Part shown: piece after piece, positions 1 to 64,000 of the stretch
How the letters are laid out: every line of letters begins with the position of its first letter
Numbering within the stretch: position 1 is the stretch's first letter
Origin: a virus
Strand: one strand, 5' to 3'
Length of the DNA: 64,000 nt
IMG/VR virus record: IMGVR_UViG_3300042731_004037
Span: 1 to 64,000 of that record
Made by a program: the position numbers and the translations under genes
The notes under the pieces: generated by a model
Database searches by the model: none
Seen by the model: only the letters and a program-made list of their open reading frames with translations
What the model was told of the DNA's origin: nothing

Positions 1-1
1 G

Positions 2-88
2 CATAAAAATAGAAAAGGTTTCTATTGGAATGTTTCAAGGGGGAAGCCTATAGTCTCCTCTACCCAAGAACTTATTGGTCACAAATGA
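2..88 (+). CDS. C-terminal end of a gene cut by the left edge (unknown)
   Basis: An open frame enters from the left edge and stops at TGA 86-88, giving 28 residues that end in TQELIGHK. The composition (FYWNVSRGKP) looks protein-like, and genes in this genome are closely packed, so this may be the tail of an upstream gene. It is too short to identify. A perfect 5-bp hairpin (GGTCA-CAAA-TGACC, 77-90) overlaps its stop and is followed by GTATTTT, possibly a weak terminator. Confidence 0.35.
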   Translation, partial: HKNRKGFYWNVSRGKPIVSSTQELIGHK

Positions 89-135
89 CCGTATTTTAGG
101 GAACTATATATGCAGATTAAATTTATGGAGTAAGA

Positions 136-1329
136 ATGAAATATAAATTTGTAAAGCATCCGAGTAAATTATCAACTTTAATGATAGCTTTTGGTGCCGG
201 ATCTAGAGTTGAATATAATAGTACATATCCAAAAGGTATAGCACATTATATGGAACATGTGAGATTCAAGGGTACTAAAAAATATACAGCGAAGGATCTG
301 TTAAAACAAACAGCAGACTATGGTGGTTCATGGAATGCATGGACAAGTGCTGATCTTGTATTATATCATATGAGTATTCCTGAAGAGAATATTGAAACTG
401 CTTTTAAGTGTCTTTCTGATATTATACTAAACCCAATTTTTCCAGAGGATGAGTTAATAAAAGAACAAGATGTTGTTTGTCAAGAAATTAAAATGTATGA
501 AGATGATTTAGATTGGTTGGTTTACTATAAGATGGTTGATAATATTTTTAAAGATAACTCTTTGGTATCTCCAATTGTCGGCACAGAAAAAAGTGTTAAT
601 TCTATAACACGTGATCATATAACAAAATTTAATAAAGAATTTTATACCAATGAGCATATGTTAATAACATTAGGATCTCCGTCAGATCGCATGGATCTTG
701 TAGAAAAATATTTTAATATTCCGGATGATATATTATTATATCCCGCACAAACAAATAATATTACATACAAGCAACCATCATACGATATAATACATAAAGA
801 TGGACAAATTCAAGATTCAATATCTATTGGTTTTGCTGGAGAATCATTAAGGATATCCTCACTTAAAGATCGTGCTAAAATAAAAGTATTTTCGACTATT
901 TTCGGGTCCAGCGATACGTCTAGATTGTTTACTAGAGTTCGTGAAGATCTTGGTTTAGTATGTGGCATAGGATCATATAATGACCATCACATGGACGGTA
1001 GCGTATATCAAATTTATACTTCTACTGAACCTAAAAATAGAGATAAAGTTACAGATACTATTGATGAAGAAATAGAAAAAATGAAATCCTCTTGCCCAAC
1101 TAATGATGAACTAAAGAGAGCAAAAAATATAATACGTAGTTCTTATTATAAATCATTAGATTCTTCAAATTCGGCAACTATGCAGTCAATATATAAAGAA
1201 TTTTTTGATTATACAATCGGATCTAAATTTTTATCAGAAATAGATGCAGTAACTGTAGAAGATGTATACCAAGTTGCACAGAAAATATTTACTAGTAATA
1301 AATATACAGTAGTAGGAACAGGAATGTAA
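136..1329 (+). CDS. M16-family zinc metallopeptidase (insulinase/processing-peptidase type)
   Basis: 397 residues. The inverted zinc motif HxxEH is at residues 37-41 (HYMEH), inside the family context GIAHYMEHVRFKGT. The third ligand is a Glu near residue 117 (QEIKMYEDD), the usual ~76 residues downstream. The length matches a single M16 half (N-terminal catalytic plus C-terminal domain), as in bacterial M16B proteins that work as dimers. The start has a GGAG Shine-Dalgarno 7-8 bases upstream. The next gene begins directly after the stop codon. M16 enzymes degrade or process peptides; the substrate here is unknown. A role in processing phage or host proteins is inference. The family call is firm. 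Confidence 0.88.
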   Translation: MKYKFVKHPSKLSTLMIAFGAGSRVEYNSTYPKGIAHYMEHVRFKGTKKYTAKDLLKQTADYGGSWNAWTSADLVLYHMSIPEENIETAFKCLSDIILNPIFPEDELIKEQDVVCQEIKMYEDDLDWLVYYKMVDNIFKDNSLVSPIVGTEKSVNSITRDHITKFNKEFYTNEHMLITLGSPSDRMDLVEKYFNIPDDILLYPAQTNNITYKQPSYDIIHKDGQIQDSISIGFAGESLRISSLKDRAKIKVFSTIFGSSDTSRLFTRVREDLGLVCGIGSYNDHHMDGSVYQIYTSTEPKNRDKVTDTIDEEIEKMKSSCPTNDELKRAKNIIRSSYYKSLDSSNSATMQSIYKEFFDYTIGSKFLSEIDAVTVEDVYQVAQKIFTSNKYTVVGTGM

Positions 1330-1590
1330 ATGTCTAAAAAGAATCACCATAATAAGTCTATTAAGAAATTTTTTAATTGTTCATTGGGTTATGGAATAAT
1401 GTGGTGGCGTGGTCTTGAATATAAAGATTGCCCATTAGATCCCTCTAATCGTGATATGCCTGAATGTAAAGAGTGTAAATTGCGTATAGATAAAAAATGG
1501 GAGAATAATAAACAAACTTGGAAAGAAGAAACTGTTAAAAAAAGAAAAGTGCGTCGCAAAAAGATTAAAGGCAAAAGAAATGAACATTGA
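1330..1590 (+). CDS. Small basic Cys-containing protein, unknown
   Basis: 86 residues starting on the base after the M16 stop codon, so probably translationally coupled to it. The C-terminal third is very basic (KKRKVRRKKIKGKR). There is a CxxC pair (ECKEC) near residues 46-49 plus two further Cys, compatible with a small metal-binding fold but not diagnostic. It overlaps the next gene by 11 bases. I recognise no family. Confidence 0.6.
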   Translation: MSKKNHHNKSIKKFFNCSLGYGIMWWRGLEYKDCPLDPSNRDMPECKECKLRIDKKWENNKQTWKEETVKKRKVRRKKIKGKRNEH

Positions 1591-1813
1591 TACATCAAAT
1601 ATATCAATTATACATACCAGATATAAAGGATGCGTGTATGATATTAATATAAAAGATATGGTTAATATTAAAAATAATATGACCTGTGAAGATCTTATTG
1701 ATAGTGTTGAAGATTATTTAGATTTAGATGATAATACATTTGATTCATATGAGATATATGTTAATAAAACAACAAATGATTTAGTCATTAAACCTAGATC
1801 CAAATTTATGTGA
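1580..1813 (+). CDS. Small acidic protein, unknown
   Basis: 77 residues, overlapping the preceding gene by 11 bases in another frame, a common arrangement here. It is rich in Asp, Asn and Ile, with an acidic stretch EDYLDLDDNTFD near residues 45-56. No motif is recognisable. It sits just before the tail-fibre gene. Confidence 0.55.
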   Translation: MNIDTSNISIIHTRYKGCVYDINIKDMVNIKNNMTCEDLIDSVEDYLDLDDNTFDSYEIYVNKTTNDLVIKPRSKFM

Positions 1814-1844
1814 GGTAAATGTAAGATATAATTTATAATATTAA

Positions 1845-4800
1845 ATGGCACAAAGCAACATACTAAGAGCCAAGAATCTTACTGGTTCAACATTATCAGC
1901 TGGGAAAGTAGTATATATCTCGGGGTTTGATAATAATGATCAAGTACCTCTTATTGCGCTCGCTAGTTGTGATGATGAATCAAAAATGCCAGCTGTCGGT
2001 ATTGTTCGTGAAGATATATCACACGGCGATGTTAGTGTTATAAAAATTACTGGGCCTATTAATTCGTTTGATACTTCTACAACAAATATAAATGAAAATG
2101 TATATGTTGGGCAAAATGGAGATGTTATTTATAATGACGAACCATCAACTTTAAATGAAGATTGGTTTACACAACAACTAGGAACAGTAATAAAAATAGA
2201 GGAATATCCAAACGGGCAGGTTCAGTTATATCCATTAGAAATCAAAAAACGAATAAAACATCCAGATTTACTTGAAGTAACAGAAAATCAGCATCATAAT
2301 AAATCGCATGCCTTGACACATCGTCCAGATGGAATTGATCCATTTATTCATGCTCGACAGCATCAAATAGGTGGTAATGATGAAATAAGTCACGGCATGT
2401 TATCCGGTACATCATCTGGAGATGATCATACTCAATACAGTTTAGTAAATGGTACTCGTAATTATACTGGGATAGTAAGTTATAGTGAAAATTTTACTTT
2501 TACTAATGAAAATCAATTAATTACTAAATATTATGTAGATTCTCAGATACCTGGGCAAGTTTGGCGGGACCCAGTAATTGATAAGGATCAAAGTTTTCCA
2601 CCAGTCTTTCCAAATAGTGGAGATCGTTATATTGTTGCATCTCCTGGTAGTGGGGATTGGGCTGGACATGATAACGAAATAGCAGAGTACGATGGAATCA
2701 ACTGGAATTTTTATAGTCCATTAGAAGGATCTTCATCATGGGTTAAAGATGAAGATTATATATATGGTTATTCTGGTACATCGTGGGCCAAAATATCCGG
2801 GGGTGGTGTAACTGGATCCGGTGTTTCTGGATATATTGCATTTTGGACTGGTAGCTCAGTATTAAGTGGTGAATCGAATTTATATTGGGATGAAAGTAGT
2901 AATCGATTAGGTATAGGAAATTCCAGTCCTAATGAATCTATTGATACCTCTGGTGCAATAAAAATTGGTGATGCAGCGGGCACTGGAGATGGAACAATTA
3001 GGTGGACTGGATCCGACTTTGAAGGACGCAAGTCTGGTTCTTGGATATCATTAACAGCTAGTAGTACCAGTCCTAGCGGATCAGATGGACAAGTTCAATA
3101 TAATAATGGTGGATCTTTTGGTGGTACAACCAATATTTATTATGATGATTCTACAAACAAGATTGGCATAGGAACAAATAATCCATCTGAAATATTAACT
3201 ATTGCTGGAAATATACTTATTGGTGGATCTATAATAAATTCAGATTTATCTGAAACTATACAAGTAATATTACAATCATTGGATGGTTACGGTGTATCTA
3301 ATGGTGGATTGAATGAACAAACATTTCAAGAAAATAAAAATTTTTGGAATAATGCTATATATCATATGCAAAAAGATTTAGATGGATATGCATCTAATCA
3401 GACAGTTGAAGAACATTATATTCAATATTCAAGCACAATTCAAGATATAATCAAATCTTTAGATGGCTATTCATATGGTGGGCAATCTTTAAATCAGACT
3501 ATACAAGAACATTATAATCAACATTCTGATGCTATACAAATAATATTGAAAGAGTTGGATGGATATGATTCTACTATTTCTGAACATTATCAACAACACT
3601 CTGGAGCATTGCAAACAATATTAAAAGAGTTAGATGGATATAGTGGTGCTGGTTTAGGTGTTTCAGAAGAAACATTTGAACAAAATAAATCATTTTGGAA
3701 TGAATCTATATATCATATTTTAACCAGTTTAGATGGTTATGGATCTGGTGGTGGTGATGTAATTAAAGTTGGTACTCCAGTAAATAATCAATTGGGCATT
3801 TGGACTGGAGATGGGACAATAGAGGGTGATAGTAATTTAGTTTGGGATGGAACTGCGTTTGGGATTGGGACCGATTCCCCAGACTCCGAACTTACAATTT
3901 TTAGTACTGGTGGTTCCGAAGCAAGAATTCATTTAAAATCTCCACAAACCTCATCTATCGGTTTTTATGAGACAACTAGTAATGCGTTTGCAACTATTAC
4001 GGGGTATTGGACTAATAAAGGTGATAGCGGATCCGGGCATCTAGCATTATTAACAGATGATGGAACATCTCATCAAGTACGTATATTTATAACTGACACT
4101 GGGAATATAGGTATTGGTAATATTTCTGCTCATGAAAAATTAACTGTAAATGGAATAATTTCATTGGAAGAACAGGATAATTATGACAGAACTCACGATG
4201 GATATGGTTCAATATGGGCTAATTCCGATGGCAAGGTTTATTATACGAATGACAGTGGTATTGATTATGATTTGACTACAGGTGCCTCAGATATAACAAT
4301 ATCTGAACACTATCAACAACATTCGGATGCTATTCAAACTATATTAAAAGATTTAGATGGATATGTAATAACAACGATAGAGAATCAGCATTGGATAGAT
4401 GGTTCACAGCAAAGACAAAATATTAGAAATGCTTTAGACGGATATTCTACAACTATATCTGGGTTGGACTCTGTTTTATTTGAACATTATCAACAACATT
4501 CTAATGCTATTCAAACTATATTAAAAGAATTAGACGGATATAGTGGTGCTGGTTCAGGTGTTTCAGAAGAAACATTTGAACAAAATAAATTATTTTGGAA
4601 TGAATCTATATATTATATTTTGTCTGCTTTAGATGGTTACGACTCTGGCAGTGGAGATGCTTCTGATATTACTGTGTCTGAGCATTATAAGCAACATTCC
4701 GATGCAATTCAAACAATATTGTCATCACTTGATGGATATGGAAATGTAGCTGGAGCTTCTGATATTACTGTATCTGAGCATTATAAGCAGCATTCCGATG

Positions 4801-5666
4801 CAATTCAAACAATATTGTCATCACTTGATGGATATAGTATTGGAAGTAGTATATCTGCAGAGCAAGGAGCAGATGGATATTTAGCATTTTTTACTGGTTC
4901 TAATTCCATCGCAGGTGATAATGATCTATTCTGGGATAGAGAGAATAATAGACTTGGTATTGGGACATCTAATGCTCAATCAAAATTGCATATTATTGGA
5001 AATGGTGGCGCCGAATCACGTGTTATTATTGAAGATTATACATCTTCGATAGGTAATACTATTTTATCTTCAGACGCCGATCATTTTAGGATACAATTTT
5101 ATAATAAATCAACACACGCATTTATAGCAAATGACTATTTATTAAATAGAAACTCCTCTGGGGCAACTGAACATATTTGGAGAATTGGAAATTCTGAAGT
5201 GGTGCGCATAGACTCTACAGGACTTGGGGTCAAACGTAGTCCGAGTACATATCCATTGGAAGTTAATGGTGATGCTGGAAAGACTTCTGGTGGTACAAGT
5301 TGGCAAAGTATTTCAGATAAAAGATTTAAAAAGGAAATATTACCTATTATTGTAAATAATAGTGACACAGACGGATATTCTCCTTTAGATAGGGTAACAC
5401 AATTACGTGGTGTATTATATAAATGGATAACTCCAGAAAACCATGGATTATCCCCCGAATATGATGGTTATTTACAGGGCTTTATAGCACAAGAAGTAGA
5501 GGCATGTTTTCCAGAATGGGTTAAAACAGACCAATACGGGACAAAGTGGCTTAACATGATTGGTTTTGAAGCCTATATTGTTGAGGCACTTAAAGAGATA
5601 AAACGAGAAATTGAAAATACTAAAAGTAGATTAAATAATATTGAAGAAATTCTCAATATTACATAA
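1845..5666 (+). CDS. Large tail-fibre/spike protein with C-terminal S74 intramolecular chaperone
   Basis: 1273 residues. The C-terminal ~120 residues match the S74 self-cleaving chaperone: SDKRFKKEI, then LRGVLYKW, GFIAQEVEACFPEWV and a helical end (EAYIVEALKEIKREIE). In this family the Ser of SD+R cleaves the chaperone off after trimerisation. The middle holds about twelve copies of a roughly 22-residue unit ending LDGY (EHYQQHSDAIQTIL...LDGY), interspersed with Gly/Ser-rich beta-type modules (FWTGS, GIGTxxP) typical of fibre shafts. The N-terminus (MAQSNILRAKNLTG) probably attaches to the virion. Expected role: host recognition or adsorption. The structural class is clear; the receptor is unknown. 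Confidence 0.88.
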   Translation: MAQSNILRAKNLTGSTLSAGKVVYISGFDNNDQVPLIALASCDDESKMPAVGIVREDISHGDVSVIKITGPINSFDTSTTNINENVYVGQNGDVIYNDEPSTLNEDWFTQQLGTVIKIEEYPNGQVQLYPLEIKKRIKHPDLLEVTENQHHNKSHALTHRPDGIDPFIHARQHQIGGNDEISHGMLSGTSSGDDHTQYSLVNGTRNYTGIVSYSENFTFTNENQLITKYYVDSQIPGQVWRDPVIDKDQSFPPVFPNSGDRYIVASPGSGDWAGHDNEIAEYDGINWNFYSPLEGSSSWVKDEDYIYGYSGTSWAKISGGGVTGSGVSGYIAFWTGSSVLSGESNLYWDESSNRLGIGNSSPNESIDTSGAIKIGDAAGTGDGTIRWTGSDFEGRKSGSWISLTASSTSPSGSDGQVQYNNGGSFGGTTNIYYDDSTNKIGIGTNNPSEILTIAGNILIGGSIINSDLSETIQVILQSLDGYGVSNGGLNEQTFQENKNFWNNAIYHMQKDLDGYASNQTVEEHYIQYSSTIQDIIKSLDGYSYGGQSLNQTIQEHYNQHSDAIQIILKELDGYDSTISEHYQQHSGALQTILKELDGYSGAGLGVSEETFEQNKSFWNESIYHILTSLDGYGSGGGDVIKVGTPVNNQLGIWTGDGTIEGDSNLVWDGTAFGIGTDSPDSELTIFSTGGSEARIHLKSPQTSSIGFYETTSNAFATITGYWTNKGDSGSGHLALLTDDGTSHQVRIFITDTGNIGIGNISAHEKLTVNGIISLEEQDNYDRTHDGYGSIWANSDGKVYYTNDSGIDYDLTTGASDITISEHYQQHSDAIQTILKDLDGYVITTIENQHWIDGSQQRQNIRNALDGYSTTISGLDSVLFEHYQQHSNAIQTILKELDGYSGAGSGVSEETFEQNKLFWNESIYYILSALDGYDSGSGDASDITVSEHYKQHSDAIQTILSSLDGYGNVAGASDITVSEHYKQHSDAIQTILSSLDGYSIGSSISAEQGADGYLAFFTGSNSIAGDNDLFWDRENNRLGIGTSNAQSKLHIIGNGGAESRVIIEDYTSSIGNTILSSDADHFRIQFYNKSTHAFIANDYLLNRNSSGATEHIWRIGNSEVVRIDSTGLGVKRSPSTYPLEVNGDAGKTSGGTSWQSISDKRFKKEILPIIVNNSDTDGYSPLDRVTQLRGVLYKWITPENHGLSPEYDGYLQGFIAQEVEACFPEWVKTDQYGTKWLNMIGFEAYIVEALKEIKREIENTKSRLNNIEEILNIT
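3245..4835 (+). repeat. LDGY repeat array inside the tail-fibre gene
   Basis: About twelve imperfect repeats of ~22 codons, each ending L-D-G-Y. Two subtypes are visible: EHYxQHSxAIQTIL-type and ExNKxFWNxSIYxIL-type. Two copies (4659-4739 and 4755-4835) are nearly identical at DNA level with a 96-base period, so the array has expanded recently by tandem duplication. Confidence 0.85.
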
Positions 5667-5691
5667 AAAAAATATTTAATGGAGAAAAATA

Positions 5692-5964
5692 ATGAATAAA
5701 GAAGCACAACAAATGTATTTAGAAAATATTTTAGAAAAATTTAATGCTAATCCAGATGATCCATCTCTTGGTGATATTGAAAAAGTTTTATTGCGCAAAA
5801 TTCAAGAAGTGCATATCAAAATTAGTAATCTTTCAAAACAACTTGAAGGTTTAAATAAAGAAATTAAAGAACGACAGGATAAAGGAGAACCATTGGTACA
5901 GCAATTAGTTCATTTACAAGGAAAAAGTCAAGGATATATAGATTCACTATTGGCATTAAAGTAA
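5692..5964 (+). CDS. Small coiled-coil protein, unknown
   Basis: 90 residues with a good Shine-Dalgarno (TGGAGAAAAATA before ATG). Residues 28-90 are strongly heptad-like (KIQEVHIKISNLSKQLEGL...), so a helical coiled coil is likely. Its position directly after the tail fibre suggests a virion or assembly role, but no family is recognised. Confidence 0.6.
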   Translation: MNKEAQQMYLENILEKFNANPDDPSLGDIEKVLLRKIQEVHIKISNLSKQLEGLNKEIKERQDKGEPLVQQLVHLQGKSQGYIDSLLALK

Positions 5965-5965
5965 T

Positions 5966-6073
5966 ATGAATAAAATTGGATGCACATATGCTATTATTTT
6001 TCCAAATGACAAAATATATATAGAATATGTTATTAATATTAAAAAAATTTTTATAATGGAGAAATTAAAATGA
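5966..6073 (+). CDS. Possible micro-ORF (35 aa), unknown
   Basis: An ATG-initiated frame of 35 codons fills the gap between two genes and its TGA overlaps the next start (ATGA). It has no clear Shine-Dalgarno. The sequence (GCTYAIIFPNDKIYIEYVIN) vaguely recalls the start of a GIY-YIG module, too little to call. It could equally be chance in AT-rich DNA. Confidence 0.22.
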   Translation: MNKIGCTYAIIFPNDKIYIEYVINIKKIFIMEKLK

Positions 6074-6348
6074 ATAAATGTATAAAATATATTGGTGCAC
6101 TTTTTATGGAAAAGAACGATAATAGAGAGTGGGTCATATCAATAGGTAGAACTAGTTTTTGGATGGCATTTATTCCTGCATTGTATGTGTGGATTGATAG
6201 TATGGGTACAGAAGATATTGCATCTGGTCACCTCAGTATATTGATTGCTTTAACGACATATAATTTGTCTAAGAAAGCAGTAAGTAAAGTTGGTGATATT
6301 TTTAAAAAAAACGCACAATCTAAAAATCTTGAAGATGGTCCAGGTTAG
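6070..6348 (+). CDS. Small membrane protein with two predicted helices
   Basis: 92 residues, with ATGGAG Shine-Dalgarno context upstream. There are two hydrophobic segments, SFWMAFIPALYVWI (residues ~36-49) and LSILIALTTYNL (~61-72), and a basic, polar C-terminus (KKAVSKVGDIFKKNAQ). Size and topology are compatible with a holin-like or small virion membrane protein, but no family motif decides it. It ends the first transcription unit: a terminator follows within 40 bases. Confidence 0.6.
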   Translation: MNKCIKYIGALFMEKNDNREWVISIGRTSFWMAFIPALYVWIDSMGTEDIASGHLSILIALTTYNLSKKAVSKVGDIFKKNAQSKNLEDGPG

Positions 6349-6380
6349 ATAATTTAATATAATAAACCTGTGTTAAGCAA

Positions 6381-6410
6381 AAAAAAGCCGGTTTTTTACT
6401 GGCTTTTTTA
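6381..6410 (+). terminator. Rho-independent terminator
   Basis: A-rich 5' flank, stem GCCGGT/ACTGGC (one G-T pair; extended by A-T pairs), short T-rich loop, then a run of six T. It lies between the membrane protein and the EF-Ts gene and separates two transcription units. Confidence 0.8.
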
Positions 6411-6448
6411 ATAATAGATATTTTAAAAATTAATAGAAAGGGGTATTT

Positions 6449-7042
6449 ATGTCTGTAAGTATACACGAAATTCGTAATCTTAGAGAAAAAACAGGGGCTG
6501 GGGTAATGGATTGTAAAGAAGCACTTATAAATAGTAATAATAATATTGAAAAAGCTATTATATATTTACGAAAAAAAGGATTATCTGATATTATTAATAG
6601 ATCTAGCCGAACGACTTCTGAGGGAACAATAGGGTATTATATACATGCTGGTAATAAGATTGGAGTTATTGTAGAAATTAACTGTGAAACTGATTTTGTG
6701 GCCAAAAGCGATGAATTTCAAAAATTTGCCAAAGAAGTTGCTATGCATATTGCAGCAACCAACCCAAGATGGATATCTAGAGAACAAATTCCACAGGATA
6801 TAATTGAACAAGAGAAAGAAATTATAAAATTTACAATATTAAATAAACCTCAACATATTGTTGATAAGATAATGGTTGGAAAATTAAATAAATTTTTTAA
6901 AGAAGTTTGTTTGATGGAACAAAAATATATTAAAGACGATAATTTAAACATTACTGATTTATTTAGTAATTTAATAAACAAAGTTGGTGAAAATATAGTT
7001 ATTAGAAGATTTTCAAGATTTATTGTAGGAGAAGATAAATGA
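6449..7042 (+). CDS. tsf: Translation elongation factor Ts (EF-Ts)
   Basis: 197 residues. The N-terminal UBA-like domain contains TGAGVMDCKEAL (residues 15-26). The core has the nucleotide-exchange signature VEINCETDFVAK (residues 75-86), whose TDFV segment contacts EF-Tu in characterised homologues. EVCLMEQKYIKD near residues 152-163 is the conserved end of the core. The length matches the short EF-Ts type (about 200 residues) rather than the ~280-residue enterobacterial form. EF-Ts reloads EF-Tu with GTP. It is the first gene after a terminator with an AAAGGGG Shine-Dalgarno, so it may head its own transcript. A phage copy would presumably act on host EF-Tu; no EF-Tu gene is in the window. 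Confidence 0.95.
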   Translation: MSVSIHEIRNLREKTGAGVMDCKEALINSNNNIEKAIIYLRKKGLSDIINRSSRTTSEGTIGYYIHAGNKIGVIVEINCETDFVAKSDEFQKFAKEVAMHIAATNPRWISREQIPQDIIEQEKEIIKFTILNKPQHIVDKIMVGKLNKFFKEVCLMEQKYIKDDNLNITDLFSNLINKVGENIVIRRFSRFIVGEDK

Positions 7043-7440
7043 AAATTAATAACAATGTTGATTTAAAATATTCTATTGGAGAAAAAATATATTATAAACA
7101 TAATAATAAAATAAAAAATACACATATTAATAAAATAACTATAAGAACTACTTTGGCAAAAAATAAAAAACCAACGACTGAAATACATTATTGGGCAACT
7201 GCGACCCATGGAACTAGTTATATCTATCGTATGGTGACTGATTTTACTGAAGATAAAATTTTGGGATCTGAAAAAGATGAAGATCGAATATTTACTGAGC
7301 ATAAAATAATCAAATTAAAAAATGATATAAAAAGAATTAATAAAGCTATTCAAAATAATAGAAAATCTATGAAGGAAGCTAAAAATAAATTAGATGAAAT
7401 TAGAAAAGAAGAATTAATAGAAAGGTTGTCAGGAGTGTAA
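7039..7440 (+). CDS. SH3-like plus coiled-coil small protein, unknown (paralogue family, copy 1)
   Basis: 133 residues, starting in the ATGA overlap with the EF-Ts stop, so coupled to it. The N-terminus (KYSIGEKIYYKHN) and central strands resemble a small beta-barrel. The C-terminal ~45 residues are a basic coiled coil (KLKNDIKRINKAIQNNRKS). The same architecture recurs in the next gene and in a frameshifted gene at 10553-10865, so these are probably paralogues. Function unknown. Confidence 0.65.
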   Translation: MKINNNVDLKYSIGEKIYYKHNNKIKNTHINKITIRTTLAKNKKPTTEIHYWATATHGTSYIYRMVTDFTEDKILGSEKDEDRIFTEHKIIKLKNDIKRINKAIQNNRKSMKEAKNKLDEIRKEELIERLSGV

Positions 7441-7441
7441 A

Positions 7442-7837
7442 ATGAGTAAAAAGATAACTCCAAAATTTAAAATAGGACAAAAAGTTCATGTTAAGTATTG
7501 TGCTGATTACTGGTCGAATAATAAATTCACTTGTGGTACTATTATAAGTTCACAAATTGTATATAATACAAAATTACAAAAAGGCACCCAACGAACAACT
7601 ACAGCTGTTAACTACACGATACAATTAGGTGATAATCGTATGATAGAAATAGGACAAAAAGATGTTTATTCTAATAAAAATGCAACTTTCATAAAAGCTC
7701 GTAATGATAGAAAGACTAAGGCATCCCGTGCTTTCAAAATGGCCGAAAATGCTTTAAAGAAAAATACTGAAAAATTACGAGAATTAAAGAAAGAATTAAA
7801 ATTATTAAAAGAGAAAAAATATGAAAATAAGAAATAA
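7442..7837 (+). CDS. SH3-like plus coiled-coil small protein, unknown (paralogue family, copy 2)
   Basis: 131 residues. It begins KITPKFKIGQKVHVKYC, matching the IG-x-K-(I/V) start of the previous gene, and ends in a Lys/Glu coiled coil (ALKKNTEKLRELKKELKLLKEKK). The 3' end overlaps the next gene by 17 bases in another frame. It is probably a diverged tandem duplicate of the upstream neighbour. Confidence 0.65.
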   Translation: MSKKITPKFKIGQKVHVKYCADYWSNNKFTCGTIISSQIVYNTKLQKGTQRTTTAVNYTIQLGDNRMIEIGQKDVYSNKNATFIKARNDRKTKASRAFKMAENALKKNTEKLRELKKELKLLKEKKYENKK

Positions 7838-8213
7838 TTTTGTAAGTAATAGTTCTAGCAGTAGTTTTATAGTTGCAGTAGATAATATTACTACAAAGAT
7901 TACATTATCCATGGAAATTGATTTAGCAAATTATGCACATATAATTAACTCAATAGATGATCTTGATAATTATTATTTTAAAGAATGGATCTGTGGCTAC
8001 AATACAATTGAAGAATGGCTTAAAGACGAAGATGATTCATGGGTACATGAACAATACAAAAAATCTAAAAAAGCCTTAGAAAATGGCAAAAAAGTTCTTA
8101 TAGGTTATTCCGATGGTACAGGCGATGCAATAGGAGCAATGTTATGTAATAACGGTCTTAAAGGCATAGTTGGAAATAATGTAGAGATTATTTATTCGGA
8201 AGGAGGATATTAA
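7821..8213 (+). CDS. Protein with MKIRxxFVSNSSSSSF N-terminus, unknown (copy 1)
   Basis: 130 residues. The first 17 residues carry the serine-rich signature FVSNSSSSSFIV, shared with the next gene. From memory this N-terminal motif occurs on many otherwise unrelated phage proteins; its role is not established. The rest contains WICGYNTIEEWLKDEDDSW and ends YSEGGY, with no recognised domain. It overlaps the next gene by one base (TAATG). Confidence 0.7.
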   Translation: MKIRNNFVSNSSSSSFIVAVDNITTKITLSMEIDLANYAHIINSIDDLDNYYFKEWICGYNTIEEWLKDEDDSWVHEQYKKSKKALENGKKVLIGYSDGTGDAIGAMLCNNGLKGIVGNNVEIIYSEGGY

Positions 8214-8698
8214 TGAAAATAAGAAAAGGATTTGTAAGTAATTCGAGTTCCAGTTCGTTTGTATGTGATATATGTGGTGAAGAATGTTCTGGATGGGATA
8301 TGGGCCTGACAGAAGCAGGAATGCATGAATGTGTTAATGGGCATACGGTTTGTGATGAGCATATTAAAGAAATGGGTGTTAAATATAATGATATGTCTTT
8401 TAACGAAAAAAAAGCTTATTGTTTAGAAATTGTTGACTATGAAAGTATTAAAAATATAATAAATAAAATAGATGATGAAGATGACTTAGATGATTTATAT
8501 GAAAATGATATAGAAGGCGATAATCGATATAATATGCCTGCCTCACAATGTCCATGTTGTTTGTTAGTAAATATCACTGACAAACAACTGTTAAAATTTC
8601 TCCTATTCGATAAAGGAGTATGTCGAGAAGATGTAGAAGATGAGATTCGCACTCGATTTTCTGATTATGAAGAAATGAGAAAGGCGATTGAAAGTTAA
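8213..8698 (+). CDS. NSSSSSF-type protein with zinc-finger-like cysteines, unknown (copy 2)
   Basis: 161 residues starting MKIRKGFVSNSSSSSF, the same N-terminal signature as its upstream neighbour. A Cys/His cluster follows (CDICGEEC near 18-25, then HEC and HTVCDEH) and a second one (QCPCC) lies near residues 117-121, suggesting a zinc ribbon or treble clef. An acidic linker (DDEDDLDDLYEND) separates them. The fusion of the tag to an unrelated domain supports the idea that the tag is a portable module. Confidence 0.7.
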   Translation: MKIRKGFVSNSSSSSFVCDICGEECSGWDMGLTEAGMHECVNGHTVCDEHIKEMGVKYNDMSFNEKKAYCLEIVDYESIKNIINKIDDEDDLDDLYENDIEGDNRYNMPASQCPCCLLVNITDKQLLKFLLFDKGVCREDVEDEIRTRFSDYEEMRKAIES

Positions 8699-8796
8699 AA
8701 TCCAATTGAACAAATGGGTTGGTGCTTTATATTTCGCCTGGTTTGCCCATGGATTTGTAGTTTTATATCATAATTGTATCGATATTATCTATAAAA

Positions 8797-8825
8797 TTAC
8801 ATAATATTGTTTTTTTTAATATAAT
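8797..8825 (+). promoter_or_regulatory. Candidate sigma-70-type promoter before the HNH/desulfurase genes
   Basis: TTACAT, 17 bases, then a perfect TATAAT (8820-8825), in the 252-base gap before the HNH gene. In DNA this AT-rich the -10 alone is weak evidence; the consensus -10, correct spacing and intergenic position make it plausible. The remainder of 8699-8950 shows no further gene. Confidence 0.35.
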
Positions 8826-8950
8826 TGGTATATTTATGAAATAGAAATAAAGTAACATTACGGATATAGTTGACCAAAAGGTGTCGCACAAAAATAGAAT
8901 GTCCTAATATTAAAAAAATGTGGAAAATAACTTTATTTATAAGGTTTAAT

Positions 8951-9391
8951 ATGACAAAAGTTTGTTCTGTGTGTAAAAAAAGAAAGTCGATCCAAAAATT
9001 TGGTAAAAATAGGAGTAGGAAAGATGGGCATCATTCTAGTTGTTTATTATGTGAAAAAATAAGAAATAAGAACAGAAGTACCAAATGTTATAAAAGATTT
9101 GGACAATATAAGCGAGGTGCTAAAAATAGAAATATAGAGTTTAACCTTACACAAGAAGAATTTAAAGAAATAACTAGTAAAGTTTGTATCTATTGTGGAT
9201 TATATTCTGGAATAGGAGATTATTGCGGAATTGATAGAATTAATTCGGATAGAGCTTATGTTAAAGATAATATAGTCCCATGTTGTAATACTTGTAATAT
9301 GATGAAGGGTACTATGTCCAAAGAGGACTTTATATATAAGATAAAAAATATTTATGAAAATATATTTGTTTATAGAACGTTCAATGAATAA
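8951..9391 (+). CDS. HNH-family endonuclease with N-terminal zinc finger
   Basis: 146 residues from the ATG at 8951; longer upstream readings lack support. The N-terminus is a four-Cys zinc module (VCSVC...CLLCEK). The HNH-type core follows: CIYCG, then GIDRINSDRAY and NIVPCCNTCNMMKG, with paired Cys holding the treble-clef fold. Free-standing HNH genes of this form in phages are usually mobile homing endonucleases, and this one sits between unrelated genes after a long gap. Confident on family; homing behaviour is inference. Confidence 0.85.
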   Translation: MTKVCSVCKKRKSIQKFGKNRSRKDGHHSSCLLCEKIRNKNRSTKCYKRFGQYKRGAKNRNIEFNLTQEEFKEITSKVCIYCGLYSGIGDYCGIDRINSDRAYVKDNIVPCCNTCNMMKGTMSKEDFIYKIKNIYENIFVYRTFNE

Positions 9392-9418
9392 TAGAATGTT
9401 AGAAAAAATTGGGACAAT

Positions 9419-10537
9419 ATGATTTATTTAGACTGTCATTCTACCACTCCTTGCGATCCACGTGTAATAGAAGAAATGCTACCATTTTTTAGTACTTATT
9501 TTGCCAATCCAGCGTCTGCCCATTTTTTTGCCGAAAAGGCCAAAGACGCAATAGAAAAAGCAAAAGAACAGGTTGCTTTTATAATTAACGCTAAGTCGGA
9601 TAATATTAATTTTACTGCGTCAGCCACGGAAGCAAATAATATTATTCTTCAAGGATTGTGGCCGAATGAATACAAACATGTTATAACTACAAATGTCGAG
9701 CATTCATCTATTATAAATTGTCTTAAGAAAAGAAGTTCCAATATTATTTTAGAGCCAGTATTAAAAATAAACAAAGATGGTAATATAAATATTGAAGAAC
9801 TTGAAAAGATATTAAGGAATATAAAAAGTAAAAATATTTTGGTTTCAACAATTTTTGCTAATAATGAAATAGGTACTATACATCCGATTAAAAAAATAGG
9901 TTCTTTATGTAAGAAATACGAAGCATTATTTCATACAGACGCTACACAGGCGATTGGCAAGGTAAATATAGATGTAAAAGAGATGAACATATTTGCTTTA
10001 ACAATGAGCGGACATAAAATTTATGGCCCCAAAGGAGTTGCAGTATTATATGTACAAAATAATTTACTTATAGAGCCTATTATACATGGTGGCTATCAAA
10101 ATATAATAACCTCTGGAACTCAAAATGTTCCGGCTATAGTCGGCATTGGAAAAGCCTGTGAAATTTTACAACATGAATCAGAAGAAGAAAATAAAAAAGT
10201 CAGAAGATTACGAGATTTATTATTAAAAAATCTTAAGAAGAACATCCCAGATATAATAATTAATGGAACTATGAAAAATCGCTTACCAAATAATTTAAAT
10301 ATTACTATAAAAGGTATAAAAGCTGAAATTTTAATAAAAGGATTAGAAGATGTAATTATTTCTGGTGGATCTGCCTGCACATCTGGTGAAATTGAGCCGT
10401 CACATGTCATTAAAGCTCTTGGTACGCCATACCCAGAGTGTGCGATTAGATTTGGTCTTGGAAGATGGACAACAGAGACTGATATTAATTATGCATCTAA
10501 TAGAATTATTAATATAGTAAATAATATGCGAAGTTAG
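9419..10537 (+). CDS. Cysteine desulfurase (NifS/IscS family, PLP-dependent)
   Basis: 372 residues, full length for the family. The N-terminus YLDCHSTTPCDPRV and the EHSS motif (94-97) are conserved. The PLP-binding Lys is at ~200 in SGHKIYGPKG, and the catalytic loop Cys is at ~320 in GGSACTSGEIEPSH. It removes sulfur from L-cysteine as an enzyme persulfide for Fe-S clusters, tRNA thiolation or DNA phosphorothioation. No tRNA-thiolation or dnd genes are visible nearby. Two other window genes look like Fe-S proteins (family-4 uracil-DNA glycosylase at 13521 and the RecB/Cas4-like nuclease at 25637), so supplying clusters to them is a reasonable guess. The family is firm; the pathway is not. 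Confidence 0.93.
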   Translation: MIYLDCHSTTPCDPRVIEEMLPFFSTYFANPASAHFFAEKAKDAIEKAKEQVAFIINAKSDNINFTASATEANNIILQGLWPNEYKHVITTNVEHSSIINCLKKRSSNIILEPVLKINKDGNINIEELEKILRNIKSKNILVSTIFANNEIGTIHPIKKIGSLCKKYEALFHTDATQAIGKVNIDVKEMNIFALTMSGHKIYGPKGVAVLYVQNNLLIEPIIHGGYQNIITSGTQNVPAIVGIGKACEILQHESEEENKKVRRLRDLLLKNLKKNIPDIIINGTMKNRLPNNLNITIKGIKAEILIKGLEDVIISGGSACTSGEIEPSHVIKALGTPYPECAIRFGLGRWTTETDINYASNRIINIVNNMRS

Positions 10538-10552
10538 ATATAAGGAGTTATT

Positions 10553-10865
10553 ATGGTAGAATTAAGTGATATTAAAATAGGACAAACTGTTTATTGGATT
10601 ACTTCTAATGATGACATACGAAGTGGATTTATTGATGAAATAACAATCAAAAAAAGATTCATCATCCTGTTTAGTTAGAAGTGAGAGGTTTGATTTGCAA
10701 AATATATATTTAACCCATGCAGATGCTGATATAGAACTTTCTAATCGATTAATAAAAATAGTTAAAAACGAAATATTAAAAAAAGCAAATATATTAAAAA
10801 AGTTACGTGCTCGCAAATCAGATGCATTAACAATCAAATTGTCCCAAATTGAAAAAATTAAGTAG
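10553..10865 (+). pseudogene. Frameshifted SH3-like plus coiled-coil gene (paralogue family, copy 3)
   Basis: ATG at 10553 has a good Shine-Dalgarno (AAGGAG). The frame reads ELSDIKIGQTVYW...EITIK, then hits a TAG at 10676-10678. If one A is removed from the A7 run at 10649-10655, the frame continues as KDSSSCLVRSERF and a coiled coil (KIVKNEILKKANILKKLRARK) to TAG 10863-10865, about 103 residues in all. The rebuilt protein has the same layout as the genes at 7039 and 7442. The break may be a sequencing error in the homopolymer, slippage used for expression, or real inactivation. Confidence 0.6.
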
Positions 10866-10876
10866 AAAGGAAAATT

Positions 10877-11416
10877 ATGAAGTATGTTAGTATAGATATT
10901 GAAACAACTTGTGTAGAACCAAAATGTCCGGATAATATCTTAATGGTGGCCATGCTTGTGGAAGATACTAAAAACAAAATGCCTCGCCAAGAAATACCAA
11001 CTTTCGCATGTTTAGTGAATCGTTCCATATATAGCGGAACCCCGTTTGCATTATCAATGAATAATTGGATATTTGATATGTTAACAAGAAAAGATGATAG
11101 TAAATATCCAATTTACGAATCAGATGAATGGGTATCAAAGGCCATTCAATTTTTGCGTACGCATTTTGATTTTGATGATGATATATTTGCGACAGGTAAA
11201 AATGTCGGTAGTTTTGATTTGCTATTTTTTCCAGATAAACTTAAATCGATGTTTCATTATCGGCACATAGATCCTGGTAGTATGTTTATTGATTGGAATA
11301 AAGGGCCAATATCCTTAAGTAAAATAAAGAAAAATTTGGGAATTGATGGAGTCGTAACCCATGATGCAGTTGACGATGCATGGGATGTTATACAAATATT
11401 GAGAACTACATATTAG
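10877..11416 (+). CDS. DEDDh 3'-5' exonuclease (DnaQ/RNase T superfamily)
   Basis: 179 residues. ExoI contains D7 and E9 (SIDIET). ExoII has Asp ~114 in GSFDLLFF. ExoIII is THDAVDDA with His ~162 and Asp ~167, the five-residue spacing of the DEDDh class. It is a single exonuclease domain. Candidate roles are proofreading for the separate polymerase III alpha subunit encoded at 29911, or RNA/DNA turnover. AGAAAGG Shine-Dalgarno. Family confident; substrate open. Confidence 0.85.
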   Translation: MKYVSIDIETTCVEPKCPDNILMVAMLVEDTKNKMPRQEIPTFACLVNRSIYSGTPFALSMNNWIFDMLTRKDDSKYPIYESDEWVSKAIQFLRTHFDFDDDIFATGKNVGSFDLLFFPDKLKSMFHYRHIDPGSMFIDWNKGPISLSKIKKNLGIDGVVTHDAVDDAWDVIQILRTTY

Positions 11417-11423
11417 AGGTGTT

Positions 11424-12023
11424 TTGGTGGACTCTTTTTTTAAAAAATATAAATTATTAATTAGTACAGAGGCTAAGTATAAAAATGGTATACCCCATAT
11501 ACTGGTCACTGGTATCGATCATTGTACTCAAAATTTGTCATCCGAGGTTAATTTCAATTATGAAACTGTGTGTAATCGTGAAGATACATATCATGATGTT
11601 ATAGGATTTTATTATACATCACAATATAGTAATATAGATGACTTTAATATTCAAACAATGATTCAATGGGTAAAATATTTAGGGAAAAATTTAATATGTG
11701 TAGTTGAAACGACTGACTCCTTAATAGGGTGGATTTTTGAAGAGAAAGAATTCAATATATCTATGACTGAAATTAATATTAATACCATAAATGATGTTAA
11801 TTATGATATTTGGTTTGATTCTAATTCTAATTTTTGGAATCCCACAGACTTTTTAATGGATGGAGAAAGGCTTGATCCAGAAGATAATGTAGAAAATACT
11901 GATGAAATAATTCTTGCAATACAAGATGTTCGAAAAGTTCAAAGTGATATGGTATGTGGTTTTAATACTTTAATAGATACAGTTCAATCATTAATACAAA
12001 CAATCACAGAAAATAATAAGTAA
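11424..12023 (+). CDS. Unknown protein, non-ATG start
   Basis: 199 residues. There is no ATG near the 5' end: the frame opens with TTG at 11424 or GTG at 11427, and AGAGG at 11415-11419 suits the GTG better by spacing. The C-terminus (DVRKVQSDMVCGFNTLIDTVQSLIQTI) looks helical and the middle is mixed alpha/beta. No family is recognised. It lies between an exonuclease and a ClpP-like gene. Confidence 0.6.
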   Translation: MVDSFFKKYKLLISTEAKYKNGIPHILVTGIDHCTQNLSSEVNFNYETVCNREDTYHDVIGFYYTSQYSNIDDFNIQTMIQWVKYLGKNLICVVETTDSLIGWIFEEKEFNISMTEININTINDVNYDIWFDSNSNFWNPTDFLMDGERLDPEDNVENTDEIILAIQDVRKVQSDMVCGFNTLIDTVQSLIQTITENNK

Positions 12024-12056
12024 AAAACATGTTTAATATAAGGAGTTTGATTAGAA

Positions 12057-12644
12057 ATGATTAGTCAAATGAACGAACAATTAAGACGTATTATAGTTTC
12101 CGGTATAATTAAAGATGAAACAGCAGCTCAATTCTTAGAACAACTTACTGCTCTGGAATGTATTGATACTGGAAGGGCAGTAAGTGTATATATTAATACA
12201 TATGGCGGAAGTTTGGATAGTGCATTGTGTATGTATGATGCAATGAAAGTTTGTTGTTGCCCAATTGTTACAGTTGGTATTGGCAAAGTTATGTCGGCTG
12301 GAGTATTATTATTGGCAGCCGGCGACAAAAATAATAGGTTTATCACAGAGAATACCAGAGTAATGATACACGAAGTATCAGGTGGAACATTTGGCCCTGT
12401 AAGTGAAATGGAAAATGCGATCCTAGAAACAATGAGAATGCAAGAAGTATATGTTGAATTATTATCAAATGATTCTGGAACGTCAAAAAATAAGATTTTA
12501 AAAGACATGAAAAAAGAGTCATATATGTCAGCCGAGGAAGCTGTCGCGTACGGTATTGCAGATAAAATGGTGCCCACTAGAAAAGTAGTTCGAAAGATAA
12601 CAACAAAAAATCCATCTAAGAAAAAATCTAAGCTTAAAAAATAA
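12057..12644 (+). CDS. ClpP-like serine protease
   Basis: 195 residues. The ClpP/crotonase fold is plain: INTYGGSLDSAL, then the nucleophile Ser ~80 in GKVMSAGVLLLAAG and His ~105 in RVMIHEVSGG. The third triad position, normally Asp before the xxSAxEA segment, is Glu ~154 here (KKESYMSAEEAVAYG), a conservative change. The length matches ClpP, with an extra basic tail (KKKSKLKK). ClpP tetradecamers degrade proteins with a Clp ATPase; phages also use ClpP-fold proteases for capsid maturation. No Clp ATPase is in the window, so the role (host proteolysis, own chamber, or prohead protease) is undecided. Confidence 0.88.
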   Translation: MISQMNEQLRRIIVSGIIKDETAAQFLEQLTALECIDTGRAVSVYINTYGGSLDSALCMYDAMKVCCCPIVTVGIGKVMSAGVLLLAAGDKNNRFITENTRVMIHEVSGGTFGPVSEMENAILETMRMQEVYVELLSNDSGTSKNKILKDMKKESYMSAEEAVAYGIADKMVPTRKVVRKITTKNPSKKKSKLKK

Positions 12645-12683
12645 ATAATATTTATAAATATAAGAAAGTTGAATTATTTTATT

Positions 12684-13517
12684 ATGGTATCAAAAATATA
12701 TAAGTGGATTAGAACATATACAAAACATCATATATTTAATATAGCAACATTAATTGTTTTACTATTAATGTTAATTATTAATATTTCTCAATATACTATG
12801 ATTGGTTCAGTTTACGGATTTAGTACTTCAATAAAAAACGATTTAGATAGTCATATAAATACATACAATATAAATAGAAATACTGATAATATTCGGTTTC
12901 CTAATACTATTGAAGTTAAAAATATGGAATTAACTAAAAATATTAATAAATTAGAAATGGAATTGAGTTCTCGTATTGATGTCGTTGATAGTGCTATAAA
13001 ACCAGAGAAAAAGCGAAGAGAATTAATTGTTAAAGTGCGTGATGCTATTATAGAAAATACAGATACTTTTTTTACAATCAGAGATCTTAATAATATTGCA
13101 ATATCTATAATAGATTATAGTTATCAATATAATTTATCTATCGCCAAAATTCTCGCACAAATGAAGCAGGAGAGCAATTTTGTAATAAAGGCACATTCTC
13201 ATGCTAATGCTATGGGTCTGATGCAATTAATTCCAGAAACATGGGAATATATTGTACTTAAAGAATTTGAGAATAAACGTGCCGATCCATATAATATTTA
13301 TCATAATGTCAGAGCTGGATGTTTTTATATGTCTGAACAAAAATTAAAATTTAATACATATAATGAAGCTCTTATGGCATATAACTGGGGGCCACATAAA
13401 GTCAGAGAACTCTTAGCGGGAGATCTTACAGAAAATGATATACCAGAAGAGACGAAATTATATGTACAGCGTATAAATGATAATATAGCAATATTTGAAA
13501 GGTATGGATTGGAGTAA
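12684..13517 (+). CDS. Membrane-anchored lytic transglycosylase (SLT domain)
   Basis: 277 residues from ATG 12684; a TTG at 12669 is an in-frame alternative. One hydrophobic anchor lies near residues 18-36 (NIATLIVLLLMLIINIS), followed by a helical stalk. The C-terminal SLT domain has catalytic Glu ~163 (QMKQESNF), then GLMQLIPETW and MAYNWG. It cleaves peptidoglycan between MurNAc and GlcNAc with 1,6-anhydro product formation. An N-terminal signal anchor suggests action from the membrane, so a lysis role is likely, though virion lysozymes also carry SLT domains. A TATAAATA box at 12653-12660 precedes it. Confidence 0.88.
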   Translation: MVSKIYKWIRTYTKHHIFNIATLIVLLLMLIINISQYTMIGSVYGFSTSIKNDLDSHINTYNINRNTDNIRFPNTIEVKNMELTKNINKLEMELSSRIDVVDSAIKPEKKRRELIVKVRDAIIENTDTFFTIRDLNNIAISIIDYSYQYNLSIAKILAQMKQESNFVIKAHSHANAMGLMQLIPETWEYIVLKEFENKRADPYNIYHNVRAGCFYMSEQKLKFNTYNEALMAYNWGPHKVRELLAGDLTENDIPEETKLYVQRINDNIAIFERYGLE

Positions 13518-13520
13518 TAT

Positions 13521-14117
13521 ATGAATAATGAAATTTTATTAAAGTGGGAAAAGTGGGCAAGTCAAACAAAAAAATGTACTAAATGCGATTTAGGGTGTGA
13601 GAAACTATTAGACGGATATGACCCACATGTTATCGGACAAGGTGCTGTACCGGCTAAAATTATGTTCGTTGCTGAATCACCTGGTCTACAAGAGACGATA
13701 TATCAAAGGCCATTAACACCTCCTGGGACTTCTGGAAAGTTATATGAAAAGGTACTTAAAACGCTTGATTTAACTAGAGAAGAAGTGTACACGTCCAATA
13801 CAACAATTTGTAGGCCACCAAAAAATAGAGATCCAGAGCCATGGGAAGTGCTTAAATGTAAACCAAATCTTATAAAACAATTAGAATTAGTACAACCAGA
13901 TTTGGTTATTACTTTTGGAAGATTTGCGGCCCAAGTGTTTTTAGGAAATTTTAAGATTACCAAAGAACATGGACGATTAAGATATTCAAAAGAATACAAT
14001 GTTGATGTGTTCCCATTGTATCACCCGGCTTACGTCTCGGCATATGCTTCGAAGGATAAAAGAGAAGAGTTTAAGAATGATATTAAAATACTAAAAAATA
14101 TATTGAAGGAAATTTAA
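13521..14117 (+). CDS. Uracil-DNA glycosylase, family 4-like (Fe-S)
   Basis: 198 residues. Four cysteines in the family-4 pattern (C19, C22, C97, C113) would bind a 4Fe-4S cluster. The active-site motif reads VAESPG (usually GEAPG), and motif B is HPAYVSAY (usual HPSYLL). TSNTTICRPPKNRDP is characteristic. The enzyme removes uracil from DNA, protecting against cytosine deamination or dUTP misincorporation. It lies three genes before dCMP deaminase. The Ser in place of Ala in motif A is a small deviation. Confidence 0.9.
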   Translation: MNNEILLKWEKWASQTKKCTKCDLGCEKLLDGYDPHVIGQGAVPAKIMFVAESPGLQETIYQRPLTPPGTSGKLYEKVLKTLDLTREEVYTSNTTICRPPKNRDPEPWEVLKCKPNLIKQLELVQPDLVITFGRFAAQVFLGNFKITKEHGRLRYSKEYNVDVFPLYHPAYVSAYASKDKREEFKNDIKILKNILKEI

Positions 14118-14123
14118 GATATA

Positions 14124-14663
14124 ATGAAATTATATTTAATACTTTTAATTATCTCTATATCAAATATATGTTATGCCAGAGATGCCTATATTCCAAAATC
14201 AAATTGGAACACTGTGTTTGTCACTGATACAGCACATATTAAATCGACCAAATATTTAACTAATTTTCAAATAACAATAGTAGTTAATACGTTTGAGGAT
14301 ACAGAAAAAAGATTTTTTTCATATTTTAATATAGATAAAAAAAGATGCAGACTAAATATAGTCAATATAATTGTTGTTGAGAATCCTCATATATTAAATA
14401 ATAAAAATATTTTTCCAAATGAAGATGTTTATTCAGACAACAAACCAGGTGAATCTAAGATCGTTTTCGGAAGATATTTTTCTATAACTAACAATTTATA
14501 TATTATTCCAATAAATTTAAAAAAATATTATTGGCGATCCAATTTTGCTCATGAATTGTTACACTATTTTTTCGACGAATGTAATATAACATTTGATAAT
14601 ATTAATATTGAGCACAAATATATAGATAATTTTTTGATAGATAATCAAGATATATTTTATTAG
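14124..14663 (+). CDS. Secreted protein with HExxH motif, putative metallopeptidase
   Basis: 179 residues. A clear signal peptide (KLYLILLIISISNICYA) with a likely cleavage after CYA near residue 19. A zinc-protease motif HELLH is at ~143-147, within FAHELLHYFFDE. No further family signature is recognisable and the third metal ligand is not obvious. An exported phage metalloprotease could act on the envelope during lysis or on host surface proteins. The HExxH alone could be coincidental, but a hydrophobic residue before it and its C-terminal position fit many gluzincins. Confidence 0.6.
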   Translation: MKLYLILLIISISNICYARDAYIPKSNWNTVFVTDTAHIKSTKYLTNFQITIVVNTFEDTEKRFFSYFNIDKKRCRLNIVNIIVVENPHILNNKNIFPNEDVYSDNKPGESKIVFGRYFSITNNLYIIPINLKKYYWRSNFAHELLHYFFDECNITFDNINIEHKYIDNFLIDNQDIFY

Positions 14664-14680
14664 AATATGGAGTCGGATAT

Positions 14681-15367
14681 ATGTACTTAACCCATAAACA
14701 AATTAAAAAAGCGAAACATGTGTTATCATCTCTTATAACTTACGTACCAGAAGATATTTATAATAATATTATAGAAAATTTCACGCCATTAATAGACTTT
14801 GCTGAATATGAAAATCCAACTGTTCGCCCTAGTCGTGATGAATATTTTATGGGGTTTGCCCGTCAAGCTGCAAAAATGGCGACATGCGATCGTGGGAAAT
14901 CTGGAGCCGCTATTGTGGTAGATGGCCAAGTTGTAAGTACCGGTTATGTTGGAGCAGCGAGCAAATTAGACCACTGTGATGACTCCGGACATCTTATTAG
15001 AGAGGTTGTTTATATTGATGAAATTATAGATAAAAATAATTTTAATGGAAATCCAATACTATCTCTTTTAGATAGTCAAGACTTAAATTATCATCCAATT
15101 AGGCAACACTGTATGCGTACTGCACATGCCGAAGGTAATGCTATTGTATATGCTGCGAAACATGGCATTGCAATTAATGGTGGGACATTATATTGTAAGA
15201 TGGAACCATGTCTCCGTTGTTGTGTTGATATTATTAATGCTGGTATTAAACGTGTTGTATCTGAATATAGATATCATGGAGCGAGATTGACGCGTGAATG
15301 GTTTAAAAAAGCTGGCGTTGAGTTGGTCGTATTAAATGATGAGTTGCCTAATTATTCAAAAGTATGA
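14681..15367 (+). CDS. dCMP/cytidine deaminase family (dCMP deaminase likely)
   Basis: 228 residues. The zinc site is HAE (His ~149, Glu ~151) plus PCLRC (Cys ~177 and ~180), with catalytic Glu ~151. GAAIVVDGQVVSTGYVGA precedes it, as in dCMP deaminases (ComEB/T4 Cd type). It makes dUMP for dTTP synthesis, and the upstream uracil-DNA glycosylase fits nearby. The N-terminal ~55 residues are an extension with no recognised motif. Confidence 0.87.
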   Translation: MYLTHKQIKKAKHVLSSLITYVPEDIYNNIIENFTPLIDFAEYENPTVRPSRDEYFMGFARQAAKMATCDRGKSGAAIVVDGQVVSTGYVGAASKLDHCDDSGHLIREVVYIDEIIDKNNFNGNPILSLLDSQDLNYHPIRQHCMRTAHAEGNAIVYAAKHGIAINGGTLYCKMEPCLRCCVDIINAGIKRVVSEYRYHGARLTREWFKKAGVELVVLNDELPNYSKV

Positions 15368-15398
15368 AAAATTTAATATTTTAATGAGATGACGATAT

Positions 15399-15710
15399 AT
15401 GAAAGCAATGATTGAAATTTCCTGTGAAGCACACAGTCAATCAGGTTTCACTTTTTGTAATGGCGTTAAAAATATTATTTTAGATTTGGAAAAGATTAAA
15501 GGGACAGAACATTATTTTGATTTGATACAATATTTAGATGCTGTATGTAAATTATTCGAGGGCCCATGTAATAAAATTAATATTATAAAAAATGCTATTT
15601 ATAAATTATACGAATTCGAATATATAACTGATGATATGTATGAACGTATTAATTATTTTTATAATATACATAGTAGATGTGGATTATTGTTATCGTTAAA
15701 ATTAAAGTAA
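15399..15710 (+). CDS. Unknown small protein
   Basis: 103 residues, mostly helical in appearance, with five Cys scattered (ISCEAHSQSGFTFCNG, AVCKLFEGPCN). No motif or family is recognised. Spacing to its neighbours is short, consistent with one operon. Confidence 0.55.
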   Translation: MKAMIEISCEAHSQSGFTFCNGVKNIILDLEKIKGTEHYFDLIQYLDAVCKLFEGPCNKINIIKNAIYKLYEFEYITDDMYERINYFYNIHSRCGLLLSLKLK

Positions 15711-15734
15711 AATATTGAAGATGGAGAAAATACA

Positions 15735-16076
15735 ATGAATCAAAATCAAATACCGGAAATGGGATTACAAGATCAGCAAAATCTTATACGTAAAAAACAA
15801 GAGTTAGCTGGAGCTTTTAAATCATATCATGAACTTGTGTCAAATAAAGTTTTGGATAAAAATAAATCTCCGGCTCTTAAAAATACAGAGAAACAGGTTG
15901 TAGATAGACTGGTAAAATCGGCTGTTGCGTTAGAAAATATTAATATTGGTGAAGGGATATTATCTTTGGCATCAATAGCGATTAGAGAACAATTAATAGT
16001 ACGTGATCGTGTTAATGAATTGGAATATGAATTATTACTTTTAAAGAGAGAAGTGGATAAGTTAAAAAATAAATAA
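15735..16076 (+). CDS. Small helical protein with C-terminal coiled coil, unknown
   Basis: 113 residues with a strong ATGGAG Shine-Dalgarno region. A Gln/Asn-rich N-terminus leads into a helix-rich body. The last ~30 residues (RDRVNELEYELLLLKREVDKLKNK) form a clear heptad coiled coil. Oligomerisation is likely; function unknown. Confidence 0.6.
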   Translation: MNQNQIPEMGLQDQQNLIRKKQELAGAFKSYHELVSNKVLDKNKSPALKNTEKQVVDRLVKSAVALENINIGEGILSLASIAIREQLIVRDRVNELEYELLLLKREVDKLKNK

Positions 16077-16160
16077 TAGAACACATCAAATTATTTATTT
16101 TTTAGTCTTGTAAACAAAAAACAAGACGATCATTTAAAATTAATAATTATTATTAAATAA

Positions 16161-16371
16161 ATTATAGGTAAGACAAAAAATTCAAAAGATGCTATGAAAG
16201 TTTTGACACAGATATATGATTGGCACAGTAATAATAATTATACTCCTGGTTGTGGTAGAATATAGAATTGGCAATAAATATAATTTGTCGAATGCGTCGT
16301 AAGAAGAAGAAATATATAAATTATTAGAAAGCATATATTTACCAATCGAAATGGAGGAGAAAGATTGTTAG
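16161..16371 (+). pseudogene. Decayed small gene
   Basis: The 364-base gap 16077-16440 holds no intact gene. Within it, one frame reads KDAMKVLTQIYDWHSNNNY up to TAG 16263-16265. A shifted frame then reads IGNKYNLSNAS, an in-frame TAA, and EEEIYKLLESIYLPIEMEE to TAG 16369-16371. These pieces look like fragments of one small protein broken by a frameshift and a nonsense change. A hairpin with a 7-bp stem (GTCTTGT/ACAAGAC, 16105-16127) lies upstream without a T tract. Weak evidence. Confidence 0.3.
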
Positions 16372-16440
16372 TTTGAAACGGAGTAAATGAACTTAAATAT
16401 AATATTTATAAATTCATGTATAATATAAAATTGAAGACTG

Positions 16441-16671
16441 GTGATAAAAGTGTCAAATAAAAGTAAAGAATTAGAACAACTTAAGTTATTTTTATCTAAT
16501 CTTATGATTAGAACTCAGGATGAGCATGCTAAGTTATTATCTATGATGAAAAAATCTATTGGGAAAACTATAGCATTTGAGGATGTGTCAAAAATATTAT
16601 CCCAAGTTTATGATGCTAAGATTGAAATTATGGAATTAATTTATGAAGAAATACAGAGGATACAATGTTAA
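16441..16671 (+). CDS. Small helical protein, unknown
   Basis: 76 residues with a GTG start at 16441 (or GTG 16450); no ATG is available nearby. Entirely helical composition (KSKELEQLKLFLSNLMIRT...). It overlaps the next gene by 7 bases and may be part of a three-gene set with the membrane protein and the FtsK-like motor. No family recognised. Confidence 0.5.
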   Translation: MIKVSNKSKELEQLKLFLSNLMIRTQDEHAKLLSMMKKSIGKTIAFEDVSKILSQVYDAKIEIMELIYEEIQRIQC

Positions 16672-16964
16672 ATGCAATAATCATAGGATTAGCATGTTTA
16701 TTGGTTTTGGCCTTTATAATTCGGATTGGTGTGGGTATGTGGAAAATAATTTATTGGGCTGCTCCAGTAGTCGTTCCTTTATTGATAATAGCATATTGTT
16801 TAATGGTAACTGGTAATTTAAATTTAAACATGGAAGTGATATATGATACAGAACATATTGGATCAGTTGAAAATCAAAGCAGACGTAGTGGAAACTCAAA
16901 CCAACGGAACTATGACAAAATACTTTCTGAGATTGAGACCGGGCACCAAAGTATCCAAGATTGA
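16665..16964 (+). CDS. Small membrane protein overlapping the FtsK-like gene
   Basis: 99 residues. Two hydrophobic helices (residues ~3-20, IIIGLACLLVLAFIIRI, and ~30-50, YWAAPVVVPLLIIAYCLMV), then a polar tail. The last 122 bases also encode the start of the FtsK-like motor in another frame, an overlap much longer than any other here. It may supply the membrane anchor that the motor lacks, either as a separate subunit or through frameshifting. Function inferred only from context. Confidence 0.55.
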   Translation: MLNAIIIGLACLLVLAFIIRIGVGMWKIIYWAAPVVVPLLIIAYCLMVTGNLNLNMEVIYDTEHIGSVENQSRRSGNSNQRNYDKILSEIETGHQSIQD

Positions 16965-17919
16965 AAATTGTTCAACTGAAATAGCACTTGGGCTTAAAGT
17001 GTACGGCAAACCTATTATTAAAACCTTATTAGATAAAGGATTAGTCGAAATAGAAGTATTGAGTAATCGGATTGAAACTGTATTGTTTGATAAAGTTATA
17101 GATAACTTGGAAACAGTTGATTGTGAGGTTCCATTAGTATTGGGTAAATCTTATAATGGAAATGATTTAATTGTAGATTTAGCTTCAATGCCACATTTAT
17201 TAATAGCTGGTGCTACAGGATCAGGGAAGTCTATTTTATTACATTCAATACTTTCGGGTTTAATGAAATTCGACAAAGGAATAAGGCTTGCATTAATAGA
17301 TCCCAAAAAAGTTGAATTTACTTATTATAATAAAATAAAACATCTTAAATATCCAATTATTACTGACTTCGAAGATGCATTAATAGTTCTTAAAGATTTA
17401 GTAAGTGAAATGGAAAATAGATTTTCTCGAATGGAAAAGTATTCGGTCAACAATATTAAATCTTTTAATGAAATTAAACAAAACAGATTCGTGAGATTTT
17501 TTCGGAAGAAGGAATTTATGCCTTACTTGGTTGTTATAATAGATGAGTTCTCGGATCTTATACAAACATCTAAAAAAGATTTCCAAAAATATATTTCCTT
17601 ATTAGCCCAAAAAGCTCGTGCTTGTGGAATACATATTATAATAGCTACTCAAAGACCGTCAGCGGATGTCGTAACTGGTTTAATTAAAGCTAATTTTCCA
17701 GCACGAATAAGCATGAGAGTTTCTTCTGCTGTCGACAGTAGAGTTATTTTAGGCCGAAATGGTGCGGAAAAATTATTAGGCCGAGGAGATGCTATATTGG
17801 ACTCTGTGGGACACAGTATGTTAAGGTTCCAAGGATCCTATATTACACCAAGGGAAGTACAAGAAATATGTAAAGGATTTGAGACTAAGCATAAGTGTGA
17901 GAAAGAAATTATTTATTAA
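16843..17919 (+). CDS. FtsK/SpoIIIE-like DNA translocase motor
   Basis: 358 residues. Residues ~15-90 match the alpha/beta-subdomain start of FtsK motors (GTMTKYFLRLRPGTKVSKIEN). Walker A is GATGSGKS (123-130) and Walker B is VVIIDEFSDLI (~230-240). The FtsK signatures ATQRPSADVVTG and AEKLLGRGDAI follow. There are no membrane helices and no gamma domain, so it is a bare hexameric motor. It would translocate dsDNA, perhaps for resolving or moving phage genomes; packaging itself has its own terminase. Start ATG 16843 has GGAAGTG upstream; the frame is closed by a stop at 16837. Confidence 0.88.
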   Translation: MIQNILDQLKIKADVVETQTNGTMTKYFLRLRPGTKVSKIENCSTEIALGLKVYGKPIIKTLLDKGLVEIEVLSNRIETVLFDKVIDNLETVDCEVPLVLGKSYNGNDLIVDLASMPHLLIAGATGSGKSILLHSILSGLMKFDKGIRLALIDPKKVEFTYYNKIKHLKYPIITDFEDALIVLKDLVSEMENRFSRMEKYSVNNIKSFNEIKQNRFVRFFRKKEFMPYLVVIIDEFSDLIQTSKKDFQKYISLLAQKARACGIHIIIATQRPSADVVTGLIKANFPARISMRVSSAVDSRVILGRNGAEKLLGRGDAILDSVGHSMLRFQGSYITPREVQEICKGFETKHKCEKEIIY

Positions 17920-17930
17920 GGATGCGTAAA

Positions 17931-18551
17931 ATGTCAGAATGTGATTGGGATAAAATTGATGAACCATTTCTGGAAATAGATGGATTTATCGATATAATTC
18001 TTGACAAAATCAATATTTTAGACATATTAGATAAATGGGGAATTAAATATTCTGCATGTCGGACGGGAGAATTTACACATCGAATGAAATGTCCATTCCC
18101 ATCGCACGCCGGCGGTAACGAAAGGACGGCTTCCTTTTTTGTGTCGGAAGATACTGGTGGATTTTATTGTTTTGGATGTAATAATGGGGGAAATGTTATA
18201 AACATGGTTAGCTTACATGATGGTAGGCCATTTTATGAATCCGCCAAATGGTTGGCTAAAACTATTGGACTTATTAATAATGATAATACAATAAGTGATT
18301 TAAATAATATACCAAGTATAAAAGAGCATAATCCAGAACATAAAGTCTCTACACATATATTTAGAACTGGAGTTAAAATAAGAGAATTTTTGTATTCCAT
18401 AAAAAGTAAAATAGAATATGATGAATGGAAACAATGGGCCGACACGCAATTTATAAAACTAGATAAATATTTAGATGAATTGGATAACGATGATTGGAAA
18501 ATAGCTAAGGATTACTATAATGAAGTAGTAGAATTTTTGAAGAGAACTTAA
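17931..18551 (+). CDS. DnaG-type CHC2 zinc-finger protein (primase zinc subunit)
   Basis: 206 residues from ATG 17931, chosen over 17922 because AAGGA (17918-17922) then sits 8 bases upstream. The CHC2 zinc site is C54-P-x4-H59 and FYC80-F-G-C83, with the usual ERTASFFV and GGNVINMV context. This domain recognises template start sites in DnaG primases. The RNA-polymerase/TOPRIM part is absent here and appears as a separate gene at 38543. The C-terminal half is helical with no known motif. Confidence 0.85.
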   Translation: MSECDWDKIDEPFLEIDGFIDIILDKINILDILDKWGIKYSACRTGEFTHRMKCPFPSHAGGNERTASFFVSEDTGGFYCFGCNNGGNVINMVSLHDGRPFYESAKWLAKTIGLINNDNTISDLNNIPSIKEHNPEHKVSTHIFRTGVKIREFLYSIKSKIEYDEWKQWADTQFIKLDKYLDELDNDDWKIAKDYYNEVVEFLKRT

Positions 18552-18554
18552 AAT

Positions 18555-19760
18555 ATGAAAATAGGTATTATAGGCGATTTACACATCGGATCTGGATATA
18601 GTTTAGGCAAATTAGATCCAAAAACGCAGCTTAATTCACGATTAATAGACTTTTCTAATACATTTGATAATATAATAGATGAATTTATTAGCAGAAATGT
18701 TGAATTAATAATTTTAACTGGTGATATTTTTGATACTAGACATCCCACATCAGCTCAATTAAATGTCTTATCAAAATATTTAAATAAGATTACAAACAAT
18801 AATATGGGTGTTGTTATTGTTGTTGGAAATCATGACCAACAAAGAACAATTTCTACTACGACCGTAGATATGTTTGAATCGTTAAAAATACCTAATGTTC
18901 ATGTGTATTCTGATTTTGGTATATATACTATCGATGAAGATAAGCATAAGACGCATTGCATATTGATGCCATACAGAGATAGAAGGATGATTGGAACAAA
19001 AACTAATTCCGAAGCCATTAAAAAAATAGATGATAATTTGGTCAAAATATGTAAAAATCTAAATAATGATGATAATATTATAGTTATAGGACATTTTATG
19101 ATAGACAAAGCTGTTACCGGTGAAAATCCAGATTCATTTAGTATAAATGAACTTATTTTGCCAATTAAAATGTTCAAGAATTTTGATGCTGTTATTATGG
19201 GGCATGTTCATGGACATGCTATATTATCAAAAAATCCATTAATAATGTATTCTGGATCCATGGAAAAAATTTCATTTGGAGAAAAACATCACACAAAAGT
19301 TAGTATTATATTTGATACTAATAATATTAAAAACCCAGAAATTATAAAAAATAAAATTCGAAATTTATATGAAATAAATTTTGATTATTCGAACGCTAAA
19401 AGAGATTATAAAAATCAAATAACAGATAGAATAATACTTGATATAAATAAATTTGATATGCGTCGAAAATTGAAAGGGTCCATTGTAAAATTAATTGTTA
19501 AAATAAGACGTAATGATCATTGTTATGTTAATCAAGATAAAATAAAAAGACATATTATTTCTAAAAAAGTGCAACATTTGTCTACAATTGAAATCTTATC
19601 CACGAATTCTAGACAATTACGTAATAATAAAATTACCGAAACTATTAGTGGTAAAAAAGCTATGACTTCCTTTATACGATCATTAATTGAACCCGAACAA
19701 ATTAAACGTAAATTAATTAAATTTGCACACAATATTATATCGGAGGTCGAAGGCAAATAA
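18555..19760 (+). CDS. sbcD: SbcD/Mre11-like nuclease subunit
   Basis: 401 residues. All metallophosphoesterase motifs are present in order: GDLHIG (7-12), GDIFD (~56-60), GNHDQ (~94-98), GHF (~178) and GHVHG (~216). These bind two metals and give nuclease activity. Phage T4 gp47 is the functional parallel. It is followed within two bases by its ATPase partner SbcC, and the complex resects or trims DNA ends and hairpins in recombination-dependent replication. The C-terminal ~130 residues are lysine-rich and probably contact SbcC. Confidence 0.9.
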   Translation: MKIGIIGDLHIGSGYSLGKLDPKTQLNSRLIDFSNTFDNIIDEFISRNVELIILTGDIFDTRHPTSAQLNVLSKYLNKITNNNMGVVIVVGNHDQQRTISTTTVDMFESLKIPNVHVYSDFGIYTIDEDKHKTHCILMPYRDRRMIGTKTNSEAIKKIDDNLVKICKNLNNDDNIIVIGHFMIDKAVTGENPDSFSINELILPIKMFKNFDAVIMGHVHGHAILSKNPLIMYSGSMEKISFGEKHHTKVSIIFDTNNIKNPEIIKNKIRNLYEINFDYSNAKRDYKNQITDRIILDINKFDMRRKLKGSIVKLIVKIRRNDHCYVNQDKIKRHIISKKVQHLSTIEILSTNSRQLRNNKITETISGKKAMTSFIRSLIEPEQIKRKLIKFAHNIISEVEGK

Positions 19761-19761
19761 T

Positions 19762-22700
19762 ATGATTCCGAAACATCTTAAAATGGAAAATTTTTTATCT
19801 CATAATACATCTAGTATAGATTTTGATAAATTTAATATAGCATTAATTTTAGGTAATTATGATAATGAATCCGATCAAAGTAATGGGTCTGGAAAATGTC
19901 TTCATAAAAATACTATATTGACCGACGCTTTAACTGGATGTAGGAGAACAATAGAAGATTTATTTAATAATAACATAAAGGATTTTAATGTTTATGGTTT
20001 AAATGCAGATCTTACATTATCTCCAACCAAAATTCTTTGTATTAAGCGATCCGGAAAAAAGAATTTATTAAAAATAACAACTCAAAATGGAATTAGCGAA
20101 ATTGTATCTATATCTCATCCGGTATTTACAAATAATCTTAAGACTGTTAGAGCGGATAAATTGAAAGTTGGAGATTTTGTAGCTCAGCCAAGAAGTTTAA
20201 TGCCTATTAATTTTAAAAACTTATTATCTAAAGAAGAAGTACAAATTTTAGCATTACATTTGGCAAAAGTGGGATTAACGAGAGATTCGATAAAATTTAT
20301 TAATACGGATAAAGATATTGTGTCTATGGCCAAAAAATTGCAAGCTTGTAATCAATTAAATACATCGGCTTCAGTAAAAGATGAAGAAGTCAATAAGCTT
20401 AATAAAAAACGTCATCCTATTAAAATTATAAAAAACTTTTTAACCAAACATGATATTTTTGAGAAATCAGTATATAAATGTTTGCCTGAGTGCATTTTTC
20501 AATTAGACAACAATTTAGTTGGTGCTTTCTTGGGAATGTTTATAAGTTGTGGCGGGTTTGTAGCAGACATTAAAGAAAATGGTAATAAAGAAGTTTCTAT
20601 AGGTTTGAGATCCGAAAAATTAATAGATGATTTACAGGCGTTATTTCAACAAAGAGGTATTATAACACACAAAAGATTTAGAAGAATCAAAAGATTTGAT
20701 TCCTGGATATTAACAATAGGTGTTCACAAGGAAAATTTTATTAATTTTTATAAATTGGTCGCCCGGCATATAATTGGAAATAAGAAACAAAAATTACAAA
20801 GAATATACAATAATTATTTAGACACATATAGTAATCCAAATTTTGACATTATTCCGTCTAACTTTTTGTATGATGAATATAAGAAGTTTGAAACCACACA
20901 TAAGGTAAAAAAAATTGGCCTTAATTTAACAAAAACACAAATTAAAACTAAAAATATTAGTAGAAATAAATTATTAAAATATGCTAATATATTAAGGTCC
21001 GAAAAATTATATAAATTGGCTACATCCAATTTAATTTGGTGTAAAATAAAAAGTATAGAACCAGTTGGAGAAGATTATACGTATGATATTCAGATAGACA
21101 ATGATACAAAATTATACGCTCTTAATGGATTTATAACCCACAATTCAGCTATTTTTGAGTCAATAGCCTGGGTTTTATTTGGAAAATCAAGACATAAAAA
21201 AGCAGATGGTGTTGTTAAATGGGATAAAAGAGCTTGCAGAGTAGAATTCATATTTGAAGTTGGTACTAATCTGTACAAAATCAAACGCACTAGAGATAAA
21301 GTTATAAGAGAGTCGGATGTAATATTTGAACAATGGAATGGACAGCAATTTGATAGTATATCATGTGATACTAATTCTGCGACTGATAGAAAAATTGCTA
21401 TTATTATTGGATTTAATTATGAAATATTCATTAACTCGGTATATTTTAAACAAGACGATATTTCTATGTTTGCATCATCTAGCCCAAGCAAACGGAAAGA
21501 TATATTGAAATCTTTATTAAGGATGGATAAATGGGACGAATATCAAAAAAGAGCCAAAGAATATGTTAAAACATTTTCTATAAAAATTGGTGAAAAAGAA
21601 AAACAATTAGTACATATAAATAAATTAGAAGAAGAGAAAATAATTTGTAAAAAATCTATAACCCAAATTAAGAAACAAATCAGTGACCTTAATGACGAAT
21701 ATATAAAATTAAACTCTGATATTGTTTGCAAAACACATAAATTTAAATCATTATATGGTGATAATAATATTAATGATATCTTAAAAAAATTAAGACGTGA
21801 TCTTGGTTTAGCAAGAAAGAGAAAACAGGAAATAAACAAAAAAATTTCTGATAATGAAAATATAATAAAATATAATACCAATAGTATAGCTGAATGCCAA
21901 CAATATATTAAAATATTAGATAGTAGAATAAAAGACAAGAAAAATATTTCTATTGATAGTTTAAAATCTAAAATATTGCGTGGTTACACAAAAGCACAAA
22001 TTATATCACAGCATATACAGGATCTCAAAAAAGATATAAAATTAGAAAATAATAAATGTAGTATTTGTGAAAAACCATTAACTAAAAAAGAAATTTTTGA
22101 AATAATCGAACGAAATGAAAAACAATTACATGAGTCAGAAAAAAAATATTATGAAATAAAAAACAAATTAAATCGTGCAGAACATTCTCTCAAGAAAAAA
22201 GAAAAATTAATAAATATAGGAAATAAAGCAGAACTCGACAAAGCAAAATCAGAGATAAAAATCTATAATTGGCAAACTGAAATAAACGATAGTATTGGAT
22301 CCAATAAACGTCTTTTAAAAGAACGGCTATCAATAAATTGTGTAGCATTAGAAGAGCAGATAAATAAATTAAAGATTCATTCCAATGAAATATCCAGGAA
22401 ATCTTTGGAAATAAATATAAAAGACCTTGAAGAAAGAGCATCTAATTTTAAAAAGCAAATTGATCAATTAAATATTGAATACGGTGGCCAGCAGAGAAAG
22501 TATAAAGAACTTATAAAATTATGCAAAAGACAGAAAGCATTAAGAATTGAGATCGATAAATTAAAAAATTCCTATTCTATTTATACAAAACTCCGCGGTT
22601 ATTTTGGAAAAGATGGTGTCCAATCTGTAATTATTGAAAATATAATAGAAGAATTAGAGAACTATTCGAACGAAACATTGACAAAAATATGTAACGAACC

Positions 22701-23085
22701 AACATCTATTTCTATACGGACACAGAAACAAACCGACGCTGGATCCTGGTCAGAGACATTTGATATAATTGTAAAATCTGGTTCTAGAGTTGATGATTTT
22801 GAAACATTTAGCGGTGGCGAACAATTTAGAATTTCATTAGCTATAAGACTGGCATTAAGTAATATATTATCAAATCGTATGGGAGGATCTATCAAATTCT
22901 TATTATTGGATGAAGTAAGTTCTAATCTCGATAATAATGGGTTACAAATGTTTATTAATATAGTAAAATTATTAAGTAATGATATGAAAATATTAATTAT
23001 TACACATAATGAGCGCTTAAAGGAATCTTTTGAGGATATCATTACAGTTAATAAGACTCAAAATGGCAGTTACGTGCATTTTTGA
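19762..23085 (+). CDS. sbcC: SbcC/Rad50-like ATPase, split by an intein
   Basis: 1107 residues from ATG 19762. The N-terminal ATPase half reads MENFLSHNTSSIDF and reaches a P-loop NGSGK that is interrupted by an intein (residues 46-461); the sequence resumes SAIFESIAWVLFGK. Long coiled coils follow, with a zinc-hook CxxC (CSICEKPL). The C-terminal half has the ABC signature FSGGEQ and Walker B FLLLDEVSSNLD. The mature spliced protein would be about 691 residues, near gp46/Rad50-type phage proteins. It partners the SbcD-like nuclease directly upstream. Activity requires splicing because the intein breaks the P-loop between Lys and Ser. Confidence 0.92.
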   Translation: MIPKHLKMENFLSHNTSSIDFDKFNIALILGNYDNESDQSNGSGKCLHKNTILTDALTGCRRTIEDLFNNNIKDFNVYGLNADLTLSPTKILCIKRSGKKNLLKITTQNGISEIVSISHPVFTNNLKTVRADKLKVGDFVAQPRSLMPINFKNLLSKEEVQILALHLAKVGLTRDSIKFINTDKDIVSMAKKLQACNQLNTSASVKDEEVNKLNKKRHPIKIIKNFLTKHDIFEKSVYKCLPECIFQLDNNLVGAFLGMFISCGGFVADIKENGNKEVSIGLRSEKLIDDLQALFQQRGIITHKRFRRIKRFDSWILTIGVHKENFINFYKLVARHIIGNKKQKLQRIYNNYLDTYSNPNFDIIPSNFLYDEYKKFETTHKVKKIGLNLTKTQIKTKNISRNKLLKYANILRSEKLYKLATSNLIWCKIKSIEPVGEDYTYDIQIDNDTKLYALNGFITHNSAIFESIAWVLFGKSRHKKADGVVKWDKRACRVEFIFEVGTNLYKIKRTRDKVIRESDVIFEQWNGQQFDSISCDTNSATDRKIAIIIGFNYEIFINSVYFKQDDISMFASSSPSKRKDILKSLLRMDKWDEYQKRAKEYVKTFSIKIGEKEKQLVHINKLEEEKIICKKSITQIKKQISDLNDEYIKLNSDIVCKTHKFKSLYGDNNINDILKKLRRDLGLARKRKQEINKKISDNENIIKYNTNSIAECQQYIKILDSRIKDKKNISIDSLKSKILRGYTKAQIISQHIQDLKKDIKLENNKCSICEKPLTKKEIFEIIERNEKQLHESEKKYYEIKNKLNRAEHSLKKKEKLINIGNKAELDKAKSEIKIYNWQTEINDSIGSNKRLLKERLSINCVALEEQINKLKIHSNEISRKSLEINIKDLEERASNFKKQIDQLNIEYGGQQRKYKELIKLCKRQKALRIEIDKLKNSYSIYTKLRGYFGKDGVQSVIIENIIEELENYSNETLTKICNEPTSISIRTQKQTDAGSWSETFDIIVKSGSRVDDFETFSGGEQFRISLAIRLALSNILSNRMGGSIKFLLLDEVSSNLDNNGLQMFINIVKLLSNDMKILIITHNERLKESFEDIITVNKTQNGSYVHF
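19897..21144 (+). mobile_element. Intein in sbcC P-loop (416 aa)
   Basis: Starts with Cys (TGT 19897) right after GSGK and ends with His-Asn (FITHN, Asn codon 21142-21144) before Ser+1. Block A reads CLHKNTILTD and block B-type residues appear as SHPVFTN. A DOD endonuclease region is present, but the two LAGLIDADG-like helices (LALHLAKVG and AFLGMFISCGG) lack the acidic residues, so the homing nuclease is probably dead while splicing residues are kept. Confidence 0.9.
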
Positions 23086-23123
23086 ACAAATATTATCTAT
23101 TAATAAAGAGGAGTTATAATGAT

Positions 23124-23762
23124 ATGTTTCCGTTTAAACGAATGTATGGTCTAATTGGCAGACTGCGAGTTGGTAAAGATGCTGTAGCAAATTTTTTAAC
23201 AGAAAATCGGAATTTCACTCAGATGGCTTTTGCTGATCAAATTAAGGATGAATTTGGGATAAGTAAAGAAGATTTTGAAGCCGCCAAAATAGCCGGAAAT
23301 ATTGAAGAATTAAGAAATAAATTATGGAATTTTAGTGCAGAAAAAAAGAAGAATAACTCCAGATATTTTATAGATAAAGTAATAAATAGAGCAGAAGTTT
23401 CAAAAAATTCTATAATTATTACAGATATTCGTACTCCAGAAGAATTTCAAGCTTTTTCGGATATTAATGCGATATTGAAGCGAATATATTGGGTGAAGTG
23501 TGAATGTTTGGAAGACTTCGATCGCAATGGATATTTAGTAGGATCTAAGTTGCCAAAAAATATGATTATTGAATTTATGAAGCATAAAAAATCTCAATTA
23601 CGTTATATATACAATAATAAAAACGGTTTATATAATTTTTATAAATATTTAGATAAATTCTTCTTTGCCGAGGATTTGATTGATTTGTATAACCATCCCG
23701 AATACGAAAATAATATACATTTATATATTGACAATTTTGAAGTAAGACAGAAGGGTATTTAA
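23124..23762 (+). CDS. Deoxynucleoside monophosphate kinase (T4 gp1-like)
   Basis: 212 residues from ATG 23124 (AGAGGAG upstream; a TTG at 23082 is in frame but unlikely). The P-loop-like GRLRVGKDAVANFL is near residues 12-25. MAFADQIKDEFG and IIITDIRTPEEF correspond to the nucleotide-binding and lid regions of phage dNMP kinases. It converts dNMPs to dNDPs. Neighbours are a 5'-nucleotidase and replication genes, so it belongs to nucleotide-pool control. Confidence 0.75.
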   Translation: MFPFKRMYGLIGRLRVGKDAVANFLTENRNFTQMAFADQIKDEFGISKEDFEAAKIAGNIEELRNKLWNFSAEKKKNNSRYFIDKVINRAEVSKNSIIITDIRTPEEFQAFSDINAILKRIYWVKCECLEDFDRNGYLVGSKLPKNMIIEFMKHKKSQLRYIYNNKNGLYNFYKYLDKFFFAEDLIDLYNHPEYENNIHLYIDNFEVRQKGI

Positions 23763-23763
23763 T

Positions 23764-24390
23764 ATGAAATTAAGAGTATTACTCGATATGGATGGTGTTA
23801 TAGCCGATTTTTATAAGGGATTCGCTGGTTATCTTAATAGTAATTATAATTGTAATTTGAATATACATTCGGAACCGCACAGTTACTTATTTAAAGACTG
23901 GGGTCATGGAGTAGATTTTGTTGATCTCGATGAAGCCAGTAAAAAATGGATTCAACAGGGTGGATTTGTTAAATTACCAATATTTAATGGGGCTTCTGAA
24001 TTTGTTAAAAAACTTAATGACACGTGTAATATTTTTATTGTAACTGCTCGGATAGGCGAATGGGATCAAAAATTTCCGTTAGAAATACAGAAACAAATAA
24101 AGTATGATACATATACATGGTTAAATAATCATAATATTTGTGTTGATAATGTATTTTTTACCCATAATAAAATTTTATTTTGCAAAAATTATGGAATTCC
24201 TATTATAATAGAGGATAAAATGTCCACTGCCCTCGAAGCATCTAAAAATGGAATTCATACAATTATAGTAAATAGAAAATATAATAATGAAATAGATAGA
24301 TTTAAAATATATCGAGCGTTTAATTTTGAAGATATATTAAAGCAAATACAAAGGTTAAAGATACAATGGAATTCAAACACTATATATTAA
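23764..24390 (+). CDS. HAD-family 5'(3')-deoxyribonucleotidase
   Basis: 208 residues. HAD motif I is LLDMDGVIADF (residues ~6-16), motif II is FIVTAR, a Lys lies near HNKILF and motif IV is IIIEDKMSTA. This set and the size match the 5'-nucleotidase deoxy (NT5C) family, which dephosphorylates dNMPs. Its pairing with a dNMP kinase one base upstream suggests balancing of the dNTP pool. It ends overlapping a possible upstream start of the next gene. Confidence 0.8.
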   Translation: MKLRVLLDMDGVIADFYKGFAGYLNSNYNCNLNIHSEPHSYLFKDWGHGVDFVDLDEASKKWIQQGGFVKLPIFNGASEFVKKLNDTCNIFIVTARIGEWDQKFPLEIQKQIKYDTYTWLNNHNICVDNVFFTHNKILFCKNYGIPIIIEDKMSTALEASKNGIHTIIVNRKYNNEIDRFKIYRAFNFEDILKQIQRLKIQWNSNTIY

Positions 24391-24407
24391 AAGAAGAAGA
24401 GCTAAAT

Positions 24408-24707
24408 ATGTTTGTACAAAGTATTATTAAATATGGAGATGATGAAACATATAATAGAATGCTTACTAGATCCTTAATTGCCATAAATGAAATAGATGAT
24501 GCAGATGAAATGTTAATGGATATGCATCAAGCTGTTATTAAACGTGCTCGTAATATTGGTGAAAACAATGATAATGAAAAATCAATCAAATCTGTTTATT
24601 ATAGATTAGCATCTATTTTAAGAATTTTAGCGCATCGGATACAACGCGAATATATAAGAAAGGGGCATGTTAAAAATAGTGAAAGATTTTTAAGAGTAGT
24701 GCAATAA
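24408..24707 (+). CDS. Small helical protein, unknown
   Basis: 99 residues from ATG 24408, preferred because it follows the previous stop and a GAAGAAGAGC stretch; ATG 24366 is the longer alternative. All-helical with acidic then basic halves (EIDDADEMLMDMH; RILAHRIQREYIRKG). Not recognised. Confidence 0.55.
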   Translation: MFVQSIIKYGDDETYNRMLTRSLIAINEIDDADEMLMDMHQAVIKRARNIGENNDNEKSIKSVYYRLASILRILAHRIQREYIRKGHVKNSERFLRVVQ

Positions 24708-24730
24708 TATTATTTTTTTTGAGGACAATG

Positions 24731-25624
24731 ATGGCTGTCGTAACTCTTACATTTACTGGATCGGATGACGAGATAATTTCTGGTATACCGGAAACTATGT
24801 CTATTACTTCTAATATTCCAGCAACCATATTTTTTACAATTGATGGTACAGTTCCAACTACAAGTTCTCCAATATATGTTGGAAGCTTTGAAATGCCATC
24901 TGGCGTTAATTCTGTTATATTAAGTGCATTTGGGGTAGATAATAATGGAATATTTGGGCCCATCTTAACCCAAGTGTTTGCTCCTGATACGAGCGAAATA
25001 ACAGTCGCCAGAAATATAAAAGGAGAAGGGTTTATTTTAGACAGAGCAGATACTGGTGAAGATGTTCCAGATTGGTATGATGCTGAGGGTGCACCAGCTA
25101 GATTTATTGATGTAGATTTAGAAACATTAGATATCATACGAGAAGATCGCGGATTTGAAGGTATTGCTGAAGGTACGGAGATTAAAGTTGGGGTTCCTGA
25201 TCCAGATTCTACATCGTCATTAGTTGATAATGGATTTGTTCCATTTTCGACCCCTGAAATTGGTGAAATGTTTAATCCTGATGCAAGAATGATATTAATA
25301 GATAATCGTAAATCTAATGATTTACAATTAATATTAAGAGGATTTGGCGGATTACATGACCCATACAAAGAATTTGGTGGTAAAAGAATTCGAGAACCTG
25401 CTGATGATTCTACTTATGTCAGTGGTGGATTTGTTAGAAGATTTTATAATTCTAAAAATAATGTAATGGTATCTTACTATTTTGATCATAATGAAGGTAG
25501 ACATATAAGAAATATACAAGAGCTCCCGAGTGATATCACAAGCACGAATAATGTTGGGGTAAGATCTGTAGGACAGCCGCTAGTATTCGAATGGATCTAT
25601 CGTGGCAAACAATCTAGTATTTAA
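24731..25624 (+). CDS. Virion-like protein with a chitobiase-C/Ig-like N-terminal domain
   Basis: 297 residues from ATG 24731 (GAGG 24721-24724 upstream). The N-terminal ~85 residues (ATIFFTIDGTVPTTSSPIY, then ILSAFGVDNNG) match the beta-sandwich seen at the C-terminus of chitobiase/hexosaminidases and in phage surface proteins. The rest is acidic and beta-rich (VPDPDSTSSLVDNGFVPFS) with no family match. It is probably a minor structural protein despite lying in the replication region. Confidence 0.6.
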   Translation: MAVVTLTFTGSDDEIISGIPETMSITSNIPATIFFTIDGTVPTTSSPIYVGSFEMPSGVNSVILSAFGVDNNGIFGPILTQVFAPDTSEITVARNIKGEGFILDRADTGEDVPDWYDAEGAPARFIDVDLETLDIIREDRGFEGIAEGTEIKVGVPDPDSTSSLVDNGFVPFSTPEIGEMFNPDARMILIDNRKSNDLQLILRGFGGLHDPYKEFGGKRIREPADDSTYVSGGFVRRFYNSKNNVMVSYYFDHNEGRHIRNIQELPSDITSTNNVGVRSVGQPLVFEWIYRGKQSSI

Positions 25625-25636
25625 TAGGAATAATAT

Positions 25637-26431
25637 ATGACAATTAAAAAACAAACTAAAAAATTACAATTGATAAAACTTTCCGCAAGTTCTGTAAAAA
25701 CTTATGAACAATGTCCAAAGAAATATTTTTTCAATTATATTGAGAGAGTTCCTAGAAAAGAGTGGGATCACTTAGGCCTTGGGCATTTGTGTCATAAGAC
25801 TTTGGAGTTCTTTCATGAATATTGTATGAAAAAATATGTAAATAAAAACGATTATGCTGAAATCATGAGTAAATCTTTCATTAAAGCTAGAAAGGCATTT
25901 CCAAAATTAAGTGGGAACATTGTTCAAAAAGCTAAAGATTTATTGAGCGTTCAATATTTAGATGAAAATGGAGAATTAAAATTAGGATATTTAGGTATGC
26001 TTAAGAAAGAAGGTATACCAAATGTTCAAGGAATAGAAACATCATTTAGCTTTTACCTTAATGATAAAATATTAGTACGTGGTCTATTAGATAGATTTGA
26101 TTTAATGAGAGATGGGCGATTTCATATTATAGATTATAAAACAACGAAAAACACACAATATATAGATGATTTTCAATTGCTCGTTTATGGATTATGGCTT
26201 AAAAAGAAATATCCCGAAATGCAATCATTTAGAGGATCTTATATTTTATTAAGACATAATTCAAATTCGAAGAGTTATGATTTCACAATAGAAGATATAA
26301 ATAAAATAGAAAAAACTCTCATAGAATATGGGAATAAAATAATGGTAGAAAATGTATGGACACCAATTCCAACTAGACTCTGTGATTGGTGTGATTTTAA
26401 AAACATTTGTCCGGCCCAACAAACCTGGTAG
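25637..26431 (+). CDS. PD-(D/E)XK nuclease, RecB/Cas4-like with Fe-S cysteines
   Basis: 264 residues. The N-terminus has SASSVKTYEQCPKKYFFNY. The nuclease core is LVRGLLDRFDLM (Asp ~152) with HIIDYKTTK, giving the D-x(n)-D-x-K triad. C-terminal cysteines (CDWCDFKNIC), together with the N-terminal Cys ~21, form the Fe-S staple of Cas4/AddB-type exonucleases. Expected function: single-strand or end-directed exonuclease in recombination. No helicase is fused or adjacent, and no CRISPR array or cas gene is nearby, so a Cas4 role is not supported. Confidence 0.85.
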   Translation: MTIKKQTKKLQLIKLSASSVKTYEQCPKKYFFNYIERVPRKEWDHLGLGHLCHKTLEFFHEYCMKKYVNKNDYAEIMSKSFIKARKAFPKLSGNIVQKAKDLLSVQYLDENGELKLGYLGMLKKEGIPNVQGIETSFSFYLNDKILVRGLLDRFDLMRDGRFHIIDYKTTKNTQYIDDFQLLVYGLWLKKKYPEMQSFRGSYILLRHNSNSKSYDFTIEDINKIEKTLIEYGNKIMVENVWTPIPTRLCDWCDFKNICPAQQTW

Positions 26432-26439
26432 GAGTCAAA

Positions 26440-27267
26440 ATGAAAAATGCAAATAACAAAGAAAATGTTAAACTTAAACAAGATTTTGAATATTTTTTTA
26501 ATGAAGAGAATGGAGGACGCATTGGATTTGCTGGCACAGTATTGTTATATGATTCAGAGATATATATCAATACTGAAAGTGGGGAGGGTTATAAAGAAGT
26601 TATCAACAAGTTAGAACCGTTAATATTAAAATTGGCATGTCGATATCATATCAATGGAAATCTATTTGAAGATACTAAACATGATATTATAGTTCATATA
26701 CTTGAAGGGATACCAAAGTACAATCCAGAAAAAAATACAAAATTATCAACATTTATTGAAATGAGAGTTAATCGAAGATTAATAAATGATATACGAGATA
26801 AAAATAGAATATCAAAAAATGCTACTTATTTAAATATTGGAATATTCAATATATCATGTAAATGTGGATATTCGTTTATTGATAAATTTGGTAATGGATA
26901 TGAAACAAAATGTCCAAAATGTAATACTATTATCGGTGACGGTAATAAAAAGACACCAATGGTAATGTCTGAAGTAAATGAGTCTTCATTAATGCCGGGG
27001 ACCCGTGATAATACTTTGGAATTTAAAGATTTTACAATGAATAATAACATTACAAACATAGATGATAATATAATTTTTATATGTGATATAAACAAATGGT
27101 TAAAAAATAAAGACCCACGTTTAATTAGGATAATAGAATTGATATATTTTAATGATTATTCTATCAAGGCTGCTGCTGAAGAAGTTGGTCTATCAAGCGC
27201 AGGAGCTAATATAAAATTAAAGGAGCTATCAAAAAACAAGCAGGTTAGAGAATTATTTGATAGGTAA
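26440..27267 (+). CDS. Sigma-70-family sigma factor with inserted zinc ribbon
   Basis: 275 residues from ATG 26440 (GGTAGGAGTC upstream). Region 2-like: KLACRYHINGN, then IPKYNPEKNTKLSTFIEMRVNRRL, the core-binding/-10-melting helix context. Region 4-like HTH near the end: YFNDYSIKAAAEEVGLSSAGANIKLKEL. Between them is a four-Cys zinc ribbon (CKCGYSF...CPKCN), unusual for sigma factors. It probably redirects host RNA polymerase to phage promoters, as T4 gp55 does for late genes. The class is good; the promoter specificity is unknown. Confidence 0.75.
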   Translation: MKNANNKENVKLKQDFEYFFNEENGGRIGFAGTVLLYDSEIYINTESGEGYKEVINKLEPLILKLACRYHINGNLFEDTKHDIIVHILEGIPKYNPEKNTKLSTFIEMRVNRRLINDIRDKNRISKNATYLNIGIFNISCKCGYSFIDKFGNGYETKCPKCNTIIGDGNKKTPMVMSEVNESSLMPGTRDNTLEFKDFTMNNNITNIDDNIIFICDINKWLKNKDPRLIRIIELIYFNDYSIKAAAEEVGLSSAGANIKLKELSKNKQVRELFDR

Positions 27268-27273
27268 TTTAAA

Positions 27274-28026
27274 ATGCATAAATTTCATTTAAAACTTTTA
27301 ATATCGAATCAAAAAATTGCCGCTCGTAAATGTATTGCCCGATATGAGTCACAATTACATAGTATATCGTCTATTAATCGTGATAAAATATTAAAAAGAA
27401 TTAAAAAAGAAAAGGAATTCCTCACATATAATTTTAATAATCTACAAACAATAAGAGAAATTATTTCTATAATTCATAATTTTAGACATAAAGGTATTTC
27501 TAAATATTCATCTTATAAAGACTGTTTAGAATGTAAAAAGGCTTTAAAAAGTATATCTACACAATTACCTGAACAAAATGATATAGTAAATGTTGATACT
27601 AATTTAGAAAATGAATTAAAGCCAAAATTTGGAAATTTGATATCTATATTAGAACAAGAAGTTTTTGATGAAAAAAATAAAATAGAAAGTAAAAATTTTC
27701 CATCACAGAATGATTTAACGCGTTGGGCGCTTAAAGATTCTGTATTATCATACTATCAGGGACTTAATATTCCGGAAAATATGGTAGTTGTAGACACTTT
27801 ATATGACGATAGATTAATATCGAAATTGGCTCCAGATTTCGACGTAATAGCACAAATATGGATAGAAAAATTAAATAGATTACTTTATAATACAGATAAA
27901 TATGCTCTCGAAAAAGATGAAATCGATAAGGCTGAATCCGATTTGGCTGATGGTATGAGAGGGTCAGCATTTGAGAAACAGCTGGATCGTTATAGAGAAG
28001 AATTTATGAAAAAACTCAAGAGGTGA
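27274..28026 (+). CDS. Unknown helical protein
   Basis: 250 residues, rich in Lys, Ile and Leu with long helices, two Cys (DCLECKK) near residue 87 and an acidic/basic C-terminus (ADGMRGSAFEKQLDRYREEFM). It overlaps the trigger-factor Shine-Dalgarno region by a few bases. No family recognised. Confidence 0.6.
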   Translation: MHKFHLKLLISNQKIAARKCIARYESQLHSISSINRDKILKRIKKEKEFLTYNFNNLQTIREIISIIHNFRHKGISKYSSYKDCLECKKALKSISTQLPEQNDIVNVDTNLENELKPKFGNLISILEQEVFDEKNKIESKNFPSQNDLTRWALKDSVLSYYQGLNIPENMVVVDTLYDDRLISKLAPDFDVIAQIWIEKLNRLLYNTDKYALEKDEIDKAESDLADGMRGSAFEKQLDRYREEFMKKLKR

Positions 28027-28028
28027 AA

Positions 28029-29321
28029 ATGCAAGATATAATTAATATTGAAGAATTAAATAATACCGAATATAAGATTTCAATCAATGTTCCTTCAGAA
28101 TTAGTAGATAAAAAATTCGATCAATTTTTTAATAGCATAAAAAATCAAATACAGATACCTGGATTTAGAAAAGGGCGGGCCCCTTTACAGCGAATTAAAC
28201 AGTTGTTCGGTAACAAAGCTAAATCAAATGTAGCTCAAATGCTCATAAGTGAGTATTATAATCAAGCGATTGCAAATTATGAAATAAATCCTGTTGAAAA
28301 CCCAACATTTTCTGATATGTCTGATAAATATCCCGGAAAATTTGGATTCGATAATTCATATTCAGTAGATTTATTAGTCGAAGTTTTACCGAAAATAGAT
28401 CCAATCGGATATAATGGAATTAAATTAGATTTTCCACAATATGATGAAGATGCTATGTTTAATACTAAATTACACGAATATCAGAAACAATTTGCTGAAA
28501 GACGGCAAATCAATGATCGCGGTGCCCAATTTGGGGATTCATTGGTTATAGATTTTATAGGATATGTCGACAATATGCCTTTTGACGGTGGAGCTGCCCA
28601 GGGTTACTCTATTGAAAATTTTGGCAATGGCAATTTTGTTCCAGGATTTGAGGATCAAATGGTTGATATGATGGTCGGCCAATCTAAAGATATTTATGTA
28701 ACATTTCCAGATGAATATCGTGCCAAACATCTGGCTGGGAAAGAAGCCAAATTTACAATTACTGTTCATAGTATAATAGAAATCAAACTTGCTGAAGTTG
28801 ATAATGATTTAGCAATGATGGTTGGATACGAATCAGTAGATGAATTATTTAATTATATTAAATCTGAATTGCATAAAGATAATAATATTAATAATAGAAC
28901 AGTTTTAGGAGAACAAATTGTATCTAAGCTTTTAGATATAAATCAATTCGACGCTCCAAAATCTATGATAAAAAAAGAAATGTTACGTATATCAGGCAAG
29001 AATAAATTACAAGATTTATCACATAAGGATAAAGACGAATTGCAAAAAATTGCTGAACGTAGTGTCAAATGTGCCATATTACTTGATTCGATATATGAAA
29101 AAGAAAATAGTATTGAGATTACGCCAGATGAATTAGATAAATTATTAGAAGATCATGCCAGACACAATAATATGTCCAAAGATGATCTTGTCAGTAATTT
29201 GTATAATTCAGGACAAATGGATAATTTTATGGGTATTTTAAAAACATCAAATACAATAGATTTTATAATAAACAATGCTAACAAAGAAAGTGAGGAAAGC
29301 AATGTTGACAGAAACGAATAA
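28029..29321 (+). CDS. tig: Trigger factor (ribosome-associated chaperone)
   Basis: 430 residues from ATG 28029, full bacterial length. The ribosome-docking loop GFRKGRAP is near residues 46-53. The FKBP-type PPIase domain follows at ~150-245 (GDSLVIDFIGYVDNMPFDGG, then FVPGFEDQMVDMMVG). The C-terminal helical arms complete the three-domain layout. Trigger factor binds ribosomal protein L23 and shields nascent chains. A phage copy could bias folding towards phage proteins. Together with EF-Ts, IF-3, DnaJ and ClpP-like it forms a translation/proteostasis set spread across the window. Confidence 0.95.
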   Translation: MQDIINIEELNNTEYKISINVPSELVDKKFDQFFNSIKNQIQIPGFRKGRAPLQRIKQLFGNKAKSNVAQMLISEYYNQAIANYEINPVENPTFSDMSDKYPGKFGFDNSYSVDLLVEVLPKIDPIGYNGIKLDFPQYDEDAMFNTKLHEYQKQFAERRQINDRGAQFGDSLVIDFIGYVDNMPFDGGAAQGYSIENFGNGNFVPGFEDQMVDMMVGQSKDIYVTFPDEYRAKHLAGKEAKFTITVHSIIEIKLAEVDNDLAMMVGYESVDELFNYIKSELHKDNNINNRTVLGEQIVSKLLDINQFDAPKSMIKKEMLRISGKNKLQDLSHKDKDELQKIAERSVKCAILLDSIYEKENSIEITPDELDKLLEDHARHNNMSKDDLVSNLYNSGQMDNFMGILKTSNTIDFIINNANKESEESNVDRNE

Positions 29322-29517
29322 ACAGTCAGTTACAGGATTTAAAGTAGTTACTTTTCAAGTTAAAAAAGCAAAAGATTCGGAAAGAGTAAAGCTTGTCCTA
29401 GAGGCCGATGTCGATGATATTGGAGCAGGAAATTATGATATGGGAGACGTATTAAAAGCATTATTGTCGCATCAAACTGGTGATACTGATGTAGGTCTTT
29501 CTGTATTTATGAAATAA
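29302..29517 (+). CDS. Small protein, unknown
   Basis: 71 residues from ATG 29302, which has GAGGAAAG upstream; an in-frame ATG at 29275 is less likely. It overlaps the end of trigger factor by 20 bases. Contains VTFQVKKAKDSERVKLVLEAD, a beta-hairpin-like segment, then a helical end. Possibly a small regulatory or replication accessory protein. Not recognised. Confidence 0.55.
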   Translation: MLTETNKQSVTGFKVVTFQVKKAKDSERVKLVLEADVDDIGAGNYDMGDVLKALLSHQTGDTDVGLSVFMK

Positions 29518-29565
29518 ATCATAATTTTTTCGCATTAGATATTTTTCAATTTGGAAAGTCTTTTC

Positions 29566-29910
29566 ATGTTAAAATTTTCTGATATAGTTAAGATAAAAAA
29601 ATCTGGTTGCGCAAAGTGTCTTTCTCTTTTCTATTCACTTCCATGTCAAATCGATAGAAATATAACAAAATATTTTACGAATTTTGGTAAACCTGTGTAT
29701 CCACTTAAATCTGTAAGTTTGTTACGCATAGATGCTAATGGCGGGTATCATATAGAAGGAAGACTCAATGCCAAAGTGATCAAATTTGTAATGCCAAAGA
29801 AATTTAATAATACCGATTTGAACAAAGCTGTTAGGAAAATTGAATTCGAAAGTTGCTTGGTTAAATGGATATCAAATAAATTAAATATCCAGATATCAAT
29901 GGAAGATTAA
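29566..29910 (+). CDS. Small protein with N-terminal cysteine cluster, unknown
   Basis: 114 residues from ATG 29566 (TTG 29551 is an in-frame alternative). A cysteine trio (CAKCLSLFYSLPC, residues ~14-26) may bind metal. The body is basic and beta/alpha mixed. The stop is followed directly by the start of the DNA polymerase gene, so the two are probably coupled. Confidence 0.55.
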   Translation: MLKFSDIVKIKKSGCAKCLSLFYSLPCQIDRNITKYFTNFGKPVYPLKSVSLLRIDANGGYHIEGRLNAKVIKFVMPKKFNNTDLNKAVRKIEFESCLVKWISNKLNIQISMED

Positions 29911-32900
29911 ATGAATAATTTTGTACATTTACATACGCACACTTCTATAGGTAGTATGCAAGACGCAATGACCCCAATAGATGATATATTTAAAATGGCA
30001 AAAAAAATGGGGCAAACATCCATTGCTATAACCGATCACGGAACTATGGCAGCTGTTTTTGATGCCCATAAGTGTTCTAAAAAGTATGGTATTAAATATA
30101 TTCCTGGGTGTGAAATTTATTTTGTCAATGATATTCAAAATTCTAAATGTAAAAGATATCATCTTGTTTTATTGGCCAAAAATGAGGTAGGATATAAAAA
30201 TCTTCTTCAAATTAATTACAAAGGATATGTTAATTTTCAGTATATTCCTGTATTGGACAAAGTTTTTCCAAGAGTAGATTGGAAAATTTTACAAGAGCAT
30301 AAAGATGGTATAATATGTTTAACTGCTTGTGGATCTGGGCCACTCGCGGCATCTTTATTTGCACTTAATGAAGATAATGTGTGGGACCAAAATTCTTGTT
30401 ATATACAAACTCTTAAAACAGCTAATAAACTAAAAGAATTATTTGAATCTAATTTATATTTAGAAGTACAACCACATAATTTAAAAGTATATAAGAAGAA
30501 TCGCAAAACTAATGAAGTTGAATGTGATTCTAATGGTGATGCTATTATTGTTGTTGACCAGGAATATACTAATAATAAACTAATAGGTATTTCTAAAGAA
30601 TTAAATATTCCTGTTGTTGCAACATGTGATGTGCATTATATTAATAAAGAAGATGCCGAAATTCATGATATGTTGATGGCAATTAATGCTAAAAAACCAT
30701 TCAGTGATTTAAATAGGCATAGATATGAAGAACAAGAATTTTATTTGAAATCCTATGAAGACATTAATGAATATTTTTCTACTAAATTTAATTCTAAATT
30801 AGCAGATGAGGTGTGTAAAAATTCTGTATTAATTGCTAATAGGTGTGATGATTCTAATTATTTAGAAGATGATACAATAAAATTTCCTAAATTTGATATA
30901 ACAATTGAACAAGATTATCAGAATTTTTTAAAATGGAAAAAGCGACAAAATAGATTACCTAAATATGATGATCATGCTTTTTTAAGATACCGTTGCATTA
31001 ATAGTTTTAAAAATAAATTTAAACATCTTTCTAAAGAACAAAAGAAAGAATATAAAGAAAGAATGATTAAGGAGATTAAAGTCCTGGAATCCCGAAACTT
31101 TGCTTCTTATTTATTAATTGTGTCCGACTTTATTATCAAAGCAAAAGAACAAGGAATTAGGGTTGGGCCTGGAAGAGGATCTGTTGGCGGATCTTTGGTT
31201 GCTTATTTATTAGATATTCATGAGGTTGATCCATTACAATATGGCCTACTTTTTGAAAGATTTATTAATATATATAAAAAAGCTTTTCCAGATATTGACA
31301 CAGATTTTTCCCCGGACGGTAGAAATTGGGTCGAACAATATATAATTAATCGATATGGAAAAGAATGTGTTGCTCATGTATCCAATCTATCTACAATGAC
31401 TCCCAAGGTTGTTATTAAAGATGTTGCCAGATCTTTACAACTAGGAGGTAGTAAAAGTGATGCATTTAAAATAGCTAATGCAATAACTGATTCAATACCT
31501 AAGGATTCTGAAACATTTGAGGACGCACTTAGGACGTCAGAAAAGTTTAGAGAGTTTTGTGCGTCTTATCCAGAATTAGAAAAATATGGCAAAAAATTAG
31601 TTGGTTTAGAAAAAACATATTCCACTCATGCAGCTGGAATTGTTGTGAGCGATAGAAATCTCTCCGAACTTGTGCCACTCAGATACGATAAAAAAGGAAC
31701 CATTTCACTTCAATATGAAAAGGAAAGATGTGAAGAAGTGGGCCTAATTAAGATGGATTTATTGGGATTAGAACATTTAAAAATTATTGATAATACTATA
31801 TTAAATGTTAAAATGCTTGGTGGGCAATGTCTGGATACACCAAAATTGGCTCCATTTGATGATAAAAATGTATGGGATATGATATCAAATGGACATACAA
31901 CATGTGTGTTTCAAATGGGGTCGCAACATATGAGAAATTTATGTAAGCGAATTAAACCACAAAGTATTGAAGATCTTAGTTTAGTAAATGCACTTGGAAG
32001 GCCTTCTGCTATAAAATCACGTGAAGATTATATAAAATTTAGAAATAAAAATATAAAGATTAAATATAAACATCCGTGTGTAAAAGAGGCACTTGAAGAT
32101 ACACTTGGTGTGTGTGTTTATGAAGATCAGTTAATGAAATTCGCAAATGTGGTCGCTGGATGGGATTTAAATGAGGCCGATGGATTGAGAAAATTAACTA
32201 AATATAAAGGTAAACATCCAGAGATGGTTAAAAAATTGAAAGATGATTTTATTACTGGTTCAGTAAAACACAGTAATCTAACAAACAAACAAGCTCTGGA
32301 AATATGGGAAGAGATTATTGAGCCGTTTGGTGGATATGGCTTCAACAAACCGCATGGAATTTTTTATAGTTTAAATGGATATCATACAGCTTATTATAAA
32401 TATCATTATCCATCTGCTTTTATGGCAGCTGCTCTTAAATCTGAAGTAGAAAAATCATCTTCGAGCGAAGAAAAAATTAAATTATATAAGAAAGAAGCTA
32501 TTCGTATGGGCATCAAAATAATGGCCCCGGATATAAACAAAAGTGGTGATTATTTTACAGTTGTAGATGATAAAACTATTATAATGGGGCTTGCTGTTAT
32601 CAAAGGTGTCGGTATTAAAGCTGTTAAAAATATTATAGAAACCAGAATGGAACATTCATTTATATCTTTTGCTGACTTTTTATATAGAACTAATTCTAAT
32701 ATAGTTAATAAAAAAGTTATCCAAGCGTTAGCCAAAGCTGGATGTTTTGATAGCCTTAATATTACAAGAAAATCTGCTTTTACATATTATTCAAATATAA
32801 GAATTAAGGCAAATTCTCATGCCAAAAAGACAGCTATAACCGGAAAAAACACCTGGGAATTAATGAAAGATCTCGAATTTTCAATTGATCATGTAAATGA

Positions 32901-33303
32901 GGAATGGAATAAAAAAGAGATATTGACTGCGGAAGGCGAAACACTGGGAGAATATATTTCAGGAGATATCAATGATTTATATGGTGGATTTTTTACCAAT
33001 AAATGTGTATCTTTAAAACGTCTTAAGAAATTGGCTGATGGAACACCGATTAGAGTAGAGGTTGTAGTTGAAAATATTACTCAACCGAAAATAAAAAGTG
33101 GGAAAAATAAAGGCAAAATTTATGGTAATTGTACTGTTATGGATAGAAACAAAAATAGTGCTATTATGAAAATATGGTCTGAATCATGGAAACATGTAAA
33201 AGATAAAATTATTGCTGGGAGACCGATAAGAGCATTATGTAGAGTAAATGTTTATAAAGATACACATATGTTAGTATTAAATTCATTAGAACAAGTGGGG
33301 TAA
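29911..33303 (+). CDS. dnaE: DNA polymerase III alpha subunit (DnaE-type, C family)
   Basis: 1130 residues, near the bacterial DnaE length. N-terminal PHP domain: HLHTHTS (6-12), DHGTM, CDVHYI, with metal ligands intact. Polymerase core: GPGRGSVGGS (419-428) and the catalytic PDIDTDF, with Asp 461, 463 and 465. ETYSTHAAGIVVSD-like and CVYEDQLM segments mark the palm and fingers. An HhH-like stretch (IKGVGIKAVKNI) and an OB-like region follow at the C-terminus. A C-family replicase in a phage is uncommon compared with A- or B-family enzymes. The intact PHP could proofread; the separate DEDDh exonuclease at 10877 is another candidate. No clamp or loader is in the window. Confidence 0.96.
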   Translation: MNNFVHLHTHTSIGSMQDAMTPIDDIFKMAKKMGQTSIAITDHGTMAAVFDAHKCSKKYGIKYIPGCEIYFVNDIQNSKCKRYHLVLLAKNEVGYKNLLQINYKGYVNFQYIPVLDKVFPRVDWKILQEHKDGIICLTACGSGPLAASLFALNEDNVWDQNSCYIQTLKTANKLKELFESNLYLEVQPHNLKVYKKNRKTNEVECDSNGDAIIVVDQEYTNNKLIGISKELNIPVVATCDVHYINKEDAEIHDMLMAINAKKPFSDLNRHRYEEQEFYLKSYEDINEYFSTKFNSKLADEVCKNSVLIANRCDDSNYLEDDTIKFPKFDITIEQDYQNFLKWKKRQNRLPKYDDHAFLRYRCINSFKNKFKHLSKEQKKEYKERMIKEIKVLESRNFASYLLIVSDFIIKAKEQGIRVGPGRGSVGGSLVAYLLDIHEVDPLQYGLLFERFINIYKKAFPDIDTDFSPDGRNWVEQYIINRYGKECVAHVSNLSTMTPKVVIKDVARSLQLGGSKSDAFKIANAITDSIPKDSETFEDALRTSEKFREFCASYPELEKYGKKLVGLEKTYSTHAAGIVVSDRNLSELVPLRYDKKGTISLQYEKERCEEVGLIKMDLLGLEHLKIIDNTILNVKMLGGQCLDTPKLAPFDDKNVWDMISNGHTTCVFQMGSQHMRNLCKRIKPQSIEDLSLVNALGRPSAIKSREDYIKFRNKNIKIKYKHPCVKEALEDTLGVCVYEDQLMKFANVVAGWDLNEADGLRKLTKYKGKHPEMVKKLKDDFITGSVKHSNLTNKQALEIWEEIIEPFGGYGFNKPHGIFYSLNGYHTAYYKYHYPSAFMAAALKSEVEKSSSSEEKIKLYKKEAIRMGIKIMAPDINKSGDYFTVVDDKTIIMGLAVIKGVGIKAVKNIIETRMEHSFISFADFLYRTNSNIVNKKVIQALAKAGCFDSLNITRKSAFTYYSNIRIKANSHAKKTAITGKNTWELMKDLEFSIDHVNEEWNKKEILTAEGETLGEYISGDINDLYGGFFTNKCVSLKRLKKLADGTPIRVEVVVENITQPKIKSGKNKGKIYGNCTVMDRNKNSAIMKIWSESWKHVKDKIIAGRPIRALCRVNVYKDTHMLVLNSLEQVG

Positions 33304-33309
33304 TAAATA

Positions 33310-33858
33310 ATGAAATGTGAAAATTGTAATGTCACAATTATGCCAGAATTTATATATGCTATAAGTGTTAATAAATGTCCAGCCTGTGGCAAATGTATTA
33401 TGCAAAAGGCCAAACTCGCTGCTTTTTTGGGTTTAAGAGAATTATTAGATAATTATATCTCAGTCAAAGATGTGAATATAGATAAACTTGCTTCATTAAT
33501 TATGGCTAATTTTGAAATTAAGCAGTTATTTAATAATAATAGTGAATCACAAGTTGTTGAACAGCCTAATGATGAAGAAAATTATGGACAAGATGTTAAT
33601 GTTGAAGAAGAAAGTGAGGATACTGATTATGAATTTAAAACCAAACAATTAGCTGAGGCCAAAGAGATATTGAAAAAAATGCGCGATGAAGCTTTATCTG
33701 GTGCCGTTAAAGATAGATATGGATTTGGTGACGAAGATAGTGTATTATTAGATGATGGAGATACCCATGAACTAATGAATAAAAAGTTACAACAACACAG
33801 ACAAGATATAATTTTATCTAGGTCTGGCGGAAAAAATTCTTTTCATAGGTCGGAATAA
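33310..33858 (+). CDS. Zinc-ribbon protein with acidic linker, unknown
   Basis: 182 residues. Zinc ribbon at the N-terminus (CENC, then CPACGKC; residues ~3-28). A glutamate-rich linker (DEENYGQDVNVEEESEDTD) precedes a basic C-terminal helix and tail. It lies between the polymerase and the SSB-like gene and could be a replication or transcription accessory. No family recognised. Confidence 0.6.
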   Translation: MKCENCNVTIMPEFIYAISVNKCPACGKCIMQKAKLAAFLGLRELLDNYISVKDVNIDKLASLIMANFEIKQLFNNNSESQVVEQPNDEENYGQDVNVEEESEDTDYEFKTKQLAEAKEILKKMRDEALSGAVKDRYGFGDEDSVLLDDGDTHELMNKKLQQHRQDIILSRSGGKNSFHRSE

Positions 33859-34136
33859 TGATAAAAGGAATTGCTTATCAAAAAGTAGATATAACTGAGT
33901 TAGAATATGAATATTATCAAAAATTAGTTAAAGAGTATTCTAACGATGGACAAAATGGTAATGACTTTTTCCAAGATTTGTTTGATACAGATGAAAATGG
34001 AATAATAACAATTATTCATCCTACTAAAAACATACCTTGGGTGATATTATTTTTTATACAGAATGTTATGATTAATCAACATATAAGAATAAATGATAAT
34101 AGATTAAGTAAAATTGAAAAGGTTATCGGAGTTTAA
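33858..34136 (+). CDS. Small protein, unknown
   Basis: 92 residues, ATG sharing a base with the previous TAA (TAATG). Contains an acidic loop (FDTDENGIITIIHPTK) and a hydrophobic stretch (IPWVILFFIQNVMI) that looks like a buried helix rather than a clear membrane span. Not recognised. Confidence 0.55.
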   Translation: MIKGIAYQKVDITELEYEYYQKLVKEYSNDGQNGNDFFQDLFDTDENGIITIIHPTKNIPWVILFFIQNVMINQHIRINDNRLSKIEKVIGV

Positions 34137-34137
34137 A

Positions 34138-34647
34138 ATGGGTAAATTAACTGTACGTGATTTAATAAGAAGTGAGTTTAATTTATTGGATATAGATACA
34201 TTAGAAATCCGTGAATTATCAAATGCGCTACCAAGAGATGGAAATATTGATATAAATAATGCCGAAACATTGGCTACTAAATATTTACGTGGTGCTGATA
34301 TTTGCGGAGAAATGTTAGCTATTGCTGCAGCTCATATTGCAAAAGCGAAAACTAAGAAAAATATAGCATATAACATGGCTTTTGTAAAATATAAAGATGA
34401 TAAAAAAATTAAAACAGATAAATTGCGGGCCGCGATGGCCGAAATAGATGATGATTATATAGAATCATGTAATAAATATGATGAAGTATTGGCATTCGTT
34501 AAATGGATCGACAGTAAATATAATAGTTTTATAAGGATGCATTATCTTTGTAAAAAAATCTTAGATCGTGCCTATCCACATGAACGTGCTTCAGGATGGA
34601 ATGGTTCAGTAGATGAAGATATGTATGATAATGATGCCACGTGGTAA
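34138..34647 (+). CDS. Helical protein upstream of SSB, unknown
   Basis: 169 residues from ATG 34138 (CGGAG upstream; ATG 34114 is an in-frame alternative). All-helical, with an Ala-rich central segment (GEMLAIAAAHIAKAKTKK) and an acidic C-terminal tail (DEDMYDNDATW). Its place beside the SSB-like gene suggests a replication/recombination accessory, by context only. Unrecognised. Confidence 0.6.
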   Translation: MGKLTVRDLIRSEFNLLDIDTLEIRELSNALPRDGNIDINNAETLATKYLRGADICGEMLAIAAAHIAKAKTKKNIAYNMAFVKYKDDKKIKTDKLRAAMAEIDDDYIESCNKYDEVLAFVKWIDSKYNSFIRMHYLCKKILDRAYPHERASGWNGSVDEDMYDNDATW

Positions 34648-34654
34648 TTTTTTA

Positions 34655-34683
34655 TTTGACATTTGTTGTCAAATATGTATAAT
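34655..34683 (+). promoter_or_regulatory. Consensus promoter with overlapping operator-like inverted repeat
   Basis: TTGACA (34656-34661), 16 bases, TATAAT (34678-34683): both hexamers are perfect sigma-70 consensus. A perfect 7-bp inverted repeat TTTGACA-n5-TGTCAAA (34655-34673) covers the -35 box and would suit a dimeric repressor. The ~80-base leader before the SSB-like gene also contains a GGTTA-TGG-TAACC hairpin (34713-34725) flanked by CGATAG repeats. The helical gene upstream ends only a few bases before the promoter. Confidence 0.8.
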
Positions 34684-34764
34684 AGATTATGTCCGCTGGT
34701 TCAAATGCGATAGGTTATGGTAACCGATAGCTAAAATATGCCCAAGGACAATAAGGAGATCAAA

Positions 34765-35391
34765 ATGAGTACAAGAGTAGTAGGAAAATTGGATGACTGG
34801 GGAGATGCTGATTTAGGCAATAGTAACTTTATGAATTTGGAAGAAGGTTCCAATCCGGTTCGCTTAGTCGGTTCCCCATATCAATTTTATATTCATTGGT
34901 CAAAAGATGCTACTGGTGCAAATCGTAAAGTACATTGCGCACTTGATGGGTGTCCTTTGTGCCAGGCTGGAGAACGTGCCAGTGCTCGTTGGTATGTTCC
35001 CGTAATAAATAGGAAAAGCGGGCATTGTGCAATTCTTGAAATTGGGCCACAAATTTTTAAGCAAATTTTAGGTCTGAAAAAGAAGCCTAAGTGGGGGAAT
35101 CCGCGTAATTTTGATATCGATATTGAACGACAGCCGAAGGGTTCACAGCCACTTTATATAGTATCACCTGAACCAAAAGAAAAACTCGCTAACGATGAAA
35201 TTGAAATGGTTAAAGAGTTTATTTCTAATGTTGATATCTCGAAGATGACAGAAGCTTCAACGCCAGATGAAATACGAGAAAAACTTGGTTTGTCAGGTGG
35301 GTTATCAACTGAGGATGTTGATAATGATTTTGAAAACACATCTGTAGAGTCTTCAACTGATGATGAAGATGATTTTGATTTTGACGATTAA
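34765..35391 (+). CDS. Single-stranded DNA-binding protein (gp32-like, zinc and acidic tail)
   Basis: 208 residues from ATG 34765, which has AAGGAG upstream. The core includes GSNPVRLVGSPYQFYIHW and a zinc-like cluster (HCALDGCPLCQAG), as in phage SSBs. The last ~20 residues are strongly acidic (STDDEDDFDFDD), the typical protein-interaction tail of gp32 and other SSBs. It has its own consensus promoter with an operator-like repeat, suggesting high and regulated expression. It binds ssDNA in replication and recombination beside RecA and RuvC. The fold assignment rests on this pattern, not on a search. Confidence 0.75.
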   Translation: MSTRVVGKLDDWGDADLGNSNFMNLEEGSNPVRLVGSPYQFYIHWSKDATGANRKVHCALDGCPLCQAGERASARWYVPVINRKSGHCAILEIGPQIFKQILGLKKKPKWGNPRNFDIDIERQPKGSQPLYIVSPEPKEKLANDEIEMVKEFISNVDISKMTEASTPDEIREKLGLSGGLSTEDVDNDFENTSVESSTDDEDDFDFDD

Positions 35392-35406
35392 TATTATCGG
35401 ATAATT

Positions 35407-35449
35407 GGGTGCCTTCTATTAATATTATAAATAGACATAGGAGGCACCC
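35407..35449 (+). promoter_or_regulatory. Hairpin sequestering the ruvC Shine-Dalgarno
   Basis: GGGTGCCT (35407-35414) pairs perfectly with AGGCACCC (35442-35449), and TCTATT (35415-35420) with AATAGA (35430-35435), leaving a 9-base loop and a 6-base bulge. The 3' arm contains GGAGG and ends on the base before the ruvC ATG. The structure would block ribosome binding until opened. It also contains a TATAAATA match (35426-35433). Confidence 0.7.
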
Positions 35450-35971
35450 ATGTCTATCATATTAGGAATAGATATAGCTTCACGAAATATTGGTTGGGCT
35501 GTTATCAAAAATGGAAAGATTAACAAGAAGCAATCCGGATTAATTGTAATAAACTCAAACACGAATATGGGAGAAAGATTGGTAGAATTTGAAAATTCTA
35601 TTAAAGATCTTATCAATTATATTAACCCAGATACTATAGTAATCGAAGATATCTACCGTGGTCCAAGTATAATAACATTTAAAACACTGTCATTATTCCG
35701 TGGTGTAGCTATTAAGTCAATTTATGAAAAAACTAGCAATATGCCAATTAGTATTATGGCTGTTCAGGCTAGAAAACTGGTTGGTATAAAAAATACTAAA
35801 GAAGCAGCATTTGATACTATCAATAAAAAATTTAAACTAAAGTATGAGTTTAAGAAGCACAATGATATAGTTGATGCCATTGTATTAGGTTTGGCTGGTT
35901 ACGAAATGGAAAAGTTGAATATTAATGAAATAAAACCTAAGCACAAGAAGAGAAAGCGTAGAAAAAAATGA
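35450..35971 (+). CDS. ruvC: RuvC-like Holliday-junction resolvase
   Basis: 173 residues, RuvC length. Acidic active site: D8 ([14 protein letters not shown]), E66 (VIEDIY), and D139 and D142 in [12 protein letters not shown]. This is the full DEDD set at positions almost identical to bacterial RuvC. It resolves four-way junctions or branched DNA before packaging. The start codon abuts a hairpin that hides the ribosome-binding site. It overlaps the next gene (dnaJ) by four bases (ATGA). The C-terminus is very basic ([12 protein letters not shown]). Confidence 0.93.
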
Positions 35972-36984
35972 AGAACCCTTATGAAGTGCTCGGCGTTAAA
36001 AATGATGCCACTCAAGAGGAAATCAAAAAAGTATATAGAAAACTTGCTTTGCAATACCACCCAGATAGAAATTCAAGTGATCCTGAGGCCGAAAATAAAT
36101 TTAAGGATCTATCTGCAGCTTATGAAATCTTAAGCGATCCACAGAAACGACAACAATACGATAGGTATGGTAGCGATTATGATAAATTTAATGGAATAGA
36201 TCCATTCGAACATATAAGAAATTCTGTATTTAGCATAGGATTTGACGACTTTCTCAATCAACGACAAAGTACACGTGGAGATGATTTACGTCATACAATA
36301 TATATAGATTTTATGGAATCAGTAAAAGGATGTACTAAAAAGATATCTATACAATATCCACATAAATGTTCAGCATGTAATGGAAATGGGTCAAAGGATG
36401 GCAATAGTGTAGATAAATGTGATGATTGTGCTGGCGTTGGTAAAATAGGGTATAACCAAGGCTTTATGCATATTTTACAAACATGCCACAAATGTAATGG
36501 AACTGGAAATAATATAAAAGAAAAATGTACGATTTGCTTCGGTAAAGGTACAGTCACAAATAATGAAAATATTAAAATTAATATACCCGCTGGTATAGAT
36601 AATGGAACTACTATGCGTATATTAGGAAAGGGTATGCCTAGTTCACATGGTACGGAACCTGGCAATTTGTATTTATCAGTTGCTATAAAACCTCATGATA
36701 GGTATAAAAGGAATGGCCTGAATATTATATCTGAAGAATATATTAACTATATTGATGCTATATTGGGTACTAAGGTTCAAGTTGATACGGTTCATGGCAA
36801 AATCAAATTAACTATACCACAAGGTACTCAACCAAATGACATATTAAAGATATCTGGTAAAGGTATAATACAAAAGTCCAATAAAGGAAATCACTTGGTT
36901 GTCGTAAAAATATGTATACCAAAGCAGACATCAAATGAAGAAAAAGAATTATTAAATAAATTAAAGAATGTAATGCATGAATAA
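35968..36984 (+). CDS. dnaJ: DnaJ/Hsp40 co-chaperone
   Basis: 338 residues, start coupled to ruvC (ATGA). J domain with HPD at 31-33. A short Gly/Phe-poor linker follows. The zinc domain has four CxxCxGxG-type repeats ([32 protein letters not shown]) at ~130-200. C-terminal substrate-binding domains carry [16 protein letters not shown]. It is a complete type-I DnaJ, which stimulates DnaK ATPase. No DnaK is in the window, so host DnaK is the likely partner. Phage replication-complex remodelling (as lambda uses host DnaJ) and folding are both possible roles. Confidence 0.95.
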
Positions 36985-37001
36985 TATGTCTGGGAGTAAT
37001 T

Positions 37002-38117
37002 ATGAGTAGACGTAAAACGATGGCAGATACTTGGAAAGAAATGGAAAAACAGCATGGTAACGAAGGTATTTATTCTGGAAATAGTGATATGACCACTTAT
37101 TCAGATGTCATATCTACTGGAAGTTACGCGCTTGATGACGCATTAGGTATTTGGGGGTTACCAAAAGGACATATCGTTCAATTTGCTGGATTTGAACAAT
37201 CTGGTAAAACATTAATGTCTCTGTCTACAATAGCTGAGTGGCAAAAATTAGATTCGACAAATTGGGCTATGTTTATTGACGCGGAATTTACATACCAACA
37301 AGACTGGGCTGAATATTTGGGCGTTGATACATCACGTCTCATGGTTTATAGAGAAAACAAGGGCGCTGAGATATTTTCTAGGTTAGTAGGTGTTCCTGGA
37401 AAACCAAACAAACGAACCGGCGAAGTCAAAAAAGTAAAACCAGGAATTTTAGACATAGAGCTAGAAACAGGTGGTACCGGTCTAGGTGTTATAGTGTTAG
37501 ATAGTGTGGCAGCCATGAGTACTCCAATGGAAGAAGCAAGCAAACCTGGTAAAGCGAATATAGCATTGATGGCAAGATTTTTGCCGCCAGAATTAAGGAA
37601 ACTTACTCCTCTCTTAACATCTACTGGTGTTCTTTTTATTGCAATCAATCAACTTAGATTCCAACCAGAGGTTATGTATGGTGATCCTACTAATTCTCCT
37701 GGTGGCCAAGCATTAAAACATGCCTGTGCTCAAATGATTAATTTCGGTATTATTACTGGTAAAGAGTCTAGAATTGAAGAAGATGGTGATCAAGTTGGTC
37801 ATCATATACGAGCCAAAATACAGAAAAATAAAAAGGCCCCACCGTTTAGAACTGCAGAATTTGGAATTAAATATACCGAAGGTGTAGTGGATAAACACAT
37901 AGAGGTGCGTGATATAGGAGCTCGTTATGGAATAATTCAACGTCCAAATAATAAGATATGGGAATTAGATGGTATAAAATACAATGGAAAAGAAGCCATG
38001 GCTAATATGTTACTTAATAATGAAGAATTACAACATTATGTATTAGAACGTGCTAAGGAAGCTAAAAGAAATTGTGTTAAGCCATTATTACTAAATGATG
38101 AAGATATTGATGAGTGA
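37002..38117 (+). CDS. recA: RecA/UvsX-type recombinase
   Basis: 371 residues. Walker A is GFEQSGKT (63-70), Walker B is GVIVLDSVAAM (~165), and FIAINQLRFQ follows. A MAW-like region (SRLVGVPGKPNKRTGEVKK) contains an insert relative to bacterial RecA. The C-terminus includes YHG-independent helices and an acidic end (NDEDIDE). It catalyses strand exchange and sits with SSB, RuvC and SbcCD in a full recombination set. The NSPGGQALKH loop is the DNA-binding L2 segment. Confidence 0.93.
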   Translation: MSRRKTMADTWKEMEKQHGNEGIYSGNSDMTTYSDVISTGSYALDDALGIWGLPKGHIVQFAGFEQSGKTLMSLSTIAEWQKLDSTNWAMFIDAEFTYQQDWAEYLGVDTSRLMVYRENKGAEIFSRLVGVPGKPNKRTGEVKKVKPGILDIELETGGTGLGVIVLDSVAAMSTPMEEASKPGKANIALMARFLPPELRKLTPLLTSTGVLFIAINQLRFQPEVMYGDPTNSPGGQALKHACAQMINFGIITGKESRIEEDGDQVGHHIRAKIQKNKKAPPFRTAEFGIKYTEGVVDKHIEVRDIGARYGIIQRPNNKIWELDGIKYNGKEAMANMLLNNEELQHYVLERAKEAKRNCVKPLLLNDEDIDE

Positions 38118-38162
38118 TAATGTAAAAATTAGTATTTTGATAAGATAATCAAGGAGAAATAT

Positions 38163-38546
38163 ATGTTAATAATGTGTAATAATAAAAAGTGTTCTAAAAC
38201 ATCTAATGCTCTTTTAGATACCGAGACTATGGAAGTAATTTGCCAAGAATGTGGCAAACCTATTAGTAATATATCTGAACCCATGAAACGTACTTTGAAA
38301 AGTTTTGGGCAAGTTGTTAGATCAGAGAGACGGGCTTTTACGTTTGCCTGCCCAAATTGTAGAACTAATCGTGAAATAGTTTTGGACCAAAATAACCAGA
38401 CTATATGTAAGATTTGCTACAATCCGATAAAAATACATGCGTCATTCAAGTTGGCAATAGAAGAGGCCGGAGAATTAAAAAAGATAGATACCGGGTTAAA
38501 CAATGGCGCAACAAAGAAAAAGTCTAGAAAAAAGAATAAAAAATGA
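38163..38546 (+). CDS. Double zinc-ribbon protein, unknown
   Basis: 127 residues. Two four-Cys ribbons: MCNNKKC...CQECGKP (residues ~4-40) and FACPNC...CKICYNP (~57-85), then a very basic C-terminus (KKKSRKKNKK). Nucleic-acid binding or an RNA-polymerase accessory role is plausible. It overlaps the TOPRIM gene by four bases. Not assigned to a family. Confidence 0.65.
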   Translation: MLIMCNNKKCSKTSNALLDTETMEVICQECGKPISNISEPMKRTLKSFGQVVRSERRAFTFACPNCRTNREIVLDQNNQTICKICYNPIKIHASFKLAIEEAGELKKIDTGLNNGATKKKSRKKNKK

Positions 38547-39310
38547 ACCAGTTTTTTGTCGAATTAACTAATGTTTGCCATAAGTTATTATTAAATAGTG
38601 AAAATTTAATGTACTACTTGAAGGTACGCAGGGGTGTAACTGACAGAATAATTAGTACTTATAAATTAGGTGCTTTTCCGGAAGATTTACGTAAACTCTA
38701 TAAATATCATAATCTTGATCCAAAAAAACTTAGGGAACAAAATATAATATGGAACGCTGATCATAGCCAATTTAAAATATATCCTATTGTAATTCCAATA
38801 TGCAATACTAGTGGTGTTCCAGTTGCTATTGGTGCAAGAACACTTTTGAGTAATAAAAAACGTAAGCGTCTAGGAGTACCAAAATATAGAAATAGTTCTT
38901 ATAAAAAAACATCTTATTTGTTTGGATTAGATCATTCAATAGAATCAATTCGTGAAACAAATAAAGTATTTGTTGTAGAAGGTTATTTTGATAAAATAAT
39001 GGCCCATCAAAAAGGCATTTATAATGTTGTTGCAACTTGTGGAACAATATTTTCAGAAAGACAATTAATTATTTTGTCTAGATATACTAATAATATATGT
39101 TTACTTTTTGATAATGACGAAGCTGGTAAGACTAGTGCTAGTAAAGTTATGAATAGATTTGGTCGCACTGAGCATATCAATCTAACGTATGAGTTTACTC
39201 CGCGTGGGTATAAGGATTTGGATGAATATTTGCGTAAGGGCGGCGATATAAAATTATTTACTGGAGAAAGGACAAATTTTGATAATGTGGAAATAAAAAC
39301 ATTATGGTAA
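38543..39310 (+). CDS. DnaG-type primase catalytic (TOPRIM) subunit
   Basis: 255 residues. The N-terminal RNAP basic region fragment (YPIVIPICNTSGVPVAIGAR, residues ~80-99) matches the DnaG catalytic N-domain. TOPRIM follows: Glu ~146 in VVEGYFDKIMA and D190/D192 in LLFDNDEAG. The CHC2 zinc domain is missing and is encoded 20 kb upstream (17931), so primase is split into two genes. There is no DnaB-binding C-terminal domain. It makes RNA primers with an unidentified replicative helicase that lies outside the window. Confidence 0.9.
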   Translation: MNQFFVELTNVCHKLLLNSENLMYYLKVRRGVTDRIISTYKLGAFPEDLRKLYKYHNLDPKKLREQNIIWNADHSQFKIYPIVIPICNTSGVPVAIGARTLLSNKKRKRLGVPKYRNSSYKKTSYLFGLDHSIESIRETNKVFVVEGYFDKIMAHQKGIYNVVATCGTIFSERQLIILSRYTNNICLLFDNDEAGKTSASKVMNRFGRTEHINLTYEFTPRGYKDLDEYLRKGGDIKLFTGERTNFDNVEIKTLW

Positions 39311-39324
39311 ATTAGGAGGAATGA

Positions 39325-39783
39325 ATGCCAAAAAATTTTACCTGTAGTAGTTCGGGGGACCCAGATATTTCTAATAACTATGTAGAAATAAGTATTGATC
39401 CTAATTTGCTTAATAATTTTTCTAATGAAGAAGGAATGAGTGCTTTTTTATCTACTCAATCATGTTCTGAAGAATTTCAAAAACTTAGAAATGAATTACT
39501 TAGTGAGGTAATGTATGTGGTAGAAAACTGTCTTACTGATAAACAAAAAGAAGTAATGAAAATGACGTATTTAGAAGGTAAGACTCAAAACGAGATATCG
39601 AGTGAACTTGGAAAACATCAGACTACTATACATAAAATACTTCAGGGTAATATAGACTATAATAATCAAAAAAAGCGATACGGAGGGGCTTTAAAGAAGA
39701 TAAGAAAGTTGTGCGCTAATAATAAGAAAATAATAGAAATATTAAAAAAAATGCGAGAAGAGTGCTTGACTTGTGAATATTAA
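39325..39783 (+). CDS. Sigma region-4-like HTH regulator
   Basis: 152 residues. A clear sigma-70 region 4 helix-turn-helix lies at ~73-110 (LTDKQKEVMKMTYLEGKTQ, then EISSELGKHQTTIHKIL). No region 2 is visible, so it is not a complete sigma factor. It may be a transcription regulator or an anti-sigma/appropriator. AGGAGG Shine-Dalgarno. Its relation to the sigma factor at 26440 is open. Confidence 0.72.
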   Translation: MPKNFTCSSSGDPDISNNYVEISIDPNLLNNFSNEEGMSAFLSTQSCSEEFQKLRNELLSEVMYVVENCLTDKQKEVMKMTYLEGKTQNEISSELGKHQTTIHKILQGNIDYNNQKKRYGGALKKIRKLCANNKKIIEILKKMREECLTCEY

Positions 39784-39818
39784 GTTTATTGGGTCTTTAA
39801 AAAAGAAAGTTGAACAAT

Positions 39819-40286
39819 ATGAATGTCATACTTATTGGAGAAGATGGTAGAAAAGTTGGTAATATGTCTATCGAGATTGCAGAACAAAAGGCTAAAGAAT
39901 TTAATAAAAGCATTATAATGGTGGCCAAAAATGTATATAGGATGGTCGATGCCGGCAAATTAAAATATGAACAGAGGAAACGCCAAAAGAAACAAAGATC
40001 ACATAGAAGAACCCATAAAGTTAAAGAAGTTAAAATTGGTCCTTCGATAGACAAACACGATTTGGATATAAAATTAAAACATATTAAAGAATTTCTTGGA
40101 AAAGGTTTAAAAACCAAGATAACTATGCAATTTAGAGCAAGGCAAATAGTATTAAAAGATATTGGTTTAGAAAAAATGAATTTTATAATTAATTCATTGC
40201 TTAATTCTGATCTAGCAGTGGTAGATAAAATGTCTGAATTCGATGGACGAAATTTAACTGCATTCTTGATTCCTACCAAAAAATAG
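39819..40286 (+). CDS. infC: Translation initiation factor IF-3
   Basis: 155 residues from ATG 39819 (TTG 39810 also in frame). The N-domain starts NVILIGEDGRKVG and runs to YRMVDAGKLKYEQRKRQKK, the conserved link to the basic linker. The C-domain contains VKEVKIGPSIDKHDLDIKL and FLGKGLKTKITMQFRARQ, matching the family pattern of IF-3. It controls start-codon fidelity and 30S recycling. A phage IF-3 could favour phage messages or alter non-AUG starts, and several genes here use GTG or TTG. It closes the transcription unit and a terminator follows. Confidence 0.93.
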   Translation: MNVILIGEDGRKVGNMSIEIAEQKAKEFNKSIIMVAKNVYRMVDAGKLKYEQRKRQKKQRSHRRTHKVKEVKIGPSIDKHDLDIKLKHIKEFLGKGLKTKITMQFRARQIVLKDIGLEKMNFIINSLLNSDLAVVDKMSEFDGRNLTAFLIPTKK

Positions 40287-40310
40287 ACAAATATAAAGAT
40301 TTAATTAAGT

Positions 40311-40342
40311 GCCGGATAATCTTTTGGTTATCCGGCTTTTTT
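40311..40342 (+). terminator. Strong Rho-independent terminator after infC
   Basis: Perfect 9-bp stem GCCGGATAA/TTATCCGGC with loop TCTTTTGG, followed by six T. It closes the DNA-metabolism block. Confidence 0.93.
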
Positions 40343-40366
40343 GCGTTTTAAAATAATCATTTATCC

Positions 40367-40391
40367 CATCCGAATTTTTTCGCTCCGGATG
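40367..40391 (+). other. Second hairpin in the same intergenic gap
   Basis: A 6-bp inverted repeat CATCCG/CGGATG with a T-rich loop, 25 bases after the terminator. The gap 40343-40537 otherwise holds a TATAAATC box (40443-40450) and no gene. It may be a backup terminator or a late-promoter region. Confidence 0.4.
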
Positions 40392-40537
40392 CAAAAAATC
40401 CCGTCGATTTTTTTATTTTAATATAAAAATCTCCCATCTTACTATAAATCCACGCTTTCTATCAATATTCTATTCTAATAGTGTCGGGAGTGGTTTATCC
40501 AGTCCCTATATTTGAAAATTTTCGTAGGAGCTGTGTA

Positions 40538-41254
40538 ATGGAAACTTTAGATTGGACTAAATTAGCCAAGGATGTGACACCTAATAATAGTAAAATACCG
40601 TATGAATCAAACAAACATCTATTCACAAAAATTGCATTTGATGTGTTTCAATTGAACTCTTCTCCCGTAGAATCATTATGGATTTTGGAAGAGAGTGATG
40701 ATGGAGACCAATATCTGGTTGCTCAATATGATGACGTTGAGTCTCAAGCGCTAGAAGTTAAAAGCCATTGGAAAGCATTATCAGATCGCGGTGGCCGAAA
40801 TATCACTCTTGTGTATAAAAATTATCCTATTCAACGATTTTCTTCATCCGAATATGGGTTCACAAATAAAGATATACATATTTTCCAAAAAAGTCTAATT
40901 AATAAATTGGCATCAGATAAAAATTTTACATCTAAATTTTTAAATTCACAGCCAAAAGATAAATTAAATTCTTTAGTTTCGAGATTTCCTGAATTACGAT
41001 CGTTGGCTGCTGAGCCACCAACAGAATGGGAACGACAAAATGATCCTTACTGGCAAGAAAGACGAGATTATGAAGAAGATTTGAGTAAAGGATTTGAAGA
41101 AGAACCATTAGGGCAAGAATCCGTTGATCGAGAAGACGACATTGCAGAAGCTGTTCAAATGGCAGCTTATGCGATTCGAAAAGTTGGAGATTTTGATAGA
41201 GAACAAATAGTAGATATATTAAACAAACTTAATGCAGAGTTTTTGGAAGCATAA
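40538..41254 (+). CDS. First gene of the virion module, unknown
   Basis: 238 residues from ATG 40538 (TAGGAGC upstream; an upstream ATG at 40481 is also in frame). The C-terminal half is acidic (EERQ-rich: EWERQNDPYWQERRDYEED) and ends in a helical segment (IAEAVQMAAYAIRKVGDFD). No family recognised. Position after the strong terminator suggests it opens the late/virion transcript. Confidence 0.6.
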   Translation: METLDWTKLAKDVTPNNSKIPYESNKHLFTKIAFDVFQLNSSPVESLWILEESDDGDQYLVAQYDDVESQALEVKSHWKALSDRGGRNITLVYKNYPIQRFSSSEYGFTNKDIHIFQKSLINKLASDKNFTSKFLNSQPKDKLNSLVSRFPELRSLAAEPPTEWERQNDPYWQERRDYEEDLSKGFEEEPLGQESVDREDDIAEAVQMAAYAIRKVGDFDREQIVDILNKLNAEFLEA

Positions 41255-41275
41255 TTTTTGGAGGAGAACACAAAC

Positions 41276-43006
41276 ATGACTGGCAGTTTAAACATTGGCG
41301 AATTAGCCCGAATCGCTAAAGCAGCGCTCGATGCTACAACAAATGGGCAAGAGTTTATGCTTGAGGACGTTTATAATGTTACTCGTGCTGCATATGAACG
41401 TTATCCAGAGGATCCTGTTATTAGGCAGGTTGCATCTACTATTGAAAAAATGGCAGAGAAGGCTCCTCCAGGTGAAATTATAAATCAATCTCAAATATCT
41501 GAAATTCACAATCATTTTGTTCGTTTGAGCGGTGAATCTAAATTTAGAGACATCTTGGGTCATCTTCTTTTGAATAAGAAGGCCGATTTTTCGTCAAGGA
41601 ACCAGGATTATACTAGAATGAATCGTATTGATGCCGAGGATTCACATATAACGACAGATGATATGACTAATCCAAATCTTGTAAATGCTTTAACATCAGT
41701 ATTTGGTGGAAGTATTGATTCAATTAAAGCATTTGATCAAAGGATTGCTCAGGACGGAATAGGGTTTGTATCAGCGGAACTTCAGGCACTTGGACAAAAA
41801 GATTATGATGTGGAAATAATGGGCGGAGACCCTAATATTATAGTATATGCAGCACATTTTAATACAAGGAAGGGTAGAGTGACAGTTGCTATCCCTACCG
41901 AAATTAGAGATAACAGGGTTCTATTTCCTAGTACTTTTGTCGCTAATACACATCTCAAAGAGCTTACACAGAATAATCTGGAATATTTTATTGATGCTAA
42001 ATCAGAAAGTAATGACTTCAGTGTTCCAAAAGCTTCTGATGTATTAACAGTGGTTGGTATTTTAACTGGATATACTAAAATGGCGGCCACAGACGATGAA
42101 ATGCGTACTAATATTGAAGGGTTATTTGAAGATGCTGATAAAGATATAGACATGAATGTACCAAATCTTTTTGTTAATCGCGAATATGAAGAGGGAAGAC
42201 CGAATATTGACACAACGCAAAATGTTGAGATGCCGCAAGAACTTGCACATCTAGCTAGAGATTTTGAAGACGATATTCTCGAAGCTGCCAGTATATTTGG
42301 TATGGATACGATTCGCAAAGGTAAAGAAATGGTTGCCAAAGAGTTAATATCGGCAGGATTTAAGAATGCTCAAGTAAAATTTGGCAGCGAAAGTGGGGAC
42401 TCTGTTGTTTATTTGGCTACTATTAATACTCCTAAAGGACCAGCTGAAATAGAAGTCCCAATTGAAATGCAAGCAGTAGCTGGTGATAAATATTTACCGT
42501 TGTTACCAACTTATTTCGCTTATGATGGATTAGTTGAGGATTTTACAACTTATAAGCTACAACGTTTTGCTATAAGTTTGCCAGCGCCTTCCAGTTCAAA
42601 TATATCTTGTTCAACAGCATTTTCTTATATGACTCTTCCGGAATTGAAAGATGAGATACTTAAAGCGGCTAGCGACAAAGATTATGTTACATGTGAAGCA
42701 GTGCTAGGAGAGATAGAAGATAAATTTCCTGAAGAGGATTTTAAAAATGCTGTCGCAGATTATCATTATATTCTTATGCAGCAAGCTAATTTGGAAAATA
42801 ATGAACAAAAATCATGTTCAAAAATGATTCCAGCTGGTCAAGGGTCTATATATCCTCGTTGTGGGCATTTTGGTGTGCCAATGCACAAGGTAGTAGTTGG
42901 AGAGGATGGTAATTGCAGACTACGTACGGCAGTAGAAAGAGAAAAGCTGAATCCAAGCAATGAAAGTGGAGCAGCTATGAGTTCAGCTAAAATATTTATG
43001 GCATAA
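41276..43006 (+). CDS. Structural-type protein with an internal domain duplication
   Basis: 576 residues from ATG 41276 (GGAGGAG upstream). Two homologous ~80-residue domains can be aligned by eye at ~160-240 and ~360-440: (V/E)SAELQALG...VYAAHFNTRKGRVTVAIPTE and VAKELISAG...VYLATINTPKGPAEIEVPIE. A C-terminal Cys/His element (SIYPRCGHFG) and a basic tail follow. Neighbours and lack of catalytic motifs suggest a virion component. Not recognised. Confidence 0.65.
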   Translation: MTGSLNIGELARIAKAALDATTNGQEFMLEDVYNVTRAAYERYPEDPVIRQVASTIEKMAEKAPPGEIINQSQISEIHNHFVRLSGESKFRDILGHLLLNKKADFSSRNQDYTRMNRIDAEDSHITTDDMTNPNLVNALTSVFGGSIDSIKAFDQRIAQDGIGFVSAELQALGQKDYDVEIMGGDPNIIVYAAHFNTRKGRVTVAIPTEIRDNRVLFPSTFVANTHLKELTQNNLEYFIDAKSESNDFSVPKASDVLTVVGILTGYTKMAATDDEMRTNIEGLFEDADKDIDMNVPNLFVNREYEEGRPNIDTTQNVEMPQELAHLARDFEDDILEAASIFGMDTIRKGKEMVAKELISAGFKNAQVKFGSESGDSVVYLATINTPKGPAEIEVPIEMQAVAGDKYLPLLPTYFAYDGLVEDFTTYKLQRFAISLPAPSSSNISCSTAFSYMTLPELKDEILKAASDKDYVTCEAVLGEIEDKFPEEDFKNAVADYHYILMQQANLENNEQKSCSKMIPAGQGSIYPRCGHFGVPMHKVVVGEDGNCRLRTAVEREKLNPSNESGAAMSSAKIFMA

Positions 43007-43016
43007 GGGGAAAAAA

Positions 43017-44153
43017 ATGACATTTGATATAAAAGAACTAATAGCTTTAGCTGATCATTTAGATGAGAAAGGTGAATTTGAAAAAGCTGCAGCAATTGAT
43101 GGTTTAATTGAGGGTTTGTCTAAATTGAATAACAATGTAGTAAAAAATGGAAATGAAGTGTCTTTGGACTTACCAGAATATGAACCAGTAGAATCATATC
43201 AAGAAACTAAAGTACCATTAGTAGAAAGTATACCAGGTGCTAGAGAACAATCATCAACAATACCTAAAATGGTTAAAGAATTTTTGAGCAATCCAACGGC
43301 AGAACGTTATGATGAATTAGTACATGAATTAGCAAAATATATAAAATGGTCAGAAGAATATGGCCCTGGAGAAGGTGGAATATTTGCTGGACTCAAGAAT
43401 CAAATGCAAAAACATGCAGATTACGAAGATAGATATATAGAAGAAGATGAGTTTGGCAAAGTTGATTGGGTAAATCATATTTTAACTTTCTTGGATGTGT
43501 ATTTTAAGCATCCACATGAAAATAATCTGAATAATCTGAAAAAGCTTTTGGATAATCATTATGAACAATATGGTGTAAAGGATGATGAAGGTGCTCTTCC
43601 TCCTCCAGCAGAACACCAGGAGTTGAGTCTTGGCGCTACAGGCAAGACATTTGAAAAACTCGCTGATTTAGCCGATAGATTAGATAAAGTCGGGGCAATT
43701 GAAGAGGCAAATCTTATAGACAATTTTATTAAAAAGCAGGCTGAAGATTTTTTAGACTATAAAGGTGAAGGTGATACAGAACAAAGCAAGAGGTATGATT
43801 CTAAATATCACCATTCCCTTCAAACCCGAGAACCGAAAACTGAGCAAGAAAGGATAGATCGCGAAGGGAGAGATAAACATCATGTTAATACACAACAACA
43901 TGTAGATGCTGGGCATTTAAGCATTCGTCATTGCCCACAACATATTGGTGTGATGATGGGTAGGATTGGAGAAAATACTTATCAATGCCCGATAGATGGC
44001 CAGGTGTATAATTGGGAAACTGGATGGACAGATTATGATGGGAATGAACATCCAGGATCTTCGGTTGCTGCACAAACTCCTGATTCTGCTGGCTATTCTG
44101 TACCACATAGACTGTTTGACTCAAGGGAGAAAATTCTAAATGTCGTCAATTAA
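43017..44153 (+). CDS. Virion-module protein with two LDxxGxxEEA helical motifs
   Basis: 378 residues. A helix-rich motif of the form A-D-x-L-D-x-x-G-x-x-E-x-A-x-x-I-D occurs at the N-terminus (ADHLDEKGEFEKAAAIDGL) and again near residues 220-236 (ADRLDKVGAIEEANLIDNF). A C-terminal zinc-like element has C-x-H and C-x-I-D-G (RHCPQHIGVMM...YQCPIDG). It contains HLSIRHC, resembling a motif in three other proteins of the module. Function unknown. Confidence 0.65.
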   Translation: MTFDIKELIALADHLDEKGEFEKAAAIDGLIEGLSKLNNNVVKNGNEVSLDLPEYEPVESYQETKVPLVESIPGAREQSSTIPKMVKEFLSNPTAERYDELVHELAKYIKWSEEYGPGEGGIFAGLKNQMQKHADYEDRYIEEDEFGKVDWVNHILTFLDVYFKHPHENNLNNLKKLLDNHYEQYGVKDDEGALPPPAEHQELSLGATGKTFEKLADLADRLDKVGAIEEANLIDNFIKKQAEDFLDYKGEGDTEQSKRYDSKYHHSLQTREPKTEQERIDREGRDKHHVNTQQHVDAGHLSIRHCPQHIGVMMGRIGENTYQCPIDGQVYNWETGWTDYDGNEHPGSSVAAQTPDSAGYSVPHRLFDSREKILNVVN

Positions 44154-44272
44154 GAAATGTGGTAAGTATTGTCAACAAAATAAAGACTGGAAAATGTCCT
44201 AATAGTTCACAAACATATAATCTTGTAAAAGGCTACTATAATGAACATCGCGGCAAAGAGATTCGATTATGA
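44140..44272 (+). pseudogene. Small Cys-containing gene interrupted by one base
   Basis: ATG 44140 opens MSSIKKCGKYCQQNKDW and stops at 44202. Removing one A from the A4 run at 44191-44194 lets the frame continue as KCPNSSQTYNLVKGYYNEHRG to TGA 44270-44272, which overlaps the next gene's ATG as ATGA. That overlap, typical here, supports a real ~43-residue gene. It may be a sequencing error or a genuine frameshift. Confidence 0.45.
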
Positions 44273-44997
44273 GTAAGAAAATATTAAATCATCCAGATAA
44301 AGAAATAATAATTGAGAAACTTAATAACGGAGAATCTGTCAGAAAAATAGAAGCTTGGTTAAAATCTAAATATTCTAGTAATAAGAAATTATGGCTTTCG
44401 TCGGTAACACTTCAAAAATTTAGAAAAGATAATTTACAATTAGAAGGAAAAGTTCTTAAAGATATACAAGAAGCCGGACGCACTCAAAAACAAATAGAAG
44501 AGGAACAAGAACGGCAAAAGCAGCTTGAAGCCTCAGATGCTTATAATCGTAAGATAAATGAAATAGTTGATTCCAAACTAGATGTGGCAAGAAGAATATT
44601 GGAATTAGACAAAATTATAGAAACGAGAATGGAATATTGGTTTAACGCTGTAGCAAGTGGTGAAGAACAAGCATCTAAAGGAGATAAAGAATTAAGGCAA
44701 TTTATGGACAGACAAATGAATTTGCTTGGCCAGTATAAAAAATTTGTAGAAGGATTGGCAGATAAAACTGTTGATCATAATGTAAATATTACTGTGTTTA
44801 ACGATCAAATAGTAATGATACAGGATGTAATACGCGAATGTATTGATTATTTTGAACCGGAGAAGGCAATGATGTTTTTAGAAAGACTTAATAGAAAAAT
44901 ATCTAATACATCATATAGACCACAAGCATTATTAGAGCCAGTAAAATTAGAAGACCTACAAGATGCCGAATTCGAAGAGGAACTCGATGATAAATAA
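44269..44997 (+). CDS. Putative small terminase subunit (HTH, coiled coil)
   Basis: 242 residues. The N-terminal ~60 residues look like a helix-turn-helix (NGESVRKIEAWLKSKYSSNK), followed by a long coiled coil (KQIEEEQERQKQLEAS). A mixed helical C-terminal half ends with an acidic tail (DAEFEEELDDK). This layout (DNA-binding, oligomerising, acidic end) fits phage TerS, but no sequence signature proves it, and TerL lies 7.6 kb downstream. ATGA start overlap with the previous gene. Confidence 0.45.
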   Translation: MSKKILNHPDKEIIIEKLNNGESVRKIEAWLKSKYSSNKKLWLSSVTLQKFRKDNLQLEGKVLKDIQEAGRTQKQIEEEQERQKQLEASDAYNRKINEIVDSKLDVARRILELDKIIETRMEYWFNAVASGEEQASKGDKELRQFMDRQMNLLGQYKKFVEGLADKTVDHNVNITVFNDQIVMIQDVIRECIDYFEPEKAMMFLERLNRKISNTSYRPQALLEPVKLEDLQDAEFEEELDDK

Positions 44998-46432
44998 AAT
45001 TTCACAAGCATTTAAAAAAGGCACAATTAATAATTATATGAAAAAGCGTCTTCAGGAAGTTACACAAAATGGTGTAGATGAGGCATTGGTTGATGAATTA
45101 CTTGAAGATGCCCAATATGCCAGTGATTTAGGTGTAGATAATGAAGATGATTATAATGCTTATTTTTTTGTTTTACGATTTTCTGATGATATTTTAGATG
45201 ACACTTTTGGTATAAAGCTTGACCCGCATAAAAGGAAAGATTTACATCATTTTATGATGGAACATAGACGTGGCGGAGATTATAATTTAGATGATTTGAC
45301 TGATTATAGATTGTTGATTTATAAATGGTTATGTAATAAGTTATCGAAACAAGCTTATCCTAATATATCTGGTAAAGAAGATAGAGGGCAAATTTATGAC
45401 ATTGATAAATGGATTAACACGTTGAAGAATATTTATACTTCTATACATAATAAAAGGTTTAATCGTAAAGATGCAATAAATAATTTTACGTTAAATTGGG
45501 ATTTAGATGAAAAACAAAAATTTATAAATTGGATGCGATATTATGAAGATGGAACTGCGGAGAAATATAACGTGAAAACCGCCGAATTCATCAAGAAAGC
45601 ATTTGAGCCAGCTTTTTCTATTCCTGAGTCTTGGGTAAATAGAGAAGATCGCTCAAACGATAAAATGTATATGTCCACAAGACAGAAAAAACAAGAATAT
45701 ACAAAACGTGAAGAAGAGCTACATAAGGCTAAACAGTTTAAAAATAAAATGAAAGCACGACTACGCTCCTTTAAAAGATTAGTAGAAAAATATAATGATG
45801 TTTTGCCTAAACAAGATTTAGATAATGTGTATGACGAACTTTATAAATTGGAAAAGAGTGTAAATAAATTGGACGTTTATGCTTCTTTACAAGATTGTGT
45901 AATTCGTTCTGCTAATATAATGAACAAATGTGGATTTATCGAAGGGGCCGCTTATCTATATAAGTGCGCAGAAGATCAAATTGATAGTGAAGTGTTAAAA
46001 TCTTTACCAGAAGCAAAATCAAAAGATCCAGATCTACCGCCACAAAGTACCCAGATGTCTACTATACAAACTATTATAGATCGTCTCGAGTCTATAAGTA
46101 AATCGCTTAAATCGCGTGATATGATACGTGAATTGGCTAGTATCGATATTTTGTTAAACGATCTTGGTATGGCAAGTTATTTTCCAGAATTAACAGATGC
46201 CCAAGCCAAAATGATAGAATCATTTGGATATGCAAGCAACAAGATTGAAAATATAATAGCCAAATTGCGTGGTAGTGGATCAGGTACGAAAAATAGGGAT
46301 GAGACACTCGAACAAGCACCTATCCCTGTTATACCAAAACAACCATCTGTGCCGGTAACTAAACAAATAGACACTGGTGAATTGATGAGCAAACCAGTTG
46401 GGAAAATTAAGAAAGAACTACCAACGGAATAA
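44987..46432 (+). CDS. Virion-module protein, unknown
   Basis: 481 residues from ATG 44987, overlapping the previous stop by 11 bases (GAGG upstream; ATG 44963 is longer and less likely). Largely helical, with a Lys/Arg-rich coiled coil (REEELHKAKQFKNKMKARLR) and a segment SANIMNKCGFIEGAAYLYKC resembling the LDxxGxxEEA motif of the gene at 43017. The C-terminus is Pro/Thr rich (EQAPIPVIPKQPSVPVTK). Not assigned. Confidence 0.6.
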   Translation: MINKISQAFKKGTINNYMKKRLQEVTQNGVDEALVDELLEDAQYASDLGVDNEDDYNAYFFVLRFSDDILDDTFGIKLDPHKRKDLHHFMMEHRRGGDYNLDDLTDYRLLIYKWLCNKLSKQAYPNISGKEDRGQIYDIDKWINTLKNIYTSIHNKRFNRKDAINNFTLNWDLDEKQKFINWMRYYEDGTAEKYNVKTAEFIKKAFEPAFSIPESWVNREDRSNDKMYMSTRQKKQEYTKREEELHKAKQFKNKMKARLRSFKRLVEKYNDVLPKQDLDNVYDELYKLEKSVNKLDVYASLQDCVIRSANIMNKCGFIEGAAYLYKCAEDQIDSEVLKSLPEAKSKDPDLPPQSTQMSTIQTIIDRLESISKSLKSRDMIRELASIDILLNDLGMASYFPELTDAQAKMIESFGYASNKIENIIAKLRGSGSGTKNRDETLEQAPIPVIPKQPSVPVTKQIDTGELMSKPVGKIKKELPTE

Positions 46433-46436
46433 AATA

Positions 46437-47204
46437 ATGAAAATTGATGATCTATTATCACAAATACAACATATTGCCCGCGTGTCCAAGTTTGATAAGC
46501 CTTTTATTGTTGGTGGCATCCCAAGAGATCGAATATTAGGTAAACGTAGTGGTAAGTCAAATTTAAAAGATATAGATATAACCACAGGATCTAAGGATTC
46601 TTTGTTATTAGCCGAAAAATTAAACAAAGAAATTCCTAATAGTTCTTATAAGATATATGATGACGGTCACGCTTCAATAGATATTATGGGGCTACACATC
46701 GATTTTTCAAGTAATTTTATTATTTCAGGTATTGAAGATGATCTCAGAAAAAAAGGGGTTAAAGATATAGATTCTATGAAATTAGAATTATATAGTAGAG
46801 ATTTTACTATAAACACTCTCCTTGAAAGTTTAGATTTTTCTTCAATATATGATTTAACTGGTGATGGTATTGGAGATATACAGTCTGGTATTATTCAATG
46901 CCCTATTAATCCAGATATAACAATTGGTGTTGATCCAAGAAGAATTTTGAGAGCTATAAAGTTTGCTGTGAAATTTGGATTTAAAATAGAAGAAAAACTG
47001 AAAACAGCTATGTTAAATAATCGTAAAAAAATACAAAATCTTCCAGTAAAATTTGTGCAAGATAAAATAACTGAAATTGCCAAGATAGATGATGACAATG
47101 GTATTGAAATGTTAATTAAATTTAAACTTCTTCCATTAGTTCCATTAACCAAAACACTTTCTGATATACTAATACAACAAAGACGATTAGTGAGGGCCCT
47201 TTAA
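46437..47204 (+). CDS. CCA-adding/poly(A) polymerase-type nucleotidyltransferase
   Basis: 255 residues from ATG 46437. Catalytic head: GGIPRD (26-31) and D45-I-D47, the class II NTase signature. SRDFTINTLL is the second conserved motif (usual RRDFTIN) and DPRRILRAIKFAVKFG the third. There is no HD domain. The template base-recognition helices seem present; the body and tail are shortened. The reaction would add nucleotides to RNA 3' ends. No tRNA gene is in the window, and a second, HD-fused copy lies in the giant frame at 59034. Family sure, substrate unknown. Confidence 0.85.
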   Translation: MKIDDLLSQIQHIARVSKFDKPFIVGGIPRDRILGKRSGKSNLKDIDITTGSKDSLLLAEKLNKEIPNSSYKIYDDGHASIDIMGLHIDFSSNFIISGIEDDLRKKGVKDIDSMKLELYSRDFTINTLLESLDFSSIYDLTGDGIGDIQSGIIQCPINPDITIGVDPRRILRAIKFAVKFGFKIEEKLKTAMLNNRKKIQNLPVKFVQDKITEIAKIDDDNGIEMLIKFKLLPLVPLTKTLSDILIQQRRLVRAL

Positions 47205-47702
47205 ATGAAAAGAATTTCCAAACTTGCGCAAGATATGGCTTCTACCACGACAATGCAAAATATTCAAACATTAAAAAATGAATTAAACAGATTGTCTCCT
47301 ATGCTTAGGGATCTTCCAAATCAGCTGAATATGGTTAATGAATTAATAAGAAATATAGAAACCCAAGTTACATCGTTAGAGCAAATGAAGTCCAAAATAC
47401 AGCAACAAACAGCACAATCCGCGGATGATGCAAATGATCGATCAAACTTTGAGAATTTAGTTAGAGAAATAACTGGTAAAAGTTGGGCTGCTATTTCTAG
47501 ATTATTTGGTAAAAATGATTACAAGGATGTTCCAGATTCTAATTCTGTCGCTGGCATTAGGGGTTCGATCGAGTATAATTCTACTAAAATTGCTAAAGAT
47601 AAATCAAAAAGTAATAAAGGCGATAAAGGTGGCGATGAGTGTGAAGATACTGCCCCATCTTTTTGGCGTTCTAATTTAGATTATTGGAGTCACAATGAAT
47701 AG
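47205..47702 (+). CDS. Coiled-coil virion-module protein, unknown
   Basis: 165 residues starting on the base after the previous stop. A long coiled coil covers ~15-75 (NELNRLSPMLRDLPNQLN...IETQVTSLEQMKSKIQQQ). A basic, Lys/Gly-rich linker and SFWRSNLDYWSHNE end complete it. Overlaps the next gene by 8 bases. Structural role likely by context. Confidence 0.6.
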   Translation: MKRISKLAQDMASTTTMQNIQTLKNELNRLSPMLRDLPNQLNMVNELIRNIETQVTSLEQMKSKIQQQTAQSADDANDRSNFENLVREITGKSWAAISRLFGKNDYKDVPDSNSVAGIRGSIEYNSTKIAKDKSKSNKGDKGGDECEDTAPSFWRSNLDYWSHNE

Positions 47703-48384
47703 AACAGAATGCATATCTGTTGTTGTAAAAGAGTCAACAATTCGTGGTAAAAATGTTCGTAATTGCCCATTTGGATTACCGATTCCAGAGGGTTGTGAAA
47801 ATGCTGGAAACTCTATTATAAGAATGGCACCAATTGAGGATGAAAAAGAATCAGATGGAATAGCTAAAGCAAATAGACTGGTTTATGCTTATCATAAAGA
47901 ATGTCGTAAGTGTCCATATGCTGATAAAATATTAGATGAATATGGAAAGGTAGATTGTGATTTTGGCGATACTGCGGCTGGCAAAAGAGTCCCTGCTTTT
48001 AGAGGCAGTCCATTATTTCCACAAACTTTTCATGGAATAGGATTAGATGGATTATATGGATATCCTTTAGGCTTTTATGCCGACAACAATGAGAGTCGTA
48101 ATCTATTCTTTGGATTATTTAGTTTATTAGGACGCGAAATAAACAATTTTGTTAAATTAAGTGTGAAATATTACGATAAATGTGATAAACCAGAAAAAGA
48201 TGATTTATTACAAAACTTATTAATAAAATTAGAAAAGATAAAAGAAGAATATACTAAAACATTTGATAAAGTTGAAAAGTACTTGTCCAAACAAAGGCAA
48301 AAATATGAAAACAAAAGGTCTGATACAGGCTTGTTATATCATCTTTCTGATAAATGGTTTGGCCCACGCCAGGTAAATAGATAA
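47695..48384 (+). CDS. Cys-rich virion-module protein, unknown
   Basis: 229 residues. Six cysteines in the first half include NCPFGLPIPEGC and ECRKCPYADK...VDCDFGD, suggesting one metal site. A hydrophobic, Gly-rich middle (GIGLDGLYGYPLGFYADN) precedes a C-terminal coiled coil (LLIKLEKIKEEYTKTFDKVE). Not recognised. Confidence 0.6.
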   Translation: MNRTECISVVVKESTIRGKNVRNCPFGLPIPEGCENAGNSIIRMAPIEDEKESDGIAKANRLVYAYHKECRKCPYADKILDEYGKVDCDFGDTAAGKRVPAFRGSPLFPQTFHGIGLDGLYGYPLGFYADNNESRNLFFGLFSLLGREINNFVKLSVKYYDKCDKPEKDDLLQNLLIKLEKIKEEYTKTFDKVEKYLSKQRQKYENKRSDTGLLYHLSDKWFGPRQVNR

Positions 48385-48392
48385 GGTTTAAT

Positions 48393-49325
48393 ATGCGTAA
48401 AATATGGGCCAAAGAAGAAGATAATTATATCATAAATAATTATAAAAAAGAATCTTGTAAAAATATAGCAAAGAAATTAAGTCGTAGTTATAATTCTGTT
48501 AAAAGGCGAGCTAACTTGTTAGGTATTAAAAAACATAATCAATATAATAAGTGGACAGAAAAAGAGATAAAATTGTTAAAGAAATTGTTTCCAGTTGCAA
48601 CAAAAAAAGAAATAATGTGCAAAATAAAGCGCCCATGGACAGCCATAAGAAAAATGGCAGTAAAGAATGGAATTAGACGTCTAAATAGATATAAAATGCC
48701 ACCAGGAATTGATCATTCTTTTTTTGACAAATGGTCGGATGAAATGGCATATATTTTAGGCTTCATTGCTGCCGATGGAAATGTATCAAAAAACAGATTT
48801 AAATTAGGAATTAAATTGTCAACAAAAGATAAAGAACATTTAATTGCTATAAGAAATTTAGTAGCTCCAAAAAATAAAATATACGTATCTAAGAATAAAT
48901 CATGTGTATCGCTTGAAATTTGTTCTAAATATATGTGTAACAGATTAGTGACATTGGGCGTGACTCCAAGAAAATCTTTAACACTTAAATTTCCAGAGAT
49001 GCCGCGAAAATATATAAAACATTTTATTAGAGGTTATTTTGACGGAGATGGGTGTATAAGTAAGACAAAAACAACAAGTGTTTGGTGTTCTTACTTTCTC
49101 GGTACAAAGAATATGCTTGAAAACATAAATAAATATATAAATGAAAGCACATTGATAGGGAATAAAAATGTTCGATATGTTAAACAAAGTAATATTTATA
49201 AAATTTCTTATTCGACACATGACTCAATAAAATTGGGAAATTGGATGTATGAAAATTCAAGTATATATTTAAAAAGAAAACGTGATAAATTCAAACAATT
49301 ATTATATGAAAGAAATCAGTTTTAG
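48393..49325 (+). CDS. Free-standing LAGLIDADG homing endonuclease with Myb-like N-terminus
   Basis: 310 residues. N-terminal ~95 residues have two tryptophan-spaced helix clusters (WAKEEDNYI, WTEKEIKLL), like Myb/SANT DNA-binding repeats. Two LAGLIDADG motifs follow: LGFIAADG (~120) and IRGYFDGDG (~210), each with its acidic residues, so cleavage is probably intact. It sits between two virion genes in its own reading frame, with no intein or intron signature around it. Mobile by homing; family certain. Confidence 0.9.
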   Translation: MRKIWAKEEDNYIINNYKKESCKNIAKKLSRSYNSVKRRANLLGIKKHNQYNKWTEKEIKLLKKLFPVATKKEIMCKIKRPWTAIRKMAVKNGIRRLNRYKMPPGIDHSFFDKWSDEMAYILGFIAADGNVSKNRFKLGIKLSTKDKEHLIAIRNLVAPKNKIYVSKNKSCVSLEICSKYMCNRLVTLGVTPRKSLTLKFPEMPRKYIKHFIRGYFDGDGCISKTKTTSVWCSYFLGTKNMLENINKYINESTLIGNKNVRYVKQSNIYKISYSTHDSIKLGNWMYENSSIYLKRKRDKFKQLLYERNQF

Positions 49326-49344
49326 GTAACCAGGAGGATTGGAA

Positions 49345-50265
49345 ATGACAAATTTCTATGACATGACAAATGATACTATAATGGTTAATGAATCACAAGA
49401 TTTTCTTTTAGAAAATGACGAAAATCTTGTGATAGATGAAGATGATATCGATATGCCTGAGATATTAATAGTAGAGGAAAATCCAAATGAAGAAGGGATG
49501 ATTCTAGAAGTTCCTGGTGCTCCTGGGTGTAAATTTGAGGAAGCCAAAGCAGATGATGATAAACCGAAAACATGGAAAGAGGACGGACATCATGCGGATT
49601 TTGTAAATTATGTTAAAGATAAATTAACCAAAATTCCTCGACATTCCGGAGAGACTGTCCCTGGATGTGAGCGAGCCAAAGCTTTTTTAAAAAAATTAGA
49701 TAGTGAAATTAGTAAAGCTATGAGGACTGATTTAAAAGGTGTCATCGATGAACAAGAAATTGACCAGATTAGAAAAAGCTTGGAAGATATGATCGATAGA
49801 TTAGATAGACAAATTAAGAAGTTAACAGGCAAGAAAAAGGCTTCGATGGATGTACGTCTAGTATCTGAGGGCCATTGCGATAAATGTAATTCTTCTGCTC
49901 CAATGTGGCATGATACAATTAATGACACACTTGTGTGCATGAGTTGTGAAAGTGAGAAAATACGTCATAATGATGGATTAGAAAAAACTGCTAATACTCC
50001 AATAATCAATGTGTATGTTAGTGCATTTGAGCGTGCAATAGTTGGAACAATGATAAATTCTAAGGTATCTGCTGGCCGCAATATAGAAGAAACTTATGAA
50101 AAATTAAAAAATAAATATAATTTTACTTCCCGTGAGGAGTTAGCTATTCAACAATTAGTTCATGATTATGGTTATCCATTATATCGTGATAGAGGATTGA
50201 TTAATGAACCATCTGATCCGGCGTCTGGCGATGGTGTGGATTGGCTAACCAATTACCAGTCTTAA
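49345..50265 (+). CDS. Virion-module protein with zinc ribbon, unknown
   Basis: 306 residues from ATG 49345 (AGGAGG upstream). A highly acidic N-terminus (NDENLVIDEDDIDMPE) is followed by a helical region (LKKLDSEISKAMRTDLKG). A four-Cys zinc ribbon HCDKC...CMSC is at ~178-202. The C-terminal helices include NKYNFTSREELAIQQLV. Not recognised. Confidence 0.6.
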   Translation: MTNFYDMTNDTIMVNESQDFLLENDENLVIDEDDIDMPEILIVEENPNEEGMILEVPGAPGCKFEEAKADDDKPKTWKEDGHHADFVNYVKDKLTKIPRHSGETVPGCERAKAFLKKLDSEISKAMRTDLKGVIDEQEIDQIRKSLEDMIDRLDRQIKKLTGKKKASMDVRLVSEGHCDKCNSSAPMWHDTINDTLVCMSCESEKIRHNDGLEKTANTPIINVYVSAFERAIVGTMINSKVSAGRNIEETYEKLKNKYNFTSREELAIQQLVHDYGYPLYRDRGLINEPSDPASGDGVDWLTNYQS

Positions 50266-50277
50266 GATGCGATTATT

Positions 50278-50454
50278 ATGAGTAATATTAGTATTCCTGA
50301 GGAGTTATACGAAATAATCAATGATATAGTGGTTTATGAAGAATTTAATAAGATAAACCACGATCCAATTAGAGATAGGCTATATATTGAAATCAATGAT
50401 ATAATAGATGAATGTCCAGATGATAATACTTGGAAAATAGAAATTAGTATATAA
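50278..50454 (+). CDS. Small acidic protein, unknown
   Basis: 58 residues (SIPEELYEIINDIVVYEEF...DIIDECPDDNTW), filling the gap between the zinc-ribbon gene and the ligase. ATG start lacks a strong Shine-Dalgarno. Acidic, helix-rich, with one Cys. Coding character and tight packing support it; no function visible. Confidence 0.5.
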   Translation: MSNISIPEELYEIINDIVVYEEFNKINHDPIRDRLYIEINDIIDECPDDNTWKIEISI

Positions 50455-50464
50455 GAGGATAATC

Positions 50465-51679
50465 ATGGTAAAAGTATCGCGCAACGACTTACAAATGTTG
50501 TCAGAATCTGGCGGTGATTGGTTTTGTGAATTTTTACAATCATTAGCAAAACACGAATTATCATCTGTCCAAGATATTTTAAATACTATTAATAATAAAA
50601 AATCTGAAAGTGTTGAAAATATTGTTCAAAATTATCGTGAGCAAGTTGGTTTGGATACAATAAGTTCTTCAGAGTCAAGTTCTTCAGAGTCACGAAATAA
50701 AATAAAACAGGCTAATATTATTTATAGGCCTCTATCATTACGACATGCAAGTGGAATTGGCCCCATTGCGCCGATGAAATTAAAAAAATTAGAGAACCCG
50801 GATGATATTCTAAAAAATAATGATGATAGTAATATAATAATACAAATTAAATTAGATGGTTTTAAAACACAGGCAATCAAGGATAAAGCTGGTGCTGTTA
50901 AATTGTACACGAGGCGCGGAGAAGATTTTAGTTCAAATGTGCCAAGCCTAGTAAAAGATTTAGAAGATAAAATGGAAAATGGGAGTTTTTTTCTTGGTGA
51001 ACTTGTATGGGAAGATAAAAATGGTAAACAATCTATATCGGATATCCAAACTGTAGTTAACAGTTCTCCAGAGAAAGCACAAGAAAAAATTAAAAGTGGT
51101 AACGGAAAAGCATTATTTTATGTTTATGATTTATTGTGGTTTAATGGTGATGATATTACCAAGAAGGATTATATTGAAAGATATAATAAACTAAAAGAAT
51201 TAATTGGTAAAGGAACAGATACAATTAAGATAGTAGATAATTATACATATTCAGACAAAGATAAAGCAATTAATGATGCATTAAAAGTAAACGCTGAAGG
51301 TATTGTATTAAAACCAAAAGATTCGAAATATAAATATGGTGCAAAAGGATCTAATGAACCATATGGTGAATGGGCCAAATTTAAACCTGGGGCTAAAGCT
51401 AAGACTGATGAGGTTATATTAAATAAGTATAATAAGGGAGAAGACAAATTAGTATTTCCTGCATATCAATATTATAATGGAAAATTGGTAGAAGTTGGTA
51501 AATTATCTGGATTGCCAAAAGAAGAAGAGCAAGAGGTTAGAAAAAAGATTGATAACGGTAAAGTAGTTGTTATAGAAGTCTCATACCAAGAAAAAATGGA
51601 AAGTGGCAAGTTTAGACACATGGGTTATTCACGACTTCGCCCAGACAAACCACAAAAAGAAGTTAAAGTGGACAAATAG
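50465..51679 (+). CDS. ATP-dependent DNA ligase
   Basis: 404 residues. The adenylation motif is IKLDGFK with nucleophile Lys ~129. TRRGEDFSSNVP, GSFFLGELVW, FYVYDLLWFNG, EGIVLKP and WAKFKP are motifs III, IIIa, IV and V of ATP ligases. A C-terminal OB domain (VGKLSGLPKEEEQEVRKKI, then RHMGYSRLRPDKP) completes the enzyme. An N-terminal ~85-residue extension contains YRPLSLRHASG, shared with other module proteins. It seals nicks in phage DNA; the placement among virion genes is unusual and matches a LigD-like fragment in the frame at 59034. Confidence 0.92.
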   Translation: MVKVSRNDLQMLSESGGDWFCEFLQSLAKHELSSVQDILNTINNKKSESVENIVQNYREQVGLDTISSSESSSSESRNKIKQANIIYRPLSLRHASGIGPIAPMKLKKLENPDDILKNNDDSNIIIQIKLDGFKTQAIKDKAGAVKLYTRRGEDFSSNVPSLVKDLEDKMENGSFFLGELVWEDKNGKQSISDIQTVVNSSPEKAQEKIKSGNGKALFYVYDLLWFNGDDITKKDYIERYNKLKELIGKGTDTIKIVDNYTYSDKDKAINDALKVNAEGIVLKPKDSKYKYGAKGSNEPYGEWAKFKPGAKAKTDEVILNKYNKGEDKLVFPAYQYYNGKLVEVGKLSGLPKEEEQEVRKKIDNGKVVVIEVSYQEKMESGKFRHMGYSRLRPDKPQKEVKVDK

Positions 51680-51681
51680 TT

Positions 51682-51840
51682 ATGAAACTTAAGAAATGTA
51701 CTAAATGTTGTAAAGAAAAACCGTATTCAGCATTTACCAAAGATAAACAGAAGTCGGATGGATATAGGTCGGATTGTAAAGAATGTAGGTCACTTTGGGC
51801 AGAAGAAAACCTTAAAAAGGGAGCAAAAGTAAATGGTTAA
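51682..51840 (+). CDS. Mini zinc-finger protein (HNH N-terminal-like)
   Basis: 52 residues, two bases after the ligase. Two Cys pairs (CTKC and CKEC) spaced by an F-x-KDKQKSDGYRSD segment, like the N-terminal zinc module of the HNH protein at 8951. Its stop overlaps the next gene's ATG by 8 bases. It could be a remnant of an HNH gene or a stand-alone zinc finger. Confidence 0.55.
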   Translation: MKLKKCTKCCKEKPYSAFTKDKQKSDGYRSDCKECRSLWAEENLKKGAKVNG

Positions 51841-52612
51841 ATATATCAAATCCATTGCAAAATTAACCAATCGTGCAGAAAAATACGATGCTTCTATTCG
51901 TAAAGTTGTCTCTTATGACTCGCTTGAAGATTATTTGAATAAACGGGCACAATCTAAATGGAAAAGAGGTGATGTGGTAGAATTAATAAATGATCCAGAC
52001 AAGGGAGCTGGTATAATTACTGGTCAAATTATAGAGAGAAAAGGACGGACATTTTATCAGGTATCATTTTGGTGGTCGCAACAACAATTAGACAAATCAT
52101 TAGAACATATAAAACAACAAGGATTAAGTGAAGAGGAACTAAACAAATGGATTACTTCTCAGCCGGCTCAAACAAGGTATATTCCGGAAGAACAACTTAA
52201 AGATTCGCTACAAAAAGTACATTCTAAACTGGTTGAATTATTTTCTAAAGATACCTATACTTCTTTTAAACCATTGTCAATACGACATGCTAATGAACAA
52301 ACTGAATCGATAGTAAGACAAATTAAGAATAATCCAGAATTACAAAGTGCTATTGATAGTCATTGTAAACATAGTGGTGGAACAAAAAGCATTCATTCAC
52401 TAATATATTTTTTACGTAATTTGCTAGATAAAGATGTGAGTTTCACAGATGACGAACTTATAGAATATCTAAAAGATCGGAAGAATTATTTTAGTGATGG
52501 CACTATACAAGAATCAAATTTTTCTGATGTAGGACGTGTTGGAACTGATGCAAATGAAGAATACGACGATGAAATTGCTGATTTTATGAAATATGATGGA
52601 GCCAAACAATAG
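51833..52612 (+). CDS. SH3/KOW-like virion-module protein, unknown
   Basis: 259 residues. Residues ~45-80 form a KOW/SH3-like barrel (WKRGDVVELINDPDKGAG, then GRTFYQVSFWW). YTSFKPLSIRHANEQ lies near residues 145-159; the KPLSIRHA core recurs in other proteins of the module. The C-terminus is acidic (DANEEYDDEIADF). Its stop overlaps the terminase start. No family recognised. Confidence 0.6.
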   Translation: MVKYIKSIAKLTNRAEKYDASIRKVVSYDSLEDYLNKRAQSKWKRGDVVELINDPDKGAGIITGQIIERKGRTFYQVSFWWSQQQLDKSLEHIKQQGLSEEELNKWITSQPAQTRYIPEEQLKDSLQKVHSKLVELFSKDTYTSFKPLSIRHANEQTESIVRQIKNNPELQSAIDSHCKHSGGTKSIHSLIYFLRNLLDKDVSFTDDELIEYLKDRKNYFSDGTIQESNFSDVGRVGTDANEEYDDEIADFMKYDGAKQ

Positions 52613-54480
52613 TGGTAAACAATAAATCAAATCATACAGTAGAAAAATATTTCGAGGATCTAAAGAAAGAAGTATTAAAAGTAGATCCCGTTTTTTTTGC
52701 ATCTGAATATCTTACTATTGATGGAAAGCCGCTAGAACTTGGTGGTGGAACGGGATGGAAATTTTTAGCTGACATTTATCGTTATATTGCAACTAAAGCA
52801 TTAGGTCAAAATGGAAAACCTGTCGTTTGTGTGAAGGGAAGACAAGTTGGTGCTACTACTATGGCCACTGCCCTTGAGTTATATTTTTGCACCAGCGGAT
52901 TATTTGGCGGCTCTATAGGTAGGCCTCCAATTAGAATTTTACACTGTTTCCCGGCTTTAGCATTAGTACAAAAATTTGCTAAAGATAAACTTAGTACTAT
53001 GATGCGAACATCGAACAATAACTATGTGCTAAAACAATCATTGTCTCTTGATAATGAAACTGGACGACGTAGGATAGATGTTCCAGATGATACGCTTACG
53101 GAAAAACAATTTAAAAATGAAAACAAACTTTGGGTCGATTCAAATGCCAATGATGCACAAAGGCTTCATGGTATGTCATTAGACGGTATATTTTATGATG
53201 AAGTTCAGCGTATGAATCAAGATGATATTGGAAATAGCAAAAGAACTTTGACTGCATCCAGATATGGGCCTAAAGGGCAAGGAATACAATTATATTTTGG
53301 CACACCGTTGCAGCGTGGATCCAATTTTCATAAAATGTGGGATGCCTCTGATAAAAGATACTATCATCTACACTGTGAGAATTGTTCAGAATATTTTATG
53401 TTATACACTCCTGGGAACGATGACTGGGAAAAGATATGGTTATTTGGAAATATAGTTGAGTGTCCAAAATGTCAGCATCAACAAGATAAGGTGCAAGCTG
53501 TGGAAAGAGGAAAATGGGTTTCGTCCCAGACGCAATTGCCAGATGGCAGTGAGCCACAATATGTCGGTTTCCATTTTAATCAATTATTAATACCATTTTT
53601 CCATAAAGAGACTATACTCAAGGAAAAGCCAGGAATACATCCAACGAATTCGGAAAGAATTTGGCAGAATGAAATTCTTGGAGAATTTTATAGTGGATCT
53701 GATTTACCCATGTCAGAAGAGGAAATTTATAAATATTGTCGCGATGTAAATAAGAAGATATCATTTGGATCTCCTTCAATTCAAAAAAATAATAATTACA
53801 AAGTTGTTAATAATAATTATTCGCCAACTTTTATGGGTATTGACTGGGGTGAGAAAAATGATACTTTTAACTCTAGAGGAGGTAAATCCTTTTCATCTGT
53901 AGTAGTTATTTCTGTTAGTAAAGATGGAATTATGCATATAGAAAATGCTTTTAAGTTAAAACGCAATAATTTTCAACACAAAAAAGATGTAGTAGATGAG
54001 ATGTTTAGAAGATTTAATATTCAAATAGCTGTAGCGGACCTTGGACATGCTAATGATATTGTTCCAGAATTACAAAGAGAATATGGATCTCGTGTAATAG
54101 GTTGCCTTAGTAGTGGAAGTTTGATAAACCCAGTTAAATATGATTCTGAAGATCTTAGACTTATTTGTAATCCACACATAATGTTGGAAGATTTGTTTAA
54201 TAATATGAGAAAAAGTAAAGTCATGTTTCCATGGGTTAGTTATGAACGAATACAGTGGTTAATAGAACATTGTTGTTCAATGGAAAAAGAAATTAGAACA
54301 TTTCAGGGAAGAGTAATTACTAGATATGTGAAGGGTTCTGGTCCTAATGATGGGCTTATGAGTCTGATGTACGCATATTTGGCTTATAAATTTTATTTGA
54401 CTCAAGGGTTTAAGATTAAACCGCATCAGATTAACGCAATAAGTACAGGACCTATATTGGCATATTTGCCTGGGTTATAA
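52612..54480 (+). CDS. Terminase large subunit (packaging ATPase/nuclease)
   Basis: 622 residues, GTG start overlapping the previous stop. ATPase: Walker A-like GRQVGATT (76-83) and Walker B IFYDEVQRM (~189-197). A zinc-ribbon insert (HCENC, then ECPKCQH; ~262-290) resembles GpA-type terminases. RNase H-fold nuclease: FMGIDWGEKND (~410), AVADLGHAND (~478) and NDGLMSLMYAYL (~590), which hold the metal-binding acids. It powers DNA into the prohead and cuts concatemers. Directly upstream of the portal gene, as usual. No intein is present here although its neighbour has two. Confidence 0.95.
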   Translation: MVNNKSNHTVEKYFEDLKKEVLKVDPVFFASEYLTIDGKPLELGGGTGWKFLADIYRYIATKALGQNGKPVVCVKGRQVGATTMATALELYFCTSGLFGGSIGRPPIRILHCFPALALVQKFAKDKLSTMMRTSNNNYVLKQSLSLDNETGRRRIDVPDDTLTEKQFKNENKLWVDSNANDAQRLHGMSLDGIFYDEVQRMNQDDIGNSKRTLTASRYGPKGQGIQLYFGTPLQRGSNFHKMWDASDKRYYHLHCENCSEYFMLYTPGNDDWEKIWLFGNIVECPKCQHQQDKVQAVERGKWVSSQTQLPDGSEPQYVGFHFNQLLIPFFHKETILKEKPGIHPTNSERIWQNEILGEFYSGSDLPMSEEEIYKYCRDVNKKISFGSPSIQKNNNYKVVNNNYSPTFMGIDWGEKNDTFNSRGGKSFSSVVVISVSKDGIMHIENAFKLKRNNFQHKKDVVDEMFRRFNIQIAVADLGHANDIVPELQREYGSRVIGCLSSGSLINPVKYDSEDLRLICNPHIMLEDLFNNMRKSKVMFPWVSYERIQWLIEHCCSMEKEIRTFQGRVITRYVKGSGPNDGLMSLMYAYLAYKFYLTQGFKIKPHQINAISTGPILAYLPGL

Positions 54481-54491
54481 AGAGGTAAACG

Positions 54492-57400
54492 ATGGGTATA
54501 CGAAGAGGAGAATGGAGGATAGAACCAGTAAATAAATTGTCTACTGTTAAAACTGCTCGCCACGGTGCTCGCTCGGTCAAGTTAAAAAAAGAAGGGGTAT
54601 CAAATTCAGAATATCATATATCTAATAGGGATAATTCTGTTTATAACGAATCTATCCCAGATGGCGTATCAGAATACCGAAAGACAGAATTAATTAGAGC
54701 AACTGAGACCACAAATAATTCATCTGGGCCGTCCCCAATTATTGTATATAGCAATTCATACAAAAGATCTCAAGAAATACGAGAGGCATATGGGCTTAGT
54801 AAAACGGCCGGTCTTACGGTATCAGATGGAAATAGATTAGGTGCTTCTGGAAGTACCATTAGACAAGCTCCAGAAATATATTCTCCATTATTTCAGATTG
54901 CAAACCTTCAATTACCACGGGATCGTATAACTATGAATGCGTGGAACAGGAATTTTTATGATACCCATCCATTAGTTCATAATTGTATAAATTTGCATGC
55001 TACATATCCTATAAGCAAAATAAATATAAAATGTAAAGATCATAAAGTAGAACAATTTTTCAAAGATATGGCTGATGAGATAGATCTTGTGAATATTTTA
55101 CAATCTATTTCATTAGAATTTTGGAAAATGGGTGAAGTGTTTCCATATGCTGAATTAGATGAAAACAAAGGGATATGGAACAATATAATTATCCAAAACC
55201 CTGATTATATACATGTTAAAACATCCGTATTAGGTGGTGACCCAGTAATATCTATGCGACCAGACGCTGCTTTACAAAGATTGGTTCATAGCAGTAATCC
55301 TGCAGATATACAGCTACGTAAACAAATAGATGAAGAAATATTATATCATGTTAAAAAGGGGAACAACATTCCGTTGGATAATTTTCATGTTAGCCATTTG
55401 AAAATGTTAACCTCTTCATATGGAATACATGGAACTTCTCCAATTGTCAGCATATATAAAGATTTAATGCTATATGACAAATTACGCGAGTGTTATTCAC
55501 AAGATACAGAGATTATTACAGAAAATGGAATTATAAAAGGAATTGATGGAATAGATTTTCAGACTGACAAAAACGGAGAAGTAATTTCAGCTAAAGTAAA
55601 ACCTAATCTTAAAATAGCTTGCTATAATTCAAGGACTAACCAAATAGAATATCATAAACCTACCGGTGTACATATATCAAAATATAAAGGTGAAATGTAC
55701 CATTTTAATGGCAAAAAGGTGGATATATGTGTAACCCCAGAACATCGTATGTGGGTTACGAGTAAAATTAAAAATAATTGGACCGATTGGAATTTTGAGT
55801 TGGCCAAAAATATATCTAAATCGCGTTATTATCGTTTTAAAACACATGCAGATTGGATTGGAGAAAAAAGAGACACCATAGAAATATTTGATTCGAAAAT
55901 TTCTACCAACAGTTATATGGAATTCTTAGGATATTTATTAAGCGAAGGTTGTATATATAAAAATTATATTTATGGTAAAAGATCGGATAACAAAATAATC
56001 ATTGGGCAAGAAACAAGGTCAAAATACTATGATAAAATATTTAAATGTACAAATAATTTTGCAAATAGTTTAGGTTTATATTGTAATAATTACACGAAAA
56101 TTCGTGGTGCTGGATTCAATAGGCATTCTCCACATGAATATTGGGAAGGAAAGATATGTAATAAGGAATTAACGAATCTATTTATAAAAGAAATAGGAGA
56201 TGGAGAAAATTGTACTTCTCATAATAAACGAATTCCTCGCTGGATACTTAAATTACACAGGGAACATTTACAGGTTTTATTAAATGCATTATTAGCAGGA
56301 GATGGAACTGTTATAAAAAGTAAATATAAAAATAAATCAGTTGCTTATAAATATTCTACTGTATCTAAACAGTTAGCAGATGATGTAAGCGAGCTTGTGT
56401 ATAAATGTGGGTTTTCTCCAAATATATTGATATCTAATGTTAGCAATAAGTCAACCGAATATATTATTACGTGGTCTAATACTAATTACGGAGAAGAACC
56501 ATTAATATATGGTAATCCAAATCATGGTGGGGCTAATATAGATAAAATAAATTATGATGGATTAGTCTGGTGTTATGAAGTTCCAACTGGTTTATTTATT
56601 ACTCGTCGCAATGGTTTGTATACTATTCAAGGAAACTCTAAATTTGCACAAGCTGACAATCTTGTAAATCCAATAACTATCGTAAAAGTTGGAGGAACAG
56701 CTGAGGGTGAATATCATCCAACTGGTGATGATTTAGAAAAGTGGAGACAAACATTTGAATGTCACGATGAACAAACACAAGTTTTGACTAATAAAGGATT
56801 TAAAAAATATAATGAAGTAATGGATTATACTAAAAACGATGATGGGTCTTATAGAGCTAGCATTAAACCTGGTTTCAAGATAGCCTGTTTTAACAAAGAT
56901 ACTGAAAAATTAGAATACCGTGTTCCGTTAAAATCTCATTTATATGATTATAATGGTGAAATGTATCATTTTAATGGGCAGCAAGTAGATGCTATGGTTA
57001 CTCCGAATCATAGAATGTTTGTTAGTAGAAAATTAAAAGATGGGTGGTCTGATTGGGAATTTATAAAAGCAAAAAACATGTCTAAAACTAATTATAGGTT
57101 TAGAGCGGTAACTAATTTTAATGGCACTGAAATTGAGTATACAAATGTATGTGGACATGAAATAAAAACAGATGATTATCTGGAGTTTTTGGGCAATGTT
57201 ATTAGTGAAGGATATGTTTGTATTATAAATAATAAATATCCAAATAGTATTAATTTATACCAAGAAGAAGAAACTGAAGAAAAACTTGCGATGGAAAATA
57301 ATTTAACGAAAATCGCTAAATATTTTAACAAAACGGTTAAGTCTAGAATTATTAATAATGGTTCTGGATTTTCTGAAAATAAACATAAATCAATATGGAA

Positions 57401-58733
57401 AGGTATTGTGTATGATGCTAAATTAGTTAGACATATTTTTAATGAAATAGGTGAAAATGGTAAATGCAATTCACATAATAAACGAATTCCTAGGTGGGTG
57501 TATTCTATTTCTCCTCGACAAATGAAAATATTATTAAAAGCATTGAACAATGGTGATGGAACCACATATGTTAATAAAAATAATACATGTGGTTTTAAAT
57601 ATAGTACTATATCTGAAAATTTAGCGAATGATATTTTTGAACTTGCATTTTTGGCTGGATATTCGCCTAGTGTATATAAAACTAAAAATGGGCAAGGTAA
57701 GGAATACTGGATTACAAATTGGAGCGACGGATCTAAAGGAAGATTTCCAATGTATAGACAAAATCCAAAATCCAAATGTGCTACTCTTAATAAAACAAAA
57801 TATAATGGAAAGGTATGGTGTTTTACTGTTCCTGGAGGATTATTTGTTACTAAACGTCATAAGTCATTAATAATATTAGGGAACAGTGCTCAATACGACA
57901 AAGACTTTAAGATAATATCTCATGCAGGAATATCTGTTGAACGTGTTGGAGCCAGTGGCGCTATTATCGATATTACACCAGATATGAATTTTATTTTAGA
58001 TAATATTTTGTTTGGTTTGATGGTTCCAAAGGCTGTAGTTACACAAGAAGGGGCATCTTTTAATAGTGCGACTGTTGGGTTGGAAGTATTAAAACAGCGA
58101 TATGAATCATTTAGAAATATGATGGCGCAGTGGCTAACCAAAAAAATATTCGCTCCGATTAGTGAAATACAAGAGTTTTATGAGTATAAGGATGGGGATA
58201 AAAAGTTAATAGTTCCAGAAGTGGAATGGAATCGAATGATATTGTTTGATATGGATAATTATATAAATGTATTAAACAATTTAGCACAGAATAATAAAGT
58301 TTCTCAGACAACATTATATAGAAGTTTAGGTCTCAATATGGAAGAAGAACGTAGGTTAATAAAAGAAGAGATGATATATAATGCCATAACAGCTAAGGAA
58401 GCTGTAATATTACAAGGAATGACACTAGGCGCTTTGAGAGCTATTAAAGCTGATGAAGATATTATAGAACCAACTGAAACACCATTACCTGGTACGCCGG
58501 GAGCAGAGGAATCTGGTATCCCTGGTGCAGGATTGGTACCTGGTGGTTTAGGTGGCCCAATGGGCGGCGGATTACCGCCATTAGGGGGTCCTCCAACAGG
58601 AGCCCCATCACCATTAGGCGCTCCTCCTGGTATGGGTGGTCCAATAATTCCTGGTCCTGGTGGAGGCGAATTAGGTGTTAAAGGCCCGGCTACAACGCCA
58701 GGAGGTGGGACACCACTGCCAATTAAACCATGA
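54492..58733 (+). CDS. Portal protein carrying two inteins
   Basis: 1413 residues as translated; 656 after removal of both inteins. The N-terminal region (NAWNRNFYDTHPLVHNCINL) and the central LVNILQSISLEFWKMGEVFPYA stretch match portal proteins. The wing/stem continues after intein 2 (NSATVGLEVLKQRYESFRNMM). The C-terminal ~85 residues are a Pro/Gly-rich tail. Intein 1 covers residues 334-715 and intein 2 residues 757-1131, leaving only 41 extein residues between them. The portal ring is the packaging channel and is fed by the terminase encoded just upstream. AGAGGT Shine-Dalgarno; overlaps the next gene by 4 bases. Confidence 0.85.
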   Translation: MGIRRGEWRIEPVNKLSTVKTARHGARSVKLKKEGVSNSEYHISNRDNSVYNESIPDGVSEYRKTELIRATETTNNSSGPSPIIVYSNSYKRSQEIREAYGLSKTAGLTVSDGNRLGASGSTIRQAPEIYSPLFQIANLQLPRDRITMNAWNRNFYDTHPLVHNCINLHATYPISKINIKCKDHKVEQFFKDMADEIDLVNILQSISLEFWKMGEVFPYAELDENKGIWNNIIIQNPDYIHVKTSVLGGDPVISMRPDAALQRLVHSSNPADIQLRKQIDEEILYHVKKGNNIPLDNFHVSHLKMLTSSYGIHGTSPIVSIYKDLMLYDKLRECYSQDTEIITENGIIKGIDGIDFQTDKNGEVISAKVKPNLKIACYNSRTNQIEYHKPTGVHISKYKGEMYHFNGKKVDICVTPEHRMWVTSKIKNNWTDWNFELAKNISKSRYYRFKTHADWIGEKRDTIEIFDSKISTNSYMEFLGYLLSEGCIYKNYIYGKRSDNKIIIGQETRSKYYDKIFKCTNNFANSLGLYCNNYTKIRGAGFNRHSPHEYWEGKICNKELTNLFIKEIGDGENCTSHNKRIPRWILKLHREHLQVLLNALLAGDGTVIKSKYKNKSVAYKYSTVSKQLADDVSELVYKCGFSPNILISNVSNKSTEYIITWSNTNYGEEPLIYGNPNHGGANIDKINYDGLVWCYEVPTGLFITRRNGLYTIQGNSKFAQADNLVNPITIVKVGGTAEGEYHPTGDDLEKWRQTFECHDEQTQVLTNKGFKKYNEVMDYTKNDDGSYRASIKPGFKIACFNKDTEKLEYRVPLKSHLYDYNGEMYHFNGQQVDAMVTPNHRMFVSRKLKDGWSDWEFIKAKNMSKTNYRFRAVTNFNGTEIEYTNVCGHEIKTDDYLEFLGNVISEGYVCIINNKYPNSINLYQEEETEEKLAMENNLTKIAKYFNKTVKSRIINNGSGFSENKHKSIWKGIVYDAKLVRHIFNEIGENGKCNSHNKRIPRWVYSISPRQMKILLKALNNGDGTTYVNKNNTCGFKYSTISENLANDIFELAFLAGYSPSVYKTKNGQGKEYWITNWSDGSKGRFPMYRQNPKSKCATLNKTKYNGKVWCFTVPGGLFVTKRHKSLIILGNSAQYDKDFKIISHAGISVERVGASGAIIDITPDMNFILDNILFGLMVPKAVVTQEGASFNSATVGLEVLKQRYESFRNMMAQWLTKKIFAPISEIQEFYEYKDGDKKLIVPEVEWNRMILFDMDNYINVLNNLAQNNKVSQTTLYRSLGLNMEEERRLIKEEMIYNAITAKEAVILQGMTLGALRAIKADEDIIEPTETPLPGTPGAEESGIPGAGLVPGGLGGPMGGGLPPLGGPPTGAPSPLGAPPGMGGPIIPGPGGGELGVKGPATTPGGGTPLPIKP
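55491..56636 (+). mobile_element. Portal intein 1 (382 aa)
   Basis: Starts Cys (CYSQDTEI) and ends Gly-Asn (TIQGN) before Ser+1. Hint signatures (TPEHRM) and LAGLIDADG-type motifs (LGYLLSEG, LLAGDG) are present with acidic residues in place, so the homing endonuclease may be active. Homologous throughout to intein 2. Confidence 0.9.
56760..57884 (+). mobile_element. Portal intein 2 (375 aa)
   Basis: Starts Cys (CHDEQTQVLT) and ends Gly-Asn (ILGN) before Ser+1. It shares GEMYHFNG, VTPNHRM, SEG and NKRIPRW blocks with intein 1. Second LAGLIDADG motif LNNGDG keeps its acid. Only 123 bases separate the two inteins. Confidence 0.9.
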
Positions 58734-59065
58734 TAGATTTATTTACAAAAATAGATAAGTATATTGACTATAATAATCAATATACGATACGAAAGGCCCT
58801 GACGACATTAAATAGGGAATTTGAGATATCTATGTCTAGAAAAAATATAACACATGCTCAATCTGTTATAGACACAATTAAAAAGATATATGATAAATTA
58901 AGTTTAACATATCGTGAAAGTGAAGACTTGGGAGAAACCATGAGTTATTCACAAAAGCTTATGGCACAAAAAATTCGGAGATTTATTGGATATTTAATAA
59001 AGAGACTAAAATATGACTTTGGTGTGGGCAATTATGAACAAGAAATTGAGCAAACGATTAATTGA
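58730..59065 (+). CDS. Small helical protein after the portal gene, unknown
   Basis: 111 residues, start overlapping the portal stop (ATGA). All-helical, basic (TIKKIYDKLSLTYRESED; KIRRFIGYLIKRLKYD). Its 3' end overlaps the proposed start of the giant frame by 32 bases. No family recognised. Confidence 0.6.
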   Translation: MIDLFTKIDKYIDYNNQYTIRKALTTLNREFEISMSRKNITHAQSVIDTIKKIYDKLSLTYRESEDLGETMSYSQKLMAQKIRRFIGYLIKRLKYDFGVGNYEQEIEQTIN

Positions 59066-62000
59066 TAAAGATCGGTTCCGTCGAGTCTGCTATTATAAAA
59101 ACTTACAACCATTATTGGCTGATCACAACTTTAAAAAGGATCTAAACATGAGACAAATAAGTAAAAGAGCCAAGGTTGTGTCTGATAAGCCTGCGTATGA
59201 AAAAAAAGAGAAAAGTGAGAGTGGCGGAACTATTTATAAATACAAAGAAGATCATATTAAAAAGCGGTGGAATGAGAAGATAGAAAAACTGAAGAAACTT
59301 GAAAAAGAATTGAAGAAAGTTCGTAAACAATATGAAAAAGATTTAAACTCTGACGATGACCGTACTCGTGCCATTGCTGCTATAGTCGGCATTATGGACG
59401 ATACTGCTATGCGTATCGGAAATGAGGATTCTGCTAAAGAAGGAACATTTGGGGCGTCTACTCTTAAAGTGAAACATGTAAAAGGGAAAGGCAATAAAAT
59501 GACGTTTGACTTTCCCGGAAAAGGTGCAATTGAACAAAATGTTGTCCTTGAAAACAGTAAAGTAATAAAAGTCATTCGGGATTTAATGAAAGGCAAAAAG
59601 TCTGACGATTTTATATTTGAAATCGATGGTAAAAAGATTTGGGACAGAGCAGTTAACCGCTATCTTTCTAAATTTGATATTAGTGCGAAAGATTTACGTG
59701 GATTTCATGCAAATCGTTTGATGAAAGAAATGCTCAAAAAGAAAGATTTTAAAGATGCATTGAATGAAGTTGCTGAAATAGTTGGACACGAAGCATCTAC
59801 ATTGAAAAACCAGTATCTTGATCCAGAATTGGTTGAAAAACACGAGGGAAAAAAGAAAAAAGCCACAATTAGTTGTAGGGCTGATGATCTACCAATGTCT
59901 GCTTCTCCAGCAATTCAACAAGAAGAGCAGCCAATTCCATATTCGGATCCCACTGATATTCAAAATCTATTGACACAAGTTGATATAGATTTAAATGTAA
60001 ACAATATAGGAAAAAATGTCGTATTTGATGACCCAAGTATTAAAATAGCTTGGAGAATTATAGCACCATTTTTGCCACCAGGTTCTACAATTACTAGTGT
60101 TTATAGGGATGAACACGAACAAGCCAGAATATTATTAGAATATTGGAGAAGTTGGGGTGTATTTGACGGACATAAGTGGCACAATAGATGGAATACTAAA
60201 ATATATGAAGGATATTTCCATAAAACATTTGGTATAGAACAAAGAATAAATCCGTGGAGAATTGAACGATTATATAATAAATCGATTAATCGTACAGCAT
60301 TTAGTCGTTTGGATAAATATATTTTGAATAAAATATCCAGAATAATGGTCGCTGGAACTGTACCTGATGGGTTTGATCGTCCGGACGTTGCTGAGCCAGG
60401 AGAATCAGCTCATCAAGAAGGAATAGCATTTGATATTAGTGGGCCTAATTTAAATCTTATTAGTGAGCGCGTGATATATGTATCAAATATTTTTCCTGAA
60501 TCGATACAGTTAATGCAACCACCTTATAAAGAAGGAGTAGCAAACAATGTGGTTCATATTGTATTAGCTAGAAGCGTTAGTATGCCTAATATAAACGATT
60601 ATGTTTTAAAATTAATACAAATACAAAATCCACAAATTGCACGTGTTATTCAACAAAATATTAAGCCACTAATATCTAAACGTGCCGAATTAACTCCGGC
60701 GGATATTGTTTGGGTCGATAATTTAAGATCGGGAATAAACCAACCGAACAAACAATTGATCAATATTTCACAAGAAGACAGACGCATATTAATGATTCCA
60801 AGAGCGAAAGTTAATCAGTTACTACTTAATGCCTGGAAAACATTAAAACCATTTTTGCCAGAAACTGCAGTAATGACTTCAGGCGTTAGAACCCCAGAAG
60901 ACCAAAAAAATATTTTAAATCATTACTGGAAAAAAGCTACGGGAAAAACAATTCCGCAAGATTTAAGATCCGATATGCGCGTCTGGCGACAAGTTTCAAG
61001 GTTATTAAAAAGACATTATGGTTATATTGTTGGGCCTCCCGAAACAAATAATCCGTATTCACATCTGAAAGGAAGAGCATTGGACATAGCTGGCGCTGAT
61101 TTATATGATATATCTGCTGTAGTTAAAGCTGTTTCAGATAATCCTGCCCTACCAGTTACTTTTCGTAAACCATTAATCGAACAAGGTAATGGGTGTGTAC
61201 ATGTAGGTGTAGAGTCTGCACGATTTGATGAAGATGCGGTATTAGCTGTACGTGAACATTCACGCCAGCGTTTTGCATCAATTTATTCAGCGATAGAAGA
61301 TGAACAAATACAAAATATATTTGCAGATTTTTTGTATTCTAACCCTCCAGAGGACTTGATAAACAAACTTGGCATTATTCAATATGAGTCTTTTGATGGG
61401 CAGGGAATTGCAGATAGTGAAGATGAATTAGTATTAGATATGGGATTTGGAAAAGAAGATGGGTTAGGAAATTGGTTTGAAAAATCACTCATTCTAGATT
61501 TAGAAGAAAGTGCTGGCGCTGCTCATAACATTAAAGATCCAAATAAAATAGAATTTGAACAACCAGAATGGTTTAAATATGATCCAGAAAAACCAATTTC
61601 ATTAAGAGATAAGAATGCCGCTAATAATATATTTCCAGATACTGATGAGGAAGCCCTTGCTATCCAACCAAGTACATTTTTAAATAACAAAAAATTGATG
61701 GAAAAATTTCCTCATCTAATTCTTGCACAAGCTACTAAATTAAGTATGTTGCATCCGCAGGAATATTTTGTTCTTAAATATTATCGTAGGCCAGAATTAA
61801 AAGATGTAAATCAAGACGCCTTATTACGTTTATTAGATTTCAACCCATCTTTTTATTTTAATTCTGGTTTGTTTTTAGAGGATGAGTTTAAGCATGCTAT
61901 TGACACAGCTGCTATAAATATACTTAAAAACAATCCAATTGAAATTTTGAATTTGGCAAAATCCAGCCCTGTTATTAGAGAAGCAATACAAGATATAATT

Positions 62001-64000
62001 CCAGAAGCTAAAAAAATGGTAGCTGATTTTGACAAAGAAAAAGAACTATCTATATCAGAAAAGACCAAGGAAGAGCACCGAATTAATAAAGAAAGAGGAC
62101 AATTCTGGAGGCATCAATTTGATATTTCTGAGATAGGTAATAAACCTAGTTTTTGGGAATATCCGAAGGCATACATTTCGAAACGTCTTAAGTATGCTAA
62201 TGATACAATAAATCTTACATCTACGGAAAGAAAAATTTTCAATATTTTAAAATCTGCTGTAGACGAATTTAATCTTGGCACTACAATTAGAGTTGCTGGT
62301 GGATGGGTGCGAGATAAATTAATGGGTCGGCAATCCAAAGATATTGATATAGCCATAGATAATATGACTGGTAAAGAATTCGTCGATTATATTAATCGTT
62401 ATGCACGTATCCATAATATTGATATTACTGCTGGTTTAATTCCTGCTAAACCAGAACAGGGAAAACATTTAGAAACAGCAGTTATACATATGCTTGGAGA
62501 ATCAATAGATGTTGTTAATTTGCGAGATGAAGAATATGATGAAGAATCAAGAAAACCAATAGTAACTATTACCGATTCTCCTATAAAAGATGCATTTAGA
62601 AGAGATTTAACAATTAATTCTTTATTTTATAATATACATACTAATAAGATAGAAGATTTTACTGGTCAAGGAATATACGATATTAAAAATAAAATATTAC
62701 GAACTCCAAAAACTGTCACAGAAGAACAACAAAAAGAAGTTGGTAGACTTATAGATGCTAAACAAATATTTTTGGACGACCCATTACGTGTGTTAAGGGC
62801 AATAAGATTCGCTAACAGATATCCTGATTTTAAAATAGATCCTGAAATAATCTCAGCAGCTAAAAATAAAGATGTTCAGGAAGCATTTAGAAATAAGATT
62901 ACATGGGAACGTAGACAAGAAGAATTATCAAAAATAATGAGTGAGAATCGTAGCCCGCGTGAAGCCCTCGAATTAATTAAAGATTTAGGGTATAGGTCTG
63001 AAATTCTACAACTACCAGATGAATATTCTGAATGGGAGTTAGATCAAAACAACCCACATCATGAATTTAATGTTTGGGGTCATTTAATGGAAGCCTTAGA
63101 TAATATTTATGAAATTACAAAAAATGAAGATTTAAATAAGGCTGATAGATATATACTTAATTGGGCCACTTTATTACACGATGTTGGAAAATTGGATCCT
63201 ACCGTACAAGGCGTCAAAGAGATGGGAGACAAACTTGTTAATACATATCATGGGCATGAACGTTCCAGCATACAAGCGGCTCAATATATTTTAACCAAAC
63301 TTAAAGGAACAAAAGGTAAAGATATAAAGCGTGTACAAAGTTTAATTGATGCCGCTAGACGTGTAGATTTAGATCCAGATAAAGCGTCTAAGATTACAGC
63401 AAAAGCAATAAGAAATATTTTGAAACTTACACAAGAATTTGGTGATGACTGGAAACGTGCTTTGCAAGTGGCTTTAGCCGATGCCGCAGCTCATAAAGGA
63501 GGATGGCTACCAACTTTTCCTATGGAAGGATATGATTATCTTACACGCCAATTTGAAAAAGTTCCCACAACTACGGCGTTAGTTCCTTTGATTAGTGGAT
63601 TTGATCTGCAAAATTTATTTAATAGACGTCCAGGTAAGTGGATAGGACAAATAAATAAAGAACTTCAGATATGGCAAACACAAGCTGCAACTCACAATAT
63701 AGAACTATCTAGAGAAGATGTAATACATTTTCTGGAATCATTTGATGCTCAAAACATATATGACGAAAAAACTCATGAGTACAAGGAACCTATTGTGTCA
63801 ATGATAAAAGAGGCTAGATTTATATCTAAATGTGCTGAAAAAGAATCAGAGGACGGTAAATACGAAAAAGAAAAAAATGATCCAAAGTGGGATGAAGTGC
63901 TGATAGATAAAGATAGAAAATTAACTCGCAGACAGATACGCGATCATTATATAAAAAATAAATCAAAAATAATGTCAGAAATAAAAGGTAAACCTGTAAT
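59034..64000 (+). CDS. Giant multi-enzyme polyprotein: topoisomerase IB, two M15-type domains, NTase-HD, LigD-type start (runs off the edge)
   Basis: An uninterrupted frame of 1655+ codons with no stop before the right edge. ATG 59034 is used here; ATG 59148 has a better Shine-Dalgarno (AAGGA). Domains in order (residue numbers from 59034): topoisomerase IB catalytic domain, ~40-275, with R127, K163, R222, H252 and Tyr261 (catalytic pentad complete); M15-type zinc-peptidase domain 1, HxxGxAxD at ~460-467 and His ~508; domain 2, H677, D684 and H723; a ~350-residue linker; nucleotidyltransferase head GGWVRD (~1089) and DID (~1103-1105), RRDLTINSL and DPLRVLRAIRFA; HD domain (LLHDVGK, ~1380). 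The last ~35 residues (RKLTRRQIRDHY...EIKGKPV) resemble the start of LigD-type primase-polymerase domains. It follows the portal and small helical gene. Possibly virion-borne and proteolytically processed. Confidence 0.85.
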   Translation, partial: MNKKLSKRLIDKDRFRRVCYYKNLQPLLADHNFKKDLNMRQISKRAKVVSDKPAYEKKEKSESGGTIYKYKEDHIKKRWNEKIEKLKKLEKELKKVRKQYEKDLNSDDDRTRAIAAIVGIMDDTAMRIGNEDSAKEGTFGASTLKVKHVKGKGNKMTFDFPGKGAIEQNVVLENSKVIKVIRDLMKGKKSDDFIFEIDGKKIWDRAVNRYLSKFDISAKDLRGFHANRLMKEMLKKKDFKDALNEVAEIVGHEASTLKNQYLDPELVEKHEGKKKKATISCRADDLPMSASPAIQQEEQPIPYSDPTDIQNLLTQVDIDLNVNNIGKNVVFDDPSIKIAWRIIAPFLPPGSTITSVYRDEHEQARILLEYWRSWGVFDGHKWHNRWNTKIYEGYFHKTFGIEQRINPWRIERLYNKSINRTAFSRLDKYILNKISRIMVAGTVPDGFDRPDVAEPGESAHQEGIAFDISGPNLNLISERVIYVSNIFPESIQLMQPPYKEGVANNVVHIVLARSVSMPNINDYVLKLIQIQNPQIARVIQQNIKPLISKRAELTPADIVWVDNLRSGINQPNKQLINISQEDRRILMIPRAKVNQLLLNAWKTLKPFLPETAVMTSGVRTPEDQKNILNHYWKKATGKTIPQDLRSDMRVWRQVSRLLKRHYGYIVGPPETNNPYSHLKGRALDIAGADLYDISAVVKAVSDNPALPVTFRKPLIEQGNGCVHVGVESARFDEDAVLAVREHSRQRFASIYSAIEDEQIQNIFADFLYSNPPEDLINKLGIIQYESFDGQGIADSEDELVLDMGFGKEDGLGNWFEKSLILDLEESAGAAHNIKDPNKIEFEQPEWFKYDPEKPISLRDKNAANNIFPDTDEEALAIQPSTFLNNKKLMEKFPHLILAQATKLSMLHPQEYFVLKYYRRPELKDVNQDALLRLLDFNPSFYFNSGLFLEDEFKHAIDTAAINILKNNPIEILNLAKSSPVIREAIQDIIPEAKKMVADFDKEKELSISEKTKEEHRINKERGQFWRHQFDISEIGNKPSFWEYPKAYISKRLKYANDTINLTSTERKIFNILKSAVDEFNLGTTIRVAGGWVRDKLMGRQSKDIDIAIDNMTGKEFVDYINRYARIHNIDITAGLIPAKPEQGKHLETAVIHMLGESIDVVNLRDEEYDEESRKPIVTITDSPIKDAFRRDLTINSLFYNIHTNKIEDFTGQGIYDIKNKILRTPKTVTEEQQKEVGRLIDAKQIFLDDPLRVLRAIRFANRYPDFKIDPEIISAAKNKDVQEAFRNKITWERRQEELSKIMSENRSPREALELIKDLGYRSEILQLPDEYSEWELDQNNPHHEFNVWGHLMEALDNIYEITKNEDLNKADRYILNWATLLHDVGKLDPTVQGVKEMGDKLVNTYHGHERSSIQAAQYILTKLKGTKGKDIKRVQSLIDAARRVDLDPDKASKITAKAIRNILKLTQEFGDDWKRALQVALADAAAHKGGWLPTFPMEGYDYLTRQFEKVPTTTALVPLISGFDLQNLFNRRPGKWIGQINKELQIWQTQAATHNIELSREDVIHFLESFDAQNIYDEKTHEYKEPIVSMIKEARFISKCAEKESEDGKYEKEKNDPKWDEVLIDKDRKLTRRQIRDHYIKNKSKIMSEIKGKPV

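Follow-up and report, generated by a model that had tools for sequence, protein, structure and literature searches.

A giant multi-enzyme frame behind a phage portal gene: a candidate head-packaged polyprotein with a short motif between its modules

Directly after the portal gene, the phage record under study (G000; 162,416 bases) carries a giant reading frame that runs out of the window, the 64-kb stretch formed by positions 1 to 64,000 of that record, and several unrelated enzymatic domains lie in this one chain. What kind of protein is this, and why would it be encoded among head genes? Such a composition is the mark of polyvalent proteins, giant chains of 2 to 15 biochemically unrelated domains, which are thought to be packaged and injected according to the part of their description considered here (PMC5512222). 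Giant multidomain injected proteins as such are already known under this name. We propose, with a probability of about 0.58, that the product of this gene is a polyvalent polyprotein of the virion, which would be cut by the head maturation protease at a short repeated motif, packaged, and injected. Contigs and genomes of relatives are given L- and G-numbers below.

The reading frame and its start

The plus-strand frame from 59034 to 63998 is free of stop codons over 1,655 codons in the translation of the window, and homologues are collinear with it, aligning in frame across most of the length with 43 to 55% identity, so that neither chance nor a frameshift explains the open frame. The original prediction, which had recognised the open giant frame after the portal gene and asked for its extension past the window, holds in both respects: by translation and homologue alignment, the polyprotein gene occupies positions 59034 to 64000 of the window and is complete at 66917 of the record, counting 2,627 codons from the ATG at 59034. 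The whole ORF (59013 to 66917) has 2,634 codons, 7 of them upstream of this ATG, and residue numbers below follow the 2,634-residue numbering unless stated otherwise. A search of bacterial and archaeal genomes for relatives of the polyprotein found none.

The chain opens with the tag MNKKLSKRL (59034 to 59060, plus strand). The homologous ORF of the relative L012 opens with the identical residues and overlaps its upstream gene by about 30 bases, as is the case here, which makes 59034 the likely native start. Residues 17 to 45, approximately, look like an in-frame remnant of the C-terminus of an HNH endonuclease (RFRRVCYYKNLQPLLADHNFKKD; 59061 to 59147, plus strand) lying outside the topoisomerase, with a match at position 127015 of the same record (compare CHYTNLQPLWATDNFKKG). 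The methionine just before ISKRAK was also considered as the true start and was dropped, since L012 points to 59034 and the stretch between the two appears to be the inserted HNH remnant.

Enzyme modules of the chain

The topoisomerase IB module (59172 to 59867, plus strand; about residues 49 to 285) matches PF01028 with an E value of 1e-31 and aligns to the variola and archaeal TopIB structures in the PDB, with a complete R-K-R-H-Y active site. The catalytic pentad had been correctly assigned to R127, K163, R222, H252, and Y261, counted from 59034.

Two M15-fold modules follow at 59883 to 60671 and 60687 to 61352 on the plus strand (about residues 290 to 553 and 559 to 780), the first with the invariant zinc ligands H467, D474, and H515 and the second with H684, D691, and H730. 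The sequence matches of the pair are weak (VanY, E = 0.01; LdcB/YodJ profile, E between 0.02 and 0.04), and a PDB search with the profile of the second module gave no match. The fold is backed by the VanY structure (PDB ID 5hnm) with a Foldseek probability of 0.98, and each domain has three conserved zinc ligands in the order H..D..H, supporting the two M15-type domains of the original prediction. M15 enzymes of the VanX/T5 type carry a catalytic Glu or Asp three residues before the last zinc ligand. In most M15 copies here, Asn or Gly takes the place of this acidic residue, suggesting that the pair, with its zinc ligands retained, may be non-catalytic and leaving the role in wall passage that had been put forward for it unsupported. 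A helical repeat region, seen in the alignment and in the AlphaFold2 model, extends from 61353 to 62174 on the plus strand, to about residue 1054.

The CCA-type nucleotidyltransferase (NTase) head with HD domain, likewise predicted, is found at 62190 to 63821 on the plus strand (residues 1060 to 1603; PF01743, E = 1.5e-25; HD, E = 1.6e-4) and shows the GGxVRD..DxD head motifs and RRD. The head cluster also contains another, independent gene for an NTase head domain (46398 to 47204; PF01743, 3e-13), which is kept in the relatives covering it.

The module from 63837 onwards (to 64000 in the window, plus strand; about residues 1609 to 1860) is probably a LigD primase-polymerase domain, judging from its sequence, which contains DLD, SGGTGYH, and RVPYALHEKYG. 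The LigD-like start reported at the end of the window does open a domain resembling this family, with a match to PF21686 (E = 0.0011) that at 19.1 bits stays under the Pfam cut-off of 27.4.

Beyond the window, a domain of unknown fold reaches residue 1999 and is followed by a 2H phosphoesterase (record positions 65010 to 65522, plus strand; residues 2000 to 2170; PF13563, 6e-11) with two HxT motifs, for which Foldseek indicated a LigT fold on a relative's copy. Next come two related PDG domains (65523 to 66443 of the record, plus strand). Pfam and PHROGs searches gave no convincing match for the PDG domain or for the modules of the relative L018, and AlphaFold2 predictions of the L018 C-terminal modules were confident for the 2H domain only. 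The chain ends with a LigD 3'-phosphoesterase (66444 to 66914 of the record, plus strand; residues 2478 to 2634), a family match with conserved His/Asp/Arg residues (PF13298, 1e-22; PDB ID 3p43, 1.5e-28). A search of viral contigs for relatives of the LigD-polymerase and LigD-phosphoesterase modules found none. An ATP-dependent DNA ligase gene preceded by PLSLRHA (50465 to 51679, plus strand) lies a few genes upstream of the polyprotein, and with it all three LigD catalytic parts have counterparts as separate modules of the head cluster.

A short motif between the modules

Each gap between the domains holds at least one copy of the five-residue motif [LI]SKRA or of a variant. All nine sites in the chain fall outside recognised domains (P about 0.0014), with the domain limits of the M15 pair in this gap test drawn from the AlphaFold model. 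In the window, on the plus strand, ISKRA precedes the topoisomerase (59157 to 59171) and the second M15 module (60672 to 60686), ISCRA the first M15 module (59868 to 59882; ISSRA, FSIRA, ISIRA, or LSKRA in relatives), ISKRL the NTase (62175 to 62189; FSKRA, ISKRA, or LSKRA in relatives), and ISKCA the LigD-polymerase-like module (63822 to 63836). Beyond it, motifs stand before the 2H, both PDG, and the LigD 3'-phosphoesterase modules. Nearly every module start is tagged when the variants ISCRA, ISKRL, ISKCA, and LSKCA are included; some joints have ISCRA, ISKCA, or PLSIRHA in place of the strict motif, and the joint before the second M15 module has lost it in L005.

Strict copies number 5 in this polyprotein against 0.01 expected from shuffled sequences, and 13 against 0.008 in an L018-type relative (L042/G008). 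An unbiased pattern discovery, for which no motif was named beforehand, ranked SKRA first among the four-of-seven patterns of three polyproteins (5, 5, and 12 copies), where shuffles reach 3 to 4 for any pattern. At orthologous joints, the identity is 0.81 in the motif and 0.17 and 0.28 in the ten residues on either side. In the AlphaFold2 model of residues 49 to 1082, all four motifs lie between folded domains in segments with a pLDDT below 50, and values of 70 to 90 are reached by both M15 domains and by the larger part of the topoisomerase; the model is based on a shallow alignment and serves as supporting evidence only.

Exchange of modules among relatives

The polyprotein gene follows the portal gene in all relatives covering the locus, and among them the order of the modules changes, further modules appear, and some modules sit in other genes, with the motif at the joints. 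L004 has an extra N-terminal part of 900 residues opening with LLSKRGA, L005 lacks the NTase, L046 has a single M15 module, and L018 has 13 delimiters, including RPLSKRAK at its very C-terminus. An HExxH zincin module, absent from G000, is C-terminal in L012 and N-terminal in L013. L017 starts with a possible ART module, a weak match (ART-PolyVal, PF18760, E = 0.07) with no equivalent in G000. The 2H module belongs to the polyprotein in G000, L005, L012, and L018, and in L004 it sits within another head gene between two motif copies. In L021, the ligase forms a cassette flanked by PLSLRHA and PLSIRHA; in G000 it is a gene of its own, and most relatives lack it (L004, L014, L016, L018, and L019); the gene that receives or lacks this cassette carries the PLSIRHA-type motif LSIRHA at 52274 to 52291 (plus strand). 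The L018-type polyprotein gene at 707 to 7539 of L042 is broken by a frameshift and a stop inside the NTase head, either a sequencing error or real decay.

Since modules have clearly changed places with the motif at the joints, the motif might be a DNA-level recombination or homing target without any role in the protein. The 44 occurrences, however, comprise 43 different 15-mers with serine encoded by both AGY and TCN codons, leaving no conserved DNA sequence and indicating selection on the protein and not on the DNA. This codon diversity largely refutes the DNA-level explanation, which we regard as very improbable.

The module content could also suggest a cytoplasmic multi-enzyme fusion for replication or repair, which would not be part of the virion and in which the motif would be a relic of the N-terminus once shared by the fused genes. 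Topoisomerase, NTase, and LigD domains are familiar from replication or repair, and in other phages some of the modules exist as free genes (2H in L004, PDG in L063). Against this, the gene sits between the portal and head genes in every relative covering the locus, the motif is conserved far beyond its flanks, as a relic would not be, and related sites mark the portal and capsid proteins. We therefore consider a cytoplasmic fusion unlikely.

Related motifs in the head gene cluster

The polyprotein lies among virion genes of an element with portal-terminase packaging, with the terminase at 52612 to 54480, the portal at 54492 to 58733, and the head protease and capsid genes downstream. The cluster that holds the polyprotein gene also encodes a head maturation protease (73309 to 77106 of the record). 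Its L005 counterpart matches phrog_18299 (E = 1e-16), and the G000 orthologue is matched by gp19 of Bacillus phage G, with 35% identity. The portal is 34% identical to that of phage G, which is the closest isolated relative of the portal, protease, and capsid. The portal gene contains two inteins, which are missing from L004 and L012, where the extein is continuous. The major capsid gene (89221 to 92470 of the record; from 15222 in L007) consists of at least three coding pieces with ORFs resembling LAGLIDADG-type homing endonucleases between them, probably introns, and is uninterrupted in G002.

A short motif class is common to the capsid, portal, protease, and cargo proteins. The portal has LSKTA at the border of its variable N-terminus and its core (54795 to 54809, plus strand), with [LI]xK[TS]A in eight of nine relatives and VRTA in L019. 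The head-cluster gene at 49339 to 50265 has LEKTA (49978 to 49992, plus strand), with [LI][ED]K[TSV]A in all nine relatives, and the gene at 47205 to 47702 has an N-terminal ISKLA (47214 to 47228, plus strand), which is ISKRA or LSKRA in relatives. The capsid protein, which was found via phage G, shows IVKYAS near its N-terminus and IVKFAS in G002. Alignments of orthologues show [LI]xK[TRSQ]A or SKRA to be conserved in the protease/scaffold protein, the portal, and the products of the genes at 49339, 80620, 82280, 83718, and 47205.

The wider pattern [LI].K.A occurs 33 times in the head cluster against 9.5 expected, 9 against 7.8 in the tail genes, and, mildly raised, 16 against 9.4 in the early genes, part of this enrichment being due to a separate helical tag, LDxxGxxxEAxxID. 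The stricter pattern [LIM]xK[RTQSVYF]A is found 12 times against 2.1 in the head cluster of phage G, twice against 4.0 in its tail cluster, and 6 times against 1.9 in the head cluster of the 485-kb phage LR745208. A bias to the first 50 residues is seen only in head clusters, those of this phage, phage G, and LR745208 (5 against 0.69 and 5 against 0.48; controls 0). Many small head-cluster proteins begin or end with a second tag of about 30 residues, hhxKhAxxLDxxGxxxEAxxIDxhh, which includes the helical one (67016 to 73312 of the record; also in L004, L005, L012, L014, L016, L018, L019, and L021).

The N-terminal bias of the motif in head proteins resembles capsid-targeting sequences, and the main rival to a cut site is a capsid-targeting or scaffold-docking tag on one chain that is packaged and injected uncut, like P1 DarB, a 251-kDa protein proven to be packaged into the head through its N-terminal 30 residues (PMC9024508). 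Packaging or docking without cleavage would account for part of the pattern. Yet a single tag per chain is enough in P1 and T4, whereas a copy is found here at nearly every module, and RPLSKRAK forms the very C-terminus of one relative. N-terminal sites fit cutting as well, since N-terminal propeptides of SPN3US are cut at short motifs (PMC10052503). Because the copies precede modules, one is C-terminal, and the sites lie in predicted flexible linkers, we favour cutting and regard the docking tag as the less likely reading, though a more serious one than a cytoplasmic fusion.

Proposed processing and function

Packaging into the virion and cleavage between the domains draw indirect support from the delimiters, the motif in head proteins, the protease gene, and the enrichment in head clusters, including that of phage G. 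The head gene cluster would supply the polyprotein together with the head proteins. In front of each module stands a putative recognition site, [LI]S[K/I]RA, a basic version of the [LI]xE/AxE sites at which head proteases of other phages cut. During head assembly, the phage's own head maturation protease would cut at these sites and, at related [LI]xK[RTQSYV]A sites, would also cut the portal, the capsid, and other head proteins. The motif distribution fits a head protease of the SPN3US type whose specificity is basic and whose substrates include both the head proteins and a cargo polyprotein. Once released, the enzymes (topoisomerase IB, NTase, polymerase and 3'-phosphoesterase of LigD type, 2H, and others) would stay in the capsid and enter the cell together with the DNA.

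The roles after injection are deduced from the enzyme families. The topoisomerase and LigD-type domains, with the ligase of the neighbouring tagged gene, would likely relax the incoming genome and repair its ends, and the supercoil relief and end processing foreseen in the original prediction are plausible. The NTase and 2H domains would likely mend tRNA or RNA ends, and the 2H domain would likely also blunt a nucleotide-signal defence.

The phage may in this way produce a complete set of enzymes as a single exchangeable polyprotein, load it, and set the enzymes free. At slightly less than even odds, we further suspect a true polyprotein strategy for cargo, with exchangeable cassettes joined by a protease-site adaptor, and a protease of the phage G lineage with basic [LI]xK[RT]A specificity, unlike the [LI]xE/AxE specificity of T4 and phiKZ-like phages. 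To our knowledge, no head protease of this lineage has been characterised as cutting at basic sites of this kind. Cleavage at Lys/Arg would resemble a trypsin cut in ordinary proteomics, so such sites may have gone unnoticed. If the proposal is true, injected polyvalent proteins would follow a rule readable from the sequence, the adaptor motif predicting modules, borders, and cargo; the motif would also serve as an all-purpose adaptor with which enzymes could be loaded into phage heads, and the prediction would reach the cultured phage G, making cut sites testable at once.

Comparison with known systems

Like the chain described here, polyvalent proteins of phages and conjugative elements (Iyer et al. 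2017, PMC5512222) are giant multidomain chains from phages with portal-terminase packaging. Of the domain families typical of them, such as ART and zincin peptidases, G000 has none; the HExxH zincin of L012 and L013 and the weak ART match of L017 are the candidates among its relatives. Topoisomerase IB, the CCA-type NTase, the M15 pair, and the LigD polymerase and phosphoesterase are absent from the portion of that description considered here, which likewise describes no repeated delimiter and does not use the word "linker". P1 DarB is also encoded next to the portal gene and has an N-terminal packaging signal, and P1 DarA is cut by the prohead protease (PMC9024508, PMC12810830); DarB is, however, an antirestriction protein and is not built from modules set apart by delimiters. 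In T4 and phiKZ-like phages, short motifs mark the places where head and ejection proteins are cut, and SPN3US gp245 cuts after AxE, removing N-terminal propeptides from capsid, portal, and ejection proteins (PMC5694885, PMC10052503). T4 internal proteins, which carry capsid-targeting sequences, and the ejection proteins of SPN3US and phiKZ, which are processed by gp245/gp175, lose N-terminal propeptides to the head protease at a short motif and are then ejected. The products in SPN3US are single proteins, whereas the site proposed here is basic and repeated between the enzymes of one chain.

Bacillus phage G shares the enrichment of the motif class at head-protein N-termini, and no comparable enzyme polyprotein was seen beside its portal. 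The literature searched, which most subscription papers lie outside, yielded no description of cleavage sites in phage G or Bxz1-like phages and nothing useful on crAss-like cargo polyproteins; what is new, as far as this search extends, is the delimiter, the behaviour of the modules as cassettes, and the basic site proposed for the head protease.

Near portal genes of other phages, LR745208 encodes a HAD-topoisomerase IB fusion after the portal (L052, 7443 to 8969), so this group of phages is not the only one with a topoisomerase IB next to the portal, and Breeniome gp95 (L059, 16218 to 16937), from the Bxz1-like mycobacteriophages, is annotated as an RNA ligase/phosphoesterase. Virus Rctr197k (KX853510) encodes a giant multidomain protein beside the portal and another that includes a 2H domain; the modules are other than those found here, and the delimiter is a different, weaker one. 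A search for relatives of the Rctr197k giant in bacterial and archaeal genomes found none. The giant with the 2H domain, gp173 (L055, 2012 to 8128), has four [IL][EN][LV][TR]A[AQ]D[VL] repeats between its domains, perhaps the same principle in another spelling.
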